This document shows, in pieces, positions 1 through 64,000 of a stretch of DNA of 64,000 nucleotides; the stretch's first letter is position 1; each line of letters begins with the position of its first letter. The DNA lies in assembly GCA_030835135.1 (NCBI GenBank), contig JAUQWO010000057.1, positions 1-64,000 of the forward strand. The letters are read 5' to 3'. The stretch comes from Bacteroidota bacterium. GTDB taxonomy: Bacteria; Bacteroidota; Ignavibacteria; UBA10030; UBA6906. The translations under genes and the position numbers were made by a program. The notes beneath the pieces are model-generated. The model made no database searches. It was given only the letters and a program-made list of their open reading frames with translations, and was not told where the DNA came from.

Positions 1-216
1 GGCGAGATACGGAGGTGTAGGGGCGGTGCATGCACCGCCCGCAACGGCATGTCCGGATGAAACCAGAACAATTGGATCGGACATATTCGGCGAGATACGG
101 AGGTGTAGGGGCGGTGCATGCACCGCCCGCAACGGCATGTCCGGATGGAACCAGAACAATTGGATCGGATATATTCGGCGAGATACGGAGGTGTAGGGGC
201 GGTGCATGCACCGCCC
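1..216. repeat. 88-bp tandem repeat carrying a GCATGC-centred palindrome
   Basis: Units begin at 1, 89 and 177, so the period is exactly 88 bp; the third copy is partial, ending after the palindrome. Copies 1 and 2 differ at only a few positions. Each unit contains a perfect inverted repeat with arms GGGCGGTGC / GCACCGCCC meeting at GCATGC, preceded by TGTAG. A related palindrome lies at 22313-22342 and a decayed one near 7391-7411. It looks like a REP-type intergenic repeat rather than coding sequence. Confidence 0.85.
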
Positions 217-237
217 CTGCGGTCAGATGCAGGAGAT

Positions 238-1023
238 CTACAACGCGAACCCGATCATGGTACGGATGAGGAAGCCATTCTCCGCGGCCGCCGGCAACTC
301 CCGGAATGCGCTGCTCAACCGGTTGCTCGTGGTCGCGCGGATGATCGCACCTCCACCGAGCGTGACGTGCCATGGTGTGCCTTCGATCGCAAGACTTGCT
401 GTGGGTCCGACGAAGAGCCGCGCCCCGCCCTCTGCCTCTTCATCATCCCAGAACCCCTCGAGATCCTGCCCGACCGCCTCGAGGCCGATGCGCAGCGACC
501 GCGAGATGTCATATGATGCACCCAGCGTGAACATGATGTCCACGGCATCCCTGTCCGAGGAGAGCGGCTTCTCCAGCAACACATTGCCGTATGCCATGAT
601 CGAGCTGAACCGTCTGCCGATCGATGCGCGTCCGAGCAGGATATTCGTGCCGCTGTATTCATGCCGTACGCCTGCCCCCGCCCGCAGATCCACAACATGG
701 TCCCGCGCATTCAGGACCCGTGTCAGAAGTTCGAGGTGCTGCGAAGATCTGCTGGTTCCGTCGTGCAATGCCAGACCCAGATGGCCGAGCACGGTCCAGT
801 CGGCACCGAGGTTCGCCTGAAGCCCAATGCTCTGCTCAACCGCATCACCACCCAGCGGCTCGAACGTTTGCTTCCCATACGCCGCTGCGTACTGCAGGAA
901 GACACCGGGCTGCTCCGCCGAAGCAGGGGTGAAGGTGAAGAGGAACGGACGGTCCTGGGCGTGAACCCGACCAGTGACCAGGACGAACACCAATGCCAGA
1001 GCGAGACGGTAGTTGCGATTCAT
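238..1023 (-). CDS. Predicted outer-membrane beta-barrel protein, function unknown
   Basis: 261 residues. The start ATG has an ACGGAG ribosome site six bases upstream. Residues 1-23 form a clear signal peptide (hydrophobic LALALVFVLV core, cleavage after HAQ). The rest is made of short alternating polar/hydrophobic strands with many Gly and aromatic residues, and the chain ends in a hydrophobic FAL, all typical of a Gram-negative outer-membrane barrel. I recognise no named family. It lies downstream of and in the same direction as the envelope ABC cluster, but a gap of about 250 bp suggests its own transcript. It could also be a soluble beta-rich periplasmic protein. Confidence 0.7.
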   Translation of the reverse strand: MNRNYRLALALVFVLVTGRVHAQDRPFLFTFTPASAEQPGVFLQYAAAYGKQTFEPLGGDAVEQSIGLQANLGADWTVLGHLGLALHDGTSRSSQHLELLTRVLNARDHVVDLRAGAGVRHEYSGTNILLGRASIGRRFSSIMAYGNVLLEKPLSSDRDAVDIMFTLGASYDISRSLRIGLEAVGQDLEGFWDDEEAEGGARLFVGPTASLAIEGTPWHVTLGGGAIIRATTSNRLSSAFRELPAAAENGFLIRTMIGFAL

Positions 1024-1280
1024 GCGATACTCCGTGAAGGTGACAAGATGAACGGTAGGAGGACCCCGGGGTGGATCCGATCCACACTGTAAGATACAAC
1101 GAACGCATCAAAGAAAAATAGGCACCGTATTATCTTGGTATCAAGAATTTCTTCATTCGTTGCGATGGCGCCGCGGGGAGTGGCCTGGCGGGAAGAAACT
1201 TGCGGGAAGGACCTGGCGGAAAGGACCTGAGGTACCGGCACGGAAACGGGAACCGGCCGCACGAGCCAGCCCCAAAGCGG
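1024..1280. other. Intergenic region, no gene seen
   Basis: About 257 bp between two leftward genes. The part at 1095-1150 is AT-rich and is the likely promoter region of the downstream barrel gene; on the minus strand TTGATA (1139-1144) is followed by a weak CTATTT box. The part at 1170-1270 has irregular GGAAGGACCTGGCGG-type short repeats. No convincing RNA gene or small ORF. Confidence 0.5.
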
Positions 1281-2471
1281 TCAATACGCCCACCGGACCC
1301 GAGCCACCACCGCCCTCCCGCCGCCGCCATACTCGGTGCCCGGATCTCCGGAGAACAGAAGGGCGAACGTGGAAAGATCGAGGTCCGTGATCACCGACCA
1401 TGTGAGCGAGGGAAATATCACGAACGAATGATCGGTCGGATTGTAGATCGCGAAGACGCCACCGCGCACAAGCGGCGAGATGTCGTAACTGAACTCCTGA
1501 AACACCGACCACCGGGCCGGCGAGAGCAGCCCGAGGTGCGACGCGTGGACGGCATTGCGTTGCGTCAGATCCGTCACCCCTTCGCTATTATAGAGCAGCT
1601 CCGTGTGGATGTAGAACGAGTTCGGGAACGTGTAGTCGCCCGAGAGCGCTGCGGCGACCATCGTACCGGCCCCGGCATGGGGATGCAACGTGGCAGCACC
1701 GTACAACCCAACCTCGTCATGCATGCTGTAGTTGTCGTCATAGTCAGCTACCAGGAGTTCGCCACGGAACCCACCCCCCGCAATGTCGCCGGCCCAGGCA
1801 AGTCCGCCGTACGCACCATGGTTACGGATCCCCGCCAGCAGATGAATGTCGTACCCCCGTGTGTTGAACGTCCATTGCGCCCCGATCGTCGGATCGCGCC
1901 GCGCGCCAGGCGTGAATGCAAACTCGATCTTCGACAGCTCGCCGGTGTAGTACTGCACGCGAACCCCGTCCACCGGCGGCTTCTCTTCATAGTCGAAATC
2001 CAGCACCGACTGCGGATTGAACAGGTCCACGGTGTTCCACACCAGGTTCGTCCCCCATGCGATCCGCTGCCGCCCCACGGTGAACTGCCATGCTCCCGTG
2101 GTGGCGTTCAGATACAAGCGGTCCATCTGCGCATACCCGGCGGTCGAGGAGCCCTCCCACAACGCCACCCCCATCGTGCCGAACCCGCCGTCCTGCTCAA
2201 GTGTTCGGATGAAGTGCGGCGTGGAACGCACGCTCCCTCCGGAGAACGCCCGTGCCCGCACTTCTGCCACCGCACTGATCTCCGCGGTGGGAAACCAGCG
2301 GGCATTCAGGCGCCCGTGCAGCAGATGATCGTACCGCGCGTCGCCCGACGGCGGCGTGCTGCCGCTGAAGAGATACTTCACGTACCCGCCGATCTCATAG
2401 CTCTCCTGTTGCGCGCGGACGGCTGGCGTGAGCGCGATCAGGACAAGAAGGGTTCCGGCCACATGTCTCAT
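1281..2471 (-). CDS. Outer-membrane beta-barrel (DUF1302/porin-like) of the envelope ABC cluster
   Basis: The frame opens at 2570, but the start at 2471 (MRHVAGTLL) gives a proper signal peptide ending near VRAQ and has AGGGG about eight bases upstream; 396 residues from there. The mature protein is a long run of amphipathic strands with motifs such as DRLYLNATTG, FTVGRQRIAWG and WNTVDLFNP, resembling DUF1302/alginate-export-type barrels, and it ends in RWAY, a typical aromatic C-terminus. It is the last gene of a leftward run with an ATPase, two FtsX-type permeases and a LolA-like protein, so it is probably the outer-membrane element of that system. The substrate is unknown. Confidence 0.75.
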   Translation of the reverse strand: MRHVAGTLLVLIALTPAVRAQQESYEIGGYVKYLFSGSTPPSGDARYDHLLHGRLNARWFPTAEISAVAEVRARAFSGGSVRSTPHFIRTLEQDGGFGTMGVALWEGSSTAGYAQMDRLYLNATTGAWQFTVGRQRIAWGTNLVWNTVDLFNPQSVLDFDYEEKPPVDGVRVQYYTGELSKIEFAFTPGARRDPTIGAQWTFNTRGYDIHLLAGIRNHGAYGGLAWAGDIAGGGFRGELLVADYDDNYSMHDEVGLYGAATLHPHAGAGTMVAAALSGDYTFPNSFYIHTELLYNSEGVTDLTQRNAVHASHLGLLSPARWSVFQEFSYDISPLVRGGVFAIYNPTDHSFVIFPSLTWSVITDLDLSTFALLFSGDPGTEYGGGGRAVVARVRWAY

Positions 2472-2532
2472 GGGCGAACCCCTGCGGCTGGTATGACCAC
2501 GGTCAGCACAGGAAGGCCTTCGGACTCGTGTC

Positions 2533-3240
2533 TCATGCGTGCGCTCCCGCACCGGGCACATCGGATGCAATGCGTCCGTCCTCGAGCGTGATCACCCGGT
2601 GCGCGCGCTGGATGACGCGCGGGTCGTGGGTGGAGAAGATGAACGTCATGCCGTGCTCCTCATTGAGACGCTCCATGAGCTCGAGCAACGCCACCGCCGA
2701 CTTCCCATCGAGGTTCGCCGTGGGTTCGTCCGCAAGAACGAACGATGGGTGCGACGCCAGGGCGCGCGCCACGGCAACGCGCTGCTGCTGTCCGCCGGAG
2801 AGTTCCGACGGACGGGCATCAGCGCGGTCCGCCAGCCCCACCGATGCGAGGAGCTCCATCGTCCGCACACCGCGCTCGGACTTCGGCACGCCCTGAAGGA
2901 GCATGATGAACTCCACATTCTCGGCGGCCGTCAGCACCGGTATCAGATTGTATGCCTGAAACACGAACCCGATATGGCGCAGACGGAAATCGATCAGCGC
3001 GTCGGTCCCCATGCCGGTGATGTTCACCCCGTCGATGGTGACCTGCCCTTCGGTCGGATGGTCCAGCCCGCCGATCATGTTCAGCAGCGTGGTCTTGCCC
3101 GAGCCCGACGGACCGACGATGGCTGTGAACTCGCCGCGCTCCACGCCGAAGCTGACGCCGTCCAGCGCCCGCACCGGTACCGCGCCGTGGTCATAGATCC
3201 TGATGATAGTGTCGACCGTAAGAAGTGCCATGGAGATCAT
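2533..3240 (-). CDS. LolD/MacB-type ABC transporter ATP-binding protein
   Basis: ATPase of an envelope ABC transporter of the LolCDE/MacAB class. With the start at 3240 the protein has 235 residues: Walker A GPSGSGKT at 43-50, Q-loop FVFQAYN about 92-98, signature LSGGQQQR at 147-154, Walker B FVLADEP at 167-173 and a switch His in FSTHDP. The frame is open upstream to 3447, but that part is compositionally non-coding. The ATG at 3240 overlaps the TGA of the upstream permease (ATGA), implying translational coupling; a second ATG at 3231 is possible. The two permeases just upstream are its partners. Confidence 0.9.
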   Translation of the reverse strand: MISMALLTVDTIIRIYDHGAVPVRALDGVSFGVERGEFTAIVGPSGSGKTTLLNMIGGLDHPTEGQVTIDGVNITGMGTDALIDFRLRHIGFVFQAYNLIPVLTAAENVEFIMLLQGVPKSERGVRTMELLASVGLADRADARPSELSGGQQQRVAVARALASHPSFVLADEPTANLDGKSAVALLELMERLNEEHGMTFIFSTHDPRVIQRAHRVITLEDGRIASDVPGAGAHA

Positions 3241-4451
3241 CCGAACGTTGAAAGGGCGGCCGACGGCACGAGCCGCACGGCCTTGATCGCGGGGTAGAGT
3301 GCCGCAAGGAACGATGCCGCCATGACCATCGCGCCGAGCGTCGGGTAGAGCACCGCGTGCACCGCCGGGTAGAGCATCGCACTCATCCCATACATCGTCA
3401 GCCCCTCCGAGAACCAGGCAAGATCGATCCCGGCTGTCCCTGCCCATGCCAGCGTGAGGGCACCGAGCAGCGTCCCGGCAATGCTTCCTGTCAGCGACAG
3501 AAGGAACGTTTCGAGCATGATCATGCTGAAGAGCCGCCGACGTTTCATCCCCACGGCCATCAGCATCCCGAACTCGCGGACGCGGTCCAGCACCGACATG
3601 AGCATCGTGTTCGTCACGCCGAAGAGCAACGCGAGCAGGATGATGCCGAGGAAGACCGCTGCCGTGACGTCCGCGCTCTCGGCCGAAAGCTTCAACTCGG
3701 GGGCAAGGTCTTTCCAGCTCTCCACGCGCACCCCGGGCCAGGCTGCCGCGAGCTTCCGTTGCACGGAGCCGAGACTGTCGTTCGTGGCAAGGCGGATCGC
3801 GATCTCGTGCACCGGATGTGCACCGAGCAGCTCCGCGAGATCGCTGCTGCGCACCATCACCGTGGAGCCGTCGAATGGGGTCGATTCCGTGTTGAAGATG
3901 CCGGCGACACGGAAGGCGCTGTACATGATGGTGCCGTCAGGACGCTGGAAGCTCAGGACCAGCTTGCCCTTCAGGCGCAGGCCGAGCTTCTCTTTCAGTT
4001 TCTTGCCGACCAACACGGGCAGGCGCCCGGATCCCTCGAAGAACGACCCTTCCGTGATCCGGTGCGCGATGGCGGTCGCGGCGCGTTCCTTCGCCGGTTC
4101 CAGTCCGACGATGCGGACCCCCGTGGCCGTGACGGCGGACGACGCCATGCCGTCCACGAGCGTGCGCGGTGACACCCCCGTCACCCCCGCGACCGCACGG
4201 GCCGACTGTTCAATGCTGTCCGGGCCGGACAGGGCCATCGATAACAGCCGTTCTTCCGTGAAACCGGGTGCATGGATCTGCATGTGCGCGAGGTCGCGGT
4301 CAATGGACGTGCTGACGATGGAATCGTACATGCCCGTGAAGATGCCTGCAGCGAAGAGACCGCCCCACAGACCCGAAGCGATGGCAGCGATCATGATGGC
4401 GCTGCGGCGCTTCGAACGCCAGATGTTTTTCCAGGCAAGAGCGATCAGCAT
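3237..4451 (-). CDS. FtsX/MacB-family ABC transporter permease (second)
   Basis: 404 residues. Architecture is one N-terminal membrane segment (about 17-40, after the basic WKNIWRSKRR stretch), a large periplasmic MacB_PCD-like domain, and three C-terminal membrane segments (about 255-400) forming the FtsX domain, including VGMKRRRLFSMIMLE after the first of them. Such LolC/LolE-like proteins transmit ATP hydrolysis in the cytoplasm to periplasmic partners and move lipoproteins or hydrophobic cargo. It overlaps the ATPase start by four bases. Together with the permease at 4526-5767 it probably forms a heterodimer. Confidence 0.9.
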   Translation of the reverse strand: MLIALAWKNIWRSKRRSAIMIAAIASGLWGGLFAAGIFTGMYDSIVSTSIDRDLAHMQIHAPGFTEERLLSMALSGPDSIEQSARAVAGVTGVSPRTLVDGMASSAVTATGVRIVGLEPAKERAATAIAHRITEGSFFEGSGRLPVLVGKKLKEKLGLRLKGKLVLSFQRPDGTIMYSAFRVAGIFNTESTPFDGSTVMVRSSDLAELLGAHPVHEIAIRLATNDSLGSVQRKLAAAWPGVRVESWKDLAPELKLSAESADVTAAVFLGIILLALLFGVTNTMLMSVLDRVREFGMLMAVGMKRRRLFSMIMLETFLLSLTGSIAGTLLGALTLAWAGTAGIDLAWFSEGLTMYGMSAMLYPAVHAVLYPTLGAMVMAASFLAALYPAIKAVRLVPSAALSTFG

Positions 4452-4525
4452 GAGAGACCGTTGTTCGTCAAGAAATGAAGATAGCTGATTTCTGAAAGCT
4501 GATATCTGAACCGAATCCTGATCAT

Positions 4526-5767
4526 CTACTTCGTACCGGTGTTCATCCGCAGCACGACGATGACCGGGTACACGGCGCTGAGAATGCCCAGGGTCCCCAC
4601 GATGAGCGCCTGAGACCAGAACACCAACGGATCCGCGCTGAACGGCAGGATCGGTTCCATGCCGTACGCGAGCATCACCTTCTCATATTCTCCGCCGAGC
4701 ACGATGGGATGCGCATGGAGCCAGAGCACAATGGGGATGGCGCCGATGATGCCCGCTGCCGCCCCGGTGAGCGCGATCAGCACGGCCTCGATCACCGTGA
4801 CCATCGCCAGCCGTCCGCGGCGCATCCCCAGCGCGACGACCATCCGGAATTCCTTCCGCCGTTCCGTGGTCATCATCACCACCGTGCTGAAGATCCCGAA
4901 CCCGATCACGATGTACAGGATCAGGAGCATGATCACGGTGCCGCCGTTGTTCGCGTCCACGGCCTGCACGAGCTCGGGCAACAGCTCACGCCACGTCATC
5001 ACTTCACGCCCACTCCCCACGGACGCATGGATGCCCGCGGCGGCGGCATCGCTCTTCTCCTGGTCGGCCAACATTACGGCAACGGATGTCACCCGCCCGT
5101 CGGCGGCGAACGTCCGCTGCGCTTCCGTCAGTGTGAGGAAGAACGCATTATTGTTCATATCAGGAATGGGATATGCCAGGATGCCGGCGATGCGGATGAG
5201 ACCCGCCGCGGTCACCCCCTGGTATCCCTGTCCGTACAGTACCAGCGTATCGCCGACGTCCGCTCCCAGCATGCGTGCCAGCCCGGCACCCACGAGCGCA
5301 CCGTCGGTCCATGCCGCCAGCGCCGTCCCCCGTATCAGCCGCTTACCGAATCCCGTCATGCCGTCTTCGCGCAGAGGGTCGACGCCGAAAACCGGCACCA
5401 CCTTGGTGACGGTGCCGTGCGCGATGAGTGCAACGGTCTCGAGGCGCGGAACGACATGATCGACGCCCGGAATGGCCGCGGTGGCAGCGAGCAGTGTGCT
5501 GTCCACCGGCATGCTCTCGTCCAGCGACCGTTTCTCCCAGTACCCCGTGCCGTGCACCTGTACGTGACCGGTGGAGAACCCTACCATGGTCTCGATGAGC
5601 AGCTGATTCTGCCCGACCTGCGTGGAGGAGATGAGCACGGAGAGGAACACCGCGAAGAAGATCGATGCGCAGGCGATGAGCGTGCGCCGCGGATTGCGCC
5701 AGAGGTTGCGCCATGCGAGTCGGAACAGGAGTCCGCGCGTGGCAGCCGCTGTGACGGCCGGGGCCAT
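4526..5767 (-). CDS. FtsX/MacB-family ABC transporter permease (first)
   Basis: 413 residues with the same plan as its downstream paralogue: basic N-terminus (LAWRNLWRNPRRT), first membrane segment about 28-50, periplasmic domain, then three membrane segments around 275-405 with GMRRGRLAMVTVIEAVL in between. It starts only two bases after the stop of the LolA-like gene. The 74-bp gap to the second permease holds an imperfect short repeat (GCTGATTTCTGAA / GCTGATATCTGAA) but no obvious promoter, so the cluster is probably one transcript. Two different permeases with a single ATPase is the LolCDE-like arrangement. Confidence 0.9.
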   Translation of the reverse strand: MAPAVTAAATRGLLFRLAWRNLWRNPRRTLIACASIFFAVFLSVLISSTQVGQNQLLIETMVGFSTGHVQVHGTGYWEKRSLDESMPVDSTLLAATAAIPGVDHVVPRLETVALIAHGTVTKVVPVFGVDPLREDGMTGFGKRLIRGTALAAWTDGALVGAGLARMLGADVGDTLVLYGQGYQGVTAAGLIRIAGILAYPIPDMNNNAFFLTLTEAQRTFAADGRVTSVAVMLADQEKSDAAAAGIHASVGSGREVMTWRELLPELVQAVDANNGGTVIMLLILYIVIGFGIFSTVVMMTTERRKEFRMVVALGMRRGRLAMVTVIEAVLIALTGAAAGIIGAIPIVLWLHAHPIVLGGEYEKVMLAYGMEPILPFSADPLVFWSQALIVGTLGILSAVYPVIVVLRMNTGTK

Positions 5768-5769
5768 GG

Positions 5770-6639
5770 TCAGCGTACCCGCTTCATGTTCTGTTCGGAG
5801 AAGAACGACGGATCGTAGTTCTTGTCGAACCGGAGTTCGTGGTAGTGGAGCACGGTCTTCTTCCCGGGCTCATGGACCGGCACCATCTCGAAGTGTGCAG
5901 GCAGGGTGCGGTCGCCGAACTTCCGGATCATGCTGCCGGTGAAGGTGCGCACCTGCTGGCCGTCCTCGTCGTAGAAGTCGGTCCGCAGTTGCAGGTACCC
6001 CTCCTTCGAGATCCACATGATCACCTTCCCCCATACCACGCCGGCTTCGGGGCGCGGGACCAGCGATACTTTCCAGCACGCGCGTCCTTCGATGCTCTCT
6101 TCGCCGAGAAGCGTATGGGTGTAGTCGTCGATGATCGAGGACTGGCGGACGAGATCGTCGTTGGTGAAGTCGGACCCCATCCACGACTGCAGCATCATGG
6201 ACGGCGGGAGCTTGATCACGCGCTGCACGGACGGCAGCCAGTTCCACACTTCGTTCTTCCGCTTGAGGGTGACCGACCCCTTGTCGCGCGCCGGGGCGGT
6301 CACGTATACCATCGCATAGTCCGGTTCCATCGACCAGATCTTCATGGCCACCGTGCGCGACCACTCCGGCTTCACGATGGTCATCGTCACTTCGGCATAC
6401 GAGCTCGTCCCCCGCATCAGGTCGTTGGAACGGGCGACGATCTCCTTCGCCGTCTGCGCGTGGACTGCGGGTGCGGTGGCGACGGACACAATAAGGAGCA
6501 TGATCGAAAGGACGGGCATCCTGCCGCGACCCGAGGAGCGGCACGGCCGGTCCATGTGCCCCGGGATCGCCCACGTCTCTGCGGTTTCGTGGCTCCGGCG
6601 GAGATCGGAGATGCGCAGCGGTGATTGCATTCTTTTCAT
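5770..6639 (-). CDS. Outer-membrane lipoprotein-sorting (LolA-like) protein
   Basis: Periplasmic protein of the LolA/LolB-like lipoprotein-sorting family: segments such as SSYAEVTMTIVKPEWSRTVAMKIW, split by the fold, and the C-terminal HFEMVPVHEPGKKT stretch fit that open-barrel family. Start is uncertain. The ATG at 6684 overlaps the TetR stop (ATGA); 6639 has AGAGG ten bases upstream and is used here; 6519 would place the obvious signal peptide (MPVLSIMLLIVSVATAPAVHAQ, shown here only to mark residues, cleavage after HAQ) right at the N-terminus. It is followed two bases later by the first permease. In this context it probably ferries a lipid or lipoprotein between the ABC complex and the outer membrane. 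Confidence 0.85.
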   Translation of the reverse strand: MKRMQSPLRISDLRRSHETAETWAIPGHMDRPCRSSGRGRMPVLSIMLLIVSVATAPAVHAQTAKEIVARSNDLMRGTSSYAEVTMTIVKPEWSRTVAMKIWSMEPDYAMVYVTAPARDKGSVTLKRKNEVWNWLPSVQRVIKLPPSMMLQSWMGSDFTNDDLVRQSSIIDDYTHTLLGEESIEGRACWKVSLVPRPEAGVVWGKVIMWISKEGYLQLRTDFYDEDGQQVRTFTGSMIRKFGDRTLPAHFEMVPVHEPGKKTVLHYHELRFDKNYDPSFFSEQNMKRVR

Positions 6640-6680
6640 CCCGGCTACACCTCTGTGATCGTACGGTCCGTGCATGTGGT

Positions 6681-7271
6681 TCATGATCCGAGTCCGCTAT
6701 AATACTGAACGAGGAGTTTTTCGATCCGGTCCAGAGGCACTGCGTCGGGCATGGCGTGGAAGTTCAATCCGATCCCGTCCATCAGCGAGCCGAGCAGGAA
6801 CATCTCCGCCTCCGGGTCGGCGGAGCCAAGGTCACGGAAGAGCATCGCAAAGGTGGCAAGGTACTGCTCGAGCATCGCCGCCTGTTTCCGGCGCGCGATA
6901 CGGACCATCGACGGGTCGTTGTGGAACTGGATGCCAAGCTTCACCAGTGCGGGATTCGTGCGGATGCCCTGAAACCAGGAATGAATGAAGCGGACCAGTG
7001 CCGCGCGGCGCTCGTCAATGGGTCCGGAACGCAGCGCGGGGATGTCGGCCGTCTGCTCCATGATGTGATCCAGGAGCGCCTCGAGAACCGCTTCCTTGCT
7101 TCTGAAGTGATGATAGATCAGCCCCTTGGAGATCCCTGCTCTGGCCGCGATCTCTTCCGTGGTGGTGGCATCGTACCCCTTGCGTGCGAAGAGGTCGGTT
7201 GCGGCGGCAAGGATAGCGGTTCGGCTTCGCTCACGGAGCTCGGCTGATCTTTCAGGGTTTCTGGGGGACAT
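6681..7271 (-). CDS. TetR-family repressor of the envelope ABC cluster
   Basis: 196 residues from the ATG at 7271 (MSPRNPER); the frame runs on to 7304 but would then read through the operator. The N-terminus is a standard TetR helix-turn-helix (AILAAATDLFARKGYDATTT, then IAARAGISKGLIYHHF) followed by a helical ligand domain of the usual length. It is the first gene of the leftward cluster, its stop overlaps the next possible start, and a 22-bp near-palindrome sits 13 bases upstream. Autoregulation and control of the ABC genes in response to an unknown small molecule is the natural inference. Confidence 0.9.
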   Translation of the reverse strand: MSPRNPERSAELRERSRTAILAAATDLFARKGYDATTTEEIAARAGISKGLIYHHFRSKEAVLEALLDHIMEQTADIPALRSGPIDERRAALVRFIHSWFQGIRTNPALVKLGIQFHNDPSMVRIARRKQAAMLEQYLATFAMLFRDLGSADPEAEMFLLGSLMDGIGLNFHAMPDAVPLDRIEKLLVQYYSGLGS

Positions 7272-7283
7272 GGCTTTCTTTGT

Positions 7284-7305
7284 ATTGACTGAACGGTCAG
7301 TCAAT
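7284..7305. promoter_or_regulatory. TetR operator, near-perfect 22-bp palindrome
   Basis: Arms ATTGACTGA and TCAGTCAAT flank a four-base centre (ACGG); the half-site TTGACTGA/TCAGTCAA is the classic TetR-family type. It lies between the TetR start (7271) and the AT-rich block TATACTATAC at 7305-7314, where it would cover the start region of leftward transcription. Confidence 0.75.
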
Positions 7306-7439
7306 ATACTATACGCCCGAACTCATGTCAAGTTTCATCAAGCCGCGCATTGCATAGCCCCGAACAAATGTGAACGAGCCAGTTTTCATAGAGGCGGTGC
7401 ATGGACCGCCCTGTGCAAAAAAAGAATCCGCCCCTCCCC

Positions 7440-7468
7440 TTGACTTTCAATGTGTTCTATAGTATACT
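7440..7468 (+). promoter_or_regulatory. Sigma70-type promoter for the second TetR gene
   Basis: TTGACT (7440-7445), 17-bp spacer, TATACT (7463-7468), 30 bp before the ATG at 7498. The sequence right after the -10 box (GTTCACTAACTAAACATCGTTC) is a loose inverted repeat resembling the better sites at 8124-8143, so it may be the operator for self-repression. Confidence 0.7.
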
Positions 7469-7497
7469 ATGTTCACTAACTAAACATCGTTCAGGGT

Positions 7498-8106
7498 ATG
7501 GGCATCACACAACGGCGCGACAGAGACAGACAGGAGATGCGAAAGCTGATCGTCGACACAGCCACGCAGATCCTCGTCGAAGAAGGGATCGACCAGGTCT
7601 CCATTCGCCGCATCGCGGACCGGATCGAGTACAGCCCCGGCACGATCTATCTGTACTTCGAGGACAAGGACGATATCCTGTACGAGGCACACCTCGAGGC
7701 GTTCAGCGCCTTCCTTGACGCCGAGATGACCGTCGCCGCCATCCCCGATCCCCTCGAGCGCTTGCAGGCGCTCGGACGGGTGTACGTCAACTTTGCCCTG
7801 TCGAACCAGCGCATGTACGACCTGATGTTCCTCATCCCCGTCCCACGCATCCAGAATAAGGAGAAGTACGACTGGAGCGTGAGCATCAGAACCTACCAGG
7901 TCCTCCGGACGATTGTCGAGGAATGCATCGCACAAGGAAGGATCAAGCCCAACCATCCGGACGTTGTTTCGATGCAGGTCTGGGCCACGGTCCATGGACT
8001 CGCGTCGCTCATCATCCGTCAGCGTATACCCATGGTTGACAAGGAGCTCGTGTCGCGCATGGTGGACCCGGTCCTCAACTACGCATTCGACGCCCTGAAA
8101 GCATGA
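7498..8106 (+). CDS. TetR/AcrR-family regulator next to TonB receptor
   Basis: 202 residues. HTH at about 20-60 with ILVEEGIDQVSIRRIADRI and YSPGTIYLYFEDKDDIL, the usual TetR pattern; the C-terminal domain is helical and resembles TetR_C_33-like ligand domains. It is transcribed in the same direction as the TonB receptor 76 bp downstream, with GTTCA-type inverted repeats both in its own promoter region and between the two genes, so it probably controls itself and the receptor. The inducer is unknown. The ATG lies four bases after a CAGGG; no better ribosome site is seen. Confidence 0.9.
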   Translation: MGITQRRDRDRQEMRKLIVDTATQILVEEGIDQVSIRRIADRIEYSPGTIYLYFEDKDDILYEAHLEAFSAFLDAEMTVAAIPDPLERLQALGRVYVNFALSNQRMYDLMFLIPVPRIQNKEKYDWSVSIRTYQVLRTIVEECIAQGRIKPNHPDVVSMQVWATVHGLASLIIRQRIPMVDKELVSRMVDPVLNYAFDALKA

Positions 8107-8123
8107 CCACGATTTTTTTTGCC

Positions 8124-8143
8124 TGTTCACTGAACACTGTTCA
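8124..8143. promoter_or_regulatory. Operator-like overlapping inverted repeats upstream of TonB receptor
   Basis: TGTTCA (8124-8129), one base, TGAACA (8131-8136), then another TGTTCA (8138-8143). The first pair is a perfect 6+1+6 palindrome. Related GTTCA half-sites flank the TetR gene promoter at 7470-7492. Confidence 0.6.
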
Positions 8144-8182
8144 TCAAATCTGTAGCGTTCATCACAACGATCGGGTGAAACC

Positions 8183-10510
8183 ATGACTAACCTCCTCCGT
8201 GCTTTCCTCGTGGCGGCAACCATCGCTGCTCTCTTCCCGCTCCCGGCCTCCTTCGGCAAGGAGCCCGACCGGAGCGGGCGGCTCACCGGTTCCGTCATCG
8301 CCTCCGCCACACGCCAGCCGGTCCCCGGCGCTGTCGTCACGCTCCCCGGCACGAAGCTCGGTGCGAGCACGGACACCGCCGGACATTTCACGATCGACGG
8401 GATCCCCGTGGGTACGTACACCGCGCGCGTCTCCTGCGTCGGCTTCCGTGCGGCAACAGCCACCGACCTCGTCATCAGCACCGGCCACCCGGTACAACTG
8501 TCCGTCGAGCTGGAGGAAGAGCCGATCGAACTCGCGGACGACGTCACCGTGACGGGCTCCCTCTTCACCCGTCCGCGCGAGATCGTGGTGAACCGCTACG
8601 CGATGTCGTACGAAGAGATCCGCCGCGCCCCGGGCGCCATCGGCGACATCAGCCGCGTGATGTCGGGCATGCCCGGCATCGTCCCCACCAGCGATCAGCG
8701 CAACGACCTCGTGGTGCGCGGCGGCAGTCCGGCGGAGAACCTCACGATCGTGGACAACGTCGAGATCCCCAACCTCAGCCACTTCGGCGCGCAGGGTGCC
8801 ACGGGCGGACCGATCAGCATGCTGAACACGGAGTTCGTGCGCGAGGCATCGTTCATCGCCGGCGGATTCCCGGCGATGTACAGCAACCGTCTCTCGTCCG
8901 TCCTCAACGTCGGGCTCCGCGAAGGGAACCGCGGGAGCCTCAGCGGTATGTTCGACCTCGGCTTCTCCGGCGCGGGACTCATCATGGAGGGCGGCATCGG
9001 CGCGCGCGGGTCGTGGATGATCGCCGCGCGGAGAAGTTATCTCGACCTTCTCGCCGGGAACTACGGACTCACCGCGATCCCGAAGTACAGCAACTATCAG
9101 GCGAAGGCTACCTACGACATCGCGGACGCGCACAAGCTGTGGTTCATCAGTCTCGGCGGCATCGATCAGATCGACTTCAGGTACGATCCGGCGGAAACGA
9201 AAGAGCCATCATCGCTCGCGGTGAACAGCGGCGGATGGCGCTCGATCTCCGGCATCAACTGGCAGTGGCTCTGGGGCAGCGCGGGGTACGGCACGCTGGG
9301 CATCGCGGACGCGCTCGAAGGGTACGATCAGGACGCACGCGATCACGACATGAACATGGCAGAGGTGTTCGCGAACCGTTCACGCGACCGCCAGACGACG
9401 GTGAAGTATGATGCCGTGTTGAATACGGGATCGTTCGGACAGCTCACGGCGGGTATCGCAGCGCGGTTCGTGGAGAGCAGGCTGTACGTCAGCCAGCCCT
9501 TCGGTATGCCGAACGTGTGGGACCCGGCCGACAAGCGGATCGACACGCTGCGCATCGACGACACGCATCGCCTCACCCAGCCTTCGGCCTATCTGCAATG
9601 GACCGTCACGCCGGTCGAGGCCCTCGCCATCACCGCCGGTATGCGCTACGACGACTTCGGGACGCAAGGCAACGCGCAGCGGTGGTCGCCGCGTCTCGGA
9701 CTCAAATACAACGTCTCCTCCACGGTGGAACTGCACGCAGCCGCGGGGATATACTATCAGAACGCACCCCTCGTCTTCGTCCTCTCCATCCCGTCCAACC
9801 GGTCGCTCGCACCCATCCGCGCGGACCACTACATGGCGGGTGTTGCCTTCTATCCTGCCGATGACCTGAAGTTCTCGGTCGAAGCGTACATCAAGAAGTA
9901 CACGGACTATCCGGTAAGCACCGAACATCCGGCCATCACGCTCGCGAACGCGGGTGACCAGTACACCATCGCGGGCTTCCTCTTCCCGCTTGCGAGCATG
10001 GGCACCGGCGAAACGCGCGGCATCGAGCTCTATCTGCAGAAGAAACTCACCGAACAGCTCTACGGACAGATCAGCTACTCGTACTCGCAGGCAAAGTACA
10101 CCGCGCTGGACGGCGTCAGCCGCGCGGGCTGTTTCGACGTGCCGCACCTCGTCTCCATCACCGGAGGCTACCGGTTGAACAGCTCCTGGGAGTTCTCCGC
10201 CCGCTTCACCTATGCCACCGGCCGCCCGTACACGCCCCTCAATGAGGCGGTATCGAAACGGTTCAACCGCACGGTCTACGACTTCACGCGCGCCAACGGC
10301 GTTCGCCGGCCCGACTACCACCGCCTGGACATCCGCATGGACTACCGCGCACACTTCGAAGGGTGGAACCTGGTGACGTACTTCGAAGTGCAGAACGTGT
10401 ACGCGCGGGAGAACCTCTTCATGACCGTCTGGAACGAGAAGACCCACGAGCTGATGAACGTGAATCAGATCGGGTTCTTCCCGGTGGGCGGAGTAAAGAT
10501 AGAGTTCTGA
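8183..10510 (+). CDS. TonB-dependent receptor with CarboxypepD-reg-like domain
   Basis: 775 residues. Signal peptide at 1-25, an N-terminal carboxypeptidase-regulatory-like beta domain (about 34-110: TGSVIASATRQPVPGAVV, FTIDGIPVGTYTARVSCVGF), then a plug with the motif RGGSPAENLTIVDN and a barrel finishing in a long amphipathic tail (VGGVKIEF). This is the Bacteroidota/Ignavibacteria form of TonB receptor, an outer-membrane importer energised by TonB-ExbBD. No SusD partner follows, so its substrate is more likely a siderophore, cofactor or peptide than a SusCD-type glycan. The nearby TetR regulator suggests induction by a small molecule. Confidence 0.9.
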   Translation: MTNLLRAFLVAATIAALFPLPASFGKEPDRSGRLTGSVIASATRQPVPGAVVTLPGTKLGASTDTAGHFTIDGIPVGTYTARVSCVGFRAATATDLVISTGHPVQLSVELEEEPIELADDVTVTGSLFTRPREIVVNRYAMSYEEIRRAPGAIGDISRVMSGMPGIVPTSDQRNDLVVRGGSPAENLTIVDNVEIPNLSHFGAQGATGGPISMLNTEFVREASFIAGGFPAMYSNRLSSVLNVGLREGNRGSLSGMFDLGFSGAGLIMEGGIGARGSWMIAARRSYLDLLAGNYGLTAIPKYSNYQAKATYDIADAHKLWFISLGGIDQIDFRYDPAETKEPSSLAVNSGGWRSISGINWQWLWGSAGYGTLGIADALEGYDQDARDHDMNMAEVFANRSRDRQTTVKYDAVLNTGSFGQLTAGIAARFVESRLYVSQPFGMPNVWDPADKRIDTLRIDDTHRLTQPSAYLQWTVTPVEALAITAGMRYDDFGTQGNAQRWSPRLGLKYNVSSTVELHAAAGIYYQNAPLVFVLSIPSNRSLAPIRADHYMAGVAFYPADDLKFSVEAYIKKYTDYPVSTEHPAITLANAGDQYTIAGFLFPLASMGTGETRGIELYLQKKLTEQLYGQISYSYSQAKYTALDGVSRAGCFDVPHLVSITGGYRLNSSWEFSARFTYATGRPYTPLNEAVSKRFNRTVYDFTRANGVRRPDYHRLDIRMDYRAHFEGWNLVTYFEVQNVYARENLFMTVWNEKTHELMNVNQIGFFPVGGVKIEF

Positions 10511-10560
10511 ACAAGAGAAGGACGAAGTTAAGCACCGGGAAATGCGGTGCCGGCGGAGCT

Positions 10561-10755
10561 GCAGGCACAAGTGCAGTTGCAGGGCAATTGTGCACTCGCA
10601 GGGTCAGAGGTGATTCGCGGCGGCAGGGCACAAGTGCAGTTGCAGGGCAACTGTGCACTGGCAGGGCCAGAGGTGATTTCCAGGTCGCAGGGCACGAGTG
10701 CTGTCGCGGGGCAACTGTGCACTGCCGGGGCCGAGGCGATTTCAGGACAACGGGC
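10561..10755. repeat. 63-64-bp tandem repeat, three diverged copies
   Basis: Copies start with CACAAGTGCAG at 10566 and 10629 and CACGAGTGCTG at 10693. Each has GTTGCAGGGCAA followed by CTGTGCACT(G/C)GCAGGG and AGGTGATT. The unit is not a multiple of three in both steps, and short frames through it are repetitive shadows. It fills the gap between the TonB receptor and the DUF3788 gene; the third copy is the most diverged. Confidence 0.75.
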
Positions 10756-10826
10756 GCGCAACAGTATTCACGATCGACAGTCCGCTCCGGGAACCCTGTC
10801 AGGCCATTGACCCGGAGCTCCCGTGA

Positions 10827-11249
10827 TCACTTCAGGGAAAGCTTCAGCGCCACGAGCGCCAGTCCGGCCCTGACATCCGCCTTCTTCGTGAACGGCACGG
10901 ATACGCCGATGAGCTTCCCATACCGTTTGCCGTGCGCAAACTGTTCCTTGCAATCGGCGGAGAGATCGCTCGATTCCACCGCGGAACGAGCCTTCTCCGT
11001 CAGGTACGCAGTGATGCGGAAGTATCGTGCATGTACACTCACCCAGACGACCGTTTGTTTCTTGTGCTGGATCTTCATCAGCCACGCTTTGCCATCGTTG
11101 TAGTACCGCCATTCGGTGGCAAGGCCGGGATGATCCGTTGCCAGTTGGGCAAACAATTGCTGCCACAACGGATACGTTCTCCCCAAGGTCTGCGCGATCA
11201 CTGTGTCCGTGGGCGTGATCTTCGGGTCGGTCAGCGCAAGTTCATCCAT
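10827..11249 (-). CDS. DUF3788 family protein
   Basis: 140 residues from the ATG at 11249 (MDELALTDPKITPTD), which has AGAGGAAG about nine bases upstream; the longer frame to 11330 would overlap the glycosyltransferase. The N-terminal LTDPKITPTD, the WRYYNDGKAWLMK segment and the VRAGLALVALKLSLK end match the DUF3788 family as I know it, small cytoplasmic proteins of unknown role related to DUF1801-type folds. It follows the membrane glycosyltransferase by 14 bp and may be cotranscribed, without functional meaning being obvious. Confidence 0.75.
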   Translation of the reverse strand: MDELALTDPKITPTDTVIAQTLGRTYPLWQQLFAQLATDHPGLATEWRYYNDGKAWLMKIQHKKQTVVWVSVHARYFRITAYLTEKARSAVESSDLSADCKEQFAHGKRYGKLIGVSVPFTKKADVRAGLALVALKLSLK

Positions 11250-11263
11250 TGCGATCGCTTCCT

Positions 11264-12799
11264 CTATCGTATACACCAGAGTCCGGGCCAGGCGTCCGCG
11301 AGCGGCGTGGCCGGTTGTCCCGCCAGCCACACCGGCGTCATGCTGTTCCCCGGATGCAGATATTCGTCCCGGAAGCGCATGCGGAGATGCACCTCTCCGA
11401 AGAGCGTACGGAGTCCGTCTTCACGCGCGCCCACCACGACAAGCCGTTCGCCCGTGAATCCCCCCGGCCCTCGGAACCAGTATTGCCTATCGCCTGAGAC
11501 CGCCGGTGGCAGCGCGAAATCCTTCCCGTAGAAGTCCAGTGACGCCGCCTGTTCAGCATTCTCGCAGAAGATCCCGTATCGTATCCGCTCATCCAGAGGC
11601 ATCGTGGAAAAGACGGCGTTGAGCACGCCGGCAAGTTCCTTCCGCCCGAACATCGTGCCGTAGTATCCCGGCAAACGGTCGGTGTATGCCGTGTCCCCCA
11701 TCGTCATACGGAACCCGATGATCTTTTCATACTCGATGAACATGCGCGGGGCGAGGACCGGCACACCCATGGGAAGAGTCGCTGCACCCGCCAGCACGAG
11801 CATGGAGACCGTCGTCACACGCATCCACGTCTTCGCGATCACCTTCTCAACGATCGCACCGCCGGCAGCGAAGAGTCCGACCACGGCCGGCACGAGGTAG
11901 TGGGGTTCCATGCCGGTGACGATCATGAGAGAGGCGGTGACGACGTACATCCACGCAAGAGCTTTCCATGGCCGGAACCGGGCTGCGAACGCGAGTGCGC
12001 CGAGTGCCGGCAGCCAGATCACAATGCTCACCGGATGCAGAAGCCGCACCTGTTCGATCAGGAAGTTCGTGACGTTCATGCCTGATGCCCGGCGGCTAAA
12101 CATGACCTGGAACCACTCCACCGTCGGCCACCCATGCGCCGATTGCCAGACGGCCCACGGGATCATCACGACGAGTGCGGTGACCATCCCGACCCACGGC
12201 CAGACCGTCATGACCTGCTTGCGCAGCGGCGTTGCGAGGACAGCGATGACCGCGGCGGCAATGAAGAAGGCCATGCTGAAGCTGGACAGGAATCCCAACC
12301 CGCTGACGAGTCCGAGCAGGACCCACCAGAGTGGCCTCCCCTCCTGGAGCAGGCGGATCACGACGTACGTACCGACGGTCCATCCCAGGATGGCGAACCC
12401 GAACGGCGTGGCAACGTGTCCGGCCATGAGAAGCGCCGGGGCAATGAGCGCACAGCAGGCGGCAACGAGTTGCCCGAAGGCACCCGCCCCCATGCGGTGC
12501 GCGATGAGTCCGGTGCAGTACACGGTGACGGCGGTGATCACGGCGGATATGAAGCGCAGGGCAAGCATCGCATCGCCACCGATCATCCGTTGAAGGGCAA
12601 GGAGGAGGACCGGCACCGGCCCGAGATCCACATACCCCGCAGCCGGGGTGGTGCTGCAGGCGATCGCGTAGAGCTCGTCGCCGCCCAGTCCGTAGCCCGT
12701 GGCATACGCGAGATGGAGGACGAGTTGAACGGCGGCCGGGAGAAGAAGTGCCAGCGTCGCACGGGATATCTGCGGTGAATGCATGCCACTCATCGCCAT
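11264..12799 (-). CDS. GT39/ArnT-like integral membrane glycosyltransferase
   Basis: 511 residues with about ten to twelve membrane segments. The first luminal loop has GGDELYAI, the position of the catalytic acidic residue (usually DE or DD) in GT39/GT83 (PMT/ArnT-like, PF13231) enzymes, which use polyprenyl-phosphate sugars on the periplasmic face. Later segments (ATPFGFAILGWTVGTYVVI, GLVSGLGFLSSFSMAFF, MEPHYLVPAVVG) keep the family pattern, and a non-membrane C-terminal domain of about 130 residues follows. Ribosome site AAAGGA precedes the ATG. The acceptor cannot be told from context. Confidence 0.85.
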   Translation of the reverse strand: MAMSGMHSPQISRATLALLLPAAVQLVLHLAYATGYGLGGDELYAIACSTTPAAGYVDLGPVPVLLLALQRMIGGDAMLALRFISAVITAVTVYCTGLIAHRMGAGAFGQLVAACCALIAPALLMAGHVATPFGFAILGWTVGTYVVIRLLQEGRPLWWVLLGLVSGLGFLSSFSMAFFIAAAVIAVLATPLRKQVMTVWPWVGMVTALVVMIPWAVWQSAHGWPTVEWFQVMFSRRASGMNVTNFLIEQVRLLHPVSIVIWLPALGALAFAARFRPWKALAWMYVVTASLMIVTGMEPHYLVPAVVGLFAAGGAIVEKVIAKTWMRVTTVSMLVLAGAATLPMGVPVLAPRMFIEYEKIIGFRMTMGDTAYTDRLPGYYGTMFGRKELAGVLNAVFSTMPLDERIRYGIFCENAEQAASLDFYGKDFALPPAVSGDRQYWFRGPGGFTGERLVVVGAREDGLRTLFGEVHLRMRFRDEYLHPGNSMTPVWLAGQPATPLADAWPGLWCIR

Positions 12800-12988
12800 C
12801 GATCCTTTCCCTGCGCCGGGTGACCGCGGTGTGGACGGTGAAGAACACGATCGACGCCTGACGCCATACCGGTGCCGGTGACATTCGCTGGCGGACCGGG
12901 AGGATCGTGCATGATCATGATGGCACCGATCCCACCGGTAGGGGCGAAGAGTGCCATGGTACCGAAGGCAGGGAGCCGGGCGGGAGGG

Positions 12989-13867
12989 CTAGACACCGGG
13001 GTTCATATCCCGGATGGCACGTGCGACGTCATCCGGACGTTCTTCGGTGACGAAGTGGCCGGTGTCCTCGAGTCGCATCACGGTTGCGCGGGGGAATGCT
13101 TCGAGCCAGCGCTTGAGTTCCCGTTCGCGGAAGGCGACATCTTTCATGCCCCAGGCGAGGGTCACCCGCGCGTGCTGCAGCATGCCCATACGGTTCCAGA
13201 GCGTCGCCAGCCAGTCCGAGGAACCGATGATCTCTTTCGGGAATGTCCAGCACCCAATGCGGTCTTCCGGGACCGCGAGCGGTTGGAGATAGTGCTCATG
13301 GATCTCCCGAGTGAGACGCGACCTCTCGCCGAACGCTGCCTTCACGATGTCGCGCGCGAAGAAGTTCCGTTTGCGGATGAGTGCGCGACCGATGGGGCCG
13401 CCGGTGAACTTGCTGAAGCCCTGGTAGTACCAGTCGTTCTTCACCGACCATGCCCAGGTATTGGTGATCACGAGGGCGTTGATGCGGTCGGGATGACGCA
13501 GCGCGAACGACAGCCCGATCGGTCCGCCCCAATCGCCCACCACAAGCGTGATATTGGTCAGGTCGAGGCCGAGGAGGAGGTCTTCGAGATTCTTCGCGTG
13601 GTCTGCGGGGAGATACGACCACGACCGCGGCTTGTCCGAGAGTCCGAACCCGAGGTGGTCCGGTGCGATGCAGCGGAAGATGCCGGAAATCGGGGTGATC
13701 ACGCGCCGGTAGAGAAAGGACCATGCGGGGTTGCCGTGCACGAACACCACGGGGCGCCCTTTCCCTTCATCCACGTAGTGGATGCGTCCCGCCGCGGTCT
13801 GGAACCAGTGTGGGGCGAAGGGGTACATGGTTCGATCGAGCCAGGCAGGAGCCGGGGTCTCAGGCAT
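12989..13867 (-). CDS. Haloalkane dehalogenase-like alpha/beta hydrolase
   Basis: 292 residues with the alpha/beta-hydrolase fold. HGNPAWSF at 44-51 forms the oxyanion region, the nucleophile elbow is GDWGGP with Asp112 followed by Trp113 (Asp nucleophile plus halide-stabilising Trp, as in haloalkane dehalogenases), an acid is likely Asp243 (WGMKDVAF) and the base is His271 (DTGHFVTEE). Residues 135-210 form the cap. An Asp nucleophile rather than Ser points to dehalogenase or epoxide-hydrolase chemistry; DWGG favours dehalogenase. GAGGAG sits nine bases upstream of the ATG. Confidence 0.85.
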   Translation of the reverse strand: MPETPAPAWLDRTMYPFAPHWFQTAAGRIHYVDEGKGRPVVFVHGNPAWSFLYRRVITPISGIFRCIAPDHLGFGLSDKPRSWSYLPADHAKNLEDLLLGLDLTNITLVVGDWGGPIGLSFALRHPDRINALVITNTWAWSVKNDWYYQGFSKFTGGPIGRALIRKRNFFARDIVKAAFGERSRLTREIHEHYLQPLAVPEDRIGCWTFPKEIIGSSDWLATLWNRMGMLQHARVTLAWGMKDVAFRERELKRWLEAFPRATVMRLEDTGHFVTEERPDDVARAIRDMNPGV

Positions 13868-13915
13868 CGGGAATTCTCCTCGGGATCGGGAACGGTCACC
13901 TGCTCAGTATAGAGA

Positions 13916-13945
13916 GAAGGCCGTCCGGAGTCAAGGACGGCCTTC
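13916..13945 (-). terminator. Hairpin terminator after the 66-residue membrane protein gene
   Basis: Perfect 11-bp stem GAAGGCCGTCC / GGACGGCCTTC around an 8-base loop, starting seven bases beyond the stop at 13952. On the minus strand it is followed by TCTCTATACTG, a weak T-rich tail. Confidence 0.7.
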
Positions 13946-13951
13946 AGTGGG

Positions 13952-14152
13952 TCACGCCTTTTTCTTGTTCTCCAGTGCGCGGAGGAGGGGAAATGATATG
14001 CCGAAGATGATCGCAAACCGGATCGCCGAACCCCACTCCACGGAACCGGTGCCGTGCACCATCATATCATAGAGCCAGGTGACGCCAAGGCTCACCAACA
14101 GAACGATCAAGCCTGTGATGAAAAAGCCGGTCGCGAACTCTTTGATCTGCAT
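13952..14152 (-). CDS. Small two-helix membrane protein
   Basis: 66 residues: two hydrophobic helices (about 10-28 and 43-60) separated by a short charged loop (MVHGTGSVEWG), with a basic ENKKKA C-terminus. It has a good terminator right after it and lies alone between two leftward genes. I do not recognise the family. Confidence 0.7.
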   Translation of the reverse strand: MQIKEFATGFFITGLIVLLVSLGVTWLYDMMVHGTGSVEWGSAIRFAIIFGISFPLLRALENKKKA

Positions 14153-14488
14153 CGATGTGAACTCCCGAACGTGAGTTGCCTGAGCATTTTCGCCATCTCA
14201 ACCCATCCGCGCGGATATGAATACGCGAAGGGGTGGGGAATGTTGCCCCGAAATCGAGGAGAAATCGCCATTCAGAAGCGGTGAAAAGGAACCGTCGCGA
14301 CTGAAGGAATGCCGCATGATCTCGACATTCACCGGACCGCCCGTTCGCTTCCGAGAACCCCGGAGAGCATCGCCACCCTTTGCTCTGCAAATGCGTATGG
14401 CATCGCTCTTCGAAGTCGCCCGTGACGTGAGATCACGGTCCGTGATCTCACGTCATAGCCCCCTGACGGGAGATGAGTATCCCGCTGC
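14153..14488. other. Intergenic region with a 33-bp inverted repeat
   Basis: No gene seen in 336 bp. The notable element is a perfect 16-bp inverted repeat with a single central base: left arm 14423-14438 (TGACGTGAGATCACGG), right arm 14440-14455. It lies 34 bp past the stop of the leftward phosphoesterase gene, so it can act as a transcription-ending hairpin, though no U-run follows. Confidence 0.6.
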
Positions 14489-15241
14489 TCACCTTTCCCC
14501 CGAATCGACGTATCCCGTCTCCAGCGCCGCGGCCCACTCCGGCCGGCCGTTCTTGCGGGCCTGCCTTGCCGCCGCGTGGTGATCATACGGCAGCGCAACA
14601 TGGTCGACGGAACACGCATCGCCATCGATCGTGACGATCGCATACCGCGCATGCGGAGAACCGCACTCCACGACATGCGGATGACTGCCATCGTCTCTGT
14701 ACGCCTGCAGACCGACGCTGCCGGGATTGACGATGACCATGCCGTTCGCGGCATGCACCACACGTGGCGTGTGCGAGTGTCCGCACAGGATCACCCTTGC
14801 CTCCATGTCATGCACGCGTGCTGTCAGCTCTCCGGGTGTTGCGCGTCGGAGCCGGCCGTGCTCGACCGTATCGGCAAGATACGCCATGTCGTCCGATGGG
14901 GTGCCATGACACAGCAGGATGCCATGCGACCACGCCATTGCCGGCGACAATCCCTTCAGCCACTGAAGATGACGTGGTTCGAGAAGCTTGTGCGCATAGG
15001 CATCGGAGGGACCCATGGATCCCGGATCGTCGTGTGTAAGCGAACGGTCGTGGTTGCCTCCGATGTGTACCCACGACAACGTCATGAGCAGGTCCACGGT
15101 CTCGCGCGGCCAGAGCGGCCCCGACGCATGATCGCCGAGGTTCACAATGCTCGTGATCCCGCGGCGCGCGATGTCCGCGGTCACCTGCTCGAGCGCATGG
15201 ATGTTCCCGTGGATGTCCGAAACAACTGCGAACCTGATCAT
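14489..15241 (-). CDS. YfcE/MJ0936-type metallophosphoesterase
   Basis: 250 residues of the calcineurin-like phosphoesterase superfamily. All metal ligands are visible: DIHGN at 9-13, NLGDH at 34-38, GGNHD at 61-65, an intermediate His (CHG at about 111), and GHSHTP near 154-159, then NPGSVGLQ, which is the typical end of the YfcE-like domain. Such proteins are cytoplasmic phosphodiesterases of broad specificity. GGGAG lies eight bases before the ATG. Confidence 0.9.
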   Translation of the reverse strand: MIRFAVVSDIHGNIHALEQVTADIARRGITSIVNLGDHASGPLWPRETVDLLMTLSWVHIGGNHDRSLTHDDPGSMGPSDAYAHKLLEPRHLQWLKGLSPAMAWSHGILLCHGTPSDDMAYLADTVEHGRLRRATPGELTARVHDMEARVILCGHSHTPRVVHAANGMVIVNPGSVGLQAYRDDGSHPHVVECGSPHARYAIVTIDGDACSVDHVALPYDHHAAARQARKNGRPEWAAALETGYVDSGER

Positions 15242-15268
15242 GATGTCACTCCCTTGATCGCGACGGGA

Positions 15269-16315
15269 TCACTTCGTTCGCCCGTTCACCGGCGGGCACA
15301 CATAGAAGTACGGCGCCTTCATCGTTGCCATCCCCACCTGCGATCTCCCTCCCTGCAGGTAGCTGCCATACGGCACGGTCCGCGACGTGCCACCGCCGTA
15401 CCCTTCGTACCACATGTAGTAAACGCCGTTCATCTTCTCGACCGTCGTGAACCAGATCGCGCCTTCATCCCATGTACCTTCCTCGCCCCTGCCGAACACC
15501 GGGTTGCCCGGGTACTTGGTCCAGTGCACCAGGTCGGTGGATGTGGCAAGGCCGGCATGATACGGATAGTCTTTGTTCCGGTCGGAACCGCAGTACATCA
15601 TATAATAGAGCGGGCCTTCCTTGAAGATACGCGGGGTCTCCACCGTGAACGAGTCCCACATGCCCTCGCGTCCCACCGGCACCACCGGCTCCGCCTGCGG
15701 TTCGCCAAAGTGGTACCCATCGCGCGATATCGCATAGTGAAGCTGGAACCCCTGCTTGCCCGGAACGGCCTTCCAGAAATACAGATAGAAGATGTCGTCC
15801 TTCACCACCACCTCCGGTGCCCCGCCCATCACCACCGGGTTGCCTTCGTACTTTGTGAAATGCCTCCCATCGGTGGAGATCGCCAGACAGACGCTCCGGT
15901 CCGCTCGCGGACTGGATGCTGTATAATAGAGATAGACCGTCCCGTTGTGAAGAACGGTTGCGGGATCGAGTGCGTGGTTCTCATCCCACGACCCCGGACC
16001 CCCGACGTCGATGATGGGTGTCGGATGGATGTCCCAGGTATGGCCGTCGAACCTGGTGAGCGGGATGGTGGCAAACCCGATGCGATCGTGCCCACCCTGC
16101 TGTCCGCGGAAATACATGAAGCAGGTATCGCCCCGCACCAGCAGATCGGGGTTGGCACATTGCACATCGCGCCAGGTCCCCGGCGTGGCCGCGAAGACCG
16201 GATTGCCTGGATGGCGCACCCAGGTGAACGCAGCGCTGTCACGAGGAGCTGCAGTTGCCGCCGATGACGCGAGGAGCGCCATCATCAGGAAAAGGGACCT
16301 TGGAATGACATGCAT
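15269..16315 (-). CDS. Secreted five-bladed beta-propeller, GH43/GH130-like
   Basis: 348 residues with a signal peptide (core SLFLMMALLASSAATAA). The mature part repeats the blade signature of GH43/GH62/GH130 propellers: HPGNPVF, MYFRGQQGGHDRIGFA, YLYYTASS, YEGNPVV, YYMMYCGSD, KYPGNPVF and YYMWYEGYGG. This places it among periplasmic or extracellular glycosidases or glycoside phosphorylases; catalytic residues cannot be assigned with confidence from sequence alone. No sugar-transport genes flank it. It has its own promoter (16348-16376). Confidence 0.75.
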   Translation of the reverse strand: MHVIPRSLFLMMALLASSAATAAPRDSAAFTWVRHPGNPVFAATPGTWRDVQCANPDLLVRGDTCFMYFRGQQGGHDRIGFATIPLTRFDGHTWDIHPTPIIDVGGPGSWDENHALDPATVLHNGTVYLYYTASSPRADRSVCLAISTDGRHFTKYEGNPVVMGGAPEVVVKDDIFYLYFWKAVPGKQGFQLHYAISRDGYHFGEPQAEPVVPVGREGMWDSFTVETPRIFKEGPLYYMMYCGSDRNKDYPYHAGLATSTDLVHWTKYPGNPVFGRGEEGTWDEGAIWFTTVEKMNGVYYMWYEGYGGGTSRTVPYGSYLQGGRSQVGMATMKAPYFYVCPPVNGRTK

Positions 16316-16347
16316 GGCAGTGCTCGGATGGATACTGGGACACTACA

Positions 16348-16376
16348 AACATAGAGAGATGGGAGGCCGTTGTCAA
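16348..16376 (-). promoter_or_regulatory. Sigma70-type promoter for the GH43/GH130-like gene
   Basis: On the minus strand: TTGACA (16371-16376), exactly 17 bp, TATGTT (16348-16353). The predicted start is about 25 bases before the ATG at 16315. Confidence 0.75.
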
Positions 16377-16456
16377 GGATGTCCGGCACGTCGCGGATCA
16401 CATTCGCAACAACGCGCACACGCGGCCGTAGCAGAAAGAAGAAGGACTGCTCATTG

Positions 16457-16493
16457 ACGAAGGCCCGAGGCATCTGCATCCCCGGGCCTTCGT
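16457..16493 (+). terminator. Orphan hairpin, terminator-like
   Basis: Perfect 11-bp stem ACGAAGGCCCG (16457-16467) / CGGGCCTTCGT (16483-16493) with a 15-base loop, followed by GTGCTTG. It lies between a leftward promoter and the rightward CPBP gene, with no intact gene reading into it, so it may be the leftover end of a lost gene or an attenuator in the CPBP leader. Confidence 0.5.
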
Positions 16494-16531
16494 GTGCTTG
16501 AAACCATCACTCACACTACCATCGTGCCGCC

Positions 16532-17416
16532 ATGCCACAACGAATGACACCGGAACAGTCCCGGGCCCGGAAGGGGCTGGCGATATTCCTCGCCCTTGTC
16601 ACCATCGGCACCACGCCGATCCTCGTCCATGTCATCCGGAGTGGTCATCGGGTCGAAGACCCCGCCGTGCTGCCATTCATGATCGCACTCATGTGGGTGC
16701 CGGCGCTCGCATCCGTGATCACCCGGTTGGTGCTGCGCGAAGGGTTCGCGGATATCTCCCTGCGGGTGGGTGGACGATCGGGATGGCGTGCGATCATTCT
16801 CGCACTGATCTTCCCCGCGGTAGCCGGGACGATCGCCTACGGCACCGCGTGGCTCACGGGTCTCGCACAGTTCGTCTCACCTGCAGGAGGATGGTACGCG
16901 GGCATGGAACCCGGCATTCTCCGGTTCGCTCTCGCCGTTGCGACCGCAACGGTCGTCGGGGGAGTTGTCGGGATCATCACTGCTGCCGGAGAAGAGATCG
17001 GCTGGCGTGGCTACCTTCTCCCACGGCTCGTGCAGGCCGGCGTCCCTTGCCCCCTGATAGTGAGCGGTCTCATCTGGGGACTGTGGCACGTGCCGGCGAT
17101 CATCACCGGTCAGTACGGAGCCGGCCGACAGCCCCTCCTCGCAGCAGCACTCTTCCTGCTCTTCGCAGTCGGGATGTCTGTCTTCTGGGGAACGCTCCGG
17201 CTGCGTACCGGCAGCGTGTGGAGCGCGGTGATCGGGCATGCCGCGTGGAATGCAGTGATCGAAGGCCCGTTCACCGGCTACACGGCCGGTGCCATGAGAA
17301 CGCTGTGGCTGGGAGAGTCAGGCATTCTCGTCGCCGGCGTTGTCGGAGTGATCGCATACGTCACATGGAAACGGTCTGGCGCTGATGGACGTGCGATCTC
17401 TCGCACAGATCCTTGA
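16532..17416 (+). CDS. CPBP-family intramembrane metalloprotease
   Basis: 294 residues, about eight membrane helices. CPBP/CAAX-like (Abi, PF02517) motifs are complete: EEIGWRGYLLPRL with Glu154-Glu155 and Arg159, GLIWGLWHVPAI with His186, and a third HAAWNA motif near 235. These residues form the metal site within the membrane. In bacteria such proteins often give self-immunity to bacteriocins or process membrane peptides, but the context shows no bacteriocin. The 3' end overlaps the convergent SRPBCC gene by 56 bp. No strong ribosome site at the ATG; the Met at residue 5 is an alternative start. Confidence 0.85.
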   Translation: MPQRMTPEQSRARKGLAIFLALVTIGTTPILVHVIRSGHRVEDPAVLPFMIALMWVPALASVITRLVLREGFADISLRVGGRSGWRAIILALIFPAVAGTIAYGTAWLTGLAQFVSPAGGWYAGMEPGILRFALAVATATVVGGVVGIITAAGEEIGWRGYLLPRLVQAGVPCPLIVSGLIWGLWHVPAIITGQYGAGRQPLLAAALFLLFAVGMSVFWGTLRLRTGSVWSAVIGHAAWNAVIEGPFTGYTAGAMRTLWLGESGILVAGVVGVIAYVTWKRSGADGRAISRTDP

Positions 17417-17843
17417 GCGCCTTCAATGCGCGGGGCCACATGTCGTTGAACATGACAACATATTCCTCATCGATCTGCGCATCGACCACGACCTCGGTGG
17501 CTCCGCCCTTCTCGATGAACGTGTAGTTCTCGTACGACGGAGCCCACTTCTTCACTTCATCGCTGGTGGTATCCACTTCACCGTTCACGATCAATCCGAT
17601 ATGCTCGATCGAAATGAATTCGTGGGGGATGTTCTCCTTGATGCGGCTGATCATCCCGGCTTCACCGCCGTCGTCGGTGGGTGCGAGGAACCTGATCTCG
17701 CTCCCCTTCTTCCAGCTCCCTTCATAATAGGAACCGTCGCGGAACGGGCGCGTCCAGGCACGGTAGGTCTGGTCTTCCAGCATGGTGGTCCAGACGGTGG
17801 TGCGTCCGGCATTGATCAGGATCGAGTAATTCAGCGTCGTCAT
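17361..17843 (-). CDS. SRPBCC/AHSA1-like domain protein
   Basis: 160 residues with AGGAGG seven bases before the ATG. The order NYSILINAGRTTVWTTML, FRDGSYYEGSWKKGSEIRFL, HEFISIEHIG, ENYTFIEKGGATEVVV and ALKALKDLCE is the usual START/Bet v1-like (AHSA1, PF08327) layout: a hydrophobic cavity for a small ligand. It is cytoplasmic. Its 3' end runs 56 bp into the end of the convergent protease gene. Confidence 0.85.
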   Translation of the reverse strand: MTTLNYSILINAGRTTVWTTMLEDQTYRAWTRPFRDGSYYEGSWKKGSEIRFLAPTDDGGEAGMISRIKENIPHEFISIEHIGLIVNGEVDTTSDEVKKWAPSYENYTFIEKGGATEVVVDAQIDEEYVVMFNDMWPRALKALKDLCERSHVHQRQTVSM

Positions 17844-18093
17844 GCCTGCCTCCTGCAGAAATGGTGTGCGTTGGGAGCTATGGACCGCGCCGGGGAAAGG
17901 GGGATGTAGTACGGAACGCGGGACCCCGGGAGGAGGTTCCCGGTGAGGAACAGGATACGTTGTTCTTCTGTTATACTGATACCATCTGAATCTGCGACAT
18001 CCCGTCCGTCGTCCTCCCCCTCCCGTCGCGGAAGGTCCGATCGCAAGATCGCGACCATGGAAGTCCGCACCTCAACCATCATGAGGAGGCCCC
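17844..18093. other. Divergent intergenic region
   Basis: 250 bp between divergent genes. The block at 17965-17990 (TTGTTCTTCTG then TTATACTGATACC) resembles the promoter block before the STAS gene at 37583-37615 (CTATACTGGTACC), so a rightward promoter here is likely though its -35 box is unclear. No other feature. Confidence 0.4.
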
Positions 18094-19245
18094 ATGGCTC
18101 CGGAACGCGCCACGTACGAGCGCTTCAACACCGTCGTGATCGGCGGAGGCCAGGCTGGCCTGTCCGTCGGCTACCACCTGCGGAAACGCAGGATCCCGTT
18201 CGTCATTCTTGAATCGCATCTGCGCATCGGCGACTCCTGGCGCCACCGCTGGAGATCGCTGCGCCTGTTCACGCCGGCCCGTTTCAATGGGCTCGATGGG
18301 ATGCCCTTTCCCGGGGCGCCGAATTATTTCCCGACCAAGGACGAGATGGGAGAGTACCTGGAATCGTACGCCCGGCGGTTCAGCCTGCCTGTCCGCACGG
18401 GCGTCACGGTGGAACGGCTCAGCCGAGCCGGAACGGGATTCCTGATCACCACATCGGCTGGCATCATCGAAGCAACTCATGTGGTGGTTGCGATGGCGAC
18501 CTATCAGAAGGCCCGGGTGCCGGCGTTCGCGGCCGAACTTGATCCCGGCATCGTGCAGATGCATTCGTCAGAGTACCAGGACCCGTCGGGGTTGCGCCCC
18601 GGCAGCGTCCTGCTCGTCGGTGCCGGCAACTCGGGCGCGGAGATCGCCATGGAAGTTGCACGGACACACCGCACCTGGATGGCTGGCAGGGATGTCGGGC
18701 ATGTGCCCTTCGACATCGGCGGACTGCTTGCACGGCTCTTCCTCGCACGCTTCGTCCTGCGTTTCGTCTTCCACCGTGTGCTCACTACCAGCACGCCTGT
18801 CGGACGCATGGCGCGCCCGCGGGTGTTGATCGACGGTGGACCACTCATCCGTCAGCGCCCCCGCGATCTTGCCAGCGCCGGCGTGATGCGTGCGCCCCGC
18901 GTTGTCGGTGTGCGCGGTGGCCGGCCCTTGCTCGCCGATCATCAGGTGATGGACGTGGCGAACGTCATCTGGTGCACCGGCTACGAGCCCGGATTCTCCT
19001 GGATCGACATCCCGGTGCACGGGCTGCATGAGCCGCTGCACGAACGGGGGATCGTGAAGAGTGTGCCCGGATTGTATTTCGTCGGGCTGCATTTCCTGCA
19101 TGCGTTCTCGTCGACGATGATCCACGGCGTCGGACGGGATGCCGCGTTCATTGCCAGAGACATAGCCGCGCGGCAGCTGGCAGTGGACACGGCACGCGCC
19201 GTGGTCCAGGCCGCGGGCGTCGATTCAGGATCCGGCCTGCCATGA
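18094..19245 (+). CDS. Flavin-containing monooxygenase-like (CzcO-type) oxidoreductase
   Basis: 383 residues with GAGGAGG five bases upstream of the ATG. Two Rossmann motifs are plain: GGGQAG at 17-22 for FAD and GAGNSGAE at 176-183 for NAD(P). Between them come WRHRWRSLRLFTPARF and PGAPNYFPTKDEMGEYL, typical of the CzcO/YUCCA-type group, and near the end WCTGYEPGFSWID and YFVGLHF. Enzymes of this group oxygenate soft nucleophiles or ketones using NADPH and oxygen; the substrate is unknown. No operon partner. Confidence 0.9.
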   Translation: MAPERATYERFNTVVIGGGQAGLSVGYHLRKRRIPFVILESHLRIGDSWRHRWRSLRLFTPARFNGLDGMPFPGAPNYFPTKDEMGEYLESYARRFSLPVRTGVTVERLSRAGTGFLITTSAGIIEATHVVVAMATYQKARVPAFAAELDPGIVQMHSSEYQDPSGLRPGSVLLVGAGNSGAEIAMEVARTHRTWMAGRDVGHVPFDIGGLLARLFLARFVLRFVFHRVLTTSTPVGRMARPRVLIDGGPLIRQRPRDLASAGVMRAPRVVGVRGGRPLLADHQVMDVANVIWCTGYEPGFSWIDIPVHGLHEPLHERGIVKSVPGLYFVGLHFLHAFSSTMIHGVGRDAAFIARDIAARQLAVDTARAVVQAAGVDSGSGLP

Positions 19246-19301
19246 GGGGACGCCCTTCTGAGCAGTCCGCACACCCGCATGGTCGTTCACGGAGAACGAA
19301 C

Positions 19302-19326
19302 ACGGCCCCGGGGTTGCCGGGGCCGT
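19302..19326. terminator. Bidirectional GC-rich terminator
   Basis: Perfect 10-bp stem ACGGCCCCGG / CCGGGGCCGT with a 5-base loop, followed by TGTTCTC on the plus strand and TGTTCGTTC on the minus strand. It lies between the ends of two convergent genes. Confidence 0.75.
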
Positions 19327-19367
19327 TGTTCTCATCGACGCACGCATCGTGATGAAGAAGCGGGCGA

Positions 19368-20810
19368 TCACCTTCTCCGGTGCGCCAGGTGGACCGGGTG
19401 TCTGATCCGCACCGCTTCCTTCACCCACCGTTCGCCGTTCCAGTAGCGGAGACCATCCTTCAGCGCGGCAAGATAGTCGTGATCGATCCTGCCTGACACG
19501 AGACCATCGCGCAGTTTCTGCTGATACAGAAGCTCAGTGCCAGTCGTGGATTTGACCTCCCGCAGCGCCATATCAGGCCCGAAGATGAACTCATAGCTTT
19601 CCAGTTCATCGGCGGGGCGCAAGATGCCGTTCTGCACCCACACCGCCAGGGTACCGTTCCTGTTCTTCCGGACACCGCCGGCCTCGGCATTCTGAGACAT
19701 CGCCTTCGTCAATGGCGGGACAGGGAACCGGATGTAATAGATCTCGGCATCCGATGTTGCCATCGGGAACACACCCGACGCACAGCTCCGCCCGGAGCCA
19801 GTGATCTTCCCCGGATCCAGGACGGCAATGAAGGGGTACGAGAACCCGAGTGAATCCTCCGCATCATCGATGCCCGAAAGCACCAGTTCCTCACCGCCAT
19901 TGCCATCGACATCGAGGAAATACATCCCATATACCACCCCGAAATGCCAGTACCGGCCCAGTTCGTCGCCGTTGTAATGGTACCGCGCAACGATCTCCGG
20001 TGACCGCCCCGCGTTCCATGCGATGAAGATGTCCTTCTCTTTCAGGGACGGGTCCGATGATACGGCACAAGATGCGGCACCCCAATCTTCGCCATAGTTG
20101 CCACTGACGATCGGCATCGTTGCATCACAATTCTTTCTGAACCGCAGCGTGCCATCATGCTCGTACACTTTGAAGTATGCGCCGCTCCCCATCGGTGTGT
20201 CGCCCGGACTCCAGAGGGCGGTCACGACCTCACTGCGACCGTCCCCATTCAGATCCCGCACGACCGTGCGTGTGATCCCGAGGCCTTCAAGCGGCAGATC
20301 AGCCGGGCTAAAGAAGGTCGGGATCGGCCACAGCACCTTGTCGTCGCGGTCAAGGATCTCCACGGTCTGGCCCTGCACATTGTACCGCACGGACGCAGGT
20401 CGCATCTCCCGGAACGACGACGGCCGCAGGACGGCGAATGCCAGCAGCGCCAGAGCCCCCAGCAACATGAACGAACCCGCACCCGTTGCCACCGGATGCC
20501 GCCGCATGAAGTACTGCGCGCGTTCCATGCGGCCGGGAGGACGCAGGGGTGCACCCACTCCCCGTCGTGACGCTCCCGTGACCAGCGTGCGGGAAGTGGC
20601 CACAGGGAGATGCCCGCCCGGCGCAGCGGGAGCCGGGTCCAGTTCGCGCATCAGCTCCGCGGTCCGGTCATATGCCACCCCCATCCGGGCGACAAGATCC
20701 CGGCATCCCGCGCAGACGGCAAGATGGGCCTCGATCTCCGCCCGGCTCTCCGCCACGGCCTGCGCCTTCAGCGCATACAATTCAAGCGTATGTTGGTCGA
20801 AATGCTGCAT
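19368..20810 (-). CDS. Membrane protein with N-terminal anti-sigma-type zinc finger and FG-GAP-like repeats
   Basis: 480 residues. The N-terminus has an anti-sigma (zf-HC2-like) zinc site: EIEAHLAVCAGC with His29, Cys33 and Cys36. A single membrane helix spans about 109-128, and the rest is outside the cytoplasm and contains calcium-binding VCBS/FG-GAP-type loops (DLNGDGRSEVV near 186, DVDGNGGEELV near 305). This is the topology of a membrane anti-sigma factor with an external sensor-like propeller. It lies 64 bp after a 363-residue protein of the same strand, which could be its partner. Ligand and target are unknown. Confidence 0.7.
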   Translation of the reverse strand: MQHFDQHTLELYALKAQAVAESRAEIEAHLAVCAGCRDLVARMGVAYDRTAELMRELDPAPAAPGGHLPVATSRTLVTGASRRGVGAPLRPPGRMERAQYFMRRHPVATGAGSFMLLGALALLAFAVLRPSSFREMRPASVRYNVQGQTVEILDRDDKVLWPIPTFFSPADLPLEGLGITRTVVRDLNGDGRSEVVTALWSPGDTPMGSGAYFKVYEHDGTLRFRKNCDATMPIVSGNYGEDWGAASCAVSSDPSLKEKDIFIAWNAGRSPEIVARYHYNGDELGRYWHFGVVYGMYFLDVDGNGGEELVLSGIDDAEDSLGFSYPFIAVLDPGKITGSGRSCASGVFPMATSDAEIYYIRFPVPPLTKAMSQNAEAGGVRKNRNGTLAVWVQNGILRPADELESYEFIFGPDMALREVKSTTGTELLYQQKLRDGLVSGRIDHDYLAALKDGLRYWNGERWVKEAVRIRHPVHLAHRRR

Positions 20811-20873
20811 CCTACCCTGTATTGACTCACATCTGGACCGCTCCGCCGAAAAGCCGTCTGCGCAGGAGTGCTT

Positions 20874-21965
20874 CTACGTGCGACCCGCCGTATCTCTCCC
20901 GGGGTTCCGGCGCTCCTGCCGGACCGTGGCCCCGGCCGCCCGATCGCTCCCCCCGCGCAGGACATGCGCCAGGCGTTGCGCAGCAAGCGACCCCAGATAC
21001 TCGATCCGGGAGCGGTGCATTTTCTTATACTCTTCGTGCGTGAGACCGGGCATCTTCGCCTGCAGCAGGGCCAGATACGATACCCCATCGTCCCCCTGCA
21101 TCTTCGCGAACAGACTCTCCTCGATCACCTCGAAGTAGTCACCGTACATCGCTTCCGACGTCTTCCCCTTCCCCACATACCGGGGATGGAGTTCATGCCG
21201 CACCGCGGCACAGGTCTGACTGATCACATCGTTGAGATCATCCCCCACCAACGGATCCTCCGACGATGCCGGCGGCAACAGCGGTTCGTTCCTCCGCGCA
21301 TACACCGCACGCAGCACCATCGCCAGCCCGATCAGCGGAACCATGCGGGCATGCCCGCTCTGCTGCCTGAGCACGAGCGCCAGCTTGCCCATCATGCGTG
21401 GGATGTTCTCGTCCCCGAATGCCACCGTCAGCAACTCGTTCTCGAGTTCATCCATGGTGTACGGGGGCAGATGCTCGAGCGTCTCGCACATCACCGGCAC
21501 GATGTACGTTTCACCGAACCGCTCTATCTCGCGAAAGTGCTGCATCCGCTCCACGGCGAGCTTCACGTTCCGCAGGATCTTGAACAGCACGGGATCCACG
21601 TCACGGTACATCCGGAATAGTGCATGGTTGGTGCGCGAGTACACCAGGCGCCGGAGCGCGATCAGAAACTCTTCATCACCGGTGGAGGCAGGAGGGAAGG
21701 ATTCACAATAGGCGTCGAGCTGCACGAAGTGCCCGGTCTCATCGCGCTGGAACAGTTCGCCGACGGCATCGAAGGCGAGGTCCTTCGTTGTCAGCCCCTG
21801 CTGTGTGCAGAGGAACTTTCCCCCGGATTTGCGCGACAACAATTCCATGGACAGGGCGACACAGAGATGGACAACCGCGGTGAGCTGTCCCGGCTGGTGG
21901 GTCCCCCTGAGCAGCGCGTGCACATTATCCCGGAGAGAAACCGTGAGAGTGGGATCTGCAGGCAT
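20874..21965 (-). CDS. Conserved hypothetical protein, possible partner of the zinc-finger protein
   Basis: 363 residues from the ATG at 21965 (MPADPTLTVSLRDN); the frame extends to 22031, but that part overlaps repeats. The protein is mainly helical and soluble. Segments such as LTTKDLAFDAVGELFQRDETGHFVQL, EEFLIALRRLVYSRTNHALFRMY and DPVLFKILRNVKLAVERM read like a conserved regulatory domain, but I cannot name it. Being followed by a protein with an anti-sigma zinc finger, it may be a sigma-like or signalling partner; that is inference only. The last 25 residues are Arg-rich and low in structure. Confidence 0.55.
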   Translation of the reverse strand: MPADPTLTVSLRDNVHALLRGTHQPGQLTAVVHLCVALSMELLSRKSGGKFLCTQQGLTTKDLAFDAVGELFQRDETGHFVQLDAYCESFPPASTGDEEFLIALRRLVYSRTNHALFRMYRDVDPVLFKILRNVKLAVERMQHFREIERFGETYIVPVMCETLEHLPPYTMDELENELLTVAFGDENIPRMMGKLALVLRQQSGHARMVPLIGLAMVLRAVYARRNEPLLPPASSEDPLVGDDLNDVISQTCAAVRHELHPRYVGKGKTSEAMYGDYFEVIEESLFAKMQGDDGVSYLALLQAKMPGLTHEEYKKMHRSRIEYLGSLAAQRLAHVLRGGSDRAAGATVRQERRNPGRDTAGRT

Positions 21966-22029
21966 ACGTCTGAAGTGAAGATACGGGAAATTCCGTGAGA
22001 TATTCAACCATCGACGAACACACGGGGCC

Positions 22030-22320
22030 ACTGCGCGTGCATATCAATGTTTTGTGGGGGGCGGGGTCACTGCGTGGGCATATCAATATTGTGGGGGGGC
22101 GGGTTACTGCGTGGGCATATCAATATTGTGGGGGGGCGGGTTACTGCGTGGGCATATCAACATTGTGGGGGCCGGGTTACTGCATGTGCATATCAACATT
22201 TTTGCGGGGGCCGCCACTGCGTATGCATATCAATATTGCGGGGACCGTCCCGCGTGCGCATATAATCATTCTTGTGTAGGGGCCGGCCCGCGTGTGCATA
22301 TAATCATTCTTGTGTAGGGG
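22030..22320. repeat. About 37-bp tandem repeat, eight copies
   Basis: ACTGCG-type starts fall at 22030, 22069, 22106, 22143, 22179 and 22216 (spacing 36-39 bp), followed by two altered copies with GCATATAATCATTCTTG at about 22252 and 22290. The shared core is GCATATCAA(T/C)ATT with a G-rich stretch after it. Repeats abut one another with no unique spacers, so this is not a CRISPR array. Confidence 0.85.
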
Positions 22321-22342
22321 CCGAGCATGCTCGGCCCCTACA
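22313..22342. repeat. 30-bp perfect palindrome (REP-like)
   Basis: Perfect self-complementary sequence: arms TGTAGGGGCCGAGCA and its complement meet at the central GCATGC. It shares TGTAGGGGC and the GCATGC centre with the palindromes at 1-216. It closes the 37-bp repeat block and starts the 11-bp repeat block. Confidence 0.85.
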
Positions 22343-22405
22343 AGGCCCCTACAAGGCCCCTACAAGACCCCTACAAGGCCCCTACAAAGGCCCATACAAT
22401 GGCCC
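22341..22405. repeat. 11-bp direct repeats
   Basis: Five to six head-to-tail copies of AAGGCCCCTAC, decaying to AAGGCCCATAC and ATGGCCCCCAC at the right end. The unit equals one arm end of the adjoining palindrome, so it probably arose from it by slippage. It lies just past the stop of the M6 protease gene. Confidence 0.8.
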
Positions 22406-22425
22406 CCACGGGATGACAAATGTCC

Positions 22426-25071
22426 CTATTTCACCAGCATCAACCGCACAGTACTCACGAACGACCCGGTGGTCATCCGTGCAAAGTACGCGCCACTCGG
22501 CATGTCCGCGGCATTGAACGACACCGTGTGATACCCGGCCTCCTGCCTCCCATTCACCAGCACGCCTACCTCGCGCCCGAGCATGTCATACATCACGATG
22601 CGCACCTGCCCGGCTTCGGGCAATGCGTACGGGATCACCGTTGCCGGGTTGAACGGATTCGGATAATTCTGTCCCAGTGCGATGGCCGTGGGAAGACCCT
22701 CCACGCCATCCACCCCCGTGGCGATGTTCTCGACGATCACGGGCTCGGACACCGACTCGGTGCCGTCCAGGTCCATCTGCCGGAGCCGGTATACCCATGT
22801 CCCCGACGTGGCAAGCGGATCGACGTATGTATATGTGTGCGAGGCCAGCGTCGTCCCGTTTCCTTCGATGAAGCTTCCGGGGATCGTGGTGAACACATGC
22901 ACGTCCCGCATCGTGTCCTTCTGCACTTCGAACCCGTAATTATTCACCTCCGACACGGTCGTCCACTCAAGTCGTACACCATTCCCCTCAGGCGCAGCAC
23001 GGAACGAGGACAGCTGCACGGGGAGCGGCGTGGCTCTGAAGATCGCCCTGGCGGCGACATCGTAGGATCCGAGCACACTGAACGTTGCCCCGTTCGTCGA
23101 ATAGTAGGAATTACCTGTGACCGGCCCGGTGATATCGATGGGCACCACGTACCCGCCCGATGAACGCTGGAAGTAGATGCGCACATACACCGGCACCCCT
23201 TCGCTCACATTGACCGCCGGCGAGAAGTCCAGTTTGACGAAATCCGTGACGGCATCGGACGTGACCGTGACCGCATTCCCCAGCGGGTTCGACAACACGC
23301 CGCCCGAGAACGTCTGATAACACTGCGCGGTGATGTTGGTGTACCGGTTGGCATAGCTGAACACGCGGATGCCCGTGATCTGGCCGGTCAACGGCGGCAC
23401 ACACGCGATCATGCCGTATCCCGTCGTGCCGGCCTGACTCCCATAGCCGTAGCCCTCGTACCAGCGATAGAATTGCAGGGCGGTGCCAAGATATGAGGGC
23501 ACCGTCACGTTCGCCGACATCACCGCCGACGGGGCCGAGATGCCCGTGATCGACAGCCCGCTGGCACCGCCTGTCCAGAGTTGCGTGTTCGGCGTCGAAC
23601 TGCCATCCAGCACCGTGTTGCCCGATGACCCGGGGTACGGATCGCCGGCATCACCACGGTTGTTGGCGGTCGCAAGGTCTTCCATCCCGTCCGCTTCATA
23701 CAACTTCACGCCGGGATGAGTGTTCATGACATTGATCGCATTCGAACCAGGCCAGATCTCCGCGAGGTTCTTGTCCACATGGTACATGAGGAGACCGCCG
23801 GATGGCAGATTCAGATCGAACCCGGTCTTCTGCCGGTTCTCGATCAGCACATACTCATCGCCCTGACATTCGTCGAGCCATACCGCGTACGCCTGGGGAT
23901 TCGTCTCTGCCTGGGCGATGTTGATCGCGCCGCTCGACGGAAGGATCGTTGGCGTGACGAAACCCAGCATGGACTTGCAGTAGGCCGACATATGCGCCGG
24001 ACGTTCCGGACTGTTGCCATCGGCGCCCCAGCTTCCCGAGGCCATGAGGCACCAGTTGCCGAGCCCTTCCCCGTCACCATTCGTCGCGCCGTTCGTGTCG
24101 TACAGGTCCGGCAACCCGAGCGCGTGCCCGTATTCATGACAGAACACGCCGATCTCCACATGCTGCGAGCCATAGAGTTCCGGCATGATGATGTACGGAT
24201 CGATCGCAACGCCGTCATAGCTGCGTGCGTACGTGGTGCCGAGCGAACTGGAATGCGACCAGATGTATTGTGTCTGTCCGCCTTCCTCCGCACCCTTGCC
24301 GGCATGCACGATGAAGAGTCCGTCCACCGTGCCGTCACCATCATTGTCGTACTTCGAGAAGTCCACGCCGTTCGCCTCAGCGGCATCAACGGCCGCGCCG
24401 ATCATGTCGTGCACGTGCGCGTAGAAGTTCACGTTGCTATATGCATAGTACGACGACGGCTGCGCTGCGGTCACCCAATCCTGGTAGTCGGCCGCGACCG
24501 ACACGGCGCCGTACGACACTTCCTTGTAGTATGCGCTCATGCCGCCGATCCCGCCGTTCCAGGAATCGTCGTTGACCATATCCTGAAAACTCACGGCGGT
24601 TTGCGTGGCAGCAAGGTTCGAGAACTCGATGCACAGGATCAGAACGTTGAGCGTCGTTGCCTGACCGCGCGCCGCGGCACGCTGCGCCTGCTGGAGGACC
24701 GCGCGGTCAGAAATGGTCTTCTCGATCGCGTTCACCTGCACGCGCGCTGCGATCGCCGCCGGGGATTCCCGCAGATGCTTCGTGAGGGTGGTGAGCGCCG
24801 CGCTCCGCTGGGCGGCAGTGCCGCTGCTCACGCGGTGCGGCCCGGGCGTGAACCTCCCCACCGCATCCAGCGTTGCATAATAATAGAAGTGGTCCTGTCC
24901 CTGTACGACAACGTAGCCATCCGTTGTTTCGGTGAAGTTGTACCGCTCATCACCGAACCCGATCACCGTGACGGTGGTGCCATCCGGCTGCGGAACGATC
25001 GTGGGTGTGCGTTTTGCCGTGACCGCGAAGGCGGTCGCACTGCACAGGAGAAGCAGAACCAAGTTCTTCAT
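22426..25071 (-). CDS. Secreted M6-family metalloprotease with T9SS sorting domain
   Basis: 881 residues from the ATG at 25071 (MKNLVLLLLC, signal peptide to about residue 20). Family M6 (immune-inhibitor-A-like): zinc motif HEYGH at 312-316 followed by ALGLPDLYD, with DNDGDGTVDG as a likely calcium loop before it. The second half has beta-sandwich domains, and the last 80 residues are a T9SS type A sorting domain (NYPNPFNPATVIPY, VYDMLGREV-like strand, SGAYFARM, final MLVK). It should cross the inner membrane by Sec and be secreted or surface-attached by the type IX system, where it degrades proteins. Predicted monocistronic. Confidence 0.9.
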   Translation of the reverse strand: MKNLVLLLLCSATAFAVTAKRTPTIVPQPDGTTVTVIGFGDERYNFTETTDGYVVVQGQDHFYYYATLDAVGRFTPGPHRVSSGTAAQRSAALTTLTKHLRESPAAIAARVQVNAIEKTISDRAVLQQAQRAAARGQATTLNVLILCIEFSNLAATQTAVSFQDMVNDDSWNGGIGGMSAYYKEVSYGAVSVAADYQDWVTAAQPSSYYAYSNVNFYAHVHDMIGAAVDAAEANGVDFSKYDNDGDGTVDGLFIVHAGKGAEEGGQTQYIWSHSSSLGTTYARSYDGVAIDPYIIMPELYGSQHVEIGVFCHEYGHALGLPDLYDTNGATNGDGEGLGNWCLMASGSWGADGNSPERPAHMSAYCKSMLGFVTPTILPSSGAINIAQAETNPQAYAVWLDECQGDEYVLIENRQKTGFDLNLPSGGLLMYHVDKNLAEIWPGSNAINVMNTHPGVKLYEADGMEDLATANNRGDAGDPYPGSSGNTVLDGSSTPNTQLWTGGASGLSITGISAPSAVMSANVTVPSYLGTALQFYRWYEGYGYGSQAGTTGYGMIACVPPLTGQITGIRVFSYANRYTNITAQCYQTFSGGVLSNPLGNAVTVTSDAVTDFVKLDFSPAVNVSEGVPVYVRIYFQRSSGGYVVPIDITGPVTGNSYYSTNGATFSVLGSYDVAARAIFRATPLPVQLSSFRAAPEGNGVRLEWTTVSEVNNYGFEVQKDTMRDVHVFTTIPGSFIEGNGTTLASHTYTYVDPLATSGTWVYRLRQMDLDGTESVSEPVIVENIATGVDGVEGLPTAIALGQNYPNPFNPATVIPYALPEAGQVRIVMYDMLGREVGVLVNGRQEAGYHTVSFNAADMPSGAYFARMTTGSFVSTVRLMLVK

Positions 25072-25312
25072 GGCATGGATCCCGGTTTGGACCGAACGAT
25101 GGCAGCACGCGATGTGTGGACAACGGGCCACCGGTGCAACGTGAGCGGCGGAGGTTATTCCCCGCCGTTGTGCCTCAATTGATCGAAGAGTCGGAGCGCT
25201 CGTAGGATGGCTGCAGACCCGTGCGGGCCGGCGTTACACTTCTTGATATTCGCACTTTAAAAGACCAAATTCCACTACAGCACCAAGCGCTCCTCCAACG
25301 TATCAAAGCACG

Positions 25313-26611
25313 ATGACAAGTCATATGCGCCCCGTCACACGCCCGGAAACGGCCCTTGCGGCCTTCAAAAGGTTCGCAGAAGTATGGGAATTCGACGATT
25401 TCTGGAAGCGCGGCAATACGTTCGATGCCTGCCTGGTCTTCGCCGCCGCCGTGCAGACCCGGTGGCCCGACGATCCTGAGGTCCGGCGGATGCAGGGCGC
25501 CGTGACCGGCATGCTGGAGAAGAACCTGGCGTTCTTCGCACGGTTCGATCCGGGCGGACTCTGGGCCGATGATTTCGGGTGGTGGGGACTGCTGTCGCTC
25601 AATGCGCGGAAGCATTTGCTGAGGGAACGCGAGACGGCATTGGCCGACCGTTACCTTGCGCTCGGCACGGAGCTCTGCTGGGAGTACAAGCGGAAGACGG
25701 CCTACGACCATTCGCCCGATGCGCGACCCGTCCCCCATGGATGCCGCAACGGCGATGCCAACGGCCAGAGCCGGGGTGTGAAGAACACCGTCACGAACGT
25801 CCTGCTCTTCCTGCTCTCATCGCGCATCTGCCGCGCCGCCCGCACCGCGGGTTCTCCCCCCGATCGGAGACATCGTGAGCTCGCGTGGGCACAGTGGCAG
25901 TGGTTCTCACGGTGGTTCGCGCTGGAAGAGTATCAGTATCTGAAGAAGCTCTCCCCTGCCGCCGCGCTGGTGCAGGAGCGGCCGATGGCGCGGTTCGAAG
26001 GGTCTGACTATCAGGAGGTCGTTCATCCGCCATGGGCGGAGGGGTGGGTGTGGACGGGCGATCAGGGAATGCTCCTTGCGGCACTCACGGACATGCTTGC
26101 GTTGACCGATGATCTCACGGAGTGGATCACCGCCGCGGGCATGACCCCGGCATCATTCAGATCGGCACTCCGTCGCACGATCACGCTGCTGGGCAACGGC
26201 ATTGCGCAGGGACTCATCGGACCGGAGGACGGCATCATCCGCGAAGCGCCGTGCCGCTCGAGCTTCGGCCCCGCACACGGCAACGACTACCTCGCCGGCC
26301 GCGGCATCCTGATGCGCTATCTCGGCGAGCCGGCGGTCGCCGCAGCAGCGGGCTTCGATGTCGCATCGGCGGTGAGCGCGACGGCGAATGCGATCTGGGC
26401 CGCACGTGATACCGCGACGGACCAGTTCACGCCGGAGTTCACGACGCCGGAGAACGACCGGAAGTACATCGCACACTTCCGCTCTCTCTGGGGACTCGCG
26501 GACGATGTGCTGACGTGGGACCTGCAGGCGATGGACGAACAGCAGAAGCACGGCGTGTGTCAGTCGATCGGTCTGGATGCGCTCGGGGCGGCGATGAGGC
26601 TGCGACCGTGA
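25313..26611 (+). CDS. GH76-like (alpha/alpha)6-barrel protein
   Basis: 432 residues without a signal peptide. Short motifs resemble glycoside hydrolase family 76: FDDFWKRGNTFD, a DDFGWWGLLSL segment where GH76 alpha-1,6-mannanases have their paired acidic residues, and WTGDQGMLLAAL, plus the helical repeat pattern of an (alpha/alpha)6 barrel. The assignment is by motif memory only. Its stop overlaps the GTG start of the Crp/Fnr gene (GTGA), so the two are translationally coupled. No ribosome site is evident before the ATG. Confidence 0.55.
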   Translation: MTSHMRPVTRPETALAAFKRFAEVWEFDDFWKRGNTFDACLVFAAAVQTRWPDDPEVRRMQGAVTGMLEKNLAFFARFDPGGLWADDFGWWGLLSLNARKHLLRERETALADRYLALGTELCWEYKRKTAYDHSPDARPVPHGCRNGDANGQSRGVKNTVTNVLLFLLSSRICRAARTAGSPPDRRHRELAWAQWQWFSRWFALEEYQYLKKLSPAAALVQERPMARFEGSDYQEVVHPPWAEGWVWTGDQGMLLAALTDMLALTDDLTEWITAAGMTPASFRSALRRTITLLGNGIAQGLIGPEDGIIREAPCRSSFGPAHGNDYLAGRGILMRYLGEPAVAAAAGFDVASAVSATANAIWAARDTATDQFTPEFTTPENDRKYIAHFRSLWGLADDVLTWDLQAMDEQQKHGVCQSIGLDALGAAMRLRP

Positions 26612-27207
26612 GCGCGCGAAGACCGGCCCCCGCGGGTGAACGCCACAGCACGATCCTCGACCTGGCACGCGCGTCGTTCCCGCGGCTCGATGCGCACTGG
26701 CCACGCTATGCACGCTTCACCTCGACCGTGACCCTCCCACCCCGGACAGTGATCCTGAAGCAAGGGGAGATCCCCAGGAAGATCTTCTTCGTGGAAAAGG
26801 GGTGCCTGCGGGCTTCGATGGCGGCCCACGGCAAGGATGTCACCTTTCAGTTCTTCTTCGAAGGCGATGCCGTTGCGTCGATCGACGGGTTCCGGACATC
26901 GCAGCCGAGCCCCATCAGCATCACCACGGTCGAACGCTGCGAACTCATCGCGATGAAGAAGGAGGGGTTCGATGCGATCCTGCGGGACCATCCGGAAATG
27001 AAGGACCTCCTGCTGGAGTTGGCATTCCGCAGGTTCAGCGATTATTCCCGCCTCTTCCTTTCGTATCTCCGCGACAGTCCGCGGCAGCGCTACATGGCGC
27101 TGATGCGGGATGATCCGCGGATCATTGCGCGCGTGCCGCAACGCTATGTCGCTTCCTACCTGGGCATCACCCCCGTGTCCCTGAGCCGGATCCGTCACCG
27201 GCTCTGA
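26608..27207 (+). CDS. Crp/Fnr-family transcription regulator
   Basis: 199 residues from the GTG at 26608, which overlaps the upstream TGA; the open frame starting at 26515 lies inside the previous gene. A cyclic-nucleotide-binding beta-roll (LPPRTVILKQGEIPRKIFFVEKGCLR, FFFEGDAVASID) is followed by the long helix and a winged HTH (IIARVPQRYVASYLGITPVSLSRIRHRL). There is no Cys cluster, so no FNR iron-sulphur site. This subgroup is common in Bacteroidota and usually controls nearby genes; the 4Fe-4S protein gene downstream with a TTGTTAACAA palindrome is a candidate target. Confidence 0.9.
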   Translation: MSARRPAPAGERHSTILDLARASFPRLDAHWPRYARFTSTVTLPPRTVILKQGEIPRKIFFVEKGCLRASMAAHGKDVTFQFFFEGDAVASIDGFRTSQPSPISITTVERCELIAMKKEGFDAILRDHPEMKDLLLELAFRRFSDYSRLFLSYLRDSPRQRYMALMRDDPRIIARVPQRYVASYLGITPVSLSRIRHRL

Positions 27208-27223
27208 CCGCATTCCTTATCTT

Positions 27224-27233
27224 TTGTTAACAA
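27224..27233. promoter_or_regulatory. 10-bp palindrome upstream of the 4Fe-4S/DUF4405 gene
   Basis: TTGTTAACAA, perfect palindrome, 62 bp before the ATG at 27295. It may be a binding site for the Crp/Fnr-family protein encoded just upstream; the site is shorter than the usual TTGAT-N4-ATCAA pattern. Confidence 0.35.
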
Positions 27234-27294
27234 CCTGCGGCATGCTGACGTCGTCTCTATGGAAGAAGAGTCACATACCATAGGAGACACCGCC

Positions 27295-27885
27295 ATGCAG
27301 ATCCCCTTCGTGCATCACCGTACAACCTCCACGCGATTCGTCACCCTGGACACATCCCGTTGCGCTGCATGCCGGGCGTGCGTCGAGGCATGCCCGCAGC
27401 ACGCCATCGGGCTGGTCGATCTCCCCTTCCACCGTCATGCGGTGATCACGGATGCTGCGGCATGCACGGGGTGCTTCACATGCGTACGGACATGCGCACA
27501 CGGTGCGTTCACGCGGATCGCGGAGCAAGGGATGGGGGCACGCGGAGACGTGCGATCGGCCCGGAAGGCATTCAACATGAGAGGGTTCGTTGCCGTGGTG
27601 CTGCTCATCGCGGGTGCGATGCTTCCGGTCTCGGGGATCATGAATCACCAGCTCCAGATGGAACCGATGACCACGGCGCGCCACTTCTGGATGGCGGTGC
27701 ACAACATGGCGGCCACGCTGTTCACGCTGGCCTCCCTGGCTCACATCAGTCTCAATTGGAGACCCCTGGTCCGGCATTCCCGTGCGGCGGCCCGGGTCAT
27801 GCTCTCGAAGGAAGCCGGGTTCGCGGTGCTCGTGGTCCTCGGCGTGGTCGGACTCTTCGCAGGGCACGCATTGCACGTACGGTAG
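27295..27885 (+). CDS. 2x[4Fe-4S] ferredoxin-DUF4405 membrane fusion
   Basis: 196 residues from the ATG at 27295, which has AGGAG nine bases upstream; the frame from 27259 lacks one. The N-terminus holds two 4Fe-4S motifs, CAACRACVEACP and CTGCFTCVRTCA. From about residue 95 come three membrane helices of the DUF4405 type with conserved His (IMNHQL, HFWMAVHNMAA, HISLNW, GHALHV), which are probable haem ligands. The whole looks like a small quinone-linked electron-transfer protein in the inner membrane. The Crp/Fnr regulator upstream suggests redox or anaerobic control. Confidence 0.85.
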   Translation: MQIPFVHHRTTSTRFVTLDTSRCAACRACVEACPQHAIGLVDLPFHRHAVITDAAACTGCFTCVRTCAHGAFTRIAEQGMGARGDVRSARKAFNMRGFVAVVLLIAGAMLPVSGIMNHQLQMEPMTTARHFWMAVHNMAATLFTLASLAHISLNWRPLVRHSRAAARVMLSKEAGFAVLVVLGVVGLFAGHALHVR

Positions 27886-28036
27886 CGGGGCGTGGCCGGA
27901 TCGACGCTCCCCGGTGCGAAGGGCAGAACCCTCACCGTGCGACGTTGCTGAACCACTGGAACAGAACGACGTGCATCAGGTCGGCGCACGGGATGCACAT
28001 CGCGGTCCACTTCCTGACATTGCCGCAACGCACCCC
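27886..28036. other. Intergenic region between convergent genes
   Basis: 151 bp; no gene, hairpin or repeat of note. Confidence 0.5.
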
Positions 28037-29458
28037 CTACGGCAGATCGCTCGTCCCCATCAGATGCGCATCGATGGCCCTCGCCGCCTTGCGCCCTTCG
28101 GCGATCGCCCAGACCACCAGCGACTGCCCGCGACGCATGTCGCCCGCCGAGAACACGCCGGGTACCGACGTCATGTACTGCCCATCGGTCTTCACGTTCC
28201 CGCGTCCATCGAGCTCAACGTTCAACTGCTCCAGCAGGCCCTTCTGTTTCGGACCCGTGAACCCCATGGCGATGAGCACGAGATCCGCATCGATGCTGAA
28301 CTCCGTTCCTGCCACGGGCGCAAAGGACGGCGGCGGGCCCACCTGCATGAGATGCAGCCGCTTCACATTCCCGTCCGCATCGCCCTCGAACTTCGTCGTC
28401 GCCACTCCCCACTGACGTTCGCCACCTTCCTCATGCGACGTCTCGGTGCGCAGCTGCATCGGCCAGAGCGGCCACGGCGTGCTCGCCGCGCGCTCCAGCG
28501 GCGGTTTGGGCATGATCTCCAGCTGACGGATCGCCTTGGCACCCTGGCGGATCGACGTGCCCAGACAGTCGGCACCGGTGTCGCCGCCGCCGATGATGAC
28601 CACGTTCTTGCCTGTCGCCAGGATCTCGCGCGTCGGATCGATCTTGTCGCCCGCCACACGGTGATTCTGCTGCGGGAGGAACTCCATCGCAAAATGGATC
28701 CCCTTCAGATCGCGGCCGGGCACGGGCAGGTCGCGCGGGGCTTCCGCGCCACCGCACAGCACCACCGCATCATAGTTCCTGCGCAATTCCTCGGCGGCGA
28801 TGTTGCCGCCCACGTTCGCGCGCGTGGTGAACACGACGCCCTCCGACTGCATCTGCTCGATACGCCGGTCGATGAGTTCCTTCTCGAGTTTGAAATCCGG
28901 GATGCCGTAGCGGAGCAATCCGCCCGGACGGTCGTTCTTCTCGTACACCGTCACGTGATGCCCGGCGCGGTTCAATTGCTGTGCGGCAGCGAGCCCCGAG
29001 GGGCCGGACCCGATGACGGCGATCCGTTTGCCGGAACGGCGCAATGGACGCTCGGCCCTGATCCATCCCTTCTGGAACGCATGGTCCACGATCGACCGCT
29101 CGATCGCCTTGATCGAAACCGGTGGGTCGGTGATGCCCAGGACGCACGCCGCTTCGCACGGCGCCGGACAGATGCGGCCGGTGAACTCCGGGAAGTTGTT
29201 GGTGGAGTGCATGATCGTGATCGCTTCCTTCCACCGCCCCTTGTACACCAGGTCGTTCCAGTGGGGGATCACGTTGTTCACCGGGCAGCCGTTATGGCAG
29301 AACGGAAGGCCGCAATCCATGCACCGTGCCGCCTGCGTCTGCACCTTCTGCGCGGAGAAGTTCAGGTAGATCTCGTTGTAGTCCTTCGTCCGCTCTTCCA
29401 CCTCCCGCCGCTGCGGGGTTTCGCGCTGGAATTCCAGGAACCCTGTCGGCTTACCCAT
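28037..29458 (-). CDS. gltD: Glutamate synthase (NADPH) small subunit
   Basis: 473 residues. Supplies electrons for glutamate synthase: NADPH reduces FAD here and electrons pass via iron-sulphur clusters to the large subunit. N-terminal cysteines [14 protein letters not shown] and CPAPCEAAC bind the 4Fe-4S clusters; FAD motif [13 protein letters not shown] and NAD motif [12 protein letters not shown] follow, then the C-terminal FAD contact [20 protein letters not shown] precedes the ATG. It overlaps the end of gltB by eight bases, so the two are translated together in the order gltB-gltD. Confidence 0.95.
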
Positions 29459-32400
29459 GGACCGCCTCCTTCTCCGCCTGCTGCACGGATGTTGCCTTCT
29501 GTTGCCGGGCGGCGAGCACCCGCTTGTAGTCCTGCGGGAACACCTTCACGAATTTCGGGCCGAGGGTGCCCCAGTTGTCGAGGATGAACGCCCCGCGCTT
29601 GCTCTCCGTCGCATCCACATGCCTGCGGATCAGGGCCTGCACTGTTTCTTCGTCCTCCGCCGACAGCGGATCGAGGTCTACGATCGTGCGGTTGCACTTC
29701 GTCGCCGCGAAGTCGCCTGTCTCGTCCAGCACGTACGCGATGCCGCCCGACATGCCCGCCGCGAAGTTCTTCCCGGTCTTCCCCAGCACCACCACGGTAC
29801 CGTTGGTCATGTATTCGCAGCCATGCGACCCGACAGCTTCCACCACCGCCACGGCACCCGAGTTGCGCACCGCGAAGCGTTCGCCCGCCTTCCCGTTGAA
29901 GAACGCCTCGCCGCCCGTGGCGCCGTACAGCACCACGTTGCCCACGATCATGTTCTCGTCCGCCGCGTAGTTCGCGTTCTTCGGATGGTACACGATCACC
30001 TTCCCGCCGGACAGCCCTTTGCCCACGTAGTCGTTCGCATCGCCCTCGAGCCGGAGCGTCACGCCCCTTGCCAGGAACGCGCCGAAACTCTGTCCGGCCG
30101 AGCCGGTGAAGTTGATCGTGATCGTATCCTCCGGCAGTCCGGCGGACCCATGACGCTGTGCGATCTCGCCGCTGAGCATCGCACCAACCGTGCGGTGAAC
30201 GTTCTTGATCGGCATGGTCAGCGACAGCGGAGTGCGGTCGTCGATCGCCTTCTTCGCCTTATCGATGAGCTGGAAGTCGATCGCTTCGTTCAGTCCGTGG
30301 TCCTGACTGATCACGCAGCGGCGTGCCACACGCAGAGGGATCGTGGGCTGATGGAGGATCGCCGAGAGGTCGATGCCCTTTGCCTTCCAGTGCTCGATCG
30401 CCGGACGCGACGCGACCATGTCCACGCGGCCGACCATCTCGTCCATGGTGCGGAAGCCGAGGCGCGCCATGTACCCGCGCACTTCCTCGGCCACATAAAA
30501 GAAGAAATTGATGACATGTTCCGGCGTGCCCTGGAAATTCTTCGTGAGCACCGGGTCCTGTGTGGCGATACCCACCGGACAGGTATTCAGGTGGCACTTG
30601 CGCATCATGATGCAGCCCATCGCGATGAGCGGCGTGGTGGCGAACCCGAACTCCTCGGCGCCCAGCAGCGCGGCGATCACGACATCGCGCCCGTTCTGCA
30701 GCTTTCCGTCCGTCTGGATGCGCACGCGGCTGCGGAGGTCGTTCAGGAGGAGCACCTGCTGCGTCTCCGCGAGTCCGAGCTCCCACGGCGTGCCCGCATG
30801 CCTGATGGAGGTAAGGGGCGACGCGCCCGTGCCGCCGCTATCGCCGCTGATAAGAATGAGGTCCGCATGGGCCTTTGCCACGCCCGCGGCCACGGTGCCG
30901 ACGCCCACTTCGGACACCAGCTTCACCGAGATGGTCGCGCGCGGATTCACGTTCTTCAGGTCGAAGATCAGCTGCGCCAGGTCCTCGATCGAATAGATGT
31001 CGTGGTGCGGCGGCGGCGAGATGAGTCCCACGCCGGGGATCGAGTGGCGCGTCTTCGCGATGATCGCATCCACCTTGTGTCCGGGGAGCTGTCCCCCCTC
31101 GCCGGGCTTCGCGCCCTGGGCGATCTTGATCTGGATCTCGTCAGCGTTGATCAGGTAGTTCGCCGTCACGCCGAACCGTGCCGACGCCACCTGCTTGATC
31201 GCGCTGCGGCGGAGGTCGCCGTTGGCATCGCGCTGGAAGCGCTCTTCCTCTTCGCCACCCTCGCCGGTATTGGAGCGTCCGCCGATGCGGTTCATCGCGA
31301 TCGCGAGCGTTTCATGGGCCTGTTTGCTGATGGACCCGAACGACATGGCGCCGGTGCAGAAGCGCTTCACGATCTCCTTTGCCGGCTCCACCTCTTCGAT
31401 GGGCACCGGCGTCGCGGCATCCTTCAGCTCCATCAGGCCGCGCAGCGTGTAGAGTTGCCTGTTCTGCTCGTCCACGATCGCGGAGTACTCGCGGTAGCTG
31501 GCATGGTCGTTCTTCCGCACGGCGTGCTGCAGCGTCATCACGGTGCCCGGATTGATCGCATGCTTCTCGCCGTTGATGCGGAATGCGTAGTTGCCGCCCA
31601 GGTCCAGCTCCGGCTCGGCATCGGTCACCTCGCGCATAGCGAAGCGGTGCTTCAATTGTGCCTCGCGCACCAGTACATCCAGACCCACGCCTTCGATGCG
31701 TGAGACGGTGCCGGTAAAGTACTTGTCCACGATCGTCCGGTTCAGTCCGATCGCCTCGAAGATCTGCGCGCCGCGGTAGCTTTGCAGGGTCGAGATGCCC
31801 ATCTTCGAGAACACTTTCAGCAGGCCCTTCCCCACGGCTTTCTTGTAGTTCTTCAGGGCGTATTCGAACGACAGCCCCTGCGGGAGGATCCCCTTGTTCG
31901 CGAGGTCTTCGAGCGTCTCGATGGCGAGGTACGGGTTCACCGCGCTGGCGCCGTAGCCGATGAGGAGGCAGAAGTGCATCGTCTCGCGCGGCTCGGCCGA
32001 TTCCACCACGAGCGCCACCTGCGTGCGGGTCTTCTCGCGGACGAGGTAGTTGTGCACCGCGGTGAGGGCGAGCAGGCTCGGCATGGGTGCATATTCTTCA
32101 TCGATGCCGCGGTCGGAGAGGATGATGATGCTGTAGCCCGATTTGATCGCCAGCGATGCGCGGCGGCAGAGGCCGGTGAGCGCGCGCTCGAGTTCCTCTT
32201 CCCCGCCATCGGCCCGGAAGAGCATCGGCAGGGTGGTCGCGAGGAAATCGCCCTGCGACACGCGGCGGAGCTTCTCCAGGTCGCGGTTCGTGAGGAGCGG
32301 ATCGAGCAGCTTGAGCGTATGGCAATTCTGCGGCGTCTCTTCGAGGATGTTGCGCTCGGTACCGATGTAGCTCGTCAGCGACATCACCATCTCTTCGCGG

Positions 32401-34001
32401 ATGGGGTCGATGGGCGGGTTGGTCACCTGCGCGAAGAGCTGCCGGAAATAATTGAACAGCGTTTGCGGCTTGTCGGACAGCGAGGCCAGCGGCGTATCGG
32501 CGCCCATGGACCCGATCGGCTCCTGGCCATCGGACGCCATCGGCACGAGGATCATCCGGATGTCCTCTTCGGTGTACCCCACGGCGCGCTGGCGCTGGAG
32601 GATGTCCGTCGGGCTGAACGCATGTTCGCGCGGCGGATCGGGGAGCGTCTCGAGATGGATCTGGTTCTCCTTCAGCCACTGCGCGTACGGCTGGCGCGCG
32701 CTGAGGGTGCGCTTGATCTCTTCGTCGGGGATCAGGCGTTGTTCCTGCAGGTCGATGAGCAGCATCTGCCCCGGGGCGAGGGAACCCTTGAAGCGGACGC
32801 GCTCGTTCTCGATCGGGAGGACGCCGGTCTCGGACGCCATGATCACCAGGTCGTCGTCGGTGACGATGTAGCGCGCGGGACGGAGGCCGTTGCGGTCCAG
32901 CGTGGCGCCCACCATGCGGCCGTCCGTGAACGCCACCGCGGCGGGGCCGTCCCATGGTTCCATCAGGGATGCATGGTATTCGTAGAACGCCTTCTTCCCC
33001 TCATCCATCGTCGCGTCCTTGTCCCATGCTTCCGGGATCAGCATCGCGAGCGCGTGCGGGAGACTGCGGCCTGCCTGCACGAGGAGTTCCACGGCATTAT
33101 CGAGCGACGAAGAATCGGAGCCGTGGGGTTGGATGATCGGGTTGACCTTCTTGATGTCCTCGCCGAACAGGTCCGACGCGATCACGGACTGCCGGGCGTG
33201 CATCCAGTTCACGTTGCCGCGGAGCGTATTGATCTCGCCGTTATGACAAACGTAACGGAACGGGTGGGCGAGTTGCCAGTTCGGGAGCGTGTTCGTGGAG
33301 AAGCGCTGGTGCACGAGGCAGAGCGCGCTCTTCGTATCCGGGTCCGAGAGTTCGCCGTAGAACTGTTCGATCTGCGGAGCGAGGAGCAGGCCTTTGTACA
33401 CGATCGTGCGGCACGACAGCGACGGGATATAGAAGAATGACCGGTCCTTGATGTCGGATGCCGCGATCTCCGCCTCGATGCGTTTGCGGGCGATGAAGAG
33501 TTTGCGTTCGAAGTGGTCTTCGGACATCCCTGCCGCGCGGCGGACGAAGATCTGTTCGATGTAGGGTTGGGATGCGCGGGCGATGCGGCCGATCGCATCG
33601 GAGTCCACGGGCGTATCGCGCCAGCCGATCACGGTGAGGCCTTCGGCCTGGATGATGCGGTCGATGATGCCTTCGCACTGGAGGCGGCCCTGGGGTTCCA
33701 CGGGGAGGAAGATCATGCCCACGCCGTACTCGCCCGGCGCGGGGAGGGTCATGCCGCTCTTCTTCAGCTCTTTGAAGAAGAACTCATGGGGGATCTGGAT
33801 CGTGAGTCCGGCCCCGTCGCCGGTCTCCGGGTCGCAGCCGCATGCGCCGCGGTGCGTCAGGTTGATGAGGATGCTGATCCCCTGCGAGATGATATCGTGG
33901 GACCGCACCCCTTTGGTATTGACGACAAAGCCGATGCCGCAGGCGTCGTGCTCATGGGAGGGGTCGTAGAGCGGAAAATTTTCCTGATATGCAGAGCTCA
34001 T
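29451..34001 (-). CDS. gltB: Glutamate synthase large subunit
   Basis: 1516 residues from the ATG at 34001; a GTG at 34028 is possible. Makes two glutamates from glutamine and 2-oxoglutarate. The propeptide is about 20 residues, then CGIGFV with the amidotransferase Cys. After the class II glutaminase domain come the central domain, the FMN/(beta/alpha)8 synthase domain ([34 protein letters not shown] with the 3Fe-4S Cys motif), and the C-terminal GXGXG beta-helix ([16 protein letters not shown]). Full-length and unbroken. No ribosome site is obvious at either start. Central nitrogen assimilation. Confidence 0.95.
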
Positions 34002-34314
34002 AGTGGACTGCCCGGAGATGATGAACACGCGCGTGCGTAAGAACGAGACCTCATACGGAGCAGGGGAAACACAATAGAAGGTATCTTCGCCGAAAGGCCT
34101 CTTTCGGTGAGACGGAGGGACCCGAACGCCGTATATATTAATGTAGAAGAATCCCGGAGATTGTCAAAATGTAAGTTGGGGCCGGCACCCGTGCCCGTCG
34201 GCGCAGGGGTCTCGTCCCCCATAGCCCGGGGTGAACATCCGGACACTCCTCAAATCGGCCCATTTCGGGCGATCTTGCCGATCACATCCGAAGGGTGCCG
34301 CACCGTCCGGGTGC
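34002..34314. other. Intergenic region upstream of gltB
   Basis: About 310 bp with the gltB promoter (34140-34167) and a small hairpin CCGAAAG/CTTTCGG (34090-34106) in its leader. The right part, 34170-34314, has no recognisable feature. Confidence 0.5.
34140..34167 (-). promoter_or_regulatory. Probable gltB promoter
   Basis: On the minus strand: TTGACA (34162-34167), 16 bp, TACATT (34140-34145). This would give a leader of about 130 bases before the ATG at 34001, with a CCGAAAG-CTTTCGG hairpin inside it. Confidence 0.5.
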
Positions 34315-35178
34315 TCACGGCAGAGCGAGACCCATGGTCAATTGCCGCAGGAGCAGCAGGACCTCTTCCAATCTCGCATCATCCCTCAGTGTCGTCCGGG
34401 TCATATCCGAGAGGAGGCGGAATTGGGAGTCATCCGCGGTTTCTGAGGTGAGGATCGCGAGAAGTTTCTCCCGCGTCTCCGCGTGCACCATCCGGCGGAT
34501 GTCGCGGCCCAGGAGCCGGGGGCCCGCCACGTCGAGGGAGAATGCGGCCGCCGCAAGGATGTCCGGCGCGGTGTCATACAGCCGCTCCTGATTGCCGGCG
34601 TGAATGTACTCCTTCATCAGGAACAGGAGATCCTGTGCATCCTTTGTGCGGGCCGGATAGTTGTCATGCCAGGCGATGAGTTTCATTGCGGCGAGTGCCG
34701 CGGGCGTGCAGACCCTCACCGTGCGTTCGGGGTCTTCCGCAACGATCACCTCGATCGAGCTCGCCAGTGCTTCTTCAAATCCCGATGTACTCATGACGAC
34801 GTCATTGCCGGGTGGCCATGCGATCACACCCGTGGGTGCCTCGAGCGGCCCGAACGGGACCAGATCGAGGGCGGCGCCGTTGTCGTGATGCAGCCGCTGT
34901 TGATGGTGGCGGTCCTCTGTGTACCGTTGCGTGTGCAGCAGAGCCGTGCGGAGCGAGGCATACTGCTTCCAGTCTGCGACCCGCAGAGCGAGATCGATGT
35001 CGAACGTTGTCCGTGAGGGGGGGATATCATAGAGCGCACCGAATATCATGTCGCGTGCGGTGGCACCGACCACAAAGAACGGAACGTCCAGGTGGATCGC
35101 CAGCAGCGCCACATCACAGAGGACCTCCACGCTTTCCGGCGGGAGCTTATGTGAGATGTTTCTTGAGGAACCGGTCAT
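34315..35178 (-). CDS. abiEii: AbiEii-like nucleotidyltransferase toxin
   Basis: 287 residues from the ATG at 35178, which has AGGAGG just upstream; longer frames to 35259 lie inside the antitoxin gene. The polymerase-beta-like nucleotidyltransferase core is visible: FFVVGATARD (G-[G/A]-x-A-x-[R]D helix), then TTFDIDLALRV with the metal-binding Asp pair, and a later LDLVPFG Asp. The family (AbiEii/AbiGii, PF08843-like) acts by nucleotide transfer and arrests growth in type IV toxin-antitoxin systems; some members block phage. The gene overlaps the upstream AbiEi-like antitoxin by 32 bp. Confidence 0.85.
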   Translation of the reverse strand: MTGSSRNISHKLPPESVEVLCDVALLAIHLDVPFFVVGATARDMIFGALYDIPPSRTTFDIDLALRVADWKQYASLRTALLHTQRYTEDRHHQQRLHHDNGAALDLVPFGPLEAPTGVIAWPPGNDVVMSTSGFEEALASSIEVIVAEDPERTVRVCTPAALAAMKLIAWHDNYPARTKDAQDLLFLMKEYIHAGNQERLYDTAPDILAAAAFSLDVAGPRLLGRDIRRMVHAETREKLLAILTSETADDSQFRLLSDMTRTTLRDDARLEEVLLLLRQLTMGLALP

Positions 35179-36190
35179 AGACCTCCTGTGCGGCCTCGAT
35201 ATTCCTTGCATCGGCGGTGGCGAGCAGGTCAGCGTAGACGAGTAACGGCGGAACGGCATCGGCCACGGGGTCGGTCATCTTGAATCGCCAGAACCGTTCG
35301 CGGAGTTCGATCGGTCCTTTGTCGTCCTTGCGCAGGCGGAGGTCAACAGCGAGGGCATCGACCGGTGTGTGGGCGTAGAGCGTTGTGATCGCCGGTTTGA
35401 GGTGATGCAGGAGCTTGTTGACTGCAACCTCGCCGCCCCAGAGCGCACCGCGTCCGCCGAGCTGCAGATCCTTCCAGAGATCGGCCCGGTCCGCCGCGAA
35501 GCGTCCGATGAGCTGCTGCCTTCGGAAGCGGGTCGCATAGGCGCGCGTCCAGTGATCCACGAGATCCTGCTTGCGCACGAGTCTCTTCGTGCCGATGTCG
35601 AGCAGATAGCCATCCGCGGCCAGCGCCTTCATCACGCCGGCCACGGTGCCGAGTGCCGTGCCAGCCGCAGCGCCGAGTTCGCGGTAGGTGGCGTTGAGCA
35701 GCCGCGGTTCACAGAGGAGCGCGAATATGATCCGGATCGCCCCGGCATTGAAGGCAACCTCTTCGCCCTTTTCACGGATGGGTTCTTTGGCGCGGTTCCC
35801 ATGCAGGAAGATCAGGAGAGGCGCATCATGGATGTACGCGTTACCTGCGGCGTCCATGAACTGCAGTCCAAGGTCTCTCATTTTTTTCGCGATATGGGCC
35901 GGAACGTAGGGTGCGATCACGATCCACTTGCCTGGGTTTGCGGTGAACTTCTGCTTGAGCTGGCCGAGCATCGGCTCCGTCACGGTTCTCCGGATTTCGG
36001 CGAGGTATCCCACGGGCCCCGTGGGCTCGTCGATATGCACCAGGGCGTCAACCGGTTGCTTTCCTGCCAGGAATTCGGCCCGGCGTCTTTCCACCTGGAG
36101 CCCGGTTTCCCGATGGAACGCGGTGAGTGCATCATCGAGGATATGCAGATCGGCAGTCTTTTTTTGTACTCGCAGACGAGCCATGTTCAT
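35147..36190 (-). CDS. abiEi: AbiEi-like antitoxin/autorepressor
   Basis: 347 residues. A winged-helix region lies at about 150-200 (FNAGAIRIIFALLCEPRLL, TYRELGAAAGTALGTVAGVMKAL, GYL), preceded by an endonuclease-like or substrate domain (KWIVIAPYVPAHIAKKMRDLGLQFMDAAGNAYI), as in the AbiEi antitoxins that accompany AbiEii nucleotidyltransferases. AbiEi proteins are known to repress their own operon by binding paired inverted repeats. Here two identical-pattern repeats, TGTTCA-N7-TGAACA, sit upstream, one over the -10 box. The intergenic region is strongly AT-rich compared with the genes around it. No ribosome site is visible before the ATG. Confidence 0.85.
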   Translation of the reverse strand: MNMARLRVQKKTADLHILDDALTAFHRETGLQVERRRAEFLAGKQPVDALVHIDEPTGPVGYLAEIRRTVTEPMLGQLKQKFTANPGKWIVIAPYVPAHIAKKMRDLGLQFMDAAGNAYIHDAPLLIFLHGNRAKEPIREKGEEVAFNAGAIRIIFALLCEPRLLNATYRELGAAAGTALGTVAGVMKALAADGYLLDIGTKRLVRKQDLVDHWTRAYATRFRRQQLIGRFAADRADLWKDLQLGGRGALWGGEVAVNKLLHHLKPAITTLYAHTPVDALAVDLRLRKDDKGPIELRERFWRFKMTDPVADAVPPLLVYADLLATADARNIEAAQEVYDRFLKKHLT

Positions 36191-36200
36191 TCATTCTATT

Positions 36201-36244
36201 TGTTCACATATGTTGAACATACACAATTTATGAACAACAGTCAA
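36201..36244 (-). promoter_or_regulatory. abiE promoter with operator IR1 over the -10 box
   Basis: On the minus strand: TTGACT (36239-36244), exactly 17 bp, TATGTT (36216-36221). Inverted repeat TGTTCA (36201-36206), seven bases, TGAACA (36214-36219) covers the -10 box and start site. This is what an autorepressor site should look like. Confidence 0.8.
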
Positions 36245-36283
36245 TACAACATACAATTGCAAATATGGTTCATTTCATTGCGT

Positions 36284-36302
36284 TGTTCACGATAAATGAA
36301 CA
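36284..36302. promoter_or_regulatory. abiE operator IR2
   Basis: TGTTCA (36284-36289), seven bases, TGAACA (36297-36302): same arms and spacing as IR1, centre-to-centre distance 83 bp, about eight helical turns, so both sites face the same side of the DNA. Extra TGAACA half-sites occur at 36231 and near 36312. Confidence 0.75.
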
Positions 36303-36434
36303 GACACACAATATGAACAGTCTCGCCACATAAGACTCGCCGAAAGGCCGGTTTTCCACCTCGAAAATCGCTTGCGGAGGGATCCTTGAAGAGGAGAACA
36401 CGCATTCCACCGATCAGGAAGGAAGACACTGCTC

Positions 36435-36653
36435 CTACTTAGGAGCCTGCACCCAGCCCTTGCCCTTCCACACCGCCCAGATGGCCATGGAATGGCCTTG
36501 GCCGAGTTCGTACTCCTTCTTGAGCCAGGCAACCAGCTCGGTGGCCTTCATGCCCGGATCATAGACGCCGGCCTTCACGGCGGCGGCCTTCAACTGCTCC
36601 GGGGTTTTCCCGGTCTTGGCTTTGATGTTGTCGATGTACGCCTGGAATGACAC
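36435..36653 (-). CDS. DUF4287 domain protein
   Basis: 72 residues from a GTG at 36653 with GGAGGG five bases upstream; the frame to 36683 has no ribosome site. SFQAYIDNIKAKTGKTPEQL, DPGMKATELVAWLKKEYELGQGHSMAIWAVWK is the conserved DUF4287 pattern. Function is unknown; members are often next to or fused with DUF5655 or DUF1801. A GCTCCTA/TAGGAGC inverted repeat (36431-36446) covers the stop codon and may end the transcript of the three-gene run. Confidence 0.85.
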   Translation of the reverse strand: MSFQAYIDNIKAKTGKTPEQLKAAAVKAGVYDPGMKATELVAWLKKEYELGQGHSMAIWAVWKGKGWVQAPK

Positions 36654-36669
36654 TGTGGCCCTCCAATGA

Positions 36670-37053
36670 TCAGGTTGTCGCATCCACCCAGTTCTTCACC
36701 AGTGCCGCGATCGCACGCCGGTGTTTCTTCAGGTCGGCGGGTGTCGGGATCTCCAGCACCGCGCGTTCTGCCCCCTTCCAGGCGAGAAGCCCCGCTGCAT
36801 CGGCGATAGGCCTCATCTTCACGTTACCGGGTCTGACGCCATGATGAAAGATGATCTGAATATGCTTGATCGGCTGGATGCGGAGCGTGATGCGGTCATC
36901 AGCACCGACGGCAAAATTCGGCGAGTTCCATTTCACGTTCTCGCCAAGGCCCCTGTGCGCCGACAGGATCAGCGTGCGCAGCGCGGTGATCTCCTTTGCC
37001 ATGGGGTGCTTCAGGGCATCAACCAGGGCTGTCACGTCAGCGTTCAGTGACAT
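36670..37053 (-). CDS. DUF1801 family protein
   Basis: 127 residues from the ATG at 37053 with GGGGGAAG upstream. The conserved DUF1801 (YdhG-like) features are seen: helix ALRTLILSAHRGLGENVKWNSPNF followed by a beta-sheet segment with IQIIFHHGVR and a basic C-terminal helix DLKKHRRAIAALVKNW. Function is unknown. It starts inside the end of the SRPBCC gene upstream and is followed closely by the DUF4287 gene: a compact run of three small genes. Confidence 0.85.
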   Translation of the reverse strand: MSLNADVTALVDALKHPMAKEITALRTLILSAHRGLGENVKWNSPNFAVGADDRITLRIQPIKHIQIIFHHGVRPGNVKMRPIADAAGLLAWKGAERAVLEIPTPADLKKHRRAIAALVKNWVDATT

Positions 37054-37492
37054 CGTCTTCCCCCTCACATGCCTTTTTCAGCCCTTCGGCTTCCCACCCC
37101 ACATACTTTTCCGTGATCGCCCCCATGAGTTTCACGGCAAGGCCGGCGAGCGCGCCTTCATAGAGCACCGAGAGCGTCACCGTGCAGCCGGCCGCCGCTT
37201 GTTCGATGCGGTGCACGGCGGTGACAGTAAGACCGGGGTTCGACGACACCCACGTGAAGTGGTGGTCCGGCGCGAACTCCGATACTTTCCAGACCGCCGG
37301 TGGAAGTTTGGGCTGGAAGACCATCACCCGCACGCCGACACCGAAGGGCCTGCTGCCCAGTCGCTTCACGCGGCGGATGGAAGGGGTCCAGGTGTGCCAC
37401 TGCTCCACGCCGGCCATGATGGGCCAGATGCGGGAGGCAGGGGCTTTGATCGCGATGGTTCTGCTGATGAATTGTCGGCTGGTCATGAACAT
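37037..37492 (-). CDS. SRPBCC (polyketide cyclase-like) protein
   Basis: 151 residues. START-like fold: IAIKAPASRIWPIMAGVEQWHTWTPS, then FGVGVRVMVFQPKLPP, FTWVSSNPGLTVTAVHRIE and a C-terminal amphipathic helix. A hydrophobic-ligand carrier or enzyme of unknown substrate. The start may also be the ATG two codons later; neither has a clear ribosome site. The 3' end overlaps the DUF1801 start by 17 bp. Confidence 0.8.
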   Translation of the reverse strand: MFMTSRQFISRTIAIKAPASRIWPIMAGVEQWHTWTPSIRRVKRLGSRPFGVGVRVMVFQPKLPPAVWKVSEFAPDHHFTWVSSNPGLTVTAVHRIEQAAAGCTVTLSVLYEGALAGLAVKLMGAITEKYVGWEAEGLKKACEGEDDVTER

Positions 37493-37582
37493 ACGCTTGA
37501 ACGTTTTCGGTGGCTCCCCACTCTCTATAACGGAAACGGCGGCCGGGATGTTCCGGGGGACCGCCTTTTCCCGGGTCCCGGG

Positions 37583-37610
37583 TTGCCTTCTTGCAGAAAG
37601 TTACTATACT
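37583..37610 (+). promoter_or_regulatory. Promoter for the STAS gene
   Basis: TTGCCT (37583-37588), 16 bp, TATACT (37605-37610), about 40 bp before the ATG. Confidence 0.55.
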
Positions 37611-37656
37611 GGTACCATACGGAGAATGAAGTTCCGACCACAACGGGAGGACCGGC

Positions 37657-38028
37657 ATGAACGTGACCGAGCTGGATCGCGATGACGGCATCAGGATCCT
37701 GAAGCTTGAGGGGCGGATGGATCTCGACGGGGCGGATGTGATCCGCAAGCAGTTGAGTGCCGCAACCACGGGCCACGGCCTTCGCGTGATCCTGGACCTT
37801 GCCGAGGTGAACTTCATGTCGTCGATCGGGATCGGCATGATCGTGCGACTTGCCCAGTCCGTGCAGAAGCGGAACGGCAACCTGGTCCTGCTGGATCCGC
37901 AGTCGGTCGTCTGGATGGTGCTCGAGCGGACGCACATCCCCGAGATCATCAGCGTGCACCTGAAGCTCGAGGATGCGCTGGTCGCTGTGCGTGGGGAGCC
38001 GTTGAAACCTGCCGGCGGGACCGCGTGA
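37657..38028 (+). CDS. STAS-domain anti-sigma factor antagonist
   Basis: 123 residues with GGGAGG seven bases before the ATG. The STAS fold pattern is complete: IRILKLEGRMDLDGADVIRK, VILDLAEVNFMSSIGIGMIV and the later NLVLLDPQSVVWMVLE. The residue aligned with the phosphorylated Ser of SpoIIAA-like proteins is Ser56 in MSSIG; the preceding residue is Ser rather than the common Asp. Such proteins bind switch kinases and release a partner regulator. No kinase or phosphatase is next to it. Confidence 0.9.
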   Translation: MNVTELDRDDGIRILKLEGRMDLDGADVIRKQLSAATTGHGLRVILDLAEVNFMSSIGIGMIVRLAQSVQKRNGNLVLLDPQSVVWMVLERTHIPEIISVHLKLEDALVAVRGEPLKPAGGTA

Positions 38029-38209
38029 ACACCCGCTTCGAGCGGCGGCCGGATCACCGCACCATCCTCACGACGGGCTCCGCAGCGACACCTTCTCCCC
38101 TCTGATCCCGTATACAGGTCACCGGCGCGTCTGCATCACGCGAGCCATCGCGGACGAACCGTCTCTGTCGGAACCTTCACGCAACGATCCTCTCACCGGA
38201 GCGATCATC

Positions 38210-39508
38210 ATGACACATCCCGTACGCGCCGCCTCTCTGACCTTCCTTCTCCTGGCCGCCATGTGCACCACCCGCGCCCAGGACTCCACCATCATCGTCA
38301 TCGACCATGCCGCGGGGGCGTTCGTTGAGGCTTACCGCATGCACGACGGCGCACGCGTTCCTGTCACCGCGAGGGACTTCAGCGGCATCGGCTCCCCGGC
38401 CGTCACCATCCGCACCGCGGACCCGGTGAAGGTGGTGCTGCGCAACTACCTTACCGCACTCTGGGATGCGCGCGTGGCCACCAAAGAGATCGAATCCGCG
38501 GAGTACGAACTGTACCGTGGACTCCTCGATGCCGTGAAGCCCTATGCGGCCGAGCTGCCTCTTCTGCTCGGCGTCACCGCAACGGAGCGCGAGGTGCCCG
38601 AGCCGGCCACACTGAAGGTGACCGCATACCGCGACTCCATCGCCTCGCTCCGTGCCACGACGATGTGGAAGGTCCGACAACTCTCGGTGGCGGAGTCGCT
38701 CACACCGGAAGAGATCTCCGCCACACGGCAGTTCGCCGCACAGTATCTCGGCGGCACGAGTGCACGCCCGCGTCTCCGGTTCCTCGACTCTCTCGCCGTG
38801 TGGTACGAGGCGCTGGCACAGGCGAGGGTCACGAAGGAGGTGTCCGAACTCCGCGAACAGAGCAAGGCGCTCCTGACGAAGGCGACGCAACTCGAACGCG
38901 CGCTCATCCGTCTCAGCACCATCGACAACACCGCCGCACTGCATCTGTATGCGCGGAGCACGTGGAAGGCGGGCGTCGGTGCCACCGTCACCATCGCATC
39001 CTCGGAGGCCATGGCATTCGCCGGACTCGATACCACGCTGTCGCGATACAGCATCACCGTCCTGCCCGATCCCATCGCCCGTCCGATGTCCGCGCTTGCG
39101 GTCATCTATTGGGCCGGCGACGAGTTCCGGTCGTATTCCACTGAACGCGTCACGGGCGGCTACGCCATCCGGGCGTCGAAGGATGATATCTCCCACTGGT
39201 CGCAGGGCATCTCGTTCGGCGTGGCCTGGCGCTTTCTGGACTTCCGCGATGTGAAGGATAAGGGGCTGGCGATCAGCGTGCCGGAGCTCATCGTCAATCC
39301 GTTCGAGTCGTTCCGCGCCATCGGCGTGGGGGTTGGCGCATCCTATGCGTTCGCGAAGCTGAGCGTGGGGGCGCTGTGGATCAGGAACTCTGCGCTGGAT
39401 GGGTTTAGCGCGGGCGACATCCTGGCCGACCCGACGCTCCTGCGGACAAAGCACGTATACACGCCGCGGTTCTTCGTGTCGTTGGGAGTCTATAGCCTGT
39501 CGTTCTGA
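38210..39508 (+). CDS. Secreted protein with helical middle and barrel-like C-terminus
   Basis: 432 residues with a signal peptide (AASLTFLLLAAMCTTRAQ). CGGAGCG lies about nine bases before the ATG. Residues 80-250 are helical with Leu/Glu/Lys-rich stretches, probably a coiled coil; from about 255 on, strands such as WKAGVGATVTIASSE, ISFGVAWRFLDF and GVGVGASYAFAKLSVGALW end in VYSLSF, suggesting a small membrane-inserted or beta-sandwich domain. No family recognised. Likely periplasmic/outer membrane. Confidence 0.6.
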   Translation: MTHPVRAASLTFLLLAAMCTTRAQDSTIIVIDHAAGAFVEAYRMHDGARVPVTARDFSGIGSPAVTIRTADPVKVVLRNYLTALWDARVATKEIESAEYELYRGLLDAVKPYAAELPLLLGVTATEREVPEPATLKVTAYRDSIASLRATTMWKVRQLSVAESLTPEEISATRQFAAQYLGGTSARPRLRFLDSLAVWYEALAQARVTKEVSELREQSKALLTKATQLERALIRLSTIDNTAALHLYARSTWKAGVGATVTIASSEAMAFAGLDTTLSRYSITVLPDPIARPMSALAVIYWAGDEFRSYSTERVTGGYAIRASKDDISHWSQGISFGVAWRFLDFRDVKDKGLAISVPELIVNPFESFRAIGVGVGASYAFAKLSVGALWIRNSALDGFSAGDILADPTLLRTKHVYTPRFFVSLGVYSLSF

Positions 39509-39565
39509 CGCGCTGTGATCGTGTGCCCACGGTGGGGGAATACGGGATTGATGAAGGGATCGTTG

Positions 39566-39907
39566 ATGGGACGTACATCTTACTCCAGCCTGCGGGATTT
39601 TCTCAACCCGGATGACAGTATCCCGGACCACGCCCGGCCGGCGATGCAGGCGTTCATGCACCTGGCATCTATCGTGGCCTGGGTAACGCGGGACATGTAT
39701 CCGGGTGTGATGCGAACGAATGTCTTCTGCAGGAGGTCGCACCGGGGTGTGCGATGTACGGGGGTGATCACGGCAGTCTATGAGACTGCACAGGCCCGCA
39801 TCTTCTGGCAGTGTCCAGTGTGCGGTGAGCAGGGATATATCGATAATTGGGAACACACTCCCTGGGACAGACGGGATGGTGCCCATGCCGGACCTACGAT
39901 GAACTGA
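39566..39907 (+). CDS. Small protein with a zinc-ribbon-like C-terminus
   Basis: 113 residues from the ATG at 39566 (AAGGGA seven bases upstream). The C-terminal third has a Cys-x12 region then CPVCGEQGYIDNWEHTPWD, a Cys4-type ribbon with upstream FCRRSHRGVRC. The N-terminal SYSSLRDFLNPDDSIPDHARPAMQAF is helical. Unknown function; possibly a nucleic-acid or protein adaptor. Confidence 0.6.
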   Translation: MGRTSYSSLRDFLNPDDSIPDHARPAMQAFMHLASIVAWVTRDMYPGVMRTNVFCRRSHRGVRCTGVITAVYETAQARIFWQCPVCGEQGYIDNWEHTPWDRRDGAHAGPTMN

Positions 39908-40015
39908 GGCCCCATACTCCCCCTCCACTGGGAGATACCGCCGGCGGTCGTCGGGGTTCCCTCCGGCCTGTCATGAGCTGACCGCTGCTGACCATGAGAA
40001 TGCCCGGCACGTGGC

Positions 40016-41326
40016 TCAATCGCCGTCGTAACGGAACGGCGGCTCGTTCCGGAGCATTTCGAATTCCTCCCAGAATGCCGTCTTGTCGCCGTGTCTCTCC
40101 ACCAGATCGCGGCAGTACACCTCATGCGGAACGAGCGGATCCCAGGTGTCCACGTCGCGTGCCATGAACGCAAGGTCACGCAGATATGATGCAGCAATTC
40201 GAAAGCCATGAGCGGGCGTTCCTTCGAGGACGCGATCGAGCAACCGCCGGAGCAGCAGACTTGCAGCAACAAACCGTCCCGCGATGCGCATCGCATAGGC
40301 AGTTCGCTCGAGCGGTGGCACCATGTCACCTGTGATGAACTCTGCGTGCTTGAAGATATAGACCTCGGCGGCGTCGAGGAGACCACAGTCGACCAGAAAG
40401 TCCATGGAACGATACGCAAACGGTTCACCCAGGATGATCATCGTTTCTTTGTTGAGGAACCGGTCGCGATCCTCGTGACCGATCACCTCGAGCAACGAGG
40501 CCAGTGTGGAAAGAGCCCGGTACTCCCGGAATATGCGCCAGGACAGCCGCTCTACCTCCTGGTGGTGGCCGAGGACATGCTGGATATCGCGCAAGAGCTC
40601 CAAGCCGTCCACCGCGGCGAGCGCATCCTCGGAAGCGATCCGCCCGAGCCACGTCTGCGCCGCCGGAATATTGCCTGCTTCGTAGCACGCCCTTGCGAAC
40701 GACACACAACGATCATCACTGATCACGCCGTCCGGACTCTCGCATTCCGTCATGACCTCGATCGCGCGGGACAGCAGCTCCCCGTCAGGGATCGACTGGG
40801 CGAGAATGAGTACCGCCCGGGTCAGACGGAGTTTGTGCGGGGTGTCAGCGGATGCGACGGCGATCGTATGCAAACATTCGGCCAGTTGTCGGGCGTCACG
40901 GGGGGACAGGAACTTCGGCGTCTGTGCGAGCAGTGACAGAGTCAGGCCCGGTCTATCATTCAACACGAGAGTATACAGGCGGAGGCGGATCCAGGGGGCG
41001 TCATCGGATCGCAACGCATACCAGACGAACAGCTCGCGCACACTTCTTGCTACGAAATAGCGCACCTCGTACTCCGTGCCATCGCACCGCGTCAGGATGC
41101 TCCCCGCCACCTCGAACATCGTGCACAGGTGATGCAGCCCATCGCGTGGATTCAATGCGGCATTAAACAGATGACGCAGCACCTCATGCAGGTACTGGAC
41201 GAACGCGTCTACGTTCTTGCGATCAATGGCGTGGTCCGCTCGCCTGATCTCGTCCAATGCAGTGGTATATTGCCGTAACGCCCTCGGATCGGCCGACGGG
41301 CGCGCGTAGTCCCATTCCCCGGACAT
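40016..41326 (-). CDS. Helical-repeat protein, possibly DUF6880-like
   Basis: 436 residues from the ATG at 41326 with a G-rich ribosome site. Almost entirely alpha-helical, with repeats of about 35-40 residues resembling TPR/SEL1-like solenoids (CVSFARACYEAGNIPAAQTWLGRI, DFLVDCGLLDAAEVYIFKH). The C-terminus YLRDLAF...CRDLVERHGDKTAFWEEFEML recalls the end of DUF6880 proteins. Role unknown; no partner gene on the same strand. Confidence 0.6.
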   Translation of the reverse strand: MSGEWDYARPSADPRALRQYTTALDEIRRADHAIDRKNVDAFVQYLHEVLRHLFNAALNPRDGLHHLCTMFEVAGSILTRCDGTEYEVRYFVARSVRELFVWYALRSDDAPWIRLRLYTLVLNDRPGLTLSLLAQTPKFLSPRDARQLAECLHTIAVASADTPHKLRLTRAVLILAQSIPDGELLSRAIEVMTECESPDGVISDDRCVSFARACYEAGNIPAAQTWLGRIASEDALAAVDGLELLRDIQHVLGHHQEVERLSWRIFREYRALSTLASLLEVIGHEDRDRFLNKETMIILGEPFAYRSMDFLVDCGLLDAAEVYIFKHAEFITGDMVPPLERTAYAMRIAGRFVAASLLLRRLLDRVLEGTPAHGFRIAASYLRDLAFMARDVDTWDPLVPHEVYCRDLVERHGDKTAFWEEFEMLRNEPPFRYDGD

Positions 41327-41541
41327 GTTCCCCCCAAATGCGGTATGCTGAACTGCGGGTGATTGCATGCAAGATAGCGGAGCCCGGAATCGAAATCAAG
41401 CGTCCGGCTTCGCGGAGGCATGTGTGCGCAACCTCAGCACCTGCGCAGCAGGGTCGACCGGGGATTTGTCTCATGCGATGATCCTTCCCCATCGGAATTC
41501 CCCCGTATCTTGTGGTATTCAATCTAACGGAGGAATTCCCC

Positions 41542-42168
41542 ATGTTCCCGCAATTCTGCGAAACCACCCGGGACCTTGCCCCTGAGATCTATTTCGGTGG
41601 GACGGAGGTCCCACCGTACTGTCATCTCCGCGTGTCCACGGATGTGCCGCTGGCGGAGCTCGTGACGGCCATCCGTACCGTTGGTGTTGCATCGAGCAGC
41701 TCGGGGTACATCGACGGCGAAGGGGTACACTTCCACCTCTCCGAGGACGACAACATCCGGGTCGACCTCTCCCGCGAGTTCGTGTTCGTGTCGCAACCCG
41801 GCGATACCGAAGGGGCGATGCCCTCCGCATGGCAGGTGCTGTTCTTTCTGATGGAGCCCGTGCGGAAGGTACTGTTCGTCGGCCATCATGACGCGCTGCT
41901 CCTGGAGAAGTCGCAGGCAACGTTGCGTCTGTGCCTCGCGCTGGACCAGTTGTGGGTGCAGGATGTGTTCCTGAAAATGAACCAGGCGATGGTGGAGTCC
42001 GACGAGGCGCGGGAGAAGGGTCTTGCGCAGCTCATGAAGATGCATGAAGAAGAGACCGGCGGGACGTCGTCCGAGATGTGGGAGTTCTGGGAGGTGTTCA
42101 GCGTACTGTTGATGGAGCAGCGGCTCGGGCTGAGGGTGGAGGCGCTTGCGATACCGCCAACGGTGTAG
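41542..42168 (+). CDS. Hypothetical acidic cytoplasmic protein
   Basis: 208 residues from the ATG at 41542 with GGAGGAATT upstream. The protein is mixed alpha/beta and acidic, with a sheet segment (SGYIDGEGVHFHLSEDDNIRVDLSREFVFVSQ) and helical C-terminal half rich in Met/Leu/Glu. I recognise no family. It is the last rightward gene before the convergent caspase gene. Confidence 0.55.
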   Translation: MFPQFCETTRDLAPEIYFGGTEVPPYCHLRVSTDVPLAELVTAIRTVGVASSSSGYIDGEGVHFHLSEDDNIRVDLSREFVFVSQPGDTEGAMPSAWQVLFFLMEPVRKVLFVGHHDALLLEKSQATLRLCLALDQLWVQDVFLKMNQAMVESDEAREKGLAQLMKMHEEETGGTSSEMWEFWEVFSVLLMEQRLGLRVEALAIPPTV

Positions 42169-42335
42169 TCGAACGACCGGAGCGCACCAAAGGGGAAGCG
42201 GGACCACGGCGGTCCGGTTCCCCCGGGTGCATTTCACACATTCACCAGAGCTGGCCGGGAATGCTCCCTGTCGTGCAGGCGGTGGCGTCCGACGGGTGCC
42301 GCACCCCGGTACGAGGGGGCGGTCCCCCGTGAACC

Positions 42336-43172
42336 TCAGATCGTGAACGGCTTCTGCGCGTAGAATGCCGTATCGACCGCGCCGGTCTTGTAAAGGTTCG
42401 GCGATTGATCCGGCGGCATGCGCCGCACGATGTCGCGGTGGAACCGTGTGTAGTCACCTCTGAACCGGCCGTTGTTCCAGACCTTCAGCAGATTGCCGGT
42501 GAACAGGCCGTTGTACGTGCCGTCCGCGGAGGTCTGATTGTCCTGGCAGCCCGAGAAGAGCAACACCGATGCCTTCGGGTGCGGCGGCGCTTTCTTGTCC
42601 GCGAACGGACGAGCGATCTGCGTATAGAACTTCTTGTTCTCCCGGTACGTGCGCAGCGCCACCTCGGGCGGCATGAACCGGTACTTCATCGGCGCACCGG
42701 TGGCGTCGCGCGGGTATTCGAACGGCGTGCCGCGCAGGAACGCTTCACGCGTCACCGTACCGCTGTGACAGCTGTCCGAGAACACCAGGATGCGCACCCC
42801 CGCCGCAAACTTCGCAAAGAGCGCGTCGAGCTCATCGTCGATCATCTCGCCATCGAAGAGGCACCAGGTCTCGTCCTGCGCATCCGACTCGTCGCCGTTC
42901 GTGTCGGGCACCTGTCCGCCGTGACCCGAATACGTGAGCAGAAAGATGTCCCCTTTCTTCAGCTTCGTGGCAGCGGAAGTGATACCCGCGATCACGCTCT
43001 TCCGCGTGGCCGCCTTCGTGAGAAGCATCGTGCCCTTGAAGCCCTGGCTGTCGGCGATCGCCATCATGTCGCGGGCGTCCGCTTCGCAGGCATTCAGCAC
43101 GCCCGACCAGCCGGCGTAGTGTCCGGGGTCCACCGCATTGAGACCGATCGACAGCGCATATCCGCTCGCCAT
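42336..43172 (-). CDS. Orthocaspase/metacaspase-like C14 peptidase
   Basis: 278 residues from the ATG at 43172, which has GGGAGGG six bases upstream; the frame continuing to 43559 reads through operators and is not coding. The caspase p20 fold is complete: ALSIGLNAVDP, DIFLLTYSGHGGQ with catalytic His84, and ILVFSDSCHSG with catalytic Cys135. An acidic insert DTNGDESDAQDETW follows the His loop, a calcium-type feature of metacaspases. No signal peptide or other domain, so it is a type without fusion. Such peptidases cleave after Arg/Lys and in some bacteria drive cell death or defence. Confidence 0.9.
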   Translation of the reverse strand: MASGYALSIGLNAVDPGHYAGWSGVLNACEADARDMMAIADSQGFKGTMLLTKAATRKSVIAGITSAATKLKKGDIFLLTYSGHGGQVPDTNGDESDAQDETWCLFDGEMIDDELDALFAKFAAGVRILVFSDSCHSGTVTREAFLRGTPFEYPRDATGAPMKYRFMPPEVALRTYRENKKFYTQIARPFADKKAPPHPKASVLLFSGCQDNQTSADGTYNGLFTGNLLKVWNNGRFRGDYTRFHRDIVRRMPPDQSPNLYKTGAVDTAFYAQKPFTI

Positions 43173-43289
43173 GATGTTCCCTCCCTTGAGTGATCGACGC
43201 ATCTGCTGACTTCGTAATGTGTAGTGGCGGGGTGGCCCTTCTTCCTCTGCGAATGTTCCTGAGTGGCGTTCGAGAGGCGGGCTTCTCGC

Positions 43290-43333
43290 ATTGTACTCAA
43301 TGCATTGAGTAAAATTACTCAAGACGTTGAGCA
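43290..43333. promoter_or_regulatory. Twin ACTCAA/TTGAGT operators upstream of the caspase gene
   Basis: First palindrome 43294-43311 is perfect (TACTCAATG CATTGAGTA); second at 43316-43333 is the related TACTCAAGA CGTTGAGCA. Centres are 22 bp apart, two helical turns. On the minus strand a TACAAT -10-like box (43290-43295) abuts the first palindrome. Together they look like a dimer-binding control region for the caspase gene. Confidence 0.65.
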
Positions 43334-43401
43334 AAGCCGTACTCCCGGAAGTGTATGAACCCTCACATGCGCATCTTACCGCAAACGCCCGGTATGTCCG
43401 G

Positions 43402-43833
43402 TCAGGCCGTCGACCCACCATCCGGAATGATGATGCCCACCGCGAACGTGAACAACGGGAGCAGCACCGCGCCGTAGACCGCCTGGTACCAGGGCAGGAA
43501 CGCGAACGGTCCGCCGAGAGCGAAGACCCACACCGCAAAGGCGATCGTGGCAATGGCAAGCTGCAGGGCCTTCGTCACGTGCGTGATGCGCCAGAGATAG
43601 ACCGGCGTGAGCGCCAGGAGGATGCCGAAGGCGATCCAGAGGATCGTGGCATTGGGGCCGGCGGGATCGGCCGCAGTGATGACGCCCTGCACGGCGATAT
43701 AGACCGTGACGACCTCAGCGGGGATGTATTTCAGGATGCGGGAGCCGTAGCCATCAGGAGAAGGGGCGGCTGTAGATCCGCGTGCACCGGCGCGTGCATC
43801 GATGTCGCGTTGCGTGAGGATGGTTCGTGGCAT
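43402..43833 (-). CDS. Three-helix membrane protein
   Basis: 143 residues. After a basic 30-residue N-terminus come KYIPAEVVTVYIAVQGVITA and three membrane helices (about 65-80, 88-107, 112-136). ATG with CGGAG six bases upstream. No named family that I recognise. It lies 230 bp upstream of the caspase gene on the same strand, with the operator pair in between. Confidence 0.65.
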   Translation of the reverse strand: MPRTILTQRDIDARAGARGSTAAPSPDGYGSRILKYIPAEVVTVYIAVQGVITAADPAGPNATILWIAFGILLALTPVYLWRITHVTKALQLAIATIAFAVWVFALGGPFAFLPWYQAVYGAVLLPLFTFAVGIIIPDGGSTA

Positions 43834-44158
43834 GCTGAACTCCGATTCATGTGAGATCAGTACACATCTTCAACCGCAGTTGCATCAGGTGCTCCCATAC
43901 TCGGTGAGGCCGATGGGGCCGGATGCGATCCACGGGGGACCGTCGAGTTGCTACTGATACGTCGATGGGCCGGTCCCTGTTGCGGTGGGGTGGGGCTCCG
44001 GCGGTTCGGTGCCGGAGATCGGCAGGCCGCGCTCAACCCCGGATGCACTCCCTTGATGCATGGTACGAATTTCCGGGATTAACATGCGTACATTGTTGTT
44101 TCACTCGCCGTCTTCGGGAAGAATGGACATTTTGCTCAAACAGTCCACCGTCTCGACA
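43834..44158. other. Intergenic region between two leftward genes
   Basis: 325 bp; one 7-bp-stem hairpin CTCCGGC / GCCGGAG (43996-44017) about 140 bp past the stop of the T9SS gene on its transcription side, possibly its terminator. Nothing else seen. Confidence 0.45.
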
Positions 44159-47100
44159 TCATCTGAGAACGATCATCTTCATCGTCTGATCGAACTTTCC
44201 GCCACGATCCGACTGCGCGACAGTACATCTATAGAAGTACACGCCGCTCGCAACACTGCCGCCCGCGTCGGTGTCCGCATGCCACAACACAGCGTGCGAT
44301 CCGGCGGGCTGCACCCCGCGCACCAGATGCCGCACCGCACGTCCGAGCACATCATACACCGTGATCGTCACTTCGCTCTGCGCCGGAAGCTCATACCGTA
44401 TCGTCGTCACAGGATTGAACGGGTTCGGATAGTTCTGCAGCAACGCAAACCGCGAAGGTTTTTCCGCCTGCTGCACACCCACCACGACCGACGGATTGAA
44501 CACCCAGGCGTCCTCTGACGATGGGAAATGATGCGCGATGATCATGAACTGGTCCGTCCCCGGCCACACATCCCCTGCACTGCGGGCACAGGTCATCACC
44601 CACATGAGTGGCGTGGTGGCATTGTTGGACAAGTTCACGGCGAGCGCGGGATCCGGCGTGTCCGTGTACGGCGACCTGAAGATGAACGCCAGTTCACGCG
44701 CGCCACTATTGTCCGTTGTGGGAGGACCGGGCCAGTACCGACCGTCGAGACGCCCGATGTTCAGATTGTTCTCCAGGTGCCCGACGGCAAGCCGCGTCGG
44801 GGGATCCGTCTCCATGTCCCATGCCGAGAACGGAACGCTGAAATTGTAGTCCTGATACGGATAGCCGCTTGCCCAGTTGATGATCCACGGCGCGAATTCC
44901 GGCTTCGCGGGGGAGCTCGTTGGGCTAACGTCGCGCAGAAAGCGGTAGCCGCGCGACATGTTCGTGTCTGCAGGAACGGCCCGGGGATCCCACAAAGCAT
45001 TGTTGTCCACCGCGGCGAGTTTGAGCAGCACGGTGTGGCAGTCCGCCACCGTGAGCATCGTCCCGATCCCCCCGAGGGTGACGTGCATCGCAGCTCCGAT
45101 CGTGCCACGCTGCGGATCATGGGCATCAGGGAACAGAGCATTGCTGAATCCCTCCAACCCGATCCCCCGGAACCCGCCTACGGGCGAGAACCTGAGCGTC
45201 CCCTGCGGCACCGCCCACGATCTCATGCCGGGGCTCGTATCGATCGTTCCCCGGAGCACCTTGAAGCCATCCACCACCGGACTCTCATGCCCGAGCGCGT
45301 CAGGCGGAGCATGGGCATCAACGAGCACCACTCCGGTCGTTGAGTCCTTCAGCGAGTAACTGCCGATCACATCGGCGCTGTCAACGGCACGGAGCACATA
45401 CAGATGATCCTTCACGAGCGACGGGTCGGCGATCCGGATGACGAACGATCCTGATGCCTTCCCGCTGATCTGCCGGAGCGGTGAGGTGGACACCGGACCC
45501 GGCAACGGCCGCACGGGAAAGACGAGCGTATCCCGCCAGACGTTCGCACTGTCGTCCGTTACCACCACCGCCATGCGCATCGTCGAATCCTGATAACCGC
45601 TGGGTACATCGAACACGAAGTAGCTTCCCGGAACAGTGGCGTCGTACTGCGGCTCGAATCGTCCATGAGCGGGAAGCGCCGGAATGGTGTACTTCCCGCT
45701 CCCCGTGAACGGAGCCGATGTGGCAACCAGGTTCGGCATTGCCAGCGGTGCCTCGTTCCTCAGCGAAAAGATGTAGCGCACGTTCTCGCCGGGGTTCGCG
45801 ATGCCGTCGCTGTTGATATTATCGGAGGCGACGCCGAACGAAAGGACCGAGATCGGCACGGTGGTGATATGGTCGAGGACGTTGCCCAGGGCGATGGCCT
45901 CACCACCGGGATACGTGAGCAGCGCCCCGGCCTTCATGCCTGTGTGCTGAACGGGCACCTGCGCCATCCCCGCCCAGATGCCATCACCCGCGGTGCCGTC
46001 ATCGTGCAACCCATCATCCGCGAGGGCGACCGTAGCAACAGTCCAACCCGCAGCGGTCGTGAGTTCGATGGCTGCGGCAACGAGAGGCCCCTGGCGCGCA
46101 TCGCAGTGGAATGTGACCGCTGCCTGTGCGGTATCGCGCGCCACGGTACCGGTCACCGCCGGCATGCGGCGCCCGAAGGAGAGGTTCCTGTGGAAGCTCT
46201 GCACCGTGCGGACATCAGACCGCAATGCCGTGATGCTCGCGAGGCGATCGGTCCCCTGCGACGCGAGGCAGGCAACGACCACCTGTTGCGTGTCGCCGTT
46301 GGCGAACGTGAACGGGCCGGTGCTCATGCACATGCGGCGGTCGCTCGGGACAAAAGGAGCCTGCCCGTCCACCCACCCCGCGCCACCCGTGGTCGACCTC
46401 ACGGGGTCGCCGCTGAAGCAGAACCTCGTGGTGTCCGAGGTGTTGATATCGAGGAACTGGCGTCCGGCGTGCACATCGGTGCCCTGCATCAGTCGATACC
46501 ACTGGAGATCCCCTTTCGTCCCCCGCGCCGGGTCGTTGAACTGGTGGTAGCCGTCCACGAATACCACGAAGGAGCTCATCCGGAGGTTCCTGAAACCCGG
46601 ACGCCTGGAGGAGAGGAATAGCGCGGTGTCCGTGGGAGCCCCAGGTGTCATCGGCCCCTGGATGAATGCAAATCCGGCCGCGGGCACAGCGACGCCGTAG
46701 GTCTCATCGGGTGCGCTGCCATTGTACACATAGCCAAGATCGAGGGTCGTATCGCACCCCACGTGGTCGTCCCCCGCATACCCGAGGTCAGGGTCGGACC
46801 ATTGCGTGATGTACATGCTATCCACCGGCGCGCCGCTTTTGTTGATGAGCACTGTGCTGATGAAGATCGTATTCCCGAGCGCGCCGTTGCGGCGGTAGCC
46901 CCAGATCGTGCGTTGCACTTCGAGGCCGATGGGCGGACAGCCGGCGAGGCGCTGGGTGAGACTGTCGTTCATATCATTCGCACCGTACCAGAGCGTCTGG
47001 TCCGCACCGGGTTGGCCGGGGATGTCCAGCGCAGGGTCGTACATGCCGTTCTTATCCACATCCGTGAACGGGGCGCCTTCTGCTGCAGGCCAGGCGTTCC

Positions 47101-47665
47101 AATCCGCGATGTAGCGGTCGTAGATGCCGCGTGCGGAGAGCGGTTCGTAGCGGCTGATGTATGGGACCTCCTCGGCGTTGAGCATCACCTCGACTGCCGG
47201 AAACGGGGTGTCCGGACCGATATCCGGGCGGACGCTGTAGATGTGGTATTGTGGATCGGAGGGGTCTGCGGCAACCGGGCCCGTGGTCGGGGTTCCGTTC
47301 GTCAGCAGCGGCCCGGGTTGAAGGGCATGCCAGTAGACGGACCCGCCCACCTTTGCTGTGTCACGACCTTTATGGAAGCCGCCCCAGAGAAGGCCATCCT
47401 CGAAGATGATATGTTTGTCGGAGCCTTTGGGGAATTCGAACCCCTCGTTGCTCAGCGAGAACTTGTTGTACGACCCGTCGCCATTGTTGCCGTAGTAGTT
47501 GAAGACATTGTTGATGAAGAACGGGCGGTACGAATCGTTGGTCAGCGAAGTGCGGGAAAGCCCTGCGTTTGGTTTGTCCGAGGAGAGGGCCGCTTCGTGG
47601 GGAGCGGAGAGCGTTACGAGCACGAGGATCGTGCGTACCGACAGACGGCGTATCGAGGTTCTCAT
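44159..47665 (-). CDS. Very large secreted T9SS cargo protein
   Basis: 1168 residues from the ATG at 47665; the codon before it, TTG, is not a convincing start. Signal peptide MRTSIRRLSVRTILVLV with cleavage near SAPHEAA. The N-terminal half (NVFNYYGNNGDGSYNKFS, TLWYGANDMNDSLTQRLAGCPPIGLEVQ, YVYNGSAPDETYG) reads like a surface beta-sandwich or propeller protein found in Ignavibacteria; the C-terminal 80 residues are a T9SS type A sorting domain (NYPNPFNPVTTIRYEL, ITVYDVLGRAVRHL, SGVYFYR). Also Ig-like segments around 650-800. Function cannot be told; it should be exported and surface-bound. Confidence 0.75.
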   Translation of the reverse strand: MRTSIRRLSVRTILVLVTLSAPHEAALSSDKPNAGLSRTSLTNDSYRPFFINNVFNYYGNNGDGSYNKFSLSNEGFEFPKGSDKHIIFEDGLLWGGFHKGRDTAKVGGSVYWHALQPGPLLTNGTPTTGPVAADPSDPQYHIYSVRPDIGPDTPFPAVEVMLNAEEVPYISRYEPLSARGIYDRYIADWNAWPAAEGAPFTDVDKNGMYDPALDIPGQPGADQTLWYGANDMNDSLTQRLAGCPPIGLEVQRTIWGYRRNGALGNTIFISTVLINKSGAPVDSMYITQWSDPDLGYAGDDHVGCDTTLDLGYVYNGSAPDETYGVAVPAAGFAFIQGPMTPGAPTDTALFLSSRRPGFRNLRMSSFVVFVDGYHQFNDPARGTKGDLQWYRLMQGTDVHAGRQFLDINTSDTTRFCFSGDPVRSTTGGAGWVDGQAPFVPSDRRMCMSTGPFTFANGDTQQVVVACLASQGTDRLASITALRSDVRTVQSFHRNLSFGRRMPAVTGTVARDTAQAAVTFHCDARQGPLVAAAIELTTAAGWTVATVALADDGLHDDGTAGDGIWAGMAQVPVQHTGMKAGALLTYPGGEAIALGNVLDHITTVPISVLSFGVASDNINSDGIANPGENVRYIFSLRNEAPLAMPNLVATSAPFTGSGKYTIPALPAHGRFEPQYDATVPGSYFVFDVPSGYQDSTMRMAVVVTDDSANVWRDTLVFPVRPLPGPVSTSPLRQISGKASGSFVIRIADPSLVKDHLYVLRAVDSADVIGSYSLKDSTTGVVLVDAHAPPDALGHESPVVDGFKVLRGTIDTSPGMRSWAVPQGTLRFSPVGGFRGIGLEGFSNALFPDAHDPQRGTIGAAMHVTLGGIGTMLTVADCHTVLLKLAAVDNNALWDPRAVPADTNMSRGYRFLRDVSPTSSPAKPEFAPWIINWASGYPYQDYNFSVPFSAWDMETDPPTRLAVGHLENNLNIGRLDGRYWPGPPTTDNSGARELAFIFRSPYTDTPDPALAVNLSNNATTPLMWVMTCARSAGDVWPGTDQFMIIAHHFPSSEDAWVFNPSVVVGVQQAEKPSRFALLQNYPNPFNPVTTIRYELPAQSEVTITVYDVLGRAVRHLVRGVQPAGSHAVLWHADTDAGGSVASGVYFYRCTVAQSDRGGKFDQTMKMIVLR

Positions 47666-47933
47666 CAACGGAGGCCCCCCTCAACAACAAGCCCACAGCG
47701 TCCGGCGCGGATGGCCGGGAGAGAACACTGCGCGCAAGGTCAGAGCACATCAGAAGCACACCGGCGGCGCATCTCCGGTGTGGCACCCATAAGATACTCA
47801 ACGTATTGTTGCGGGTCAACCACGCCGGCGGGTGCACCCCTTCATGATTTCGGTGCGACCACGAATGGTGCAACTCACCTCCGGGAAGCGTACATTCAGT
47901 TTCACACGCCCACAGCCATCGGAACCTTCACCC
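47666..47933. other. Divergent promoter region
   Basis: 268 bp between divergent secreted-protein genes. No clean promoter boxes or RNA gene; an AT-rich stretch is at 47795-47815. Confidence 0.4.
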
Positions 47934-49448
47934 ATGTCATCGGACCGCATCCTGAGATCCCCACGGACCGCAGCGATACTCTGCCTCCTGTTGTTCCTGC
48001 CGGGCGGCTTCGCCATCGGGCGGGACACCACCGCCATCGTCGTGCATGCGGACCGCGTGCGCACACCCGTCACCTACGGCATCGGGGCATCGTGGCACGC
48101 CGCCAGTGAAGACTCCATCGACATGGACACATCGTACACGTGGGCCCTCCGCACCATCAATGCACGCGGAAGCGCCTGGGGCGGCAACCCACCGCTTGCC
48201 GACACCGCGGCATGGCGCCAGATCGTGTGGCATGCGCGTTGGCTGGGGTTCACCTTCCTGCGGGTGGAGATGGAAGCGCGGATGTACGAACCCGCGCGGA
48301 ACGTCTTCGACTGGAACAACGAGGAGATGAGGGCGTTGTACCGGATCCTCGACCATGCCGAAGCCAGCGGGGTGAACGTCTTCCTGCAGCAGATGTGGAG
48401 CAACGTCGGGTGGAACGCCTATCCCGGCGTGCAGCCGTTGCTGAGCGCGCCGCGGAACGTGGATGATTTCGCGGAGGGGCTTGCCGCGCTCATGGAGCAT
48501 CTCACGCGCGTGAAGGGGTACACCTGCATCCGGTGGTTGTGCATTACCAACGAGCCGCCGGGAGGGAGCTGGGGGTCGTGGTGGATGACCGGCGACAGTG
48601 CTGCGCCATACACGCCTGCGTTGCGGGCCGTGCGACGCGCACTCGATGCACGTGAGATCAGCGTGGCGCTCTCCGGTCCCGACTGGACCGACCTTCCCTT
48701 GTTCGACAGCACAAAGATCGACTTCGATCCCTACATCAGCGCGTACGACATTCATTCGTATCAGGGGATCGACAGTGCGAAGCAGCAGCGGCTCGGGGCG
48801 TGGGTACGCTGGGCCTCGGCGCACGGAAAGCCGATGATCCTGTCGGAGATCGGCGACATGTCGCTCGGCTGGCGCGACACCAATGCCGGTCCGAAGACCT
48901 TTGCGGCGGCGCTCTCCAATGCCGAATCCATCCTGCGCGGGCTGGATGCAGGGGTAAGCGCATTCAACCGGTGGAGCTTCACCAACCGGGGCGATCTGGA
49001 CGGGCAATGGCAGCTCGTTCGCACGTGGGACATCCAGCAGAAGCGGTATCTGGACAACGTCGCCATCGAGCCGGCGGCGTACTACGGGTACGGCATCATC
49101 ACGCGGTTCTGGATCCCGGGGGCATCCGTGCTCGTCACCGATGCGGTGGCGGACACGCTCATCCTTGCGCAGGCGTTGCTGGGCGCGGAGGGTGAGGTCA
49201 CCATCTACATCGCGAACAAGGGGCGATCAGCCAGCGCAGTGAATGTGATGGTAAGCGGCGGCAGCAGTGACAGGACGCTGTATCGGTATGTGGCTGCGGA
49301 AGAGACCGTCGATCGGCCGGACTATCGCATGGACCCTTCTCTGGTGATACAGAAGAGGGGTGAGCCGATCCGGGTGGTGCTGCCGGCGCGGAGCATCACC
49401 ACCTTATCATCATTGAAGACGCCGCATGAAGCGCCGGCGCGGCGGTGA
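47934..49448 (+). CDS. Secreted GH-A clan glycoside hydrolase (GH5/GH30/GH39-like)
   Basis: 504 residues from the ATG at 47934. Signal peptide with core AAILCLLLFLPGGFA. The (beta/alpha)8 barrel shows the GH-A hallmarks: LGFTFLRVEMEARMY, GVNVFLQQMWS, the acid/base Glu in CITNEPPGG, then YDIHSYQG, and the nucleophile Glu in KPMILSEIGD. A C-terminal beta-sandwich (EVTIYIANKGRSASAV, LYRYVA) follows as in GH30-type enzymes. Periplasmic or secreted; the glycan substrate is not evident. No ribosome site is clear before this ATG, and an upstream in-frame start at 47832 is also open. Confidence 0.75.
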   Translation: MSSDRILRSPRTAAILCLLLFLPGGFAIGRDTTAIVVHADRVRTPVTYGIGASWHAASEDSIDMDTSYTWALRTINARGSAWGGNPPLADTAAWRQIVWHARWLGFTFLRVEMEARMYEPARNVFDWNNEEMRALYRILDHAEASGVNVFLQQMWSNVGWNAYPGVQPLLSAPRNVDDFAEGLAALMEHLTRVKGYTCIRWLCITNEPPGGSWGSWWMTGDSAAPYTPALRAVRRALDAREISVALSGPDWTDLPLFDSTKIDFDPYISAYDIHSYQGIDSAKQQRLGAWVRWASAHGKPMILSEIGDMSLGWRDTNAGPKTFAAALSNAESILRGLDAGVSAFNRWSFTNRGDLDGQWQLVRTWDIQQKRYLDNVAIEPAAYYGYGIITRFWIPGASVLVTDAVADTLILAQALLGAEGEVTIYIANKGRSASAVNVMVSGGSSDRTLYRYVAAEETVDRPDYRMDPSLVIQKRGEPIRVVLPARSITTLSSLKTPHEAPARR

Positions 49449-49482
49449 GGCCTCACCAGCACGGATCAAATCGTCCACAATC

Positions 49483-50358
49483 TTAGTGCGAGGCCAGCAA
49501 TTCTTCGACCTGCACGTCCAGTGCGCGTGCGAAGTTCTGAAGAAGGGCGACCTTTGGCAGATAGTCCCCTTTTTCGATCCGCAGGATGGACCACCGGGAG
49601 GATCCAACTTTCGCCGCCAGGGCCTCCTGGGTGATGCCGTGATGTTCTCGTGTGGCTCTGAGTTTCGCCCCGAATGACCTGGCGGTCAGCTTCCGTTCCC
49701 GAAGGGACGCAGCTTTGCGTTCCGGTGCTTTGCACACGGCAAATTCTCGCAGGACATCATGAGGGACAGGGATCTCCGCACCTCCACCGGCCGTGAGCGT
49801 GATGAATGTCCGCTCGCCGACGATCCGCAATGAGTCCCAATGGATGTCGTCTGCCTCGGCGATACGGCGCAGCGACCTGAATGGTACCACGGCACGGACG
49901 TTGTCGCCGAAGCGCACATGAAGCCCGTCGTCCGAGAACCGTGCGTTCACAATGATCTCTCCCGGCTTCCTCTCCGCCGTCCCGACGAGAAAGCGCAGCA
50001 GCCGGTCATGACCATTCCTCCCCTCAAAGACCCTCGCGCCGGAGAGGTCAAGCCATTCCCGGAGGAGGGCCTGCGACGTGGACCGTTGATCCATCCCTTC
50101 GGAGAGCAGGAAGATAGGGGCAGAATGCCTCGTGTGGTGAAGGAATCCCCGTAACCGCTCGGTCCGGGGTGCTCGTACCTGGTCGATCTTCACGATCCAG
50201 AGAGTGTTCGCGGCCTCGCGCAACAGCACGGGCAGCTGCTCCATCGCGGACCAGTCATGTGATCCTGTCCGGCGAAACACCGATCGGATGCTCTCCTTCA
50301 GCTCGGGCTCGAACCCTACGATCCTGACTCCGAACTCCTTGTAATCTCGCTTCTTCAT
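49483..50358 (-). CDS. DUF2442-XRE fusion regulator
   Basis: 291 residues in three parts: an N-terminal alpha/beta domain of about 130 residues resembling a degenerate receiver fold (VRIVGFEPELKESIRSVFRR, NTLWIVKIDQ, APIFLLSEGM), a DUF2442-like beta domain (DGLHVRFGDNVRAVVPF, EIPVPHDVLREFA), and a C-terminal XRE helix-turn-helix (GAKLRATREHHGITQEALAAKVGSSRWSILRIEKGD). It overlaps the DUF4160 gene by an ATGA. This is the antitoxin-like half of a DUF4160/DUF2442 pair, with a DNA-binding domain able to control the operon. Confidence 0.75.
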   Translation of the reverse strand: MKKRDYKEFGVRIVGFEPELKESIRSVFRRTGSHDWSAMEQLPVLLREAANTLWIVKIDQVRAPRTERLRGFLHHTRHSAPIFLLSEGMDQRSTSQALLREWLDLSGARVFEGRNGHDRLLRFLVGTAERKPGEIIVNARFSDDGLHVRFGDNVRAVVPFRSLRRIAEADDIHWDSLRIVGERTFITLTAGGGAEIPVPHDVLREFAVCKAPERKAASLRERKLTARSFGAKLRATREHHGITQEALAAKVGSSRWSILRIEKGDYLPKVALLQNFARALDVQVEELLASH

Positions 50359-50597
50359 TTACGATCGCTTTGTTCGTTCACTTCAGCCCAGACGGCAAGA
50401 GCATGGACACGGTGCCTGGATACCACACGCTCCAGCATCCGGGATTCCCGTTGCGAGACGGCATCCATGACCCGAAGATCGAACAGTGACACCCGCGAGA
50501 CTTTGCCGTCATAGTACACATGAACATGCGGTGGCGGATGTTCACCCCGCACATGCACGTAGATCACATACTTGCCATCCGTCGCAATACGGGGCAT
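50355..50597 (-). CDS. DUF4160 protein, toxin-like partner
   Basis: 80 residues. PRIATDGKYVIYVHVRGEHPPPHVHVYYDGK is the defining DUF4160 segment (a conserved HPPPH-type motif), with a helical C-terminus. GGGAGAG lies about nine bases before the ATG. DUF4160 and DUF2442 proteins are frequently adjacent in bacterial genomes and are suspected toxin-antitoxin modules; here the pair is coupled by ATGA. The activity is not established from sequence. Confidence 0.75.
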   Translation of the reverse strand: MPRIATDGKYVIYVHVRGEHPPPHVHVYYDGKVSRVSLFDLRVMDAVSQRESRMLERVVSRHRVHALAVWAEVNEQSDRK

Positions 50598-50612
50598 GAC
50601 GCGGACTCTCCC

Positions 50613-50641
50613 AATGTAGCATAACTGCTACACACTGTCAA
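50613..50641 (-). promoter_or_regulatory. DUF4160/DUF2442 operon promoter with operator in the spacer
   Basis: On the minus strand: TTGACA (50636-50641), exactly 17 bp, TACATT (50613-50618). The spacer holds a perfect TAGCA-TAAC-TGCTA inverted repeat (50617-50630), an ideal place for the XRE domain to bind and repress. The transcript would start very near the ATG. Confidence 0.7.
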
Positions 50642-50715
50642 ACGATGCCATACTGGAAGTACACACATCACGCCCGTATTACGAAGGGTCTGTGGAAATA
50701 CATGCGGAAAGCGGA

Positions 50716-51381
50716 CTAGGCACCGGCACGATGTATTCCCGACTGCCTCAGCTCGTTCAGTACCTCCTCCAGACATTCCTTCGGTCCGTCGGATTGGTTC
50801 GAACCGCACTTCTTCCCATCCTTTGTTGCTGACCAATCCCATCCGTGCCGCATCGAGCATAGTACGGTGAGTTGGTCCCCCTGGCCGGACAGTCGGCCAT
50901 CCAACCCCTCACGGGTGATCTCGCTCGCGAGCCGGAAACACTCGTTGAGGTAGTCCGTGGTCTCGGGTTCGGGCATATAGGCGCCGCCGTAGGGAAGTTG
51001 CACGAGCAGGCGGAGCGGGCCTTTCACCACATAGTAGTGCATCATATACGAGTTCATGCCGTAGCCATCGTGCGCAAGGATCGCGTAGTCCTGCAGCGCA
51101 GGATCTTCGAGCTCACCAGCGTGCGCATCGAAGGCGAACGGGGCCAGTTCATCCATGCGGGTCGTGAAGCCCCAGTCGCGCTGCTCCACGAGGCGGGCAG
51201 CGAGATCCTCCGGGATCTCGGGGAAGAAGATCCCCGATTCCTCGATGAGCGCGCGGGCCCTGGCGGCGATGCTCGTGTCCCCTTCCGCGGGCGAGGGTGC
51301 AGCATTGACTATTTCCGGCGCAGACCGCCGATGTGTCGATGTGTTCAGCACATCAAGCGGAGAAACGTATCGTGTCCCCAT
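50716..51381 (-). CDS. Hypothetical protein
   Basis: 221 residues with AGGAGAG before the ATG. Mixed alpha/beta; notable are AILAHDGYGMNSYMMHYYVVKGPLRLLVQLPYGGAYMP and a helical C-terminus. It has no signal peptide, no Cys cluster, and I do not know the family. A SUKH/Imm-like fold is conceivable but not supported. Confidence 0.6.
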   Translation of the reverse strand: MGTRYVSPLDVLNTSTHRRSAPEIVNAAPSPAEGDTSIAARARALIEESGIFFPEIPEDLAARLVEQRDWGFTTRMDELAPFAFDAHAGELEDPALQDYAILAHDGYGMNSYMMHYYVVKGPLRLLVQLPYGGAYMPEPETTDYLNECFRLASEITREGLDGRLSGQGDQLTVLCSMRHGWDWSATKDGKKCGSNQSDGPKECLEEVLNELRQSGIHRAGA

Positions 51382-51729
51382 ACTCTCCTGTTCTCCCTGT
51401 TGATGAAACCACGTGTTCCATGAAGCGTTGCCCGCGCGATGCCGTCCTCGAAGAACGTGAGGGCGTCGTACATCGGCGGGATGATGAGTTCGAGTTCACC
51501 TATTCTGCCAGGAACGATGCTGAATTCGTCTCTTCCCTAAGATACGCCGGGCGCTCGAGGCGACAGGATCAGAATCTGATACAAATGAAGAGCTGCCGGG
51601 GAGAAGTGAAGGAATCGGGGATTGATGGTGGCATGTGCGGGGAACAAACAGTTTGACGAGGGAGGGCGCAGCGGGGCGGTCTGACTCACCGGCCGCGGAC
51701 AGGATCGATCGCCGGTCCCCGCTGCAAAT
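51382..51729. other. Intergenic region, no gene seen
   Basis: 348 bp between two leftward genes; only low-quality frames and no repeats or clear promoter boxes. Confidence 0.4.
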
Positions 51730-52902
51730 CTAGTGCCGTGGCGTCTCTCCGATGGGAGATCCCTTGCCATCAGTAAGCGTATTGCCACCCGCCAGCACAT
51801 CGTGGGCGATGATGGTTCTCATTCTCTCCGGCTCCTCGAACATGGGGCTGTGTGCCGAATGTTCGAAGGTGTAGAACCCCTTCACCGGAGCGGTGAGCCT
51901 ATCGAAGTACGACCGTGCGAGAGGATAGGAACAGGTATAGTCGTGGACCCCATGGAAGAAATACACCGGGATGCTGAGTGCGGTCACCTCGCGCGCCAGA
52001 TCGGTCCGCACCATGGAATCCCACAGAATGCTGATGCCCGACCTGGATTTTCCGCTCCACATGCGCACCTTCTCTGTGAAGGTGTATTCCGGAAAGAGCA
52101 GCGATGGCCAGAAGAGGCCGGACACCACCGATGTCATGTCGTGCATAGTGCCGATACCCAGGGTGTGCATGGCCTCGTCGCGCAGGGCGCTGTACCCTGG
52201 CGGCACATCGCTGGCAAGGGTGACGGGCGCCTTCTCAAGCCGACGGACCATGCTGCTGTCGACGAGTTCCCGGAACCGCTGGAGCATGAACTCGTACGCC
52301 AGTTTCTCCGAAGCGAGCTGATACGACATCTGCGCGACACCGATGTACGCATGGTAGAACTCCGGCATCCGGGCAGCCGCCTGGATCCCGAAGAACGTCC
52401 CACCTGAGTGAGCCATCAGGTAGATCTTATCCTTCCCGAAGCGCATCCGCAGATAGTCCGTCAGTACCCTGGTGTCGGAGATCAACTGCTCCACGGTCAT
52501 GGTCTCCCGCGGGATATCGGGGTGAGAGGAGATCCCCGCGCCGCGTTGCTCCCACCAGACAACCGTGAAATGGTCTTCGAGCCCCGTAGGATAGCGCTCC
52601 GTAAGAAAGTAGTCGGGCATCCCGCCATGAAGGTAGAGCAGAACAGGGTTGAGCGTGTCCGCGCCTTTGATGAACATCCCCTGCTCGACGCCATTGATCT
52701 TCAGGAAGAGCTTTTCCGCGATGCTTCGTGGGAGGGGTTTGCCATCGGCGGAGAGAACCGGTGCGGGGGTACCGGTACTGTGGAGCCACATCCAGCCCGC
52801 GAGGAGTAGGACGCATGCCAAGATGGCTGCACACACAATGATCACCACACGCAGTCCCTTTCGTAAGAGGGATATTGAGGAGTTGGCGGATCGTTGCTTC
52901 AT
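51730..52902 (-). CDS. Membrane-anchored alpha/beta hydrolase, prolyl aminopeptidase-like
   Basis: 390 residues. One N-terminal membrane anchor (about 15-40, VVIIVCAAILACVLLLAG), then an S33-type alpha/beta hydrolase: HGGMPDYF oxyanion loop, WWEQRGAGISSHPD, nucleophile elbow AHSGGT, an Asp in HGVHDYTCSY and His in EHSAHSPMFEEPER. The sequence is that of proline iminopeptidase/tricorn-interacting-factor relatives. Active toward the periplasm if the anchor is an uncleaved signal. Confidence 0.85.
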   Translation of the reverse strand: MKQRSANSSISLLRKGLRVVIIVCAAILACVLLLAGWMWLHSTGTPAPVLSADGKPLPRSIAEKLFLKINGVEQGMFIKGADTLNPVLLYLHGGMPDYFLTERYPTGLEDHFTVVWWEQRGAGISSHPDIPRETMTVEQLISDTRVLTDYLRMRFGKDKIYLMAHSGGTFFGIQAAARMPEFYHAYIGVAQMSYQLASEKLAYEFMLQRFRELVDSSMVRRLEKAPVTLASDVPPGYSALRDEAMHTLGIGTMHDMTSVVSGLFWPSLLFPEYTFTEKVRMWSGKSRSGISILWDSMVRTDLAREVTALSIPVYFFHGVHDYTCSYPLARSYFDRLTAPVKGFYTFEHSAHSPMFEEPERMRTIIAHDVLAGGNTLTDGKGSPIGETPRH

Positions 52903-52984
52903 CGTCGCTATCGCCTTCTCATTTCAGGGGTGGCCGGATCCAGACGATTTTCCTTGAACCTCGAACGCACCTTGGGTATCATTC

Positions 52985-53689
52985 ATGATGATGCAGCCTC
53001 CCATCGGCGCCACGAACTACGGAACGCACAGGTCAATGATCTCACGCAAGATCTTCCTCAGCGCGCTTTCTCCGGACGAGCGCAGGCTCGTCCGTTCGCT
53101 CTCATCACCGGTCAAGATCCAGCATTTCCTCGATACCCTTGCGTACAGCACGGAGTCGTCATACCGCGCGCCGCTCACGGTCCTGAGGGAACGTTTCGCC
53201 CATTGCTACGATGGCGCTGTCTTCGCCGCGGCTGCTCTCGCCTGGAACGACGATCCGCCGTTGATCGTCAATTTCTTTCCGAACTCACGCGACGACGAGC
53301 ACCTCGTTGCCCTTTTCCGTCGCAACGGCTGTTGGGGCGCGGTCGGGCAATCCAATTTCGTCGGGTTGCGTTATCGGGAGCCCATCCACCGGACCTTGCG
53401 GGAGCTCATGATCAGTTATTTCGAGCAGTACTACAACGTCGCTGGAGAAAAGACCCTTCGCAGCTATACGAAACCGTTGAACCTCAACAGATTCGATCGG
53501 GCGCGCTGGATGACGGAGGCAAAGGGAATGGACCTCATTGCAGACCATCTGGAGTCCATGCCTCAGGTTCGTCTGCTGACGCCGGCGATGGCCCGAACTC
53601 TCGCGAAGGTGGACCCGCTCTCATACTCGGCCGGGCTGCAGGGTTCGGTCGCAGACGGCCTCTTCAAAGTCGAGGACAAGAAGAAGTAG
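52985..53689 (+). CDS. Transglutaminase-like cysteine peptidase family protein
   Basis: 234 residues; the start may instead be the ATG at 53036 (MISRKIFL). RFAHCYDGAVFAAAAL carries a candidate catalytic Cys, then DDPPLIVNFFPNSRDDEHLVALFR with an acidic/His cluster, and GQSNFVGLRYREPIHRTLRELMISYFEQYY. This matches a widespread small family with a transglutaminase-like core as I remember it. Substrate unknown. It lies opposite the hydrolase gene. Confidence 0.55.
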   Translation: MMMQPPIGATNYGTHRSMISRKIFLSALSPDERRLVRSLSSPVKIQHFLDTLAYSTESSYRAPLTVLRERFAHCYDGAVFAAAALAWNDDPPLIVNFFPNSRDDEHLVALFRRNGCWGAVGQSNFVGLRYREPIHRTLRELMISYFEQYYNVAGEKTLRSYTKPLNLNRFDRARWMTEAKGMDLIADHLESMPQVRLLTPAMARTLAKVDPLSYSAGLQGSVADGLFKVEDKKK

Positions 53690-53860
53690 CCGGGCGTCAC
53701 GCGAAAGACAGAAGACCCGCATCCCACTTCATCGATGGTGATCACCCCTTGAGCAGAAAGCGAGCCGTTGAGAGGGTCTTTTCCGTCATAGAGATCGACG
53801 CGGCACGTGTTGCCGGGAGAGAGGTATGACAGGAACCCCATCTCTGCGATGCAGGCAGGT

Positions 53861-55555
53861 CTACCGCCTCCTCATCTCCGGGGTCGCCGGATCGAGATAC
53901 GAATAGTTGAGCCGCACATCCACATAGAAGCGGTCTTTCTCGATTTCGAAGTCTTCCGGCGCGAGGTCGCCCAGGTTCATCGTTTGCCATTCCATAGTGG
54001 GGGTGATCCATCCCCATTGTCCCTTCCCTGTCGATACGCGGATAGGCATTTTGAACTCTTTCACATCCGCCCTCCAACGATAGCGAGCACCGGATTCATT
54101 CCCCTTTTTCCAGGACGACACCTCCAGCACCGGGATCTTCGGGAAGCGCAGGTATTGGTCGAAGAAGTAGCCGAGGTCCGTGCCGGCGCGCAGGGTGATA
54201 TAGCCCGTGATATCCTCCCCCGTCACCGTCTGCATCGAGAACCGTGTCATGAGTCCGCGCAGCACATCGAACCAGAGCGTGTCGTTGCTGATCACGCTGC
54301 GCAGCGTATTCAGCACCAGCTGTCCCTTGTCGTACATATCCCCCGATCCCTCGCGGGCCACGTTGAAGGTGGCGATGATCGGTGACCGGTTCCCCACGTT
54401 GGATCTCTTGCCGTTGATATACTTCAGTGCCTCAGCGTAGCCGTACTGGCATTCCACGAACAGGGCCTCGGCATAGGCGCCGAAGCTCTCGTGGATCCAC
54501 ATATCCGCCACATCCTTCGCTGTGATCGCGTTCCCCCACCATTCGTGGGCGCTTTCGTGGATGATGATGAAATCGAACTTCAGTCCCGCCTCGGACGGTG
54601 CGCGACCCCGGTAGCCGCCGATATACCAGTTGCCGTAGGCCACCGCGGACTGATGCTCCATGCCGGTGTGCGAGCACTCCACGAGCTTATAGCCGTCACG
54701 TGGGAAGGGATAGGGACCGAAGAAGCGTTCGAAGCAGGTCATCATCGGCTTCACCTGGTCGAAGTGTGTTTTCGCCTTCTCCAGGTTCTCCGGCAGCACG
54801 TAGTAATCCAGCGTGAGCGGCGTGTTTCCCTGATACGTATCCGAGAAGTGGACATAGTTGCCGATGTTCACTGTCACGTTGTAGGTGTTGATCGGATAGC
54901 TCACGAACCAGTTGTACCGCTTCCAGCCATTGGCGAGGTTCTCCGTGGAGCGCAGCCGCCCGTTGGAGACATCTTCCAGTCCGGGCGGTACTGCGATGCT
55001 GATCATCATGCTGTCCGGCTCATCGTCCTGATGGTCCTTGGTCGGCCACCAGAGACTGGCGCCGGTGCCCTGGCAGGTGACCATCACCCATGGGCGGCCG
55101 GACCTGTCCTTGTCCCAGATGAAGCCGCCGTCCCACGGTGGGCGTTTGGCGGCGATCGGTTTGCCGCTGTAGGCAATGCGGAGAGTCTGGTGGGATCCTG
55201 CGGGGAGTTCCTTGGGGAAGTCCACGAACACCGCATCCGCCTCGCGTGTGAAACTCGGCTTTGTAGGAGAGCCTTGAAGCGTGATGCCGTCGATCTTCAT
55301 ATTCGCGAAGAGATCCACCTGCATGCGTGTGAACGGCCGGACCACATCAAAGGTGATCTCGTTGGAACCGCGCAGCGAGCTGTCCGCAGGATCGATGCGG
55401 ATATCGAGATGATAGAATCTCACGTCGTAGCAGGTCCGTTCGGGAGAGAGCATGCCCCGGAGGGAATCAGCATGGGTCAAGGCAGGATCACGTTCCTGCC
55501 CAAGGATCGTAGCACTCAGCAAGATCGTGCAGAGTGCGAGTGGGATTGTCTTCAT
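53861..55555 (-). CDS. M1-family aminopeptidase, secreted
   Basis: 564 residues from the ATG at 55555 (the codon before it is TTG). Signal peptide with core IPLALCTILLSATILG. Zinc motif HESAH at 333-337 with Glu356 eighteen residues later, and TGMEHQSAVAYG at 298-308 replacing the usual GxMEN. This GMEH variant is common in periplasmic M1 proteins of Bacteroidota and related groups. The N-terminal domain, catalytic domain and a short C-terminal part are present; the long HEAT-like domain is absent. Own sigma70 promoter at 55616-55644. Confidence 0.9.
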   Translation of the reverse strand: MKTIPLALCTILLSATILGQERDPALTHADSLRGMLSPERTCYDVRFYHLDIRIDPADSSLRGSNEITFDVVRPFTRMQVDLFANMKIDGITLQGSPTKPSFTREADAVFVDFPKELPAGSHQTLRIAYSGKPIAAKRPPWDGGFIWDKDRSGRPWVMVTCQGTGASLWWPTKDHQDDEPDSMMISIAVPPGLEDVSNGRLRSTENLANGWKRYNWFVSYPINTYNVTVNIGNYVHFSDTYQGNTPLTLDYYVLPENLEKAKTHFDQVKPMMTCFERFFGPYPFPRDGYKLVECSHTGMEHQSAVAYGNWYIGGYRGRAPSEAGLKFDFIIIHESAHEWWGNAITAKDVADMWIHESFGAYAEALFVECQYGYAEALKYINGKRSNVGNRSPIIATFNVAREGSGDMYDKGQLVLNTLRSVISNDTLWFDVLRGLMTRFSMQTVTGEDITGYITLRAGTDLGYFFDQYLRFPKIPVLEVSSWKKGNESGARYRWRADVKEFKMPIRVSTGKGQWGWITPTMEWQTMNLGDLAPEDFEIEKDRFYVDVRLNYSYLDPATPEMRRR

Positions 55556-55615
55556 CAACTTCTCTGATCAGTGAATGGAAGCGAAGATCGTTGGGCTCTC
55601 ATGATGGATTACAAA

Positions 55616-55644
55616 AGTATAGCGAAGGATGTCTGGGAAGTCAA
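55616..55644 (-). promoter_or_regulatory. M1 peptidase promoter
   Basis: On the minus strand: TTGACT (55639-55644), exactly 17 bp, TATACT (55616-55621). Same box pair as the promoter at 7440-7468. Predicted leader about 54 bases. Confidence 0.75.
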
Positions 55645-55907
55645 GGCTATCCCGCCTCAGGGTACATCCAGATAGGAGGATTCGCACTACAGGGAGCGCG
55701 CCGAAGCGACGATCCGGACAAGCCGTGTGATCCCAGTGTGTGTGCCCGACATTTCGCCGGTCTGAGATCCATCAGTTCCAGTGGCATATCATCACCGATC
55801 GCCCGGTCTGCCCCGATGATAGGAGGGGGCTTTGACAGTTTCATGACACTTCCGTACTCTTGAAGGCCTACCTTTGCGCAGTCACGCCGCGGTACTGATC
55901 TGGTCTT
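55645..55907. other. Intergenic region left of the IS cluster
   Basis: 263 bp; no gene recognised. In particular it holds none of the integrase half expected for the truncated IS3 on the other side of the IS3 copy. Confidence 0.4.
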
Positions 55908-55971
55908 CCCCTGTTATAAAGGACACGAAGTTAAGCTCCAGGGTGTTACATAAACACAGGAGGATATACCC

Positions 55972-56287
55972 ATGGAGCAGTCCCAGACAAAAAAAAGCTC
56001 GGCGTCGTTTTGACCAGCAATTCAAGGTCGACGCAGTTCGGTTGTCGGAAGAAGCCGGCAAGACGGTGGCAGAATTGGCCCGGAATTTGGGTATAACCCG
56101 CAGCCAGTTGGATCGGTGGCGCAGGGATTTCCGGACATCGTCGTCAGTACAAGCGGCCTTTCCGGGCAACGGCAACCTCGGTGCGGACGAGAAGGAAGTC
56201 GAGGAACTGCGCCGTGAGCTCGCTCGGGTCAAGGAAGAACGAGAAATTCTAAAAAGAGCTATGGCCGTGTTCTCACGACGGCCGTAA
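55972..56287 (+). pseudogene. IS3 orfA, frame broken or slipping at an A8 tract
   Basis: The ATG at 55972 has AGGAGG seven bases upstream and reads MEQSQTKK, but eight A's (55989-55996) shift it into a stop after 13 codons. The rest (ARRRFDQQFKVDAVRLSEEAGKTV, then LGITRSQLDRWRRDF HTH and a coiled coil to RAMAVFSRRP) is in the next frame; seven A's would join them. Either orfA is inactivated by one added base, or transcriptional slippage on A8 makes the full 104-residue protein. Its stop overlaps orfB start as TAATG. Confidence 0.75.
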
Positions 56288-57159
56288 TGAAGTATGCGTT
56301 CATCAGCGAGTTTGCACATGAGCATTCTGTGGCGCTCATGTGCAAGCTCCTGGGCGCATCCAGAAGTGGCTACTACCGGTTCAGACTCCATATCGTCAGT
56401 GCCCGGGCAACAGCCAACGTGAGACTTCTGGAGGAGATCAAAATCGTTCACCAGGCGAGCCGTGGCATCTACGGCAGCCCGCGGATACATTTCGAGCTCA
56501 ACAAGAAGGGAAAGCCCTGTGGACGTCATCGTGTGGCCCGTCTGATGGCCAAAGATGGCATCGCCGCGAAAAGTCATCGTCGTTTCCGTGTGACGACACG
56601 CCAACGAGAGGGAGCCATCGCTTCCCCCGATCTCCTGGGGCGTGAGTTTGTTACCGAGTGTGCTCATCAAGTGTGGGTGTCGGATATAACATACATCTGG
56701 ACCACCGAAGGGTGGCTGTATCTGGCCGTGATACTGGACCTCTTTTCGCGGACTGTCGTTGGTTGGGCGACCAGCGCCCGGATCGATGCTGAACTGGTCT
56801 GTACCGCATTCCAGCGAGCGACAGAGCGATACCCACTGCGATTTCCGTTGATCATGCACAGCGATCGTGGCAGCCAATACACGAGTGCCATGTTCCGGGC
56901 GCTCTTGAGCTGCCAATCGGTCCTCGTATTCCAAAGCAACGGGAAAAGCTGCTACGACAATGCCATTGCTGAATCGTTCTTTCACACTATCAAGACCGAA
57001 GGGGTGAACCATGAGCAGTTCGCCAGACGTGACGAATGCCATGGATTCCTCTTCGACTACATCGAGGTCTTCTACAACCAGCAACGCCTGCATTCATCTC
57101 TCGGGTACAACACCCCGATGCAGATGCTGCAGGAAATAATCAACACCCAAGCGGCTTAA
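56287..57159 (+). CDS. IS3-family transposase orfB (DDE integrase)
   Basis: 290 residues. HTH_21 region (SRGIYGSPRIHFELNKKG, RHRVARLMAKDGI) followed by the rve integrase core with intact DDE: Asp in WVSDITYIW, Asp in MHSDRGSQY, Glu in AIAESFFHTIKTE, and the C-terminal YNQQRLHSSLGYNTP. Looks catalytically complete. Produced with orfA to move copy A. Confidence 0.9.
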   Translation: MKYAFISEFAHEHSVALMCKLLGASRSGYYRFRLHIVSARATANVRLLEEIKIVHQASRGIYGSPRIHFELNKKGKPCGRHRVARLMAKDGIAAKSHRRFRVTTRQREGAIASPDLLGREFVTECAHQVWVSDITYIWTTEGWLYLAVILDLFSRTVVGWATSARIDAELVCTAFQRATERYPLRFPLIMHSDRGSQYTSAMFRALLSCQSVLVFQSNGKSCYDNAIAESFFHTIKTEGVNHEQFARRDECHGFLFDYIEVFYNQQRLHSSLGYNTPMQMLQEIINTQAA

Positions 57160-57182
57160 CTATCTGTCTACAGAAGCAGGGG

Positions 57183-57524
57183 GAGCTTCACTTCTCGTCT
57201 TGAGGAACTGGTTTTGTTTTTCGTTCAACTCCAGCAGCATCGCCTGCTTGCCGACTTTCTTCTCCAGAGCGGCCACGCGCACATCGTCCAGCGTTTTGCC
57301 CTTCAAGCCGGCAATGCCTCCGCTGATGACATCCTCCCGCCAGCGGGAGAGCGCCTCCACCGTCACCATGCACTCACGGCTGACGGCATCCAATGATTCA
57401 CCCCGGAGAAGGCGTATTACAACTTCGCCCTTCTTCTGGGAACTCCAGCCTCCTTGTTTCTCTTCCACCAGAGCATCCAGTCTTGTGAGAACTACCGTAT
57501 GAAATTGAGACGGAAAACTGCTCA
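57183..57524 (-). mobile_element. Truncated IS3 element (copy B) with orfA fragment
   Basis: Starts on the minus strand with TGAGCAGTTTTCCGTCTC at 57524, typical of an IS3 end. It encodes the first part of an orfA (from a GTG at 57468: VEEKQGGWSSQKKGEVVIRLLRGESLDAVSRE, HTH, then a coiled coil ALEKKVGKQAMLLELNEKQN) that stops where copy A begins. The orfB half is missing on the other side of copy A. Confidence 0.65.
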
Positions 57525-57644
57525 CTTGAAACTGGGGCCAACATACCCCTCGCAGAGAATGCAAACCGACAAGGTACTTCTATGTGCGTCGATCCCCACA
57601 TCGATCCTCTTGCCTTTTGCCCAGCCATCTCGCATGTTGGCCAT
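57522..57644 (-). pseudogene. IS110-family transposase, N-terminal fragment
   Basis: Forty codons from the ATG at 57644 with AAGGAGG upstream: MANMRDGWAKGKRID then VGIDAHRSTLSVCIL, the RuvC-like DEDD start of IS110 recombinases. It is cut at 57524, where IS3 copy B begins, and the junction creates a TGA. The remaining 300 or so residues are absent. Confidence 0.75.
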
Positions 57645-57720
57645 GGAAACCTCCTTGATCGCGCTCGCTGCATTCGTGCAGCACGGGCTTTCGCCCATCA
57701 CGGTATGGACTACTGCGTAG
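57645..57720 (-). ncRNA. Structured leader of the IS110 remnant, possible bridge-RNA relic
   Basis: In the minus-strand leader of the IS110 fragment two hairpins lie side by side: GGGC-GAAA-GCCC (57685-57696) and GCTGCA-CGAA-TGCAGC (57667-57682). The non-coding left end of IS110-type elements encodes the bridge RNA that guides recombination, and such stem-loops are its hallmark. Only part of the region remains before the IS256 end at 57768, so this is a relic at best. Confidence 0.4.
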
Positions 57721-57849
57721 TCCTAATATACCCTGCGACGAGGAGGTTTGGTAACGTCCGTATCTTTGTGTAAAAAGTAGAAGGTGCCGCTCCGGTTGAT
57801 TAGATTGTAGTTGCGAACCATCAATCAATCAACTGAGGAGACAGCACCC

Positions 57850-58812
57850 ATGAAGAAAGTACGTGCATCGGAGCAGAAACGCAACCAGATCGAAGCGATT
57901 CTTAAGAGCGGTTCTCGGGAAGCCATTGAGGACCTTCATCGACTGGGACAAGAGAAATTCTGGCAAGAGCTGTTGGAAGGCGAACTTGATGAGCATCTTG
58001 GCCGGGAGTGGTACAAGCGGTCCGAGGCCTCCCGGCAAGGGTACCGCAATGGCTACTACCCCCGGAAGATGATCGTTCCCGGCGGGATGCTGAACATCGC
58101 GGTTCCCCGGCTTCGCAACGTCAAGGAGAAGTTCACAAGTCGATTGCTGAAGAATGTCGCCGACATAGCCGAACGCGTCCGCAGCGTGGCGCTCGAAGCC
58201 TACGTCCGGGGGCTGTCCGTCCGCGACATCGAACAGACGTTCGTGACCGAAGACGGATCTCCGATGCTCAGTCGGAGTGTCATGAGCCGTGTGGCGACAC
58301 GTTTGCACGATGAGTATCTCGCCTTTAGCCAACGCGACCTCTCGGAACTGGACGTGGTGTATCTCTTCCTCGACGGCGTCTATGAATCGGTACGCCGATA
58401 CACCAATGGTCAGGCGCTGCTCTGCGCATGGGCGATTTGCGCCAATGGAACCAAGGCTATGGTGCACATTGCGGCGGTGCAGTCCGAAAGCGAAGACGCC
58501 TGGGTATCGTTTTGCGAGGACCTCTTGCGGCGCGGTCTGCGCCAGCCGCTCCTGGTCATCAGTGATGGAGGTCCCGCAGTGATCAAAGGCATCACGCGAT
58601 CCTTCCCCAAGGCGGACCGGCAGCGGTGCATCGCACACAAGCTGCGCAACATCGCAGCCAAATTACCACGCGACGTGGCCAAGGCCATCATCGAGGAATT
58701 CAAGGGCGTTTACTATGCCGCTGATCGGGCAACGGCCCTTGTACTGGCTGAGCAGGTGACAAGCAAATATGCATCGCAGTATCCATCGGCCGTGCAGTGC
58801 TTCAATGATGAT
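57850..58812 (+). pseudogene. IS256-family transposase, N-terminal part
   Basis: 321 codons from the ATG at 57850 (MKKVRASEQKRN; TGAGGAGACAGC upstream). Mutator-type transposase: ELDEHLGREWYKRSEASRQGYRNGYYPR, SVRDIEQTF, first Asp in LFLDGVYESV, second Asp in LLVISDGGP, then C/D(2)H-like RQRCIAHKLRNIA. Ends at ...QCFNDD, where the IS3 enters; the chain then hits the IS TGA. Confidence 0.9.
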
Positions 58813-58939
58813 TGAGGTGTACCCCATTGGCTGGACAGTTTTCAGCCATTCTTTAGGTGGATTATTTGTGGGTGTTGCTTTGGCTTCTACTGCTGTTCAT
58901 TGACAATCGGTTCCGCACCAAGTGTGCGTCCCGGTGAAT

Positions 58940-59800
58940 TCATGCGGCATTGATCCCGTGATGGTAGACCTCTGTCGGCTTCCGGTTCCCCAGTGATTCA
59001 TGGAAGCGTCGGTTGTTGTAAAACGCGAAGTAGGTGCCGAGCCCAGCGAGAAGCGTTACAGCCGTCTCGTAATTGTGAAGATACACGTCTTCGTACTTCA
59101 CGCTTTTCCACAGCCGTTCGATGAACACATTGTCCAGCGCTCTTCCTCGCCCGTCCATGCTGATCGCGATCTTGGCATCGAGCAGTGGCTGGAGAAACGT
59201 CTCGCTCGTGAACTGTGCGCCCTGGTCCATGTTGAAGATCCTCGGCGTGCCTCGGCGCAGAGCCTTCTTGAGAACGCGTACACAGAAATCCGCGTCCTGG
59301 GTATTGGAGATCCCCCAGGCAAGGACGTAGCGGCTGAATCAATCGATGACCGCAACCAGGTACATGAAGCCGCTTGCCATGGGGATGTACGTCAGATCGG
59401 TGCTCCACACGTGGTTTGGTTCGTTGATTCTCACCCCCCTGAGTAGATAGGGGTAGATCTTGTGATTCTGTGCTGGTTTGCTCGTTTTTGGCCCTGGATA
59501 TACCGCCTGAATACCCATGAGCTGCATAAGCCGGGCTATTCTCTTGTGATTCACCCGGAAGGTGCGTTCGTTCATCGCGGCGGTCAATTTCCGGATTCCA
59601 TAGAACGGATGTGCCGTGTATTCCCGGTCGATAGCCGCCATCAACGCGAGCGTCCCCGGGTCAACGGGCACCGGCACATAGTACAAACTTGAACGTGCCA
59701 GTCCAAGAAGCTCGCATTGATGGCTGATGCTCAGCTGGTCGTCCAGCGGATCGATCCCCGAACGGCGAGCATCAAGGGACAGCGTCAGACTCTTTTTTTT
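58940..59800 (-). pseudogene. IS3 orfB with a TGA stop in the catalytic domain
   Basis: Read from the A8 frameshift site it runs KKSLTLSLDARRSG, then HTH_21 (HPFYGIRKLTAAMNE) and the integrase core: Asp in STDLTYIP, Asp in NMDQGAQF, Glu in FIERLWKSVKYE. The trpytophan codon expected after LVAVID, where relatives have DWFSR, is TGA at 59339-59341, and the frame resumes at once with FSRYVLAW. A single TGG-to-TGA change therefore kills it. Confidence 0.85.
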
Positions 59801-60057
59801 AGGAAGTCGAGGTCGACCTTCAGTCGGCCGATCTCCTCGTACAGGCGCGCAATGATGGCTTCGTTCTCATCATGGCCGAAGTCCCGCGCGAAAAGATCAG
59901 GCAGGTGATCCTGGAGATGCTTCTTCCACTTCGTGATCTGATTGGGATGGACCTTGTACTCCGAGGCCAGCTCGGCAATCGTGCGGTCCTCTCTCAACGA
60001 TTCAAACGCGACTTTGCTTTTGAAGGCAGCGCTGTGTGTGCGGCGAATCCGTTTCAT
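59785..60057 (-). CDS. IS3 orfA with programmed frameshift signal
   Basis: 90 residues from the ATG at 60057 (MKRIRRTHSAAFKSKVAFE); the frame to 60096 is less likely. HTH (TIAELASEYKVHPNQITKWKKHL) and a leucine-zipper-like tail to FLKKRV. Eight A's on the minus strand (59793-59800) near its end are a slippery site: a -1 shift there leads into orfB, as for typical IS3 fusion transposases. Confidence 0.85.
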   Translation of the reverse strand: MKRIRRTHSAAFKSKVAFESLREDRTIAELASEYKVHPNQITKWKKHLQDHLPDLFARDFGHDENEAIIARLYEEIGRLKVDLDFLKKRV

Positions 60058-60131
60058 CTCTGGACCTCCTATGTGGAAAGTAACCATTTTTTCCACCTAA
60101 GCAAGCTGTCCAGTTTTTGGGGTACGGCTCA

Positions 60132-60431
60132 GATCTCGATGCCTGCTTAACGCATCTCAAGTACCCCGTGGGCCATCGGCGCTATATCCGCACGACGAAC
60201 ATGCTCGAAAGAACATTCGAAGAAGAAAAGCGGCGGACGAAGGTGATGCCGCAACATCAGAACGAACGGTCAGCGGTTGGTTTGGTCTTCGCTGTGCTGC
60301 ACCGGGTCTCCAAGCGCTGGTTCAAAGTCTCGATGACACCACTGGAACTCACGCAGCTGAGAGAATTGCGTCACCTGGTATGTCCGTCACATATCGATCC
60401 ACACTACATCTCGTACCGGATCGCGGCATGA
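60132..60431 (+). pseudogene. IS256-family transposase, C-terminal part
   Basis: Continues the upstream half: after GAT comes LDACLTHLKYPVGHRRYIRTTNMLERTFEEEKRRTKVM with the catalytic Glu, then SKRWFKVSM and the usual C-terminus. With the N-terminal part it makes a 419-residue protein, the normal IS256 length. Confidence 0.9.
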
Positions 60432-60449
60432 CCTTCGACCTTTTTACAC

Positions 60450-60709
60450 ACAAGAAAAGACTTGACCAGGAGGTTTTCCTGTTTTCCACTTTCAATATAG
60501 GTTCTACGTGGCCCTCGAAAGGGATGGGTGACCTAGATGTTGAGACTTCTTTTGACTGGGCCTACAACTTATTTCGGTGCGATTGGTCTTTGAAATGTGA
60601 ATCTATCAACAGCCCCCTAGTCTGGAACTTCGTTGAATGGTCGCGAAGTGGCGGTACGAATCTCGCAAGAAGAAAGCGAGGTTGCGTCAAGGGATTCGTC
60701 ATCCGAACC
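60450..60709. other. Low-GC spacer after the IS cluster
   Basis: 260 bp with visibly lower GC; no gene, hairpin or repeat recognised. The short rightward frame through it has no family signal. Confidence 0.4.
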
Positions 60710-62362
60710 TTAGGTAATCTTGATCACTGGGAACTGCTCGGCAGAGCCACTAACATGATATGTGATAGATACTTGCATTGGTGCCGACTGCAAATATTCC
60801 GTAAGTATCTTGATTGTCTCATCAAGTTGATGTAGAAGGGGTTCAATATGAACGGCATGTGAAAGTGGAACACCTCGATATGGATAGCACTTCACATGAG
60901 CCTCGAGTTGGTCTCCCATAAACTCCAGTTTCTCCAAATCGATAAGACGATATCCGCTTGTCGAGGGGGTTGCGTCAGGCCTCTCACGATTCCACACTTG
61001 AAATTCATCGCATATCATGAGCAAGAACCCAAGGGGATCGTTCTTTAAGCGAATGCCCTTCTTTTGGGTCGCTCCTGGGCGTTTTAGAGAGTGAAATGCC
61101 ATCGAAGTGGCTGACCACTTCAAGAATTCTAAGAGATATGGATCACTCTTCAGGATTGTAAGCTCAGCATGTACTTTCTCAAGAAACATGATGCCACTCA
61201 AGACGCCATGGTTGATGCGGTCTTGTCCAGCAGAGTTCTGAAAAACATAGTTGTCCAATGGCCAAGTTCCTACGAACACACCATCATGAAGTTTGCCAAT
61301 GGTGGTTGAGAACGCGTTTCGAACGAATTCCTGAACGGGGGTTGCAGCCGTACCAGACCACTCTCTCTTCAAAGGCTTCCAACTTGAGGCCTCAGGCGAT
61401 GGGTATGTTAGAACCGCGCTGTTGACGAGTTTTGCGATCCTGGCGCCAATATCCGGCATGATTTCATAAGCATATCCGGCATCATGTAGTGTTGCACTTG
61501 TGAGCCAAGCTACTTGGAACAATCCCCACAGATCATCAGGATTTGCTCCCGCGAATTTCTTCCCAAGGAGGTTTTGACAAGCATCCAAAACCAAAGACTT
61601 GAAAGATGGCACTCGATGTGATATTACATACCCGGTAAAGTACACTTGGAGGACATGCTCAAGATGGCCACGCATCAGTGGAATCGTACCCAAGGTGATG
61701 AGGTCAAAGTCCTTGAATGAATTTGCCATGCTGATCACGGGCGCGAGAAGTTTGTTCACAGCAACTTTGCTCCTGAAAACATCCCAAAAGGCATCCCACT
61801 TTGCTCGAGCACTCTCTTCTTTCCACACCGCCGAAGCGGCCTCATTGATGAGTTCCGCCTCCCAAGCTCCGGTATTTCTCAGTTCCCGAAGATGCTTATA
61901 CAATGCTTGCCCAACTTGTGTCTCATTCGATGTCCTCCAGACGCGATCAATTTCAACTACCCATGCGTTCATTGGTGCATCCTTGCTCAAAAAACCATTG
62001 ATCTCAAGCTTCAGCAGCTCGTGGAAATCATCTACTGTCACCCTTTGAGAAAAGATTACAATTGGCATCTCGGGATACGCATTGCGGATGAGTTTGGCGA
62101 TGTCAACACCAATTCGTTCCTCTCGTGACTGGCCAGGAGTGTCCTCAATCAACCAAACAATATCTAGCATTATCAGGTCGTAGGCAGCAATCTCGTCCAA
62201 TCGAAGTTCACTGTCTTTCGCGTCCGATTCAACGATTCTCGTGACCACCTTCACATTGGTGTGTTGGTCCGTGTGGTCGAACCACTCCTTTTCGAGGAGT
62301 TCACCATATATCTTCGAATATCCATAGTCATCATCACAAATCAATATCCTCGGCGGCTTCAT
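60710..62362 (-). CDS. Response-regulator receiver fused to an HD phosphohydrolase domain
   Basis: 550 residues with AGGAGC seven bases upstream. Residues 4-135 are a receiver: DDD at 10-12, phosphoacceptor Asp67 in YDLIMLDIVW, Lys127 in GFLSKD. Residues 230-460 form an HD domain with all expected metal ligands: His233/His236 (RGHLEHVLQVYFTGY), His293-Asp294 (TLHDAGYAYE), His385 (NHGVLSG), His424 (MAFHSL) and Asp452 (CDEFQVW). It is not the HD-GYP type. The ATP-binding partner gene ends nine bases before it. The GC content is lower than that of the genes to the left of the IS cluster. Probably a phosphorylation-switched nucleotidase or phosphodiesterase. Confidence 0.8.
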   Translation of the reverse strand: MKPPRILICDDDYGYSKIYGELLEKEWFDHTDQHTNVKVVTRIVESDAKDSELRLDEIAAYDLIMLDIVWLIEDTPGQSREERIGVDIAKLIRNAYPEMPIVIFSQRVTVDDFHELLKLEINGFLSKDAPMNAWVVEIDRVWRTSNETQVGQALYKHLRELRNTGAWEAELINEAASAVWKEESARAKWDAFWDVFRSKVAVNKLLAPVISMANSFKDFDLITLGTIPLMRGHLEHVLQVYFTGYVISHRVPSFKSLVLDACQNLLGKKFAGANPDDLWGLFQVAWLTSATLHDAGYAYEIMPDIGARIAKLVNSAVLTYPSPEASSWKPLKREWSGTAATPVQEFVRNAFSTTIGKLHDGVFVGTWPLDNYVFQNSAGQDRINHGVLSGIMFLEKVHAELTILKSDPYLLEFLKWSATSMAFHSLKRPGATQKKGIRLKNDPLGFLLMICDEFQVWNRERPDATPSTSGYRLIDLEKLEFMGDQLEAHVKCYPYRGVPLSHAVHIEPLLHQLDETIKILTEYLQSAPMQVSITYHVSGSAEQFPVIKIT

Positions 62363-62371
62363 GATGTGCTC

Positions 62372-64000
62372 CTATTTTGGCAGAGAAAAGACTCGTAATC
62401 TCAGAGTTGTGTGAGTTTCTCCGTTAACCACTGATTGTTCAAGATTTCCGCCCCATCTCTTCCAGGTCTTTCGTTGAATAGCGAGAGCATTATTCTTCTG
62501 AGAGATAGACTCGACGTCTTCAATGCTCAGCCCGTAGTCATCTACAACTGTTATCTCGATGTGTGATTGAGACGGATCAAAGTCGGCCGATATGGATAAG
62601 GACAGCTCAGCTTTCTTCGGTCGTACCTGAAATGCTTCTATTGGATTCATCAAGAGATTTTCTATTGAATCGTCCAGATATTCCTTTGTCCCAAACACTT
62701 CACAATCTGGGATTGTGCCGACAGGCCTTACCGTGATCTGCGCGTCGTTCAGAACGATGCCTTTGGCTCTTTCTATAGCTCCGATAACAGCTCTGTCGAA
62801 TCGTGGAGTAATCTCTTTCAACATTTCGATCAAACTCCCAGTCTTCCTGCTTGGCACATTCTCGAAATTCATCTTTATCCAATTCAGAAACTCAGACGGA
62901 TTTTGACCAGACAGCCATTCTCGATAATATCCGCGCCCATCTTCGAGGACCGAATCGGGAATCATATGTCTGAGCCCAAATGCGGACGCCAAGTGTCGGA
63001 ATTGGTCAAGGAGCGAGTTGAACACTGAGGGAGATATCACCCCAGGGGCTTTCTTGTGTTCGTTCGCGTGCACCAATTTCTCCAACAATTTCAGTTGTGA
63101 CTTCATTGATGTCCGATGATTGCTGTAGTTGTCAAGGAAATTCATGGCTAAGTACCAGGCCATTTCGATAGGTTTCATCTCACCCTCGGAAAGAGCTTCT
63201 TGCATTCCAAATCGAAACTCACTACAGGAGTGTGATTTTGATGGGGCGGCCGGATCAATACCCCACCAACCCTCCATTATTGACTTCCGCAGTCCCTCCC
63301 GCAAATCCCTTTCCTTGCTTTCTATTAGTGCAATTGAGGCGATTGTAGTGCAGGCGTACTCTAGAATATGATCTTGAAAATATAGATCGATCTTCTGAGT
63401 GTATCCTGGCATTCGGTTTCTAATTGCAGCGATCGCTTCAGGTAGAAGAAGCGTCAGGAATTCCCCAGCAAGTTCACGATCTTCCCAATGAATTGAGAAC
63501 AGTATGAAGAGGCTCCTTGCTTCTTCATACTGTATTTGCTCGTGTTCGCTATAGCATCTTGGCAACGTCTGGGTTATTAGTTCCTTTATCGCTTTTCGAT
63601 CAACGAATTGCCTATTCAATTTTGGATCACAAAGGATGCGTGATATCAAGAGAAGTACGACCCGGGGCGACTTGTCCTTTGCGGTGATGCTATCTTTAAG
63701 GTTTTTCGCGCTGGGTACACCTGATAGGACTGAATCGTAGAAACGAACAACCTGATCGATTTCGGCTGGAAGCAGGATAGTATGAAGATCTCTCGTTCGT
63801 GCACTCAAGTAGTGAGGGCTTAGTAGATCCTGAACTTCTTTAATTGCGTATTGCAGGATTTCTGATCTTCCCGAATAGTTCTTCACTTTGGTCAGCAATG
63901 AGCACACCGGGCACGAATCCTTGCCATGGACTTCAAGATTAACCGAGACGAATGATCTGAACTCAAAGCTGATGTCTTTGTTTCGACTACTACGGTACCT
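62372..64000 (-). CDS. GHKL/histidine-kinase-type ATPase, 5' end outside window
   Basis: The frame is open to the window edge; a GTG at 63907 would give 511 residues, but the 31 codons above it read on without a stop, including CPVC, so the true start is probably outside. Residues 20-330 are helical repeats. Residues 370-510 are a HATPase_c domain: N-box EYLDDSIENLLMNPIEAF with Asn417, degenerate G1 VVDDYGLSIED, and G2 RWGGNLEQ followed by THTTLRLRV. There is no phosphoacceptor His H-box that I can see. It should bind ATP and act on the receiver-HD partner encoded nine bases downstream. Confidence 0.75.
   Translation of the reverse strand, partial: RYRSSRNKDISFEFRSFVSVNLEVHGKDSCPVCSLLTKVKNYSGRSEILQYAIKEVQDLLSPHYLSARTRDLHTILLPAEIDQVVRFYDSVLSGVPSAKNLKDSITAKDKSPRVVLLLISRILCDPKLNRQFVDRKAIKELITQTLPRCYSEHEQIQYEEARSLFILFSIHWEDRELAGEFLTLLLPEAIAAIRNRMPGYTQKIDLYFQDHILEYACTTIASIALIESKERDLREGLRKSIMEGWWGIDPAAPSKSHSCSEFRFGMQEALSEGEMKPIEMAWYLAMNFLDNYSNHRTSMKSQLKLLEKLVHANEHKKAPGVISPSVFNSLLDQFRHLASAFGLRHMIPDSVLEDGRGYYREWLSGQNPSEFLNWIKMNFENVPSRKTGSLIEMLKEITPRFDRAVIGAIERAKGIVLNDAQITVRPVGTIPDCEVFGTKEYLDDSIENLLMNPIEAFQVRPKKAELSLSISADFDPSQSHIEITVVDDYGLSIEDVESISQKNNALAIQRKTWKRWGGNLEQSVVNGETHTTLRLRVFSLPK

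Follow-up and report, generated by a model that had tools for sequence, protein, structure and literature searches.

A large GHKL-phosphoribosyltransferase sensor paired with exchangeable receiver-effector proteins, a candidate anti-phage family

In a 64,000-nucleotide stretch of DNA from a Bacteroidota bacterium (hereafter the window), two neighboring genes encode a very large sensor, built from GHKL ATPase and phosphoribosyltransferase (PRTase) domains, and a response-regulator receiver fused to an HD domain. We consider it probable that together these two genes make up a conflict system that moves horizontally and is most likely directed against phages, in which a receiver gates a modular effector, here an HD domain that probably acts on nucleotides. 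If this is true, the pair belongs to a defense family that current libraries do not recognize as a system, in which a receiver links one conserved, very large sensor to at least five effectors, an APH-like kinase and an HD hydrolase among them.

The window comprises positions 1-64000 of a 105,770-base contig, and its edge cuts the sensor gene. From 60.7 kb onwards, directly after a pile of insertion sequences (IS), the GC content drops from ~0.62 to 0.45-0.49, in agreement with the first-pass annotation, which had described the last 3.3 kb as AT-rich. The two minus-strand genes are, as it had also stated, exactly 9 nt apart, with the sensor stop at 62372 and the receiver-HD ATG at 62362. Low GC persists until about contig 75 kb. 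This island further contains an IS21 pair, a C5-cytosine methylase (5mC restriction-modification cluster) and a candidate endonuclease of 511 aa, whose BpuJI_N match is weak (E 0.014); an HhH-GPD glycosylase-like protein encoded there is recognized by a PADLOC nicking-endonuclease model. The methylase, the 511-aa protein and the HhH-GPD protein lie in one operon outside the window (contig 70948-74265), which is probably a type II restriction-modification system with a mismatch-repair partner; the candidate restriction endonuclease has almost no known relatives. Within the IS pile, judging from ORF translations, a transposase ORF (57811-58815) apparently resumes at 60117-60431, interrupted by an IS3-like insertion (58940-60096, minus strand), giving an IS within an IS, which a further IS3-like pair (55874-57159) adjoins.

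The receiver-HD gene (60710-62362, minus strand) encodes 550 aa. Its receiver domain (aa 1-131; 61970-62362, minus strand) matches PF00072 at E 4.7e-9 and CheY-like chains at a Z score of about 10. It carries the residues of two-component receivers, namely the acidic pair D10-D12, the phospho-site D67, a Thr/Ser and K127, so that the catalytic site is intact; in the underlying alignment, the CheY row served only for visual orientation. The HD phosphohydrolase domain (about aa 204-492; 60887-61753, minus strand) was compared with its relatives in an alignment of 36 HD proteins. H293, D294, H385, H424 and D452 are invariant and H233 and H236 are conserved at ≥90%, and these are precisely the metal ligands listed in the first-pass annotation; E453, Q455, W457 and R459 are invariant as well. 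The His/Asp metal ligands, including the HD doublet, lie in a helical fold, as in the HD superfamily. In an AlphaFold2 model (pLDDT 70.9), aa 202-539 match exopolyphosphatases in their HD-type part (Z 10.0-10.3), while PDE9 is matched by aa 145-537 (Z 9.6, 242 residues). Such values can arise by chance in helical bundles, and the HD assignment therefore rests mainly on the ligands. The best whole-chain Foldseek matches are PorX, a receiver protein with a different output. As the first-pass annotation had stated, the domain is not of the HD-GYP type: the signature HHExxDGxGYP and the GYP motif are absent, and the sequence reads LHDAGY.

On the extended contig, the complete sensor gene was traced to a start at contig position 67126; its product has 1584 aa, and the window covers aa 1043-1584 (62372-64000, minus strand). 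The histidine-kinase-like GHKL domain seen at first pass was correctly recognized, but the 511-aa GTG ORF assigned to it is only the last third of a much longer gene. The sensor consists of an N-terminal GHKL ATPase, two PRTase domains, a CPxC motif, a helical region and a C-terminal histidine-kinase-like module. Both PRTase stretches have Pfam and NCBIfam matches, and the family profile matches HGPRTs in the PDB. Their assignment as type I PRTases follows from PF00156 (E 3.7e-8) and from the PRPP motif of the second domain, which is intact (FLDDGIATG) in the window sensor and in most members. In the first domain, the motif is degenerate in the window sensor (CDVVDTRT versus DDVLDTGT in the relative L007), and in L114 both motifs are degenerate. 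The CPVC motif (aa 1072-1075; 63902-63913, minus strand), with which the second PRTase region ends, is real, since CPxC is kept in 6 of 7 members directly after the PRTase domain. It had been taken as a hint of one further domain beyond the window, perhaps a PRTase-type or zinc-binding one; a PRTase is indeed present, but the guess was incomplete, as the protein has two PRTase domains and two GHKL modules.

The two GHKL modules differ in how they were recognized. For the N-terminal one, HATPase_c is the sole Pfam match and a weak one (E 0.0063 in the window sensor, 0.0024 in L007), and its profile found no match among PDB sequences; DxGxGI and other motif columns are invariant in five members. 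Possible STAS-like stretches flank this module in our own reading, which no tool supports. The C-terminal module (aa 1365-1578; 62393-63034, minus strand) follows a helical region (aa 1086-1364; 63035-63871, minus strand) delineated from the secondary structure of a low-confidence model. It matches HATPase_c at E 1.2e-5 in L007, and the family profile leads to DesK, VanS and PhoQ; nearly all Foldseek matches of the sensor C-terminus are histidine kinases, which lends weak support given a model pLDDT of 51. The module thus appears to resemble a histidine-kinase DHp-CA unit that lacks the conserved phosphoacceptor. None of the seven sensors shares a conserved phosphoacceptor His in DHp (FFHDL of L114 is FFDDI in L120), which bears out the earlier description of a kinase-like ATPase without such a residue beside a receiver-switched phosphohydrolase.

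Six further sensor copies were found in unrelated genomes or contigs, giving seven members in all, and the complete sensors measure 1577-1867 aa. In all seven, the gene directly after the sensor, starting -65 to +9 nt from the sensor stop, joins an effector to a receiver, in some cases a degenerate one. At least five effector types stand behind this one sensor: HD, DpnII/MboI nuclease, PNP, APH-like kinase and TIR. The window pair itself recurs in L007, an IMG/VR contig, with 31% identity for the sensor and 35% for the receiver-HD protein over its full length; a resolvase-like gene adjoins it. L007 was found through motif-widened HD-domain patterns. The artificial motif-variant rows in alignments A1, A4 and A5 were used only to widen these peptide search patterns, and the resulting matches were confirmed by tblastn against the real window sequence. 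In genome contigs, the HD patterns led to 79 loci with distant HD proteins, many of them HD-RyR, and none of these had a sensor.

The other members carry other effectors. A PRTase-region profile identified L092 in the planctomycete sample, where the contig-cut N-terminal GHKL module, both PRTase motifs and CPCC are present, the sensor gene is then split by transposase-like ORFs, and a C-terminal GHKL-like remnant remains. One base past this remnant lies a receiver fused to REase_DpnII-MboI (PF18742, E 7.5e-31). The interruption spans L092 positions 2563-4801 and leaves the receiver-nuclease gene intact. A rebuilt profile recovered two members in the window's own phylum. L113 has a sensor of 1867 aa and a receiver-like-PNP partner (PF01048, E 2.4e-10; PADLOC PDC-M60C, E 5.1e-30), and L114 has a sensor of 1596 aa and a receiver-APH-like kinase. 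Two more came from the family of genome G126: L120, with a sensor of 1577 aa and again a receiver-APH-like kinase, and L121, with a sensor of 1709 aa and a receiver-like domain fused to CAP12/Pycsar TIR (E 5.9e-24). The L114 and L120 sensors share 55% identity across hosts of different families, which fits horizontal transfer. One member lies inside a type I restriction-modification operon beside Wadjet JetC/JetD, and another on a mobile element with a recombinase and ArdC. In the defense island of L113, a 247-aa protein (16297-17040; HATPase_c, E 2.6e-5) is encoded downstream of an hsdR-type gene.

The family is coherent and sparsely distributed. Leave-one-out profiles recover each of the seven sensors at E ≤ 3.4e-60, while the best shuffled control reaches 0.0086. 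When a whole clade was left out, the window sensor (3.4e-20), L007 (2.4e-17), L113 (7.9e-19), L121 (3.2e-20) and L120 (2.7e-11) were still recovered; L114 alone failed (E 0.047 versus 0.039 for the shuffle) and is placed in the family because of its identity to L120. The better profile recognized 3 sensors among 395 genomes; of the 89 genomes giving a match in this search, most carry ordinary PRTases (about 180-350 aa) and were discarded. Sensors occur in 1 of 343 genomes of the planctomycete sample and in 3 of 178 genomes of one family. The pair is not part of the core genes of its lineage, as no receiver-HD relative was found in the 295 other genomes of the phylum sample; a match in G039 proved to be an NtrC-type regulator. 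No outcome listed as refuting in the first-pass annotation was encountered. The Desulfobacterota sample (345 genomes, A6 profile) gave no sensor match, and neither did the Chloroflexi sample (251 genomes) with A9, a weak null as this profile was not validated there. No match was obtained by tblastn against plasmids (window, L007, L092, L113, L114 and L121 proteins) or phages (window receiver-HD and L007 sensor), by single-protein scans of viral contigs, by profile scans with A12 and A13, or by the first scan of genome contigs with A2.

The gene pair with its domains, the receiver and HD sites, both intact, the recurrence at seven loci, the exchange of effectors and the island setting are observed; from them we propose a model for the pair, whose defense role and chemistry we infer. 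The two PRTase-fold domains of the cytosolic sensor would probably bind a nucleotide or PRPP-like ligand. Upon infection, a phage cue or a nucleotide imbalance may switch the sensor, which would then activate its partner's receiver; for the window pair, phosphorylation of D67 is the most likely route. The activated receiver would release the HD domain to hydrolyze nucleotides, and this could stop the infected cell in an abortive-infection-type growth arrest. The strongest hint of a modular immune system is that the same receiver slot exchanges effectors. TIR, PNP and DpnII/MboI nuclease domains are parts of known immune systems, and their presence in this slot favors defense; PADLOC and Pfam matches partly back the immune-type identity of the exchanged effectors. 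Of the first-pass guess, the defense role is favored by this exchange; nucleotide depletion or signal destruction by the HD enzyme stays conjectural, and HD is one of at least five outputs. Counting against our model are the degenerate first PRTase of the window sensor, the degenerate motifs of L114 and the weak N-terminal GHKL calls.

The main rival concerns how the receiver is switched. The PRTases might make or bind a nucleotide-like messenger and the GHKL modules act as ATP-driven switches, with the receiver responding to a nucleotide or a protein, independently of His-Asp phosphotransfer. Receivers have been proposed as nucleotide-responsive switches in conflict systems (PMC8195603), and PRTases have been described as signal makers in the Ter system (PMC7824862). 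Five receivers keep the phospho-site residues, which the PNP and TIR members have lost: phospho-Asp and acidic residues are retained in the window, L007 and L092 receivers and missing from L113 and L121, whose receiver-like parts are read as receivers from the alignment, Pfam giving no match there. Because these two remain paired with a sensor and the family lacks a conserved phosphoacceptor His, phosphotransfer cannot be general, a further point against our model, and the intact second PRPP motif of most members also fits a messenger. On the other hand, five of the seven receivers retain their catalytic residues and the sensor C-terminus resembles histidine kinases, and we regard this route as possible but clearly the less likely one. 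The same low likelihood attaches to a separate immune-signaling class in which a GHKL-PRTase sensor makes or reads a nucleotide ligand and gates plug-in receiver-effectors without classical His-Asp phosphotransfer. Effector exchange behind one sensor offers a directly testable case of receivers gating immune outputs. Whether phosphorylation is needed at all is a question raised by those members that have lost the phospho-site.

Ordinary two-component regulation without a defense role is improbable. Bacterial regulatory systems usually combine a receiver with a histidine-kinase-like ATPase, yet none of the seven members has a DNA-binding output, the outputs are immune-type effectors, and the sparse distribution and mobile or defense-island contexts also argue against it. 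Least probable of all is that the receiver-HD protein serves as a resetting off-switch, not as the killing output, by destroying a nucleotide signal made by the sensor: PRTases could make such a signal and HD enzymes commonly hydrolyze signaling nucleotides, but nuclease, PNP, TIR and APH-like domains in the same slot cannot all be erasers, and no separate effector gene lies beside the window pair.

Among known systems, Detocs is the closest to the proposed conflict system in logic. PNP is the effector type of its DtcC, and the L113 partner likewise joins a receiver-like domain to PNP. Detocs consists of the histidine kinase DtcA, the receiver buffer DtcB and the receiver-effector DtcC (PMC11728103). 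As in Detocs, a kinase-like sensor would gate an effector through a fused receiver in all seven pairs, although the sensor here is only histidine-kinase-like. In contrast to Detocs, this sensor has PRTase domains, two GHKL modules and no conserved phosphoacceptor His, and no DtcB-like receiver gene accompanies the window pair or occurs in the complete neighborhoods of L113, L114, L120 and L121. On account of the missing DtcB and the different sensor, the pair does not qualify as Detocs.

HEF_HK/Response_reg_2 pairs, in which a soluble GHKL protein stands beside a receiver protein, are linked to C5-cytosine restriction-modification clusters (PMC8011034). The window pair shares both the GHKL and receiver proteins and the linkage to a C5-methylase cluster, but its sensor lacks the conserved DHp His and contains PRTase domains. 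PF19191 and PF19192 gave no match at E ≤ 1 in Pfam scans of the window proteins, nor did PF19192 in the whole genome, a search with no responding control. PRTase-CE (PF24390) shares the PRTase fold in a conflict-type protein, yet the PRTases here are embedded between two GHKL modules; PF24390 scores 12.3 bits against L007, far under its cut-off of 27, and has no match in the window protein. No whole-sensor model exists in Pfam, NCBIfam or PADLOC (2023), and the architecture is undescribed in the open-access literature searched. The DefensePredictor figures name HATPase plus REC among predicted systems and PRTase among validated ones (PMC13092281), and overlap with those systems is possible.

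HD-RyR proteins of Methanobrevibacter and Clostridia possess an HD domain related to this one, in which every ligand and the CDExQxW motif are present. They differ from the receiver-HD protein in having no receiver and no sensor gene nearby, and most of those scanned end in a C-terminal RyR domain. In Methanobrevibacter genomes, related HD proteins of about 750-800 aa are also encoded as tandem pairs, and several of these proteins contain RyR domains, at loci L010, L014, L015, L025, L029, L046, L047 and others.
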